Shown one piece after another: positions 1 to 24,310 of a DNA stretch of 24,310 nucleotides. How positions within the stretch are numbered: the first letter of the stretch is position 1; every line of letters starts with the position of its first letter. Both the position numbers and the translations under genes were made by a program. The DNA lies in the IMG/VR virus record IMGVR_UViG_3300032293_002087, positions 1 to 24,310 of that record. One strand, 5' to 3'. Source of the stretch: a virus. A model generated the notes under the pieces. The model had not been told where the DNA came from, did no database searches, and was given only the letters and a program-made list of their open reading frames with translations.

Positions 1-1
1 T

Positions 2-148
2 GGATGCCCCGCTTGGATCAAGCATATGTCTTTTGGTCCTCAAGACCCACTGAATATTTCCGATGCCATTGAGCGTCATGTTCGTTACATCTCTGTCACG
101 GACAATCGTGGCAAGGTTGTGTATGAGCAGTTCTTCGATACCAACTAA
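2..148 (+). CDS. C-terminal end of an unknown protein (partial)
   Basis: An open frame runs from the left window edge to a TAA at 146-148, giving the last 48 residues of a protein whose start lies outside the window. The visible part ends in ..VVYEQFFDTN and has no motif I recognise. It lies on the same strand as the next two genes, and the following start is only 8 bases beyond its stop, so it is probably the first visible gene of that operon. Reading it as coding rests on the uninterrupted frame, the tight junction and a ribosome-binding sequence for the next gene placed just after its stop. Confidence 0.6.
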   Translation, partial: GCPAWIKHMSFGPQDPLNISDAIERHVRYISVTDNRGKVVYEQFFDTN

Positions 149-156
149 AGGATAAC

Positions 157-555
157 ATGAATAATTCTGATTATAATGATTTTGATAACTGGCAAAACGG
201 GGATGAGAATGAGATGAATAATCCCAATAACTGGTTCCCCAAGGGCGGATTCTTCTATTATGGAACTGGAAGTGATGACTTCAAGAAGATGTGGAACAAC
301 ATCAACAAGGGCGAAGACCCAATGGAGTATATGAAGAAATACTTCCATATGGATGACATCAAGCCGCATAAAAAGCCTCGTAAGGTTTCACCCAATCAAA
401 AGAATGAACCGAAGCCTGCAGTCTTTACTCAAGAAGACTACATGAAGCTAATCGAGATTCGTGGTTATCTAAACATCACGGAACAACACGCTCACGTAAA
501 AGCTCTTGATAAACTTCTCAATCAAATTCAAATTATTTGGAAGGATAGCAAATGA
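157..555 (+). CDS. Hypothetical protein, Asn/Asp-rich N-terminus
   Basis: A 132-residue protein starting at ATG 157 behind a good ribosome-binding site (AAAGGA at about 147-152). Residues 1-30 are rich in Asn, Asp and Trp and look disordered. A Lys/Pro-rich linker lies near residues 68-88. The last 45 residues look helical (FTQEDYMKLIEIRGYLNITE onward) and could form a small helical hairpin. There is no signal peptide or membrane segment. Its stop overlaps the start of the next gene (ATGA, 552-555), which implies translational coupling. I do not recognise the family and assign no function. Confidence 0.75.
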   Translation: MNNSDYNDFDNWQNGDENEMNNPNNWFPKGGFFYYGTGSDDFKKMWNNINKGEDPMEYMKKYFHMDDIKPHKKPRKVSPNQKNEPKPAVFTQEDYMKLIEIRGYLNITEQHAHVKALDKLLNQIQIIWKDSK

Positions 556-764
556 CATACATTCCAGGTTCGGCATATAGCGCAGGGTTCAAGGCTAGAA
601 TGGAAGGCACTCCAAGAGACATGCTTCCTTCAGACATGAATAATGTTTATATCCAGGAATGGCTTGTTGGGTGGGATGATGCCCATAAAAAGATTATTGC
701 AGAAGCAAGAGAAAATGCTGGCTGCAATAAACCAAAGTGCTGTAAAAACTTTATTCAAGATTAA
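552..764 (+). CDS. RMF/CrpP-like small protein
   Basis: A 70-residue protein starting inside an ATGA overlap with the gene before it. The pattern AYSAGFKARMEG near residues 9-20, followed by EWLVGWDDAH near residues 36-45, follows the layout of ribosome modulation factor and its phage and plasmid relatives (G-x3-A..G, then W-x2-GW-x2-A). Bacterial RMF binds 70S ribosomes and drives 100S dimer formation; RMF-like genes are common in phages, usually with unknown role. The tail holds three cysteines (CNKPKCC) that could bind metal or form a disulfide. It ends 3 bases before the convergent gene on the other strand. The family call is by pattern only and the function is inference. Confidence 0.6.
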   Translation: MTYIPGSAYSAGFKARMEGTPRDMLPSDMNNVYIQEWLVGWDDAHKKIIAEARENAGCNKPKCCKNFIQD

Positions 765-767
765 TTA

Positions 768-2471
768 TCAACCGATGTGAACACCGGATAATTTTCTTAA
801 CAGTTCATGATGTTCAGGGTCCACATGTGCCAACATGGTATCCTGAACATCTTTACTTATGCTAAAGACTTCAGAATCTCCAGGTGGTCTACTGTAATTT
901 GCTCTATAACCAACCTGATGTCTTCCGATTTCTTTGCCCATGGTTTTTGGCCCTTGGCCCCACTGTTGGCCCATAGTAACTTCTGGTGCTTGCGCTTGCG
1001 GATTGACAAAATGAAATCTTCCCGTATTTGAATTTTTAATTAAGGTTCTTCCTGAAGTTTTTTGTCTTAACTTGGCTGCGCTTTCTTCTCTACCTTTAAC
1101 TATTACTGGATCCTGGGATTGCTCAATTGCTGTTTTGGCTTGTCTAAATCTTTCTTCAGCGCCCTTTGGGTCACCCTTTGAAAAAAGAAATCTTTGTCCA
1201 CCCGGTATGGCTTTTGCCCATGCACTCATGGCATCTGGCACAGTATCTAATAGATGTTGCATCAAGCTAACGGGCATGACTCTTTTACTACTTGCACCAC
1301 GGGTTTTTACTTCAACTGGTTCGATTTTTAATTTGTCATCCGCTATTGAAGGGACGTGAACATCTCCACCCTTTCCAGATCTATCTGTAGCACTTACCGG
1401 TGAAATAATTCCTTGGTGAACAGTATCCATGTAACCATGAATATGTGGGGTGTCTTTCAGTTCATGGTATGCCTTGGCATGAAACATCATTTTTGCTTCA
1501 TACTCGGCAGCATGACCATGTCTTCCGCCGCCGATTGATTCTCCATGCAATCTGACAAGTTCAGCCATGTTTTCTCTGAATCTTTGTTCATGCGTAGTTC
1601 CAGGGCTGACTGGAGGTCTTATATAACCTTTTTTCTGCGCTTTTGCTTTTGCTTTTTTTGCTTCTTCTGTGTCTGTCAAGACTGCCACTGAAGGTTTCCC
1701 AGATGAATCATTTGCATCATTGTATTGATCGATTGTAGATTCATTTTCTTCATTCAAAATATCCAAACCCTCAAGACCAAATTCTTCCATAAAATTCTTT
1801 GCAGGATATGTTATCCAATACAGATCGCTCTCACCGTTATCTCTTTTTGTTCGTATTCCCATTCTTCCAGATGGATTTCTTCTCTGGAACCTCTGAAGAT
1901 ATTTTTTTGTTGCACTGTCTGGAAGATTTTTCCAGGCTTTTGCTGATTTGAATTGATCGAATTCCTCTTGTCCCATATCGAACATTTCGACAGGTCCTCT
2001 GCTAAACATGGGTGATGGAAGTGGTTTGTCATAACCAGCTACCTGACCTGTGTTCTTGAAGTCTTGTGCAACCCCTAGGTCTCCAGGGCTTGTACCTGAA
2101 GCCATACCTCCACCTGCACCTGCTCCCATATCCTCTGTCAATAAAAACTTAGAGGTTAGATATCCCTCGACAAAGAATACGAATTGATCGAAGGGTATTC
2201 CAAATGTCTTGGCTTCTTCCGAGAATAGTTGAAAGGCAGAACTATAGCTTGAGAGACGAGATTTTGTTATTGTTGGTGGGATCTCTTCGAATATTTTTTT
2301 CATCTTTATGACGAAATATTCAAATGGATCTATGCTGCTCTCTGGCTTCTTAAGATTACCACTTGAGTCAATTACACCTGACTGATAAGCCCTGAAGCTT
2401 GTGTATGGTGCTGCAATGGCTTGGGCAAAATCTGCGATTGAAAAAGTAGGTATAAATGACGGGGATCCCAT
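768..2471 (-). CDS. Putative virion-associated protein with PD-(D/E)XK-like C-terminal region
   Basis: A 567-residue protein. Residues 1-113 look like a folded domain (FSIADFAQAIAAPYTSFRAY at the start) that ends in FLLTE, followed by a Gly/Ala/Met-rich linker (about 114-128). Residues 310-400 match the layout of PD-(D/E)XK nucleases: E323 in GHAAEYEAK on a helix, D370 in GKGGDVHV, and E387-V-K389 in EPVEVKTRG, close to the VEVKTR motif of YraN-type proteins. The rest is charged and of low complexity. The start at 2471 lacks a Shine-Dalgarno sequence, but a late-promoter-like ACTAAATA ends 6 bases upstream. It is last in a run of genes that are probably late. The virion role comes from that context; the nuclease reading is by eye and activity is unproven. 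Confidence 0.8.
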   Translation of the reverse strand: MGSPSFIPTFSIADFAQAIAAPYTSFRAYQSGVIDSSGNLKKPESSIDPFEYFVIKMKKIFEEIPPTITKSRLSSYSSAFQLFSEEAKTFGIPFDQFVFFVEGYLTSKFLLTEDMGAGAGGGMASGTSPGDLGVAQDFKNTGQVAGYDKPLPSPMFSRGPVEMFDMGQEEFDQFKSAKAWKNLPDSATKKYLQRFQRRNPSGRMGIRTKRDNGESDLYWITYPAKNFMEEFGLEGLDILNEENESTIDQYNDANDSSGKPSVAVLTDTEEAKKAKAKAQKKGYIRPPVSPGTTHEQRFRENMAELVRLHGESIGGGRHGHAAEYEAKMMFHAKAYHELKDTPHIHGYMDTVHQGIISPVSATDRSGKGGDVHVPSIADDKLKIEPVEVKTRGASSKRVMPVSLMQHLLDTVPDAMSAWAKAIPGGQRFLFSKGDPKGAEERFRQAKTAIEQSQDPVIVKGREESAAKLRQKTSGRTLIKNSNTGRFHFVNPQAQAPEVTMGQQWGQGPKTMGKEIGRHQVGYRANYSRPPGDSEVFSISKDVQDTMLAHVDPEHHELLRKLSGVHIG

Positions 2472-2477
2472 ATATAA

Positions 2478-2485
2478 TATTTAGT
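2478..2485 (-). promoter_or_regulatory. Possible T4-type late promoter (ACTAAATA)
   Basis: On the minus strand the octamer reads ACTAAATA, two bases from the T4 late consensus TATAAATA, 6 bases before the ATG of the 567-residue protein. It overlaps the stop codon of the upstream gene. The same variant recurs before other genes in the window. If T4 spacing applies, transcription would begin almost at the start codon. Confidence 0.35.
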
Positions 2486-2879
2486 TTTCAGTGGTCTGCA
2501 ATTTTCTGTCAACCCTGGGATCGGTATTCAATTGTTCGTAGGATACCTCTGGTATATCCTTTACCTTGAAATCAAGAAAAACGAGAAAAGACTTCAGATA
2601 GGAATGAAGTCTCGGTTCAAGCTTGAAAAACAATATTCTTGTTGAATTTTCTTCTCCAAAAACATTTTTCAATATTATAAGATGATTTATTATCAGTCTT
2701 TCGCGGATTGATTTCAGAGTTTTGTGTTTATGGACTTTTTGCAAAAGTCTCTTGATGTACTTTATTCTCTTCAGATCATCTATAAATTCATTTTTACCGG
2801 AACATTCCGGATTAAAATAACATCTCTGACAGAATTCTAAAAAATTTTCTTCTGTCAGAGGTGCTAATTTTTTATCCAT
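2481..2879 (-). CDS. Conserved small helical protein of T4-like phages (hypothetical)
   Basis: A 132-residue protein. I place the start at ATG 2877-2879 (MDKKLAPLTEENF) because the longer open frame would run into the upstream gene, which stops at 2890. It has a Cys pair near its start (CQRCYFNPEC), then a helical core with YIKRLL, RERLIINHLIILKNVFGEE and ILFFKLEPRLHSYLKSFLVF. This pattern, with an invariant-looking NH..I..NVFG segment, resembles a small uncharacterised family I associate with marine T4-like myoviruses. The function is unknown. It lies between two genes judged late and is probably cotranscribed with them. The family resemblance is from memory. Confidence 0.75.
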   Translation of the reverse strand: MDKKLAPLTEENFLEFCQRCYFNPECSGKNEFIDDLKRIKYIKRLLQKVHKHKTLKSIRERLIINHLIILKNVFGEENSTRILFFKLEPRLHSYLKSFLVFLDFKVKDIPEVSYEQLNTDPRVDRKLQTTEN

Positions 2880-2889
2880 TTTTAGTTCT

Positions 2890-3432
2890 TCACATGCAAC
2901 CACAGTCCGGGCCACCATTTAATGTAGAATCTTCACTTGGTGCAATAACGATATTCAATTTCTTCAAATGGTTTGGTTGCTTCGTCATTGTGACGACCAA
3001 AGCGAGTGAGTGTCCGAGTTTTTCCTTGATTCCGTCACCTTGGGAGAACCCGGTCTTATTTACATCATCATAAGGGTTTTGTCCGTATACGCCGAGATAT
3101 GGGCTTCCGTATTGAACCAGTTCAAATACATTTGGACCCTCTTTCAGTTCACCCTTGATTTCAAAATCAAAGCCAAAGTGGTTTAGCTTTTGCTTTACAA
3201 CAGCCATTACGCCATATGGATCAATGTACTCTCTTGTACCGATTCCATAGAGCATTGCATTGATTGCGTCCAAGGAATGTGGGAGTCTTACGTTGAATGT
3301 ACCCTTGTCTGTGAGGGCACTTCCCTTGTCCTGGTGTTGGGGATCACCGATGTAAAGACCTCCACCGAAGGTGTGTTCGGGGGCATTTTCCTGCAAAACG
3401 CTGATTTTGTTTAATAGTTGTTTAAATTTCAT
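2890..3432 (-). CDS. Putative capsid-associated protein with CTS-like N-terminus
   Basis: A 180-residue protein starting at ATG 3432 with AAGGAA 6 bases upstream. The N-terminus MKFKQLLNKISVLQE is a short basic amphipathic helix ending in L-Q-E, the form of a T4 capsid-targeting sequence followed by a gp21 protease site (L/I-x-E). The remainder looks like one folded domain, with LPHSLDAINAMLYGIGTREYIDP near residues 50-72 and a Cys-rich end (GGPDCGCM). I recall similar 'INA..GIGT.EYIDP' segments in uncharacterised proteins of marine T4-like phages. There is no membrane segment. Packaging in the head is inference from the N-terminus and the neighbours. Confidence 0.8.
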   Translation of the reverse strand: MKFKQLLNKISVLQENAPEHTFGGGLYIGDPQHQDKGSALTDKGTFNVRLPHSLDAINAMLYGIGTREYIDPYGVMAVVKQKLNHFGFDFEIKGELKEGPNVFELVQYGSPYLGVYGQNPYDDVNKTGFSQGDGIKEKLGHSLALVVTMTKQPNHLKKLNIVIAPSEDSTLNGGPDCGCM

Positions 3433-3444
3433 GATGTTCCTTAT

Positions 3445-3452
3445 TATTTAGT
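3445..3452 (-). promoter_or_regulatory. Possible T4-type late promoter (ACTAAATA)
   Basis: On the minus strand, ACTAAATA lies 12 bases before the ATG at 3432, with the ribosome-binding sequence AAGGAA in between. It overlaps the stop codon of the upstream gene, so part of the match could come from coding constraint. It is two bases from the T4 late consensus. Confidence 0.35.
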
Positions 3453-4596
3453 CATGAATTTTTCTGTCCATGAGACCGTAAAGATTCGGATTGTATTTTA
3501 CTTCATTCAAAGAATTCAGTGTTTTTGCAGATATACTTTCTGTAACCTTTTTCCACTTTCCACCTTTTGACTTATAGCACTTAGCAGCCCAGGCATTTGC
3601 ATATGCGCTTGGGTACACGTCAAATTTTTCTTTTGCCTGTTGAATGCAAGAACTCCATTTTTTTGGATCTTTTGCTTTGTTTTTCTTTGCCTCAAGAAGT
3701 TCAGATTCTTCTTTCAACATTGAAGAAACCGATTGCGTGCTCCATGTCTTGCATGCCCAGTAACGTGCTTTCCACTTTGGTCCAGGATTATCGCAATTAT
3801 GTCTGGCTCTAAAATTTCTGCGACGGTCTGGATCGTCTCTCTTGATTTCCATGTTTGGGTCACCAAAATTTACCTTGACTACATTGCCTTTGTCATTTTT
3901 GACGTAGACCTTGTATTTTTTGACATCCCCGCGCATTATCTTGTTTAATTTTACTTTTTTATCTTGCTCCTCATAAACTTCAATCTTATCACCGTATTCA
4001 TTGTATGAAGTTTCTTCGAGATTATCAACAAACCCCATTGTTGTCTCTGGAACAAAGTTTTCATTTATCTCGCAGCCGTTTTCGTCGCTAAAATTTACAA
4101 GGATGTTATCTGTTCCTTCTTCGATATAATTGACTTCAAGAAGCTGTCCAGATTCATTTATGATGATATCGCAGGGAAGCAGATCCTTTGCCTTGATGGG
4201 ATCAAAGGACATGGTAAAAACTGAACTTGCTCCTTCAACCAAAAAGTTGTCAAAGCTTTCTTTTACCTCAGTGACTCCTGTCTTTACAAAGATAGGCTTC
4301 TTTCCTTTGCTGTCACCAAGACCTTTTTTACCTCTTCCGGCTTTTTTCTGTGCTGCTCTCTTCTTACGAACAAATGCTGCAATCTTTGCCTTGCCGAGCT
4401 TCTTTGCCTTCTGTCTACTGAGGCAGGCTGCATAGGCTTCGCCTTCTTCGGCATCTCCGCATTTTCCGACTCTCTCGCCTTTGGTGTTGTAACGATCCCA
4501 CCCCGGACCACCACCAGCTGATTCCTTGTTGAACCATTTCCCCAATCCTGAATTGGAGAATACTTTTTCTAACAAAAATTTGGTAGTCTTATGCAT
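3448..4596 (-). CDS. Putative internal head protein: modular, basic, Cys-rich, CTS-like N-terminus
   Basis: A 382-residue protein of several small modules. Residues 1-10 (MHKTTKFLLE) have the form of a capsid-targeting helix with an L-x-E cut site. Residues 28-95 are a basic Cys/Gly module (GPGWDRYNTKGERVGKCGDA, then AYAACLSRQKAKKLGKAK) like small DNA-binding-like modules of many phages. After L-V-E121 comes a beta-rich stretch (about 128-175). Residues 220-285 carry the common myovirus pattern KKYKVYVKND..VNFGDPNM..RRRNFRARHNCDN..KARYWACKTW. After L-L-E302 a last module has WSSCIQQAKEKFDVYPSAYA..KGGKWKK. Its start overlaps the upstream stop (TAATG). Basic, Cys-rich modules between possible gp21-type sites suggest a cleavable DNA-associated core protein; this is inference. 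Confidence 0.8.
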   Translation of the reverse strand: MHKTTKFLLEKVFSNSGLGKWFNKESAGGGPGWDRYNTKGERVGKCGDAEEGEAYAACLSRQKAKKLGKAKIAAFVRKKRAAQKKAGRGKKGLGDSKGKKPIFVKTGVTEVKESFDNFLVEGASSVFTMSFDPIKAKDLLPCDIIINESGQLLEVNYIEEGTDNILVNFSDENGCEINENFVPETTMGFVDNLEETSYNEYGDKIEVYEEQDKKVKLNKIMRGDVKKYKVYVKNDKGNVVKVNFGDPNMEIKRDDPDRRRNFRARHNCDNPGPKWKARYWACKTWSTQSVSSMLKEESELLEAKKNKAKDPKKWSSCIQQAKEKFDVYPSAYANAWAAKCYKSKGGKWKKVTESISAKTLNSLNEVKYNPNLYGLMDRKIHD

Positions 4597-6980
4597 TATT
4601 TCCAGTCCTTGTTTTGCTTCTCGCCTTTTTTGTGTCCATTGTCGGATCTGTTTTCGGAACGATCACGTAGACGCAAATTGTGTGTTTTATTTGATCCACC
4701 ATTTCTCAATGGTTTCTTATGATCTATATCTTTTCTTGATCCTTTTTTGACCAAACCTTTTTTGATCATCAGTTCTCTGGCAGCTGTTCTTGCAGCTCTT
4801 TCCTTCCGCTGCTTTGGCTTTCCATGGTAATTTCTGTATTCTTTTTTATAATTTCTTTTTGCTTCCTCTGCCAAGGCATTCGAAAGGATTCCTTCGAATA
4901 TTGGAACCAAAAACTCAGGATCGCGGTTGGTTTTCTCACTTATTGAGTTCAGAAGGGGAATCAAGCAACCTTGAAGCAAGTCTTCCTCTACCAACAACTG
5001 CTCACCGTAGTGCTTGATCAATGAGGCTTCCGAATCACTAATGAGATTCATGGTATTTAGCTGAGTCAGAAGGAAATTGTTTGTCAACGACTCAATTAAC
5101 ATCTCATTCAAGATTAAATAGTTTTCACCTAGAATTTGATTTGATATCTTTTCAGTCGTATTGACAGGAATCTTGAATGTTTTCTTGCCAATCGTAACAT
5201 AATTGTATTCGATTGCGTTGATATCCTCTGGCTTGAATCCAGGCAGCAAGCTTGCATTGATATCAAATGTTAGACTTTGCATTGCATTGTTTACGATGAC
5301 CCCGAGAGGATCTATCTTTTTTCTGTCAACATACAATGCCTTTATTCCGGGAGCTTTTGTTTCCTTAGCCTCAACCATGGTTCTCCATTTTTGGAGATTT
5401 CCAATTGCTGCTTTTTTATAAGAAGAGATGTTATCATTATCGATAACTTCTTCTGTTTTCTTTACGTTTATTTTCGCTGTCTTCGAAAGCTCATCGATAT
5501 AATCATCGCTCAACGCAAATATACCATTTGCGGTGATTACGTGGGTGGGAGACATCTTCGGATCAGTGAGACCATCACCACGCAAAGAAGTCTTCATGAC
5601 ATTTGAAGCAAGCCTCTTGAGGAAGTCATTGTTCTTTCCGCCCCTGAAAAGCTGTTGACCAGCTTTCTTCAATGAAGATTCATATGCACTGATCGAAACA
5701 GCAGGATTGATGTTTCCATCTCTATCCACAACTGTTCCAAGACTTTCACCATTTGCTGAAGTGACCTCGGTAGCCTGCATCTGTGCCATGAGATCCGGGT
5801 CGCTCAGTATTTGAGAGATGGCTTGATCTGGCAAAAGCTTATCGGAAAACTGATTTCCAATCCCCTCAACATCATCTAGCATTTTTCTGACAGCTGGGTC
5901 GCTTTTAGCTGTTACCGGATCCAAGATTGTTTTTGCGATTGAGTTTCCTATTATTCCTTTAATCAATTTTCCGTTTTGATTCAAAGAATTGTTGCTGATG
6001 CTGAATTCGCCACCAGCGGAAATTTTAAACTTGTATTCACCACATTCAAGTTCAGGAGCTCCCTCTGAATACATGCTGCTGTTTCCCATCTCTATGCTGG
6101 AAACTAGATTTTGAATGCATGCATCTCCGATTTGTGAAAGAATCTTCGAAGCCTGCAAGAACGCAGCCTTTGTGAAGTCCAGAGAGCTTCCGCTAGAAGC
6201 TACCAAGGTTTGCATTTCTTGGTCGCTTGCCCCGGCCTTTATCTTCGCAACAAACAACAGAGCATTCAAAACTTGTTGATTGTATGGAGTATTTGATAAT
6301 GTATTGATACCGAATTTCGTACTTAAGTTTTCAAACGTAATGTTATCAAAATCGCGGCCAGGCATTGGTTTGCGCATGGCATCGAAGTATTCTTTTCTGA
6401 TATCAGGTGGCATGGATGCCAATTGTTCCGGAGTCATCTCCGTCATGGCATTCATTATTTCTTTTTTGGATAGTCTCTTGGCTTTGGGTGCTGCTTTCTT
6501 TTCCTGACCCTCTTCTGGCTTCTCTTCAGCGCCCTTTTCCTTTTCCTTTTCCTTGGCAGCAGGAGCTTTCTTTTCTTCTTCTTTTGGCTTTTGCTTTACA
6601 TCGCCAAATAAAAGCTTTGATGCTCTGGTTTGCTCAAAGTTTGGATCTCCAGTGACCTGCCGAGCCTCTTCCTCGGTCATGGTTTCACCCTTGCCAATCT
6701 TTGTATGGATATTCTTATTAAAAGAATCTTTAAAGATTAGCTGAACGTTTCCGGATCTGGTCTTTACTGCTATTACTTCCTTTACGAGTTCTGCCTTCGG
6801 CTTCTTCTCTCTGGGAACTTGTTTTGCTCTCTCTGCGCGCTTTCTGGCTGCATCCTTGGCCTTATCGCTTGTTGCTGACGACTTGGCTCTGTCTTTTGAC
6901 AAAGCTTCACCAGTTGTTCTAAAAGAATCTTCGGTGCTGCGAGAGGCTTCGGTTAAACGTAAAAGGTCCTTAAAGTTCAT
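4596..6980 (-). CDS. Large putative virion protein with CTS-like N-terminus and HNH-like C-terminus
   Basis: A 794-residue protein. Residues 1-11 (MNFKDLLRLTE) fit a capsid-targeting helix ending L-T-E, followed by A. Residues 12-170 are Lys/Glu/Ala-rich and look disordered (KEKEKEKGAEEKPEEGQEKK). Residues 175-690 appear folded and largely helical, without a motif I know. The last 95 residues are very basic and hold DIDHKKPLRNGGSNKTHNLR then SENRS: D753-H754, GG, N768 and N777, the layout of an HNH (beta-beta-alpha metal) motif without zinc cysteines. Similar basic C-termini occur in short proteins of many T4-like phages. CATAAATA ends 6 bases before the ATG and no clear Shine-Dalgarno is present. 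The next gene overlaps its stop. Nuclease activity is unproven. Confidence 0.85.
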   Translation of the reverse strand: MNFKDLLRLTEASRSTEDSFRTTGEALSKDRAKSSATSDKAKDAARKRAERAKQVPREKKPKAELVKEVIAVKTRSGNVQLIFKDSFNKNIHTKIGKGETMTEEEARQVTGDPNFEQTRASKLLFGDVKQKPKEEEKKAPAAKEKEKEKGAEEKPEEGQEKKAAPKAKRLSKKEIMNAMTEMTPEQLASMPPDIRKEYFDAMRKPMPGRDFDNITFENLSTKFGINTLSNTPYNQQVLNALLFVAKIKAGASDQEMQTLVASSGSSLDFTKAAFLQASKILSQIGDACIQNLVSSIEMGNSSMYSEGAPELECGEYKFKISAGGEFSISNNSLNQNGKLIKGIIGNSIAKTILDPVTAKSDPAVRKMLDDVEGIGNQFSDKLLPDQAISQILSDPDLMAQMQATEVTSANGESLGTVVDRDGNINPAVSISAYESSLKKAGQQLFRGGKNNDFLKRLASNVMKTSLRGDGLTDPKMSPTHVITANGIFALSDDYIDELSKTAKINVKKTEEVIDNDNISSYKKAAIGNLQKWRTMVEAKETKAPGIKALYVDRKKIDPLGVIVNNAMQSLTFDINASLLPGFKPEDINAIEYNYVTIGKKTFKIPVNTTEKISNQILGENYLILNEMLIESLTNNFLLTQLNTMNLISDSEASLIKHYGEQLLVEEDLLQGCLIPLLNSISEKTNRDPEFLVPIFEGILSNALAEEAKRNYKKEYRNYHGKPKQRKERAARTAARELMIKKGLVKKGSRKDIDHKKPLRNGGSNKTHNLRLRDRSENRSDNGHKKGEKQNKDWK

Positions 6981-6986
6981 CTAAAT

Positions 6987-6994
6987 TATTTATG
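6987..6994 (-). promoter_or_regulatory. Probable T4-type late promoter (CATAAATA)
   Basis: On the minus strand, CATAAATA is one base from the T4 late consensus and lies 6 bases before the ATG of the 794-residue protein, in the 20-base gap after the upstream gene. The extended sequence CATAAATAATTTAG closely matches CATAAATATTTTAG at 13563-13570, which supports a real shared signal. Confidence 0.6.
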
Positions 6995-7000
6995 TCTTTT

Positions 7001-7588
7001 TTAATCCCCTGTTTGGGCCAATGGATTAAATAGAATAAAATTTTTATGAGATTTGGCCTTTCCTCGAGCAACCTTATACATGGCCTTTGCATCTAAATTG
7101 TTTAATTTTGCAAATTGATTTATGTTATCCACCACAAAAATTTGCTTTGTTTCCGTATGCTGAAATGTAGCTTGCTTTGCTATTGCAATCTTTACCGGGG
7201 CTTTTTTCTTTGCTTTTACATGAGACCCCTCAGTTTCTTTAACCGCCCTCAGTTCAGATGCAGTCCACCCTTTGTAGGTTTTTCTCTTTCCATTCAAAAG
7301 TTCGCATATTTTTACCGGAGTAAGCCCATGTTGTTTTCCAAATTCTGTCATGCTTTGGAAAAAAACTTTTTCCCCAGTAGATACGTTTTTAAGCCAATAT
7401 CCGTTTAGAACATCCTCGGGCGGAAGCCATGTCCAGTATCTTCCCTCTTGCCTGAACATTCCACCATTTTCACTTACGAACATCTGTCGTCTTTTTGCAG
7501 CTTTTGAATTGTCATTCATCTGCATCCAGAGCTTACTTCCCCGGCTATTTACAGCTTGTTCAAGCGTTCTCAGTTCTTTGTATTCCAT
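7001..7588 (-). CDS. Protein with two NUMOD-like DNA-binding repeats
   Basis: A 195-residue basic protein. Two segments align with each other and with NUMOD-type helix-turn-helix modules found beside homing endonuclease domains. Residues 64-111 contain TGEKVFFQSMTEFGKQHGL..ICELLNGKRKTYKGW; residues 141-187 contain TETKQIFVVDNINQFAKLNNL..MYKVARGKAKSHKNF. A Lys-rich linker (KAKKKAPVK) joins them. No GIY-YIG, HNH or LAGLIDADG catalytic motif is seen, so it may be a stand-alone DNA-binding protein derived from such elements. The start at 7588 is supported by AGGA 7 bases upstream and overlaps the end of the exonuclease gene by 29 bases, implying coupling to it. The DNA target and role are unknown. 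Confidence 0.8.
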   Translation of the reverse strand: MEYKELRTLEQAVNSRGSKLWMQMNDNSKAAKRRQMFVSENGGMFRQEGRYWTWLPPEDVLNGYWLKNVSTGEKVFFQSMTEFGKQHGLTPVKICELLNGKRKTYKGWTASELRAVKETEGSHVKAKKKAPVKIAIAKQATFQHTETKQIFVVDNINQFAKLNNLDAKAMYKVARGKAKSHKNFILFNPLAQTGD

Positions 7589-8228
7589 GTATTTTCCTGT
7601 ATTTTTCTATTGTTTGTTTCAATTTTTTAACATGGTTTATCGGCTTACCCTCGAATACCTGTTTCAAACCATCTTCGCAAGAGATTAAAATTGCGTAATT
7701 TTCCACAATTATTCCAGTTCTTTCTTGGAACATCAAGGCATATGCAGAAGCCTGAAGAAAATAGTTTTCAATGTCTGACTTGCGCTTTTCCTTGCTGCTT
7801 GCCTTGAAATCTATGATTGAAAGCTTCCCGTCATATTCAGCGATGCAATCTGTTCTTCCTGCCAAACCAAGGGTTTTAGACCATAGTGGAGTTTCGATTG
7901 CCAATATGTTGTTTATCTTGTCTATTTCTGGTTGCAGCTGATTAAACAAGAATTTAAAATTAGGCAACATATTTTCATAATCTAGACTCTCATTGTTTAA
8001 ATAAGATTCTATTAGACTATGAAATTTAGTGCCACGGGATGTAACTCTACGGCTTTCTTCTGGGTTGTTTTTTCTCCATTCAGCAAAAAACTGCTGTTTT
8101 TCCCAGCCCATTACAGTGGTTACACTTGGAAATATACCACCGGGGGTTTCGTAAAACCTTTTCCCGTCGATGGATACTTCTTTTAATTCATTTTCTAAAT
8201 TTACATGATTATGTACAAAATTTTGCAT
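7560..8228 (-). CDS. PD-(D/E)XK exonuclease (RecB/Cas4-like)
   Basis: A 222-residue protein, a usual size for phage single-domain PD-(D/E)XK exonucleases. Key elements in order: RGTKFHSLIESYL (helix with motif-I-type H and E, about residues 65-77), LAGRTDCIAEYDGKLSIIDFKAS (about 122-144, giving the catalytic D, then D-x-K) and IENYFLQASAYALMF, the QxxxY motif of RecB-family nucleases. It probably resects or trims DNA ends during replication and recombination, alongside UvsX and the resolvase. It may be transcribed from its own sigma-70-like promoter in the gap upstream, and the NUMOD-repeat gene overlaps its end. The superfamily assignment is firm; the biological substrate is inferred. Confidence 0.88.
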   Translation of the reverse strand: MQNFVHNHVNLENELKEVSIDGKRFYETPGGIFPSVTTVMGWEKQQFFAEWRKNNPEESRRVTSRGTKFHSLIESYLNNESLDYENMLPNFKFLFNQLQPEIDKINNILAIETPLWSKTLGLAGRTDCIAEYDGKLSIIDFKASSKEKRKSDIENYFLQASAYALMFQERTGIIVENYAILISCEDGLKQVFEGKPINHVKKLKQTIEKYRKIHGIQRTENA

Positions 8229-8244
8229 AAAAACACTTTCACAT

Positions 8245-8272
8245 AATATAACACAAATATTTAGTCAATCAA
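8245..8272 (-). promoter_or_regulatory. Possible sigma-70-like promoter with embedded late-like octamer
   Basis: On the minus strand, TTGATT (8267-8272) and TATATT (8245-8250) are separated by 16 bases, giving a fair -35/-10 pair 16 bases before the ATG of the exonuclease gene. The spacer includes ACTAAATA (8258-8265), which resembles the late-type octamer seen before other genes. The gene could therefore have an early promoter, a late promoter or both. The call is from sequence pattern only. Confidence 0.4.
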
Positions 8273-10266
8273 CCTATAGTTACGGTTCTTGCTGTCTGGA
8301 ACAGATTTTGCAATATTGCATTGATATCTGTACCAGCCATTTGCCGTTTCATTTCATAATCGCTTATTGGGCTTCCTTGTGGTGCACCACCCATTCCAAA
8401 TCCAGGTAGGCCACCACCACCGCCACCTTTACCTTTACCTGGTGGGGGTGGTTCTGGCACTCTGTTCGGTGGAGCAAGTGGCGGTCCACCTGGTCCAGCG
8501 GGTCCACCACCACCAAAATTAATATCAATTATATTTCTTCCTATAGCTTGCTCTGTTGATTTATCTGGAGTGTTTTGTGTTTGGTCTTGATCAGTCTGAT
8601 CTCTTCCTTGTTCTTCATCTTGACCAGGAACATCTTCAGATGGTTTTTCTTGACCGATTTTTGTAGTTTCCGGTTTTTTAACAGCATCTACTTGAGCAAA
8701 TGTTCTTACGCCCTGTGCTGCTGCTGCCGGTGTTGTCTTTGCTGTACTTGCAGCGAGTGTAGTTTGCGTAGCTTTTGCTCCGGTTTCACTTGTTGCTCTG
8801 CCACCGCTACCTGAAAGATCGACTTTAAACGGACTTGTTTCAACTTTGGGAGCTCCAACTCCAGTTTCAATTGCACCAACTCTGGCTCCAACTTCACCGC
8901 CAAGCATTGGGGCGGGAGAAGTTTGAGCTGAACCGATACCAACTGCTGCAGCGCCGACAGCAGCAGCTGCACGTGCTGGCAGGCTTCTTGGTTGACCGGC
9001 GCTAGGAGATGTTGAACTACGACCGGGTTCAAAATATGGTAAAAATTCTTGTCCAGGAGACCAAGGGGATTCACCTCTTCTCCATGCAGCAACTTGCTCT
9101 GCTGGACTGCGATTTAGGAATCCTTCGCTCGGTACACTCCGTCTAATCTGATAAGAGAAATCCAGTCCAGATGGGGTTAAACCTGCTTTTAAATTTGCCA
9201 ACAAATCTTTTACAGATAAATTTCTAACATCTTGGGCCGCACCAGATATATCTGACCCAACCTTTGTACCGAGTTGTGCTAAAGATTCTCCAGTTCCCTT
9301 TGCTATATCACCAACAGCTGTTGCAGCTTCTTTTCCTTTGGCATATGCAATAGGGAGTCCTGTTGCTGCTGCTGGAATGGCTACATCTACTGCCTTGGAC
9401 CCCACGGCAAATGGGGCTACACCGCCTGCAAGTTCACCAGCGTATCTGGAACCCTTTCCTTGTTGTAATGCTTGCAATCCACCAAGACCCATTAAACCAA
9501 GACCAGTAACATTCACGGCTTGCTGGCCAAGTGCTTGCCCTACGTCTGCAGCCGATCTCGCTCTTTGTGGTAAAGTAACTTTAGTTGCTTGCTTAACGAG
9601 ACCTGGAACATATTTTCCAAGTTTTGGACCTAAAACTCTTCCTAAAGCCCCAGCACCCAGACCTAGTCCTCTAAATGCTGCACCATATGCGCCTGCGGTT
9701 GCAAGCCCCTCGGGAGTAGTCAATGAATGTTGTGCACCGCGAAGGAAGTCGTATAACATTGCAGAATTATCTTCAATTCCGCTCCATTTTGGAAGAGAAA
9801 TAGATTTTGGAGTTTTAGCTCCTGTTTCATCTTGAACTTCAAAATTTAATTCTAGTGGATTTGTTATCTCACCAGCGATTGATTCATATTCATCTCTGGT
9901 AAGTACATTTGCTAGCTGTGGATTTTCACCGAGAGCTCTAAGAAGTATTTCTTTTTCATCTGCGCTTTCTTTTTTATCAAAAGCTGCTTTTCTTGCTTTT
10001 ACGATTTCCTTTGCAAGTTCGGTTCTTAAAGTCTCATATTCTTTTTTATTTTTTGAAGCAAGCGGAACCTCAACCTGAGCCATTCCCTTTACGCCCGGAA
10101 TATTTTCATAAGCCCAGTCTACTAAATCTCTTTGAATATCCTCTGCCTTTTTTGCTTTTCCACTTCTTGTGGGCATTCCACCATCATCCAGTTTCTCAAC
10201 TAGATATTTCTCATTATAACGCTTTTGCAATAAATTTTCTACGATGATATTCGACTTACGCATCAT
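8269..10266 (-). CDS. Large Ala/Gly-rich putative virion protein
   Basis: A 665-residue protein whose start lies in an overlap with the upstream stop (ATGATG; either Met is possible). The N-terminus MMRKSNIIVE has a basic start and I-V-E, again resembling a capsid-targeting sequence with a gp21-type site. Residues 35-175 look folded and charged. Residues 185-345 are a long Gly/Ala-rich mildly hydrophobic stretch (GLATAGAYGAAFRGLGLGAG, GLGLMGLGGL, AIPAAATGLPIAY) like membrane-inserting parts of ejection proteins. Residues 350-590 are Ser/Thr/Ala/Pro-rich, and about 590-650 is a Gly/Pro tract (EPPPPGKGKGGGGGG). I recognise no family. It pairs with the 603-residue gene upstream. A virion or ejection role is inferred from composition and context. 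Confidence 0.8.
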   Translation of the reverse strand: MMRKSNIIVENLLQKRYNEKYLVEKLDDGGMPTRSGKAKKAEDIQRDLVDWAYENIPGVKGMAQVEVPLASKNKKEYETLRTELAKEIVKARKAAFDKKESADEKEILLRALGENPQLANVLTRDEYESIAGEITNPLELNFEVQDETGAKTPKSISLPKWSGIEDNSAMLYDFLRGAQHSLTTPEGLATAGAYGAAFRGLGLGAGALGRVLGPKLGKYVPGLVKQATKVTLPQRARSAADVGQALGQQAVNVTGLGLMGLGGLQALQQGKGSRYAGELAGGVAPFAVGSKAVDVAIPAAATGLPIAYAKGKEAATAVGDIAKGTGESLAQLGTKVGSDISGAAQDVRNLSVKDLLANLKAGLTPSGLDFSYQIRRSVPSEGFLNRSPAEQVAAWRRGESPWSPGQEFLPYFEPGRSSTSPSAGQPRSLPARAAAAVGAAAVGIGSAQTSPAPMLGGEVGARVGAIETGVGAPKVETSPFKVDLSGSGGRATSETGAKATQTTLAASTAKTTPAAAAQGVRTFAQVDAVKKPETTKIGQEKPSEDVPGQDEEQGRDQTDQDQTQNTPDKSTEQAIGRNIIDINFGGGGPAGPGGPPLAPPNRVPEPPPPGKGKGGGGGGLPGFGMGGAPQGSPISDYEMKRQMAGTDINAILQNLFQTARTVTIG

Positions 10267-12074
10267 TGGCCTCTTAAACGCTTTAATTGATTTTCAATAT
10301 CTTTTTTGCTTCCTGGTGCAATGCTTCCAGGAACATTTTGTGACATAAAACTTTTTATAAGAGAAGGATATTGTGATTCGATTTTTGGTGGATTGAGTTT
10401 AGCAATTTCTTCTGGAGTTTGTTGAGTTAATTCCAAAGGTGTTCCTGTCATAAATCTGCCGCTTTGTGTAGCATTTGCAGCAGCTGCTTGTTCTGGACTC
10501 ATCATACCACCGACATTGAATGGCCCAGAACTTGCCTTTGCAACACCTCTCGAAGAAGCTCTCATGTCTCCACCATATGTCGCATCTTTATTTGCTTGTG
10601 TCTGAAGATTTTTTTGTTTCATTTCATCAGCAATTTTAGCAATCATTGCTGGGGTAGCTGTTCTAGAAACCTCTTGACCAACTCTTTCAGCTTTTGGAGT
10701 ATTTCTATATCGATCCAATTCCATCTGGGACCGATCCATTTCTCTTTCCAATTCACCCGCTTTTTGAGCCATTTGAGTGTTTTGGGCTGAATAAGCCTGG
10801 TTCATCTGGTCTGCACTCAATGCTGCTTGTCTTGCCTGTTCGCTACCATAACGACCGGCACCTGCAAGACGGCTGACTAGTGAACTGTCGTCCTTGTTGA
10901 AAGGATTGTAGTTTCTTCCTGTCTGTCTCTTGAATTCACCATATGTCATGCTTGTGCCCTGGATTATTTTATCATCGGGCATAGCAACCACTTCACCGGG
11001 CTTTGTTGCATATCTTGCACCAATTGTAGCCTGTGTTATGTTTCCGTATTCGGTTCTTGGTCTATTATATCCAGATCTCTCATTGAACTTTCTGAGTTGT
11101 TCTTGAGCCTGTCTGGCAACTTCAATTGAAGCAGCGTAATCTTTAGCCTTGTCACTCTGTGATTCAATGGCAGTTGGCTGTGCTCCACCCGGTGCCGGTG
11201 GTCCTTCAACTTCTACAGTGATTGATTTTTTCAAATCATCGCGTTGTTTTCTGGCTTCGGCAGCTTGGTCTTGCAAACGTTCTCTTTCACCACGTGTTGC
11301 TATATTAGCAGCCAGAAGTCTTGCATTTTTTTCTTCGCGTTCAGCTCGGTTGGAAGCTCTTTCTTCGGGAGTTCTTCCACCTCTATCTCCCTTTGGCATT
11401 CCCCTGGCTTTTCTTAAATCAACCAAAATATCTTTGTCACCGGGTTCAACATCTATTCCACGCATAGATAATGCGGCAACTCTTGATGGGCCCGGAGCAG
11501 TTCCGGTAGAGGGAGCTGCAAGAGATGAACTTGGAGTTGCTGGTGCTGCTGTTGGTGCTGCTGCAAGAGATTCGGGAGCCTGCGTGGCTGGGGCCTGCAT
11601 GATTGGAGAAGAAACAGCTTGGTCTTCTTCTTCTTCCTCGTCTTTTTTACTTGTTTTTTTATTTTGTGCTAATTGCTGCGCCAATTGTGCTTGTGCTTGT
11701 GCGTACACAGATGAGAGATCTTGTGCTACCAATTCATTCAGCAACTTTTTTTTATTCAATGTGAATAAATTTTCTGTGATATTCTCATAGTGGCCTGTCA
11801 AATCTGGACTGGCTTCATTGAGAACATTTTTGTGCTGATCGAGAAGAGTATTTACACTCTTAACCATTCTGTTGTCGATAGAAGAAACAAACTCCTTATA
11901 AATTTCTTGGGAGTTATTTTTGGGGGTATAAAGGTAATCTGTGGATTTTAAAACATTACCAATACTTTCCTTGAGACTGGTCTTCTTGACCTCCGTCTTT
12001 GGTAAGGAATTGGTGTTTCTGCCCAAAAAGTTCTTGACTTCCCAATAAAATTGTCTATCTTGTTTATTATCCAT
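10263..12074 (-). CDS. Large coiled-coil/low-complexity putative virion protein
   Basis: A 603-residue protein starting at 12074 (MDNKQDRQFYWEVKNFLGR). Residues 1-130 look helical. A Gln/Ala run (AQAQAQLAQQLAQ) and an acidic run (KKDEEEEEDQ) follow, then an Ala/Pro/Ser linker (about 155-205). Residues 210-300 are charged and helical, probably coiled coil (AEREEKNARLLAANIATRGE). Residues 400-480 (ARQAALSADQMNQAYSAQNT, then a LEREMDRSQMELDRYR stretch) form another likely coiled coil. No catalytic motif or membrane segment is seen. Its stop overlaps the start of the 665-residue gene. No clear Shine-Dalgarno precedes it; TCTAAATA lies 10 bases upstream. An elongated structural protein is plausible, but the family is not recognised. 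Confidence 0.8.
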   Translation of the reverse strand: MDNKQDRQFYWEVKNFLGRNTNSLPKTEVKKTSLKESIGNVLKSTDYLYTPKNNSQEIYKEFVSSIDNRMVKSVNTLLDQHKNVLNEASPDLTGHYENITENLFTLNKKKLLNELVAQDLSSVYAQAQAQLAQQLAQNKKTSKKDEEEEEDQAVSSPIMQAPATQAPESLAAAPTAAPATPSSSLAAPSTGTAPGPSRVAALSMRGIDVEPGDKDILVDLRKARGMPKGDRGGRTPEERASNRAEREEKNARLLAANIATRGERERLQDQAAEARKQRDDLKKSITVEVEGPPAPGGAQPTAIESQSDKAKDYAASIEVARQAQEQLRKFNERSGYNRPRTEYGNITQATIGARYATKPGEVVAMPDDKIIQGTSMTYGEFKRQTGRNYNPFNKDDSSLVSRLAGAGRYGSEQARQAALSADQMNQAYSAQNTQMAQKAGELEREMDRSQMELDRYRNTPKAERVGQEVSRTATPAMIAKIADEMKQKNLQTQANKDATYGGDMRASSRGVAKASSGPFNVGGMMSPEQAAAANATQSGRFMTGTPLELTQQTPEEIAKLNPPKIESQYPSLIKSFMSQNVPGSIAPGSKKDIENQLKRLRGQ

Positions 12075-12084
12075 GGCTGTAAAA

Positions 12085-12092
12085 TATTTAGA
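12085..12092 (-). promoter_or_regulatory. Possible late promoter (TCTAAATA), divergent pair
   Basis: On the minus strand, TCTAAATA is one base from TATAAATA and lies 10 bases before the ATG at 12074. It sits almost back to back with a plus-strand CATAAATA at 12097-12104, so this short gap would drive both directions. Confidence 0.45.
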
Positions 12093-12096
12093 TTTT

Positions 12097-12104
12097 CATA
12101 AATA
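12097..12104 (+). promoter_or_regulatory. Possible late promoter (CATAAATA), divergent pair
   Basis: On the plus strand, CATAAATA is one base from the T4 late consensus and lies 10 bases before ATG 12115 of the HNH gene. If it is used, transcripts cannot include the alternative ATG at 12073, which favours the shorter start. Confidence 0.45.
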
Positions 12105-12114
12105 CTTAAAAGGT

Positions 12115-12600
12115 ATGAAGAAACAGGTACTCTTGCTCAATCAAGACAATACCCCCCTGAATATCATTACCGTCAGTAAAGCTTATAAACTGATGTCCCG
12201 TGACAAGGTTTGGGGGGATGAAACCAACGAGTGTTATGAAGTCGCCTCCATATCAAAAATTGTCAAAATTCCAAAGGTTTTGATTCTTAAGTATTATGTA
12301 AAATTGCCTTATAAAAAGGCATCCGCATCCAGACAAAATATCCTTCGTAGAGATCATTATTGCTGCCAATACTGCGGTATCGATATGACCCTAAAAGAGG
12401 CTACAGTGGATCACGTAATACCCAAATCCAAAGGTGGGGCATCCTCTTGGGTCAATATGGTTGCAGCCTGCAGAGATTGCAATTTGGCCAAGGGAAACCG
12501 AACGCCAAAGGAAGCAAAAATGGAACTTAAAAACAAGCCAAAGGAGCCATCCTATGGATTCTTGTTTGAAACCATGCTAATTAGTTTTAGGAAGAAATAA
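12115..12600 (+). CDS. HNH endonuclease
   Basis: A 161-residue protein from ATG 12115. The motifs are those of a standard zinc-containing HNH nuclease: SRQNILRRDHYCCQYCG, TVDHVIPKSKGG, SSWVNMVAACRDCNLAKGNR and TPKEAKMEL. The two CxxC pairs (YCCQYCG and CRDCN) bind structural zinc; DH in TVDHV is catalytic. The start MKKQVLLLNQDNTPLNIITV fits the usual N-terminus of the family (LVLN.D.TPL). A longer form from ATG 12073 is possible, but that codon shares CATG with the start of the divergent gene. Such proteins can be free-standing mobile endonucleases or have roles in packaging or replication; this one interrupts no recognisable gene. It is followed one base later by the zinc-ribbon gene. Confidence 0.9.
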   Translation: MKKQVLLLNQDNTPLNIITVSKAYKLMSRDKVWGDETNECYEVASISKIVKIPKVLILKYYVKLPYKKASASRQNILRRDHYCCQYCGIDMTLKEATVDHVIPKSKGGASSWVNMVAACRDCNLAKGNRTPKEAKMELKNKPKEPSYGFLFETMLISFRKK

Positions 12601-12601
12601 T

Positions 12602-12907
12602 ATGCCTAATTATGCTTATAAGTGTGAAAAATGTGATCATTCATTTGATGAAATGTTGAAGTATGAGGAACGGGACACTCCCACAACAAAACCTTGTCCA
12701 AATTGCAAGAAAAAGAAAGTGCTCAGAGACTGGGCTGCTGGAACCCCTTCCCTTGCTATGGATGCAACATTAACTCCAAGTAAAGTTGTTGGAAGCCAGT
12801 TCAAGGAAGTAATAGATAAAATTAAAAACAGCGGTCAAGTTCCAAAAAGATTGCATGCAAAACTTGATGCCAGTGCCAATATGAATGCTGGTCGTATCGT
12901 CCGTTAA
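12602..12907 (+). CDS. FmdB-type zinc ribbon protein
   Basis: A 101-residue protein starting 1 base after the HNH stop, with GGAAGAAA in front. The N-terminus MPNYAYKCEKCDHSFDEMLK followed by PCPNCKKKKVLRDW is the CxxC...CxxC zinc ribbon of the FmdB family (MPxYxYxCxxCGxxFE). The last 50 residues are an unrelated basic tail (SQFKEVIDKIKNSGQVPKRL). FmdB-like proteins are annotated as putative regulators in bacteria and are frequent in T4-like phages, where their role is not established. It is probably cotranscribed with the HNH gene. Its stop overlaps the stop of the convergent resolvase gene. Confidence 0.85.
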   Translation: MPNYAYKCEKCDHSFDEMLKYEERDTPTTKPCPNCKKKKVLRDWAAGTPSLAMDATLTPSKVVGSQFKEVIDKIKNSGQVPKRLHAKLDASANMNAGRIVR

Positions 12908-13443
12908 GCCTTGGACTGGATCATTGCCTTCAAAATATAATAACTATCTATAATATCCGTAACAGGATTGCTCAGTGAATTTTGACCAAAGACCGAAATT
13001 AAATCGGTCTTTGTTTCTTTGCTAAAGGCTTCGTACATTGCCTGTTTATCCGCGTTTCCCTTGCCCGTGGCGAGTTTCTTTACCTTGGACGGCTCTACGA
13101 TGGTCACGGGAACGGCGAGCTTATGGAGCTTGTATTTCAGGATTCCGCAGTTCTCCGCAAGATTAAAAACTCGCCCGTGGGAACCATAAGAATAGCCCTC
13201 TATGGCTACATCTGCAGCCCCAACACATAAATTTGTGGCCCATTCCGAAATTGTATCAAATCTTTCCGTATCGTAGGCATATTCCTCAAAACCTTCCCCA
13301 TTGATATTTGGGGCAATTTTTGTGGCATACTTCTTTGTATTGGTCAAAAAGTAGAATGAGCAATTGGCAAAGCAAAATTCTCGCTTCTCGTCATAAAGAC
13401 AAATAGCCGGGCTGGTTATAGAATAATCAATGCCTGCTAACAT
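12904..13443 (-). CDS. RuvC-like Holliday junction resolvase
   Basis: About 179 residues with an RNase H/RuvC fold signature: LAGIDYSITSPAICLYD (first beta strand with the catalytic D), VAIEGYSYGSHGRVFNLAE (second acidic residue, E), VEPSKVKKLATGKGNADK, and NPVTDIIDSYYI near the end with two further Asp. It would cut branched DNA before packaging, the job of gp49 (endonuclease VII) in T4; RuvC-like replacements occur in other phages. The open frame begins at 13452 (MFSMLAG), but I prefer ATG 13443 because a perfect TATAAATA ends only 3 bases before 13452 and the family begins near LAGIDYS. No Shine-Dalgarno is evident for either start. It is convergent with the zinc-ribbon gene. Confidence 0.85.
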   Translation of the reverse strand: MLAGIDYSITSPAICLYDEKREFCFANCSFYFLTNTKKYATKIAPNINGEGFEEYAYDTERFDTISEWATNLCVGAADVAIEGYSYGSHGRVFNLAENCGILKYKLHKLAVPVTIVEPSKVKKLATGKGNADKQAMYEAFSKETKTDLISVFGQNSLSNPVTDIIDSYYILKAMIQSKA

Positions 13444-13455
13444 GGAGAACATATA

Positions 13456-13463
13456 TATTTATA
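13456..13463 (-). promoter_or_regulatory. T4-type late promoter (TATAAATA)
   Basis: A perfect minus-strand match to the T4 late-promoter octamer in a non-coding gap, 12 bases before ATG 13443 of the RuvC-like gene. With T4 spacing the RNA would start near 13450, giving a leader of only a few bases. Late expression fits a resolvase needed before packaging. Confidence 0.7.
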
Positions 13464-13470
13464 CCTTGGC

Positions 13471-13555
13471 CAGCAGCGGTGGTTCCTGAGCATTACGATG
13501 AGCGTATACTTCGATTGGCCCAAAAGGAATGCGTGGAACAACCCCACCGCCGCTG
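13471..13555 (-). ncRNA. Candidate structured RNA or fold-back element
   Basis: In the 157-base gap between two minus-strand genes, CAGCGGCGGTGG (13555-13544 on the minus strand) pairs with CCACCGCTGCTG (13482-13471) over 12 base pairs. The single imperfect pair is a G-U wobble in minus-strand RNA but an A-C mismatch in plus-strand RNA. Directly inside, TTCC pairs with GGAA next to a GGTTG bulge, then GCATT pairs with AATGC, leaving a loop of about 30 bases. CATAAATA sits just upstream, so an RNA could start near 13557. No known RNA family is recognised. A start-less open frame also crosses the element on the minus strand, so a remnant of a coding sequence is possible. Confidence 0.4.
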
Positions 13556-13562
13556 ACTAAAA

Positions 13563-13570
13563 TATTTATG
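13563..13570 (-). promoter_or_regulatory. Probable T4-type late promoter (CATAAATA)
   Basis: On the minus strand, CATAAATA is one base from the late consensus. It lies immediately after a strong terminator-like hairpin and about 6 bases before the fold-back element at 13471-13555. No start codon is placed to use it, so it would drive a short RNA or the RuvC-like gene some 120 bases downstream. Confidence 0.5.
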
Positions 13571-13572
13571 AA

Positions 13573-13601
13573 AAAATCCTCCCCTTGATGGGGAGGATTT
13601 T
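13573..13601. terminator. Bidirectional rho-independent terminator
   Basis: A 12-base-pair perfect stem AAAATCCTCCCC / GGGGAGGATTTT with a 5-base loop, flanked by A-rich sequence on one side and a T tract on the other, so it can work in both directions. On the minus strand it begins 9 bases after the stop of the 364-residue gene and ends in six T residues. It is the natural end of that transcript and lies just before the next late promoter. Confidence 0.85.
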
Positions 13602-13609
13602 TATTTTTA

Positions 13610-14704
13610 TCAGTATCTTGGGCTATAAACTTTCATCGATCTTAAAGCCTGTCTGGCGGCTCTCTGTTCTGATTCTTTTCTTTCTTCATCACTCATGTCT
13701 CGGTCTGCAAGAACCGACTGTATACCCAATGATACAGCTGTACCGGGACCTGGAATATAATCTGCTAGTTCAGAGGCTCCCTCCAAGCCAGCTCCCACAT
13801 AATCTCCCGCTTGGGTTCTTTGTGTCATGGCTGCTATAGAAGCTGCGGTTCCGATAACTGGCAACATTTTTAAAGCAGCTTTTCCTACTGCTTTTCCTGT
13901 TGATTTAACTGCTTGTGTAGGATCAGTTATGCCAGAAACATTAATTCCCGAACCACTTTTAGTTCTAAATGCTTTTACACCTTGATCAATTGCTTTATCT
14001 GTGACTTTTCTTAGATCACTATCCCTAGCCAAAACATCCAAATCTCTAGTTTCTGGAAATCTACCGCCAACGGTTGATCTTCCACCCCACTCGGTGGTTT
14101 GTGGACCGACAGTACCATAAGGTGTTACTGTAGATCTACTTTGAATTACTGGCTTTATTCTAGGATCATCTATATCAATTTTTTTTCCATCAACTTCTAT
14201 TGGAAATTCTGTAACTTTTTTGGGTTCTCCCAAAGCTCCAGTTGTTTCATCTTTTAAAGCAAACCCAGGTTCCCATCCTCTACCAATTTTTTTATTTCCA
14301 GTTATAGGATTTGTTTCAGCAACAATTCCTGGTGTAACGTATTGCATAGGTCCTTTGCTACGAGTAATTGCTACTCTTGTTAAAGACGGTACTCTATAAT
14401 TTGGATCGGCTTCAATTTTTGTTGCCACATCTTTAAATATTTCTTTATATGATTCTGGGTTCCATTCAATATCGGGAACCAATCTTCTTGTTGACACTGT
14501 TCCGGTGACAGTTTGTGCATTTGCTGGAATATGTCCAGCCGAAGTTATATCTGTATATTCTGCTGCTTTTGCTGGATCTATAAAAACACTCAATCCCTGT
14601 GGTTTAATTTTTTCTCCAGATACTAATCTTGCAGCGGTTCCTGGATCTGTTTTATGATAGAATGGAACCACACCCTCAAGTAAAAATTGTTTAAATCTCA
14701 GCAT
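13610..14704 (-). CDS. Putative head-packaged effector: CTS-like N-terminus, ADP-ribosyltransferase-like domain, hydrophobic C-terminus
   Basis: A 364-residue protein. MLRFKQFLLE (1-10), then G, is a close analogue of T4 capsid-targeting sequences, with L-L-E as a gp21-type site. Residues 14-90 resemble the core of diphtheria-toxin/PARP-type ADP-ribosyltransferases: FYHKTDPGTAARLVSG (H17), then LSVFIDPAKAAEY (Y50), with several possible catalytic Glu after it (E80, E84, E88). Residues 90-265 have no known motif. Residues 266-340 are Gly/Ala-rich and hydrophobic (KAALKMLPVIGTAASIAAM, IPGPGTAVSLGIQSVL) and could contact membrane. A perfect TATAAATA ends 5 bases before the ATG and a terminator follows the stop, so it looks monocistronic and late. 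T4 Alt, a packaged ADP-ribosyltransferase, is the model; the domain call is tentative. Confidence 0.75.
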   Translation of the reverse strand: MLRFKQFLLEGVVPFYHKTDPGTAARLVSGEKIKPQGLSVFIDPAKAAEYTDITSAGHIPANAQTVTGTVSTRRLVPDIEWNPESYKEIFKDVATKIEADPNYRVPSLTRVAITRSKGPMQYVTPGIVAETNPITGNKKIGRGWEPGFALKDETTGALGEPKKVTEFPIEVDGKKIDIDDPRIKPVIQSRSTVTPYGTVGPQTTEWGGRSTVGGRFPETRDLDVLARDSDLRKVTDKAIDQGVKAFRTKSGSGINVSGITDPTQAVKSTGKAVGKAALKMLPVIGTAASIAAMTQRTQAGDYVGAGLEGASELADYIPGPGTAVSLGIQSVLADRDMSDEERKESEQRAARQALRSMKVYSPRY

Positions 14705-14709
14705 ACCAA

Positions 14710-14717
14710 TATTTATA
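14710..14717 (-). promoter_or_regulatory. T4-type late promoter (TATAAATA)
   Basis: A perfect minus-strand TATAAATA ends 5 bases before the ATG at 14704. T4 late RNAs start about six bases after the octamer, which here puts the RNA 5' end at or next to the start codon. It directly follows the hairpin at 14717-14744. Confidence 0.75.
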
Positions 14718-14744
14718 ACCCCCCAGGATTGCTCCTAGGGGGTT
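14717..14744 (-). terminator. Hairpin with GCAA tetraloop, probable terminator of the NrdJ/tRNA transcript
   Basis: On the minus strand, AACCCCCTAGGA and TCCTGGGGGGTT form a 12-base-pair stem (one U-G wobble) closed by a GCAA tetraloop of the GNRA type. The plus-strand RNA would have a C-A mismatch at the same place, so selection seems to act on the minus-strand RNA. It lies 8 bases after the tRNA. The following sequence (TTATAAATATT) is U-rich but not a clean T tract, and it doubles as the next late promoter. It could also act as a 3'-end stabiliser. Confidence 0.7.
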
Positions 14745-14752
14745 ATTATATG

Positions 14753-14826
14753 CTCCTCGGGCTGGAATCGAACCAGCGACATAGAAGTTAACAGCTTCTC
14801 GCATCTACCTACTGAGCTACCGAGGA
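14753..14826 (-). tRNA. tRNA-Asn (anticodon GTT)
   Basis: A 74-base cloverleaf. The acceptor stem is TCCTCGG/CCGAGGA with discriminator G. The anticodon stem is AGAAG/CTTCT with loop CTGTTAA (anticodon at 14790-14792). The variable loop is ATGTC, and the T arm is GCTGG-TTCGATT-CCAGC. The D arm GCTC-AGTAGGTA-GATGC carries one extra base: GAGC appears as GA-T-GC, leaving a bulged T. CCA is not encoded. It begins 7 bases after the NrdJ stop, so it is probably processed from the same RNA. Overall similarity to bacterial tRNA-Asn is clear, but the D-stem bulge is unusual. Confidence 0.9.
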
Positions 14827-14833
14827 TTGGGGA

Positions 14834-16723
14834 TCAGACTATCTGGCAACCACCAGCACTGCAGGCAAATTCTTTTGCCGACTCAGTATTGTCTTCTGCC
14901 TCATATTTAGAGAGCTCCTTGAAGTTAACCTTAACTTTAGGATGCGCTGCATATGTTGCAGAATCAATTTGCTCAAATGGAGCCTGAGCGTATGTGTGAT
15001 TGTCACCACCGGGAAGGAACGAGATGCCTGTTGCGACATCGAAGTTCTCCCAGAGCCAGTTACCGACCTCAAGGAACTCGGAGTCCTTGTAGTTGACGGT
15101 GATCGATGGCTTATGATGGCAGTAATGTTCCTGATAAGTTTTCCACAGATCCAAGTGATCCAATGCACGGAGATCTTCCGTGGTGATTGTGCCTCTTGGA
15201 GCCTTCATGGCAAAGGTGAAGACCGCTGTGTTATTAGGATTGATCACATCATCTTCGCAAGGAACGCCTTGATCCTTCATGAGATTGTAAATAGGGTCCT
15301 TCTTGTCAATGCGAATTCTACGGTAATAGTGTTCCGCATAACGTGGGTGCAGACCCGATGCCGAATCGACCAAGCACGAAGTCGTGCCCTCTGGCTTGAT
15401 GCATGTGATGGACTTGCTTGGATTAATGCCAAGCTTCTCTGCCCACTTCATGTTCGTTGCCGTTGCATGGTCGCGGAGGGTTTCAAGTAGACGCACCAAC
15501 TTTGGCTTGCCCTCAAGACCGCTGGTCAATTTATTATCATAAATTCCGGTCATGCTGACACCGAGCAGACGCTCCTCCTCGCAGTTCTTCTTCCACTCGG
15601 GACGAAGGTATGGGAAGTTGGTGAAGGTCGATTGAACCGTACCGATGATGGTTGCGATCTCAATCTTTTTCTTCAAGGAAGCAGCAGTGTCATCAGTACG
15701 AACAATAACAGTTGAAAGATTGCAGAACTCAAATGGCTTGAGGATGATCTCCGAGCATGGATTCGTGCCATACTCGCAGTTCTCGTCCCGGCCCCACTTG
15801 GCTGCTTGTTCCTGCAATGCCTTGCGGTTGATCATTCCACGCTCACCGCTGTGGCTGTTGTATAGCGAAGTCCACTCCTCAAGGAACTGTCCCATCGGAG
15901 GACGACCACGGTACACAGCAGAGTTGTTCGCATAGGAGCGGAATCCGGCCTGCTCCCACCATGCACCACTCTTGCAGAGAGCCATCTCACGATCAGAAAG
16001 ATCGCTGAGGGAGATCATCGCAGAACGACGTACTCCACCGACGATGACGGCGTTTGCAATCGCGCAGCAGATGTCGTGGCACTCAAGAGCAGTGAGTCTG
16101 CGTCCCTGTGCGTTGTAGAACACCTTGACGATGAACTTGAACAGATTGTCAAGAGGAGCAGGACCACTTGCACGACCACCAAAGGTCTTGAGTCTAGCAC
16201 CTGCTGGACGAATGTTCGACAGATCCCACTTAACGTGGCGTCCTGCATATAGATGATCCATGATGAACTTGACTGCGTTGCCCCAACCTTCCTTGGAGTC
16301 TTCAACAACATAAGTGATGTTGAAAGACTTTTCAATCTTGTTCGCAACCTGTGGAAGCTTGTCGGTGTATTGATGTTCAACCGAATAACCAACACCGGTG
16401 CCATTCATGAGAACAACAAACAGTTCTGCAAATGAATCAAGACTATCGATTGGCAAGTACGAGCAGTTGTACAGGCAAGTGTTGTCATGATCCAATGCAG
16501 GCCCAGCAGTCATAAGACTGCGCATGGAAGGCAACACCTCAAGATTGAGAATTGCTTCCTTTACATCAGGACGCTCTGCGAGTTGCGGAACCTTAGCGGT
16601 AAAGTACTTCCACCAGCGATCAACGCATTCATCCCAGGATTCACGCCGATTGTAGTCCGGCATCCAGCGAGAGTAGCGAGAGATGAAAATAAACGATTGA
16701 AATGGTGATAAAATTTCTGCCAT
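14834..16723 (-). CDS. nrdJ: Ribonucleoside-triphosphate reductase, class II, adenosylcobalamin-dependent
   Basis: A 629-residue monomeric class II reductase of the RTPR type, which makes deoxynucleotides from ribonucleoside triphosphates using adenosylcobalamin. Active-site elements: NTCLYNCSYLP (C87 as the first redox Cys), NPCSEI (321-326, with thiyl-radical C323 and E325), FCNLS (C334 as the second redox Cys), and a C-terminal ACSAGGCQIV with C621 and C626 five residues apart, as in Lactobacillus RTPR. It is shorter than the roughly 740-residue Lactobacillus enzyme, as phage forms often are. The start is set by a strong Shine-Dalgarno AAAGGAGT at 16731-16738, 7 bases upstream. It lies downstream of thyX. 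T4 itself uses class I and class III enzymes, so dependence on host vitamin B12 is a real difference. Confidence 0.95.
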   Translation of the reverse strand: MAEILSPFQSFIFISRYSRWMPDYNRRESWDECVDRWWKYFTAKVPQLAERPDVKEAILNLEVLPSMRSLMTAGPALDHDNTCLYNCSYLPIDSLDSFAELFVVLMNGTGVGYSVEHQYTDKLPQVANKIEKSFNITYVVEDSKEGWGNAVKFIMDHLYAGRHVKWDLSNIRPAGARLKTFGGRASGPAPLDNLFKFIVKVFYNAQGRRLTALECHDICCAIANAVIVGGVRRSAMISLSDLSDREMALCKSGAWWEQAGFRSYANNSAVYRGRPPMGQFLEEWTSLYNSHSGERGMINRKALQEQAAKWGRDENCEYGTNPCSEIILKPFEFCNLSTVIVRTDDTAASLKKKIEIATIIGTVQSTFTNFPYLRPEWKKNCEEERLLGVSMTGIYDNKLTSGLEGKPKLVRLLETLRDHATATNMKWAEKLGINPSKSITCIKPEGTTSCLVDSASGLHPRYAEHYYRRIRIDKKDPIYNLMKDQGVPCEDDVINPNNTAVFTFAMKAPRGTITTEDLRALDHLDLWKTYQEHYCHHKPSITVNYKDSEFLEVGNWLWENFDVATGISFLPGGDNHTYAQAPFEQIDSATYAAHPKVKVNFKELSKYEAEDNTESAKEFACSAGGCQIV

Positions 16724-16749
16724 ATTTGAGACTCCTTTGGTGGGTGTCT

Positions 16750-17460
16750 TTATTTAGTTGTTAGAGTTTGCCACGAAACCGGGAAAAGTGGAGCAACAAT
16801 TTGTCCAATTGCCTCAGCAAATTTTTGAATTTCCCACTGTGCGTGACTGTCGATTCTCAAGTTATAAACGCGGGCAAATGCGTAGAGAGAACCAGTCCAC
16901 ACAAATTCCGTATAAGTTCCTTGTGGCAATATTGAACGGGCTTGCTCGGGAGCAACACCGTCTGCCAAAAGTTTGTTGTAAAGATCAAGACATTCGTTTA
17001 CGACAGTTTGATATTCCTGTCGCATATTGACGCAAAGATTCATATCTTCAATTGCGCCACTACTTCCTTGCTTTGCTCCATCTGTAGGAGCACCACGCCA
17101 CATTGGAACATAGACTTCCGGTTCAAACGTGACATATCTGCGGCTGACCTCATTCATGACAAGGCCAATCTGGTGCTTGCCCAATTGTGCACGAACAAAG
17201 ATCGGGCACTTGATGCGCAGGCTGATCTGTGGATGACAGAAGGGAGTAAAGTGGTTGTGCTTTGCAAGATACTTGATAAGTTTTGTATCTTTCTCTAGCA
17301 ACTTTTTGTCTTGATATCCAGTCCAGTTGTGTTCTCCATCCCAATAACTTTCCTTGTTAAAGGAAACTCTTGCGGCATTGACAACACTGAGATCCGAACC
17401 CATGTAATCAATCAAGTCAACATGGCCATGATCCAAAACAAAATACTTAGTCTGCGCCAT
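16750..17460 (-). CDS. thyX: FAD-dependent thymidylate synthase
   Basis: A 236-residue ThyX, which makes dTMP from dUMP with methylene-tetrahydrofolate and reduced FAD. I start it at ATG 17460 (MAQTKYFVLDHGHVDLIDYM); the longer open frame only adds sequence that overlaps the upstream gene. Family features: residues 23-34 (DLSVVNAARVSF), HNHFTPFCHPQISLRIKCPI (68-87), and the signature region GKHQIGLVMNEVSRRY (94-109). The usual RHRxxS of ThyX appears here as KHQ...NEVSRRY, a variant I recall from other marine phages. It overlaps the stop of the small acidic gene upstream and sits 26 bases before nrdJ, giving a short dNTP-supply operon. Confidence 0.92.
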   Translation of the reverse strand: MAQTKYFVLDHGHVDLIDYMGSDLSVVNAARVSFNKESYWDGEHNWTGYQDKKLLEKDTKLIKYLAKHNHFTPFCHPQISLRIKCPIFVRAQLGKHQIGLVMNEVSRRYVTFEPEVYVPMWRGAPTDGAKQGSSGAIEDMNLCVNMRQEYQTVVNECLDLYNKLLADGVAPEQARSILPQGTYTEFVWTGSLYAFARVYNLRIDSHAQWEIQKFAEAIGQIVAPLFPVSWQTLTTK

Positions 17461-17677
17461 TTTTATGTTCTGCATCTCTGTCATCTTCATCCTCATCATC
17501 ATCAACAAGTTCAACCTTAACACCGGGAATCTTTGTAAAATCGGCTGCGTACTCTCTTGCACGAGCCCAAAGCTTGGGATCCATTTCCTTTACGTACTCG
17601 CCAAAGCGTTGTACAAAAGTTAGGTATGCTTCGCTAGCCTTTAAGATATCTTCTTCTGAAATTTCTTCTTCATCCAT
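17447..17677 (-). CDS. Small acidic protein, hypothetical
   Basis: A 76-residue acidic protein beginning at ATG 17677 behind GAAGAAGG, 1 base after the primase stop. It has a helical middle (SEAYLTFVQRFGEYVKEMDP) and an Asp/Glu-rich tail (LVDDDEDEDDRDAEHKNGAD). Its end overlaps the start of thyX by 14 bases in another frame, implying translational coupling. It shows no membrane segment or catalytic motif. The acidic tail could contact a basic partner, but I assign no function and recognise no family. Confidence 0.75.
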   Translation of the reverse strand: MDEEEISEEDILKASEAYLTFVQRFGEYVKEMDPKLWARAREYAADFTKIPGVKVELVDDDEDEDDRDAEHKNGAD

Positions 17678-17678
17678 T

Positions 17679-18656
17679 TTAAACCTTCTTCCAGTTAGTA
17701 TATTTCATTTTAGCCTTAAGTCCAGAATAAACATTATTAATAATCATCTTGTAGGTTATTTCCAAACCGTAAGCCATTACCATGTCGTTTACATCCTTCT
17801 TATTGATTTCAGAAGGCCATATCACGACATTTCTTCCAGAGTCAATGTACTTTCCAATGAGGTGGACTATCTCTGCGTTTCTAGGCTCATTGTCGAATAT
17901 GAACACCACATTCGATTTTTTGATCTTTTCTGGAAGTGTCTCAATCCATCCTGCACCTTGGAGCGCAACTCCATTCGGCAAAAACATCGAATCAATCGGC
18001 CCTTCTGTGACGTACACAGTTGAGCGTGGATCTACTTTATCTAGATTATACCAAAGACGCTCGCAACCTTGCTGTTTAAGCGTGATATAGCGGATTGCAT
18101 TCTCGCTGAACGCTCGTCCCTGCACACCCAAAAGCTCTCCGCTTTCGTTGTAGAAGGGGATGACAAGCCGCTCCTCCGTCTTACCATCCCGATCAAATGA
18201 TCGCATGATCTTGCCAAAATCAGAAGTGTAATAAAAGTTGCTGTACTTTTCTTTCGGAATAAATCTAGATTGAACATACTTTATCGCCTTATGTTCTGCG
18301 TTGAGCAGATCCAGTCTTGTCCCGAGTTCTGTAAACACAGGCTGACGCTTCTCGGACTTGGTTTCTTCTTCCAAGACTGGATTTTTTTCTTTGTAGACTT
18401 CGAATGCGTATTCCTTGCAGAGAGATGGGCTGACACTTTCAAGTACAGAATATAGATTGCAAGCAACACCGCAATTGTGACATTTGTATACATAATTTCC
18501 TTTGTGCTCGAAGAAGTATCCCCTTGTCTTGGACTTATTCTTCTGCGAGTCGCCACACTTGAAACATCTGCATGTGGCTAAAGTATCCTTCTTCCACTTA
18601 AACTTCTCAAGTGAACCTGACAGAAGATTAACATACTTCTTGTCAATGTATAGCAT
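17679..18656 (-). CDS. DNA primase (T4 gp61-like)
   Basis: A 325-residue primase that lays RNA primers for lagging-strand synthesis with the gp41 helicase. The N-terminal zinc-binding domain has CRCFKCGDSQ (C29, C31, C34) and YKCHNCG (C59, C62). The catalytic TOPRIM domain has VYVTEGPIDSMFLPNGVALQ (E218 region) and VVFIFDNEPRN (D255), with an RNAP-like basic region before it (RLVIPFYNESGELLGVQGRA, about 163-182). Its size is close to T4 gp61 (342 residues). It starts within the stop of the helicase gene (TAATG at 18654-18658) with GAAGG upstream, matching the physical partnership of helicase and primase. Confidence 0.92.
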   Translation of the reverse strand: MLYIDKKYVNLLSGSLEKFKWKKDTLATCRCFKCGDSQKNKSKTRGYFFEHKGNYVYKCHNCGVACNLYSVLESVSPSLCKEYAFEVYKEKNPVLEEETKSEKRQPVFTELGTRLDLLNAEHKAIKYVQSRFIPKEKYSNFYYTSDFGKIMRSFDRDGKTEERLVIPFYNESGELLGVQGRAFSENAIRYITLKQQGCERLWYNLDKVDPRSTVYVTEGPIDSMFLPNGVALQGAGWIETLPEKIKKSNVVFIFDNEPRNAEIVHLIGKYIDSGRNVVIWPSEINKKDVNDMVMAYGLEITYKMIINNVYSGLKAKMKYTNWKKV

Positions 18657-20071
18657 TATTTAGCGCCTTCAAAAGTCCAGTTGATGGCCTTGTTCTTCTT
18701 CTTTCCGAACTGTGGATTGAATGCCTGACCATCCGACCCAGAGCCAAACGCCTCCTCATCGGTATTGTTTGCATTGATGAGGTTGTTATTAGTATTGTCA
18801 ACATCGAAGAACTTCATCTTGGACTTATTGACTCCGACCAAAAACTTTCTGTTCTTTGTAAGGTCGTTGCCACGGTTTTTCAATTGCTTGACCATCAGAT
18901 GTCCGCCTTCAGCCAACTCCTCGTTTTCAATCAATGCAAAGAAGAAGTCTGCGGTCTGAGGCAAACCAAAGCTTTCAGACGTATCGGTCATCTCCATATC
19001 GCTGCTCTTTGCACCCTCGCGGTTGACCTGGGTGGCCGTCCACAGAGGAACATTGAATTGCTTGGCAAGACCACGAAGCTCTTCTGCAATACCCTTGACG
19101 TAGGTATAGCTGTTCATGCCGTTGCCAAGTTTAAATCTGGCACAAGAACAGATGTTCAGATAGTCAACAAAGATTACATCTGGCGCAAACTTCTTCTTGA
19201 TCTTCAACTCTTCCATCAGGTTACGGAAGTGAGTAACGTTGGCTGCTGCGGTAGGATACTCCTTGATAATGAGCTTTCCGCGACAAGTCTTCTTGAGGTT
19301 TTCAACCTTGCTCTCATACTTGGTAAGAGGCATCTGCTCAAGAATATGCATTTCTGTATCAAGCAGATTTGCATCGATACGCTTTGCAATTTCCTCTTCA
19401 GCCATCTCAAGGGTGATGTAAAGAACATTCAGATTCTGTGAAAGACATGCGGCAGCATGGTGGCAGAGGAATGCACTCTTACCGACACCGGACGCTGCCA
19501 TGACGACATTGAGAGTCTTCTTTCTCGTACCACCACGGGTGATGAGATTGAACATCTCCAAGTCAAATGGAACCTTCTCTTCCACTCTGTGGTAATATTC
19601 ATAACGCTCATCAACATCTTCAAGGAAGTCGTGGCCGACTCGGGTATCGAAGGAAACCGACAGTGCCTTGGACATGATCTCGGGAATAGCATTCTGAGTC
19701 TGTTCCTTGTCCTTACCTTCGATGATACCGATGGAGGCCATGATACCGTTGTAGATGGCCTTTTCCTTGCAGAACTTTTCAGTGTTCTCAACGAGCCAAA
19801 TGGTATCTGACTTCTCTCCTTCTTTGTACATTTCATCGGAGATAGAAACGCACTTCTTGAATTCAACCTCTCCGAGACCCTTCTCGTTCTCCAGAGAGAT
19901 GAGAATAGCATCCTTGGTAGGAATGTTGTTATACTTCAGGATAAATTTGCTGACGATGTTGAATACCGTCTTCTCAGCTTTATCATGAAAGTACTCTTCC
20001 TGAAGGAACGGAACGACCTTTCTTGCGTACTCCTCATTGAGTACCAAGTTCTTTAGAATGACTGTTTCCAT
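18656..20071 (-). CDS. Replicative DNA helicase (T4 gp41, DnaB family)
   Basis: A 471-residue hexameric helicase that unwinds DNA ahead of the fork. The N-terminal domain (1-140) is helical. The RecA-like core has Walker A AASGVGKSAF (192-201), NVLYITLEMAEEEIAKRIDA (H1a region, 215-234), Walker B DVIFVDYLNICS (298-309), and TATQVNREG (345-353, sensor Gln and Arg). A flexible Asn-rich tail (DNTNNNLINANNTDEEAFG) precedes a basic end. The length matches T4 gp41 (475). It is followed by overlapping primase and preceded by a 37-base gap after a small gene, the core order gp43-uvsX-gp41 seen in marine T4-like phages. Confidence 0.94.
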   Translation of the reverse strand: METVILKNLVLNEEYARKVVPFLQEEYFHDKAEKTVFNIVSKFILKYNNIPTKDAILISLENEKGLGEVEFKKCVSISDEMYKEGEKSDTIWLVENTEKFCKEKAIYNGIMASIGIIEGKDKEQTQNAIPEIMSKALSVSFDTRVGHDFLEDVDERYEYYHRVEEKVPFDLEMFNLITRGGTRKKTLNVVMAASGVGKSAFLCHHAAACLSQNLNVLYITLEMAEEEIAKRIDANLLDTEMHILEQMPLTKYESKVENLKKTCRGKLIIKEYPTAAANVTHFRNLMEELKIKKKFAPDVIFVDYLNICSCARFKLGNGMNSYTYVKGIAEELRGLAKQFNVPLWTATQVNREGAKSSDMEMTDTSESFGLPQTADFFFALIENEELAEGGHLMVKQLKNRGNDLTKNRKFLVGVNKSKMKFFDVDNTNNNLINANNTDEEAFGSGSDGQAFNPQFGKKKNKAINWTFEGAK

Positions 20072-20108
20072 GTTTTTATCTTATCACAGAGTCTTTATAA
20101 GTCCACCA

Positions 20109-20420
20109 TTAATCCTGGTGAACATCGTCTTCCAAATCTACCGATTCTACTTTTTCTGTATTTGCATTTTTTTCAACAATATCTACAAAAATTTCCCCAA
20201 CAGTTTGGGTAAATTCTGGGTCATGTTGATTAAAATTTTCAGGACATGAAACCATCGTAATATCCATAGTCACCGAGACGTTTTCATTCTCTTCTTTTAA
20301 AGAAATTTTTCCATAACGATATATGATCTCTTTAAATTGTCCATTTAAAATTTTAATCGGACATGTATCCATATCAGAACCAATTTCTTCTATAAACTTG
20401 TACTTAGGTACCTTGACCAT
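20109..20420 (-). CDS. Conserved hypothetical protein between uvsX and gp41
   Basis: A 103-residue acidic protein starting at ATG 20420 and overlapping the end of uvsX by 17 bases. It looks beta-rich (FKEIIYRYGKISLKEENENV, SVTMDITMVSC) with an acidic disordered end. I recall short proteins with a similar 'F..I.Y.YGK.S..E' segment beside uvsX in T4-like phages of marine hosts, but with no known function. Its position in the replication operon suggests an early, replication-linked role. It shows no catalytic motif or membrane segment. Confidence 0.78.
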   Translation of the reverse strand: MVKVPKYKFIEEIGSDMDTCPIKILNGQFKEIIYRYGKISLKEENENVSVTMDITMVSCPENFNQHDPEFTQTVGEIFVDIVEKNANTEKVESVDLEDDVHQD

Positions 20421-21426
20421 ACTTAAAGTCCTTTTGAATCTCTTCGTCCAACTTAGTTAGAATGTCTTTAGTGAAATACTTTTCAGGATCCTCATCAATG
20501 TTCTTCTCGAACGCCTTGGTTCCGTCTGGCAATTCAATACGAGTTGATACCTTCTTGAAGATGTTGTATTTCAGTGCAAGGTCCGTCAAACCATAATATC
20601 TGCTCAGACCCGAGGTGTAGTTCAGGCGGGTCTCAACATTCATGTTTTCCTTGACGAATCGATTCTTGTAGTTGGTGCACTTGATGAAGTTTCCGACAAC
20701 TCCCTCTTCGGTCTTATCCTTGCTCTTGGAGAGAGTTAGAATGTTGCTGGCTGCATACTTGAGACCAATACCACCGCCAAGTTCCTTTGTTGGAACATAT
20801 GCACCGATAACCTGATATGTGTGATTGGTGAGAAGCATTGGAATCTTTGCCTTGCCGAGCTTTAAAGTAAGAACTCGGAAAGTCGCCTTTGTCTGCTGTG
20901 CCTTGGTCATGTCGCGGACATTCTTGCCTTCTGCAGAATCGTTCATTTCCTTCTCGGTGGACAACATGCCAAGAGAATCAAGAACCATGAACACTGGCTT
21001 TCGATCTTCTTCGGGCTGCTCTAAGATGTCGTTGACGATCTTAAGAGCTTGTGTCTTGAACTCCTCAATGGTTGCAACGGGAATCACGGCTACTCGCTCA
21101 GGATCAACACCACGCGCAGTGAACATGTCAGATGTAACTGCTTGCTCGGTGTCAAAGTAGACGACTACGCCGTCTTTATGATCCTTGAGGAACTGACCTG
21201 CGATACCGATTGCGTAAAAAGTCTTGCCTGTTGCAGGATCGCCAGCCAAGCAGGAGATCTTGTTGTTTGGCAGACCACCAAAGATTGAACCAGACAGCAA
21301 TGCATTCAATGCATATGAGCCAGTATCAATAAACCCGGTAACGTCAGCACCATCGATGCCGTCAGATACTAGGGTTGCATCAGGATTGTTTATTTTGCTT
21401 ATTAGTGTTTTTAGATACTTCGACAT
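20404..21426 (-). CDS. uvsX: UvsX recombinase (RecA/Rad51-like)
   Basis: A 340-residue strand-exchange protein. I use ATG 21424-21426 (MSKYLKTLISKINNPDATLV), as homologues begin there; the longer open frame merely runs through the upstream gene. Walker A is AGDPATGKTF (61-70), followed by VVVYFDTEQAV (88-98) and Walker B VFMVLDSLGML. The L2-type region includes LLTNHTYQVIGAYVPTKELG. It forms filaments on single-stranded DNA for recombination-dependent replication and repair, where it would work with the exonuclease and resolvase of this window. Its start overlaps the small upstream gene by about 47 bases. The Walker A is more RecA-like than that of T4 UvsX itself. Confidence 0.94.
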   Translation of the reverse strand: MSKYLKTLISKINNPDATLVSDGIDGADVTGFIDTGSYALNALLSGSIFGGLPNNKISCLAGDPATGKTFYAIGIAGQFLKDHKDGVVVYFDTEQAVTSDMFTARGVDPERVAVIPVATIEEFKTQALKIVNDILEQPEEDRKPVFMVLDSLGMLSTEKEMNDSAEGKNVRDMTKAQQTKATFRVLTLKLGKAKIPMLLTNHTYQVIGAYVPTKELGGGIGLKYAASNILTLSKSKDKTEEGVVGNFIKCTNYKNRFVKENMNVETRLNYTSGLSRYYGLTDLALKYNIFKKVSTRIELPDGTKAFEKNIDEDPEKYFTKDILTKLDEEIQKDFKYGQGT

Positions 21427-21760
21427 TCTTTTCTTTCTTTTCCATAAGCCGATAGGCTTCGTCTGTTTGATATTCTGCCATCGAAAGATGGTCTTGCAAG
21501 GAATGCACAATATGCATAATTCTGTCTCTGACAGCCATTATTTTATCAAAGACACCCAGTATTGGTCCCGTAAACCAATCTTTGTTTGTTTTTTGTAGAG
21601 TGCCATAATACTCAGAAAGCGTCTGGTGCTCTGTGAGCAGCATGTGTACGGGCATACCCGCTATACGGTCCTTCAACTCTTGCAACGATTCTTTTGGAAT
21701 TTCGTCATACCGATTATAGCGGATTAGTTTGTTTATTTTTCTAACTTTTTTCTTTGGCAT
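21380..21760 (-). CDS. Hypothetical helical protein
   Basis: A 126-residue protein. I choose ATG 21760 (MPKKKVRKINKLIRYNRYDE) because GAG lies 8 bases upstream and the upstream gene stops at 21765. It has a basic N-terminus, then predicted helices (LQELKDRIAGMPVHMLLTEH, GVFDKIMAVRDRIMHIVHSL) and a polar Lys/Asn/Gln tail. There is no membrane segment. Its end overlaps the uvsX start by about 47 bases in another frame, so the two are translationally linked. The family is not recognised. Confidence 0.72.
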   Translation of the reverse strand: MPKKKVRKINKLIRYNRYDEIPKESLQELKDRIAGMPVHMLLTEHQTLSEYYGTLQKTNKDWFTGPILGVFDKIMAVRDRIMHIVHSLQDHLSMAEYQTDEAYRLMEKKEKNVEVSKNTNKQNKQS

Positions 21761-21764
21761 AAGA

Positions 21765-21956
21765 TTACTCGTCAAACCAACGAGGATCAATTAGAGAAAC
21801 AAGGAGCATGCAGGAGCCAAGTTCCCATCCGCCCAGCATAAATGCCATGAATGTAACTGCACCCATGAGCAAACGTTGAACATGCTCAAAATACTCGGAG
21901 ATCTTAAAATTACGCTTTAGAGAATCTTTGATGAAATTAATAACTTTTTTGATCAT
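21765..21956 (-). CDS. Small membrane protein, hypothetical
   Basis: A 63-residue protein starting in an ATGA overlap with the upstream gene, behind AAAGG. The first 28 residues are basic and amphipathic (KKVINFIKDSLKRNFKISEY); residues 29-58 hold one long or two short hydrophobic segments (LLMGAVTFMAFMLGG, LGSCMLLVSLI) with a turn at WE. Basic residues precede the hydrophobic part, suggesting an N-inside topology. It could be a small inner-membrane protein, perhaps affecting lysis timing or superinfection, but nothing in the sequence decides this. It sits in the replication operon, so it is probably early. Confidence 0.7.
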   Translation of the reverse strand: MIKKVINFIKDSLKRNFKISEYFEHVQRLLMGAVTFMAFMLGGWELGSCMLLVSLIDPRWFDE

Positions 21957-22222
21957 TTTGTTTTTACCTTTCTTACTGTAAGTATAGCACCTGCATAGTT
22001 GTCTGCAACTATGGAATCATCAATTTCTATTTTTTTAATTATTACATTATCTTCAACGTCAAGAAGTCTATCGCCAACCATAAGGCATGGGCCACCTTCA
22101 AAATCAAATAGCCCGTCACCGTGGCGAGTATAAAGACTCCTGCCTTCGATTCTGTAACGTCCGTCTTCAAGAAGCGTGATAATTCGTTCATCACCATATC
22201 TAGACTTAATTTTCTTCATCAT
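21953..22222 (-). CDS. Hypothetical beta-rich protein
   Basis: An 89-residue protein starting at ATG 22222 (MMKKIKSRYGDERI; the second Met is also possible), 3 bases after the previous stop, with AGGA a little far upstream. The sequence alternates short strands and turns (ITLLEDGRYRIEGRSLYTRH, LLDVEDNVIIKKIEI), which suggests a small beta barrel. There is no known motif. It overlaps the small membrane protein gene by 4 bases and lies between DNA polymerase and uvsX. I assign no function. Confidence 0.7.
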   Translation of the reverse strand: MMKKIKSRYGDERIITLLEDGRYRIEGRSLYTRHGDGLFDFEGGPCLMVGDRLLDVEDNVIIKKIEIDDSIVADNYAGAILTVRKVKTK

Positions 22223-22225
22223 TTC

Positions 22226-22465
22226 TTAATATTCCTGATTAACTGCTTTAAGCAATTCTATTTCTTCTTTTAAATCTTTTAATTCTTCTTTGAGTTGAAT
22301 AATTAGTGCATTTTGCCTATCAATTTCTTTTTTTTGTTTTTTAATTACACTGTTATCCACAACATTTATTTGATTATACAAATGCTTATCAAAAATGTAT
22401 TTACCATCTACAAAATTAGATTTTTTTAAATTATAATTTTTATATTTTGCAGCCCCATTTTTCAT
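22226..22465 (-). CDS. Hypothetical protein with C-terminal coiled coil
   Basis: A 79-residue protein from ATG 22465 (MKNGAAKYKNYNL). An alternative TTG start at 22483 would overlap the polymerase stop as TTGA; GAGG lies 12 bases before the ATG, so the choice is open. The N-terminal half is basic and aromatic. The last 40 residues are a clear coiled coil (KKQKKEIDRQNALIIQLKEE, then LKDLKEEIELL), indicating dimerisation. It directly follows DNA polymerase. The family is not recognised. Confidence 0.7.
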   Translation of the reverse strand: MKNGAAKYKNYNLKKSNFVDGKYIFDKHLYNQINVVDNSVIKKQKKEIDRQNALIIQLKEELKDLKEEIELLKAVNQEY

Positions 22466-22479
22466 TTGAACAATATACC

Positions 22480-24310
22480 TCAACCAAAGAATGATTCAAG
22501 TGTGACTTGCTGATTTATCGACCACCCAATAGCCTGAAGAACATTGTCAAGTGGTTCACCAAAAGTCTTGTCAAACTGCTTCTTTCGATCAATGTACTTC
22601 TCCAATTGAAACTGCTCCGGTGGTTTACCGATGAATCCGATGACTGCATCTCGTCCACCCATTCCATAAGGATTAGGTACCTTGACAAAGACAAACTTCA
22701 TCTTGTCGTTTTCCTTGATTGCAGGAATATCCTTGTCAAGTTTTAGTTTCTTGACATAAGCATTGTGCAGCAATGCTGCCTTAGTTGCAATCGGAGTTCC
22801 TGACTTGTAGATGTCGGATACATCAATGTACTTTCCCATGCCCTTAACCCCGCGAGGAGATGCAATATCTTCGATGGGCAAAATCATAAATTGATCATAG
22901 AATTCATCGACATATGCGCAAAGCTCCTCGGGAGTCTTGGTCAAAATAATTTTAATGCAATCCTTTAGTTTGGATCGTACAACTGCTGGCGTGCTGCTTC
23001 TTGCAGTCTCCAGACCCATAATCTTTAGTTTTGGATCAGCAAAACGAACACCTTCAAGGTCTTGCATGAGGAGCGCATACCGCTTTTTTGCAATAAACAT
23101 TCCGGCAGAAGCAATTGCCTCACGCTTGAAAAAAATCTTGTTCTCCGGGCAACCCAAAGTAGATGCCAATAGTTCCATCTCTTTCTTGAACTGCGGTTGA
23201 ATCTTGTGCTCACAGACTTCATGAATGAACTGTGTCACATCTGGAATTTCTGTCTTTGCAGAAACCTTTTCAACAACAGCATTGAGATTCAGGTACACTG
23301 AGTCAGTATCTACCGCCAATACATAGTCCTTGTCATCCTTTGTAAGGTGCTGAATATAGTCGTTCATGGCCATCTCTGCCTTGCGAATGATTACCTGACC
23401 TGTTACGGTCACAGCAGTAGCAAGTTCCGGAGATGAATATACGAAGGCAGGATTTCCAAGGCAACCATAAAGACTGTTTGCAAGAATCTTCTTAACTGAC
23501 TGGCGGATCTTCAATGCTGCAATACGAGGAAGAAGATCGTTGTTCTTTGTCTTTTCGTATTCCTTCTCTAACTCAATCATCTTGTTCTTTGCTTCCTTGC
23601 GCTGATTGAAGGTTCTTTCGATCAGAATAGGAATAAATCCCTTGAGTTGGGTAGTAAAGGTCGAACCGTTACATGCAAGAGAACTCTTGTTTGCGATTGC
23701 TTCCTTGACCAAATCAGGAATATCTTTTCTCTTGCTTCGAAGGAAGTCATCTGCGTTCAAAGACGAATCCTTGTGTACACAAGTCTCCGGGGAGATGTTC
23801 CATTGCATGATGATGCTGGGATACAGGCTGGTGGCGTCGAAGCTTACAACGTTTTTATATACCCCCGGAACCACTTCTTTTACATATGCACCAACAAACT
23901 GATCATCCTTTGCATAGCTACGCTTCAAAGGTGGAACGATATTTTTTTGTGCAAGATAGTCACAACAAATAGTCTCCCAAATGCGAGTGGCAAAGAAAAC
24001 AGTATCGTAGGTAATCTTTGCTTCGTAAGCAATAGATACTGCCAAATCAATCAGCTTTAGTTTATCGTCAAGTCGTTCAACCAAGATAGCGTCTTGGACG
24101 TTATATTCCGCAAACTTTTGAAAGTTTTGACGATAAAATTCACGCATCGATCCATATTCGCTGTAATCCAGTTTTTGTGCATCGAGCTCCACCTTTGCTA
24201 TGTTTTGCAGGGCGTAACTTTCCTGACTGGTTCCGGAAAACTTCTTATATAGATCCATGTAATCCAAGATCGTATAGCCGGGAAACTCATAGATCTTGTA
24301 ATTCTTGCCA
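22480..24310 (-). CDS. DNA polymerase, family B (T4 gp43-like), partial
   Basis: The C-terminal 609 residues or so of a T4-type replicative polymerase; the N-terminus lies beyond the right edge. The visible part starts in the exonuclease domain (GYTILDYMDLYKKF, then EYNVQDAILV as the Exo III-type motif). The polymerase domain has motif A SFDATSLYPSI, motif B KKILANSLYGCLGN, motif C AVDTDSVYLN and KKRYAL. All catalytic Asp residues are present. The C-terminus QQVTLESFFG is like the sliding-clamp-binding tail of T4 gp43. Segments such as LKIMGLETARSSTPAVV match T4 gp43 almost directly. No clamp or loader genes are in the window, so they must lie elsewhere. Confidence 0.96.
   Translation of the reverse strand, partial: GKNYKIYEFPGYTILDYMDLYKKFSGTSQESYALQNIAKVELDAQKLDYSEYGSMREFYRQNFQKFAEYNVQDAILVERLDDKLKLIDLAVSIAYEAKITYDTVFFATRIWETICCDYLAQKNIVPPLKRSYAKDDQFVGAYVKEVVPGVYKNVVSFDATSLYPSIIMQWNISPETCVHKDSSLNADDFLRSKRKDIPDLVKEAIANKSSLACNGSTFTTQLKGFIPILIERTFNQRKEAKNKMIELEKEYEKTKNNDLLPRIAALKIRQSVKKILANSLYGCLGNPAFVYSSPELATAVTVTGQVIIRKAEMAMNDYIQHLTKDDKDYVLAVDTDSVYLNLNAVVEKVSAKTEIPDVTQFIHEVCEHKIQPQFKKEMELLASTLGCPENKIFFKREAIASAGMFIAKKRYALLMQDLEGVRFADPKLKIMGLETARSSTPAVVRSKLKDCIKIILTKTPEELCAYVDEFYDQFMILPIEDIASPRGVKGMGKYIDVSDIYKSGTPIATKAALLHNAYVKKLKLDKDIPAIKENDKMKFVFVKVPNPYGMGGRDAVIGFIGKPPEQFQLEKYIDRKKQFDKTFGEPLDNVLQAIGWSINQQVTLESFFG

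Follow-up and report, generated by a model that had tools for sequence, protein, structure and literature searches.

Our analysis of a virus contig from a T4-like phage (IMG/VR record IMGVR_UViG_3300032293_002087) points to a two-part phage effector, in which a carrier of the T4 gp61.1 type (residues 1 to about 241) precedes an exchangeable C-terminal nuclease of the PD-(D/E)XK type, the protein being packaged and ejected; we hold this reading with a probability of roughly 0.6. Best supported within it is that an uncultivated T4-like phage group swaps rapidly diversifying nucleases of the PD-(D/E)XK type behind a carrier that stays fixed. Compared at the level of sequence, the gene and its relatives show a constant/variable architecture, precise recombinational exchange, a conserved catalytic signature and no cassette-linked immunity gene.

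The gene is encoded on the minus strand (ATG at 2471, stop codon at 768-770) of the window, by which we mean the whole 24.3-kb stretch of DNA that was analysed (24,310 nucleotides). Homologues of its product are found downstream of the DUF7207 gene in related contigs, and the features discussed below are located in Table 1.

Table 1. Location of the gene, its parts and its neighbours in the window
Feature	Position	Strand	Remarks
Whole gene, constant carrier plus predicted C-terminal nuclease cassette	768..2471	-	open frame, 567 aa
70-aa gene following the 768-2471 gene and its homologues in all 63 cassette-bearing loci	552..764	+	opposite strand
Exchangeable cassette, residues 242-567, predicted PD-(D/E)XK-type nuclease domain	771..1748	-	DNA breakpoints; identity comparison; domain model
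E387-V-K389 codons, putative (D/E)XK motif	1305..1313	-	387 D/E in 59/63; 389 K in 57/63
D370 codon, acidic residue of the putative PD position	1362..1364	-	D in 63/63
E323 codon, predicted core helix	1503..1505	-	E in 48/63
Candidate prohead-protease site 2, L239-N-E241, carrier/cassette border	1749..1757	-	
Small alpha/beta middle domain, residues 157-224	1800..2003	-	AF2 pLDDT mostly 69-79 from residue 161
N-terminal helical domain, residues about 9-127, T4 gp61.1 family (phrog_2086)	2091..2447	-	
Candidate prohead-protease site 1, L111-T-E113 then D-M	2133..2141	-	
DUF7207 / phrog_407, upstream partner gene	2481..2918	-	PF23837 E 1e-32; synteny anchor
Three co-directional genes with capsid-targeting-like N-termini	2890..6980 (2890-3432, 3448-4596, 4596-6980)	-	

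According to Pfam, the window encodes a family-B DNA polymerase, a RecA-like protein, a DnaB-type helicase, ThyX and a B12-dependent RNR; at the DNA level, no match of the window to phage records was found. The neighbouring DUF7207 gene is common mainly to cyanophages, its closest relatives being those of Methylophilales phages. The carrier matched a single genome contig, from a Chitinophagaceae MAG, which is too little for a host assignment. A preliminary description of this DNA had placed the gene among late genes, a setting that the surroundings do not establish: the genes past the adjacent operon serve replication and nucleotide metabolism. Five sites resembling late promoters (NATAAATA) occur in the window, no more than chance would give by a rough estimate, and this evidence was set aside. 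An ordinary PD-(D/E)XK exonuclease (7560-8228, minus strand; PF12705 E 1e-7, phrog_298 E 1e-64) is separate from and unrelated to the cassette, and the product of 7001-7588 (minus strand), in which only the NUMOD/HTH parts of homing endonuclease families match (PF22083 and part of phrog_2081), is perhaps the remnant of a homing enzyme. An HNH endonuclease gene (12073-12600, plus strand; PF14279 E 5e-16) adjoins a gene for a zinc-ribbon protein, and a tRNA-Asn (gtt) gene is found at 14752-14826 (minus strand).

Single-sequence searches with residues 285-450 returned no relative from viral contigs, searches of the phage database with the cassette returned nothing credible, and the 567-aa protein had no Pfam match at E <= 1 and thereby no MuF domain; direct searches found one cut-off copy. 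The DUF7207 gene was used as an anchor and gave 33 loci, nearly all with a homologue of the product adjoining DUF7207 or further downstream. Among these loci, only L012 could be aligned with the window protein over its full length, the others stopping at around residue 230-320. A search with profile A1 matched 102 relatives, the best 80 of which were kept, and the 113 ORFs from all loci yielded 74 non-redundant proteins. These comprise 63 with a C-terminus of more than 80 aa, 10 complete proteins without a cassette, and L002, which is cut by the contig end. The complete relatives without a cassette (L004, L017, L047, L073, L085, L086, L090, L101, L102 and L103) are followed by the usual opposite-strand genes. 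By BLAST, the 63 C-terminal regions fall into seven clusters of 31, 11, 11, 4, 3, 2 and 1 members; Pfam, PHROGs and PADLOC searches with them gave nothing credible, only scattered weak matches. A cassette profile retrieved 11 loci from viral contigs, 10 of them on contigs already in the set and the eleventh being L124, and none of its 20 candidates in genome contigs was confirmed.

Identity between carriers says nothing about identity between cassettes (Spearman 0.02, P 0.38, 1953 pairs). Carriers were at least 90% identical in 28 of the 1953 pairs, with cassettes below 30% identity in 17 of the 28 and at or above 80% in 11, counts that are not independent because near-identical rows remain in the 63-member set, which includes the window's own C-terminal region. 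Six groups combine carriers that are 91-99% identical with cassettes that are 17-26% identical (L050/L055/L061, L117/L118, L049/L083, L006/L007/L095, L062/L098 and L012/L016/L045), and the cassettes of L055 and L117 are 94% identical on carriers of 50% identity. At the DNA level, L050 and L055 match at 97.6% over 4737 bp to just past the carrier/cassette border, cannot be aligned within the cassette, and are again 93.9% identical beyond the stop codon. The same pattern of a break at the border and resumption at the stop was found in most of the 13 pairs tested on DNA; flanking matches were less complete in L006/L007/L095, and those in L076/L053 and L056/L025 had a lower identity. All seven cassette clusters share one in-frame position. 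Judged from these breakpoints, the C-terminal end is shown to be swapped precisely, as a unit, behind a constant carrier of about 240 residues, an arrangement in line with the general polymorphic-toxin pattern of a conserved N-terminal part and an exchangeable, here putative, C-terminal effector.

Selfish, homing-type cassettes, spreading through cleavage of gene copies that lack a cassette, would also account for cassettes that have moved between diverged carriers and for the cassette-less alleles, which make up 10 of the 73 complete proteins, and PD-(D/E)XK homing enzymes are known. Such an origin is nevertheless improbable. The clusters replace one another exactly, at that single position and up to the stop codon; a cassette guarding its own site would not be expected to undergo repeated replacement, and searches of genome and viral contigs turned up no free-standing relatives of the window's cassette.

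The same opposite-strand 70-aa gene starts 2-39 bp past the stop codon in all 63 cassette-bearing loci, which leaves the cassettes without an immunity gene of their own; this 70-aa gene also follows most of the cassette-less genes, and in the pairs compared on DNA the homology picks up again right at the stop codon. In this respect the family departs from the polymorphic-toxin pattern, in which an immunity gene linked to the toxin end would be expected downstream. The producing phage must then escape self-harm otherwise: the fusion may be inactive until cut, the phage's own DNA may be modified, or this DNA may be without target sites. The simplest version of the last option would be avoidance of a 4-bp palindrome, and among the 16 such palindromes counted in the window none was clearly avoided, counts with which longer or non-palindromic sites remain compatible.

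The preliminary description had proposed a PD-(D/E)XK core on the basis of E323 (HAAEYEAK), D370 (GGDVHV) and E387-V-K389 (EPVEVKTR), and these residues do occupy the named positions of the 567-aa frame. Its characterisation of the protein as low-complexity holds in part, for a Gly/Ala-rich stretch at about residues 116-150. Conservation of the key residues was borne out for D370 (63/63), for an acidic residue at position 387 (59/63) and for K389 (57/63), and is weaker for E323 (48/63). In the alignment of the 63 cassettes (A4), most rows of which are only 11-24% identical to the window's cassette, D370 is the sole invariant column, and the other columns conserved at 90% or more are K389 and one glycine only. 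Position 387 is E in 27, D in 32 and N in 4 cassettes, and position 389 is K in 57 and G in 6.

These values were compared with a shuffle control in which columns were permuted within families and the sequences then re-aligned (25 replicates). No D column of the shuffles exceeded 48 and no K column 40, whereas the real cassettes, re-aligned by our own script, gave 62 and 58 of 63. Glycine and proline columns of the shuffles reached up to 57-63 by chance; high conservation alone is therefore insufficient, and the conserved glycine column of the cassettes carries no meaning. Glycine replaces the lysine at position 389 in six of the 63 cassettes (L009, L015, L016, L019, L083 and L095), and the helix glutamate E323 is absent from 15; accordingly, some cassettes are perhaps inactive or rely on residues that have moved. 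Taken further, these losses would suit a C-terminal domain that is a decayed nuclease fold, serving only in DNA binding or as structural filler. We regard this as very improbable, as an aspartate in 63/63 and an acidic residue in 59/63 could scarcely persist through such turnover if catalysis were not selected for, and the shuffles fall short of the observed D and K values. In profile comparisons, the window's group links to two other groups of its own cluster, through one of those to clusters 1 and 2, and through these to cluster 3, while several groups stay unlinked; because the links are incomplete, they do not extend a single fold to all cassette groups.

Structure prediction is in keeping with the motif. 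The AF2 model of the full-length protein is poor overall (mean pLDDT 59, pTM 0.40), and the alignment behind it (A2) has the (D/E)XK region misaligned in five rows. A domain model of residues 278-567 based on 11 sequences reached a mean pLDDT of 72 and a pTM of 0.68. It contains a helix at 318-338 with E323, strands at 371-377, 380-389 (ending in E-x-K) and 393-398, a helix at 401-415 and a strand at 428-431, which is the alpha-beta-beta-beta-alpha-beta order that the preliminary description had named as a check on its proposal. HinP1I (2fkc) is the closest fold to this region in either model, and the match is weak: Z 5.2 over 179 residues with an rmsd of 5.3 for the full-length model, and Z 4.9 over 167 residues with an rmsd of 4.9 for the domain model, where a Z below 8 may, by the caution attached to the tool, reflect merely a common arrangement. 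Other long matches are mostly PD-(D/E)XK enzymes (MspI, with the full-length model only, DpnI, SwaI, D212, Hjc and SPARDA nucleases); the domain model also matched the unrelated structures 6wh4 and 5mlc over more than 100 aligned residues. Foldseek returned no match at E <= 0.001 for either model, and profiles A2 and A3 had no match among PDB sequences at E <= 10, the link to HinP1I and MspI thus being a weak fold match only. With Z scores this low and no Foldseek match at that threshold, the fold evidence is supporting and not decisive, and the PD-(D/E)XK assignment is carried by the motif evidence. Taken together, we consider a PD-(D/E)XK nuclease fold likely for the cassette.

Residues 9-127 of the carrier match phrog_2086 (E 1e-5) and phrog_18642 (E 6e-5), and a family HMM run against a small ORF set detected gp61.1 of Acinetobacter phage ZZ1 (E 4.4e-10), gp456 of phiM12 (E 4.2e-14) and a Melnitz protein. 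These profile matches assign the N-terminal domain to the T4 gp61.1 family; the window protein shares this domain with T4 gp61.1 and differs in its length, the three members examined being short (141-203 aa) and without a cassette. The nearest fold to the middle domain is the GCN2 C-terminal domain (Z 5.3 over 61 residues), and its matches as a whole comprise this domain and parts of tRNA-splicing endonucleases (Z 3.4-5.3).

Two candidate sites for a prohead protease were located in the carrier, T4 gp21 being described as cutting after L/I-X-E (PMC9026906). At the first, [LI]xE[DE][MI] followed by a Gly-rich stretch is retained in 72 of the 73 complete relatives, with LLEDT in the remaining one. 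At the border, an [LI]xE triplet within residues 205-275 is present in 63/63 cassette-bearing and 3/10 cassette-less proteins, a count of little weight because, roughly estimated, more than half of all 70-residue stretches would contain such a triplet by chance, and because the majority of the cassette-less proteins stop ahead of this point or close to it. The first 30 residues of the protein contain no [LI]xE, and its N-terminus has no T4-type 10-residue targeting sequence, in contrast to T4 head proteins with a capsid-targeting sequence, whose short N-terminal peptide ends in L/I-X-E.

The genes upstream of DUF7207 are nevertheless suggestive of the head. Three of them, on the same strand and almost touching, carry [LI]xE among their first 18 residues in 65/66 (2890-3432), 50/50 (3448-4596) and 34/34 (4596-6980) distinct homologues, and T4 capsid-targeting sequences are described as short starts holding L/I-x-E (PMC9026906, PMC9958956). 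Unlike the cassette, all three are conserved over their full length in relatives. A head-delivery route is physically possible, since engineered fusions of T4 IPIII, or of its targeting sequence, with EcoRI and with staphylococcal nuclease were packaged and delivered (PMC9026906). On this indirect evidence, packaging of the carrier-cassette protein in the virion is plausible, and we lean slightly towards its delivery from the head. For gp61.1 itself, no proteomic report was found in the literature searched; it is listed as a conserved hypothetical protein (PMC3468402), and the available part of a cyanophage virion study (PMC3037559) holds no usable statement on it.

One of these three, the 794-aa protein of 4596-6980 (minus strand), begins MNFKDLLRLTE, is conserved in relatives and matches phrog_4590 (E 2.5e-19) at its C-terminus, where it has an HNH-like look; it is possibly a second packaged nuclease. 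The 364-aa product of 13610-14704 (minus strand) begins MLRFKQFLLE, which fits a T4 targeting peptide with E at position 10; TATAAATA stands about 6 bp before its ATG, and its C-terminal stretch is common to phage peptidase and endolysin families.

The swappable nuclease might instead be used inside the infected cell, unpackaged, its carrier docking near the replisome while it degrades host or superinfecting DNA. The gp61.1 homologues of phiM12 and ZZ1 adjoin or stand near the primase gene, replication genes occupy much of the window, and the carrier lacks a classic targeting sequence, all of which would suit such a role. It is less easily reconciled with tightly packed co-directional neighbours for which 149 of 150 distinct homologues begin in a capsid-targeting-like manner, or with the retention of L/I-x-E-[D/E]-[M/I] in all but one carrier, and we judge intracellular use rather unlikely.

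Under the preferred reading of a packaged and ejected effector, the protein would enter the prohead together with its co-directional, capsid-targeted neighbours, and the prohead protease would cut after L/I-x-E and so free the nuclease. Ejected with the phage DNA, the nuclease would then cut unprotected DNA, which could belong to a rival phage, to a plasmid or to the host chromosome, and a swap of cassettes could alter the target range or permit escape from inhibitors. More tentatively, the family may constitute a capsid-delivered, protease-released arsenal of polymorphic nucleases whose cassettes are traded within one phage population behind the fixed carrier, in which zymogen control, with activity arising only once the prohead protease has cut, replaces the immunity gene, and which is aimed at competing phages or mobile DNA on entry. 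So high a turnover of one catalytic domain is suggestive of conflict, be it with competing phages, with mobile DNA or with counter-measures of the host, and not of simple recycling of host DNA.

Within the titles and abstract openings of the open-licence literature, we found no paper describing this carrier-cassette family, which does not prove that there is none. The closest parallel in architecture is with MuF toxins, which, according to PMC5576092, have a constant phage N-terminal part and variable C-terminal toxins, more than half of them nucleases, with short forms that lack the extension and a proposed delivery by phage. The present family likewise has a constant N-terminal part, variable C-terminal ends and extension-less forms. 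It differs in that its carrier is of the T4 gp61.1 and not the MuF type, in that the genome is T4-like and has replication genes of its own, and in that its cassettes keep one catalytic signature. A small ORF, proposed to confer linked immunity, follows 89.4% of 191 MuF toxin genes in the same source, against 0/63 here.

As for the delivery route, T4 IPI-III and Alt are targeted to the prohead core, are cleaved after L/I-X-E and leave the head along with the DNA, and related phages differ in them (PMC9026906). The same route is proposed here, together with variation between related phages, but a folded carrier of about 240 aa would take the place of the short propeptide, and a predicted nuclease would be the cargo. 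Phage polyvalent proteins are described in PMC5512222 as multidomain effectors of genome conflicts, many of them predicted to be packaged and injected; the present proteins carry instead one effector domain each, swapped whole at a fixed border. HinP1I and MspI provide the nearest solved folds of the cassette region, with weak Z scores, yet without a sequence match, and no linked methyltransferase was seen among the adjacent genes.

Polymorphic effectors with swapped C-terminal ends have precedents in bacteria and in the MuF proteins of temperate phages. The same evolutionary pattern is seen here in T4-like phages that have replication genes of their own, on a different carrier, with a single catalytic signature and without an immunity gene. 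Should the cassettes be delivered along with the DNA, they would represent a direct and testable form of warfare by injected nucleases between phages, or between phage and plasmid, and would show how T4-like phages can vary the cargo of their heads. The carrier could also mark new nuclease specificities in metagenomes. The exchange of ends amid constant surroundings looks as if these viruses traded weapons.

Follow-up and report, generated by a model that had tools for sequence, protein, structure and literature searches.

The stretch of DNA analysed here, referred to as the window, comprises 24,310 nt (positions 1–24,310 of the viral record IMGVR_UViG_3300032293_002087) and is a fragment of a T4-like phage in which genes for UvsX and a DnaB-like helicase are present. 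Within it, a 157-base gap is bounded by a minus-strand open reading frame (ORF; 13610–14704) and by a gene for a RuvC-like Holliday junction resolvase. Read along the minus strand, the gap contains a bidirectional terminator, a late promoter (CATAAATA), a hairpin (13557–13469), and a second late promoter (TATAAATA), followed by the resolvase gene (Table 1). The more likely start of the resolvase is ATG 13441–13443, giving a protein that begins MLAGIDYS, because ATG 13450–13452 precedes the transcript start predicted from promoter 2. This double ATG recurs in many relatives. The ORF on the other side of the gap encodes 364 amino acids, and its C-terminal part (265–348) weakly matches phage peptidase/endolysin PHROGs.

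Table 1. Features of the gap and of the adjoining resolvase gene, in window coordinates.
Feature	Position	Strand	Remarks
RuvC-like Holliday junction resolvase	12904–13443	−	PHROG 159, E 3e-27
Late promoter 2, TATAAATA, ahead of resolvase	13456–13463	−	predicted start 13450
Hairpin RNA, 89 nt, rod-shaped	13469–13557	−	covariation, homologues, folding energy
P1 3' arm, CCACCGCUGCUGGC	13469–13482	−	nearly all P1 pairs differ among families A, B and C, with pairing kept
P1b 3' strand, GGAA	13483–13486	−	pairs with UUCC 13535–13538
P2 3' strand, AAUGC	13490–13494	−	pairs with GCAUU 13528–13532
P3 3' strand, GCUCA	13499–13503	−	pairs with UGGGC 13518–13522
Apical loop, conserved part, UCGAAGUA	13507–13514	−	common to families A, B and C
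P3 5' strand, UGGGC	13518–13522	−	pairs with GCUCA 13499–13503; 3 of 5 pairs changed on both sides
P2 5' strand, GCAUU	13528–13532	−	pairs with AAUGC 13490–13494
P1b 5' strand, UUCC	13535–13538	−	pairs with GGAA 13483–13486
P1 5' arm, GUCAGCGGCGGUGG	13544–13557	−	4 of 14 pairs changed on both sides within family A
Late promoter 1, CATAAATA, ahead of hairpin RNA	13563–13570	−	predicted transcription start 13557
Bidirectional intrinsic terminator, AAAAATCCTCCCC..GGGGAGGATTTTT	13572–13602	both	between element and upstream gene

An initial annotation, made from the sequence of the window alone, had described a promoter followed by a closing stem of 12 bp (13471–13482 with 13544–13555) and two inner helices, TTCC/GGAA and GCATT/AATGC. 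The promoter was found at 13563–13570. The stem is present, but its actual length is 14 bp (13469–13482 with 13544–13557, helix P1); both inner helices (P1b and P2) are present and supported by homologues, a further helix (P3) having been missed. The pair regarded as the only imperfect one is indeed G-U on the minus strand, but position two of P1 is a second wobble, U-G. The structural observation was thereby confirmed as correct, and was understated. The 89-nt RNA folds at −38.5 kcal/mol compared to −26.1 kcal/mol for dinucleotide shuffles (z −4.1), beating 200 of 200 of these; the value for the whole gap (z = −7.65) includes the adjacent terminator. In the ViennaRNA minimum-energy fold of the window sequence alone the interior is paired differently, and the homologues back the inner helices of the initial annotation rather than this pairing. 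A pseudoknot between the J1 bulge and a strand 3' of P3, considered by eye, was rejected since it overlaps the P3/P1 pairing. A possible base-pairing target, the complement of the apical loop, is present at a single coding-strand site in the window, within a gene.

The first base of the hairpin RNA (13557) lies 6 nt past the ATAAATA of promoter 1. Computed across the free-standing homologues, the spacing between promoter and P1 is constant at 5 nt, rarely 6, and the first base of P1 is G. At the spacing usual for T4-type late promoters this first G of P1 is the first transcribed base, and such a start is what we predict for the hairpin RNA. In contigs of two relatives, an ORF of at least 80 aa begins no more than 30 nt after ATAAATA at 26 of 64 and 23 of 47 sites, as compared to 0 of 72 and 5 of 77 sites for the control TTAAATA. 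Resolvase genes that have no element nearby are still preceded by a late promoter. ATAAATA occurs at just two further minus-strand sites in the window (14710–14716 and 6987–6993), positioned 5–6 nt ahead of ORFs 13610–14704 and 4596–6980, as would be expected for late promoters. A terminator precedes the element in many homologues as well, its sequence differing from that in the window. No terminator was found after P1, which runs into CAAGGUAUAAAUA rather than into a run of U; the hairpin was for this reason rejected as an intrinsic terminator itself, the actual terminator being the separate hairpin at 13572–13602. Because no terminator lies 3' of P1, transcripts from promoter 1 should continue into the next gene, and with such read-through a separate small RNA would need to be produced by processing.

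A search with the resolvase yielded 80 viral contigs, about 45 of them with the element upstream, and pattern scans yielded additional loci. By an approximate tally, in which contigs are counted once and protease loci (see below) are included, the element is present at about 90 or more loci, these belonging to uncultured T4-like phages. An Rfam search had been proposed in the initial annotation; with Rfam 15, at gathering and at permissive thresholds, the element had no family, and only the tRNA of the window passed. The best sub-threshold match near the element scored 28.3 bits, the threshold being 55, such matches being mostly driven by the terminator, and nothing approached threshold for the homologues L055 and L043. 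Searches of cultured phages and plasmids by blastn returned no element and at most terminator-like matches. Bacterial genome contigs contained no real element, the two matches obtained there being unrecognised by the covariance model described next.

We examined covariation in a MAFFT alignment of 20 copies of family A, which are free-standing, the alignment not being fitted to the structure. Pairing is possible in 95.5% of cells, and 9 of 28 pairs exhibit changes on both sides. Compensatory cells number 59 as compared to 20.3 ± 5.0 after shuffling, a level reached by 0 of 500 shuffles; when the pairing partner was slid by 1–3 columns as a control, at most 2 pairs had changes on both sides. 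The count of doubly changed pairs does not by itself stand out, as 9 such pairs were attained in 36 of 500 shuffles, nor do the extra pair types, which are fewer than the shuffled mean. Alternative versions of the inner helices are readily seen: P2 occurs in family A as GCAUU/AAUGC, GUAAU/AUUAC, and GCAGU/ACUGC, P3 as UGGGC/GCUCA, UGGAG/CUCCA, and UGGAA/UUUCA, and P1b is UUCC/GGAA in family A and GUCC/GGAC in part of family C. A covariance model built from the 20 family A sequences alone detected family B (L057 at E 5.6e-7, L061 at 3e-6, L055 at 3.6e-4, with weaker values of 0.0023 and 0.0081 for its two most diverged members, L060 and L063), in which the sequence of P1 is different and complementarity is again present. 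The same model detected family C, the protease-embedded form, at 1.1e-8 to 6.7e-6.

Across 52 unique copies of all families we counted 1272 Watson-Crick, 86 G-U, and 11 A-C cells. Because G-U is far above A-C, selection is on the transcript of the minus strand, in agreement with the strand chosen in the initial annotation. When changes were counted along the resolvase tree by the Fitch method, there were 127 pair-preserving double changes and 31 losses, numbers that are indicative since this alignment was fitted to the structure and the tree is blurred by recombination. Conserved secondary structure together with compensatory changes, by which a structured phage RNA is recognised, was found here; the initial annotation had named a lack of compensatory changes in homologous regions as evidence against its proposal, and the outcome was strongly the opposite. 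These computations demonstrate that the gap holds an evolutionarily conserved, selected hairpin structure on the minus strand.

The covariance model also matched seven loci previously thought to be without the element, and in family C the hairpin is found within a coding sequence. This sequence encodes a lipoprotein of 265 residues that carries a trypsin domain (PF00089, E 7e-10); the hairpin spans approximately its codons 36–66, after the lipobox Cys (residue 18) and before the Trypsin match, which begins at residue 77. The protease gene is directly upstream of the resolvase, with its own stop ahead of the resolvase promoter. A wider search gave 44 protease loci, with the hairpin in all of those whose hairpin region was read, and the conserved apical loop UCGAAGUA is retained in this form. 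For one hairpin to occur both free-standing and, at the matching place in the genome, within the coding sequence of a protease is unusual. An AlphaFold model of the protease, consulted as to whether the hairpin encodes a linker, had a mean pLDDT of 31.5, too low for a conclusion. The protease loci, L040:1990–2784 among them, represent a trypsin-like lipoprotein of T4-like phages with a late promoter; no protease homologues were found in cultured phages by tblastn.

We asked whether the codons of the embedded hairpin are constrained by more than the peptide. Compared with synonymous recodings of the same peptide, the hairpin had z values of −5.6 to −7.1, with 0 of 300 recodings as extreme in each case, as opposed to −1.2 to +2.0 for other windows of the protease. 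Identity at synonymous codons between protease groups was highest in the hairpin, at 0.81, as compared to 0.51 downstream; in 20,000 draws of random codon sets of the same size, none was as high. The signal-peptide region of family C (codons 1–35) also has elevated synonymous conservation (0.72 versus 0.51). For closer relatives the values were 0.91 in the hairpin, 0.92 before it, and 0.71 after it. The raised identity ahead of the hairpin indicates that the constraint comes in part from something besides the hairpin. Computation thus places the hairpin under constraint in coding and non-coding contexts alike.

The free-standing and embedded forms are homologous, occupy one locus, and are intermixed in several clades of the resolvase tree, with at least 6 switches between them. 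This alternation would fit an origin of the free-standing copies as remnants of a decaying protease gene, yet compensatory changes have preserved pairing in these copies and no open frame is shared by those of family A, so that we consider this reading largely refuted and give it hardly any credence. Free-standing copies differ in length by steps of 1–3 nt, so that lengths are not kept to multiples of 3. Among 28 unique copies of family A, stops interrupt the three frames in 15, 21, and 23. In family B one frame stays open in 10 of 10 copies, 7 of which represent one length class of close relatives. With no conserved open frame among the family A homologues, a start-less protein-coding frame was rejected as an explanation. 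The particular frame noted in the initial annotation (..QEPPLLAKV) differs from the protease frame; the accompanying idea of a decayed gene fails as it was put, although relatives do have a protein-coding version of the hairpin.

One copy, of either form, was found in each element-bearing contig that was searched whole, including five contigs of 94–137 kb. No element was found in G003, a 94-kb contig of the same group, contigs being possibly fragments; some phages of the group thus seem to be without it, and it is not essential everywhere. In the loci examined, the element is at most approximately 2.5 kb upstream of the resolvase. A cassette or other gene separates the two at 7 analysed loci: a three-gene cassette of mostly unmatched proteins, also termed structural, at L025:1562–3999, L046, L054, L056, L093, and L137, and at L115 a gene of 745 aa that is not the cassette. 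A single copy that adjoins a Holliday junction resolvase in coding or non-coding context alike, with variable gene content beside it, could be a DNA-level site, in which the sense single strand folds and serves replication, recombination, or cassette exchange; G-T pairs would be tolerated by single-stranded DNA too. The excess of G-U (86) over A-C (11) speaks against a simple double-stranded cruciform. Transcription of free-standing copies is moreover predicted to begin at the base of the helix, and in two contigs where cumulative GC skew was used to look for an origin, it showed no extremum at the element. We consider a DNA-level role improbable.

Rickettsia has palindromic elements that are repeated and mobile and that occur outside genes as well as in frame within them. 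Our hairpin is likewise palindromic and present in and outside genes, and insertion of such a mobile in-frame palindrome into a protease linker would explain why homology stops at about the ends of P1, with differing flanks, and why the embedded copy lies between the lipobox and the trypsin domain. In contrast to the Rickettsia elements, however, the hairpin is single-copy, is confined to one conserved locus, and is strongly maintained; no other insertion sites were found in viral or genome contigs, and a decaying insertion is not expected to hold its structure so strongly. A mobile origin is very improbable, and the repeated form of it was rejected as several copies at different sites were not found. 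Translational bypass in T4 gene 60 also involves a hairpin within a T4-type coding sequence. By contrast with gene 60, every protease gene read has an open frame through our hairpin, with conserved residues, and no conserved pair of take-off and landing codons flanks the hairpin in the protease genes read by eye.

The main rival to an independent RNA is a cis-acting leader, in which a 5' hairpin protects late mRNAs or controls translation of the next gene, by reasoning similar to that for the hairpins of T4 e, soc, and 49. The element is directly ahead of the resolvase in most analysed free-standing loci and is never far from it in the loci examined, RNA and gene are not separated by a terminator, and the flanks of P1 (AUAUUUU and AAGGUAU) could lengthen the helix so as to cover a weak ribosome-binding site; the T4 resolvase gene 49 also has structure in its start region (PMC3014915). 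On the other side, the next gene varies (resolvase, structural cassette, or 745-aa gene), the family C hairpin sits within an ORF, a second late promoter is interposed between hairpin and resolvase, neither start codon is covered by P1, and a plain 5' stabiliser would not need such conserved loops. The initial annotation had offered a leader of the resolvase mRNA as one option; it is weakened by the seven loci with intervening genes and by the protease form with its own stop. On balance we regard a leader function as unlikely.

We favour, with moderate confidence, an interpretation in which the gap encodes a late phage RNA, most likely one acting in trans through its loops. Late promoter 1 would begin the transcript at the base of the 14-bp helix, and the RNA would fold into a single rod with conserved internal and apical loops. 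It would function independently of neighbouring genes, because the structure persists whether the resolvase or a cassette is next to it or it lies within a protease coding sequence. Late in infection its loops would probably be presented to a protein or RNA of the host or the phage; when embedded in the protease gene, the RNA would act in place or be excised from the mRNA. The computations establish a conserved minus-strand structure and the position of a predicted late promoter at its base, in line with the small late RNA suggested initially, while its transcription and stability as a separate, discrete RNA, as well as its action in trans, are what we infer. Somewhat more tentatively, we propose an RNA class with two interchangeable forms, a stand-alone late gene and an in-frame protease segment whose codons are selected for the RNA, acting in trans late in infection. 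The switch between stand-alone and nested forms at one locus represents a natural experiment that separates RNA function from protein function.

The inhibitory mRNA hairpins of T4 genes e, soc, 49, and I-TevI are likewise structures near late promoters of a T4-type phage, and gene 49, like the gene beside our hairpin, encodes a Holliday junction resolvase (PMC3014915). The T4 helices sequester the Shine-Dalgarno sequence and/or the start codon of the gene that follows (PMC3014915). Unlike in these, P1 ends (13469) before the resolvase ATG (13443 or 13452), loop sequences are conserved, different genes follow, and an ORF-embedded form of the hairpin exists. Sequestration of a ribosome-binding site of this type was rejected for the window, AAGG being reached only if P1 is extended through promoter bases. 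In the T4 type, late transcripts avoid the repression by beginning inside or past the hairpin; here the predicted start of promoter 2 is 3' of the hairpin, and promoter 1, which starts ahead of it, is conserved. RNAC and RNAD of T4 are also small RNAs of a T4-type phage, with role unknown, and by their description are set apart from our hairpin: they come from the T4 tRNA region (PMC3014915), whereas the hairpin has its own late promoter and matches no Rfam family at gathering score. According to the T4 review, no trans-acting small regulatory RNA from T4 has been functionally characterised, and related phages might supply candidates (PMC3014915). The hairpin described here, which covaries strongly across uncultured T4-like phages and has no counterpart in Rfam, is such a candidate.
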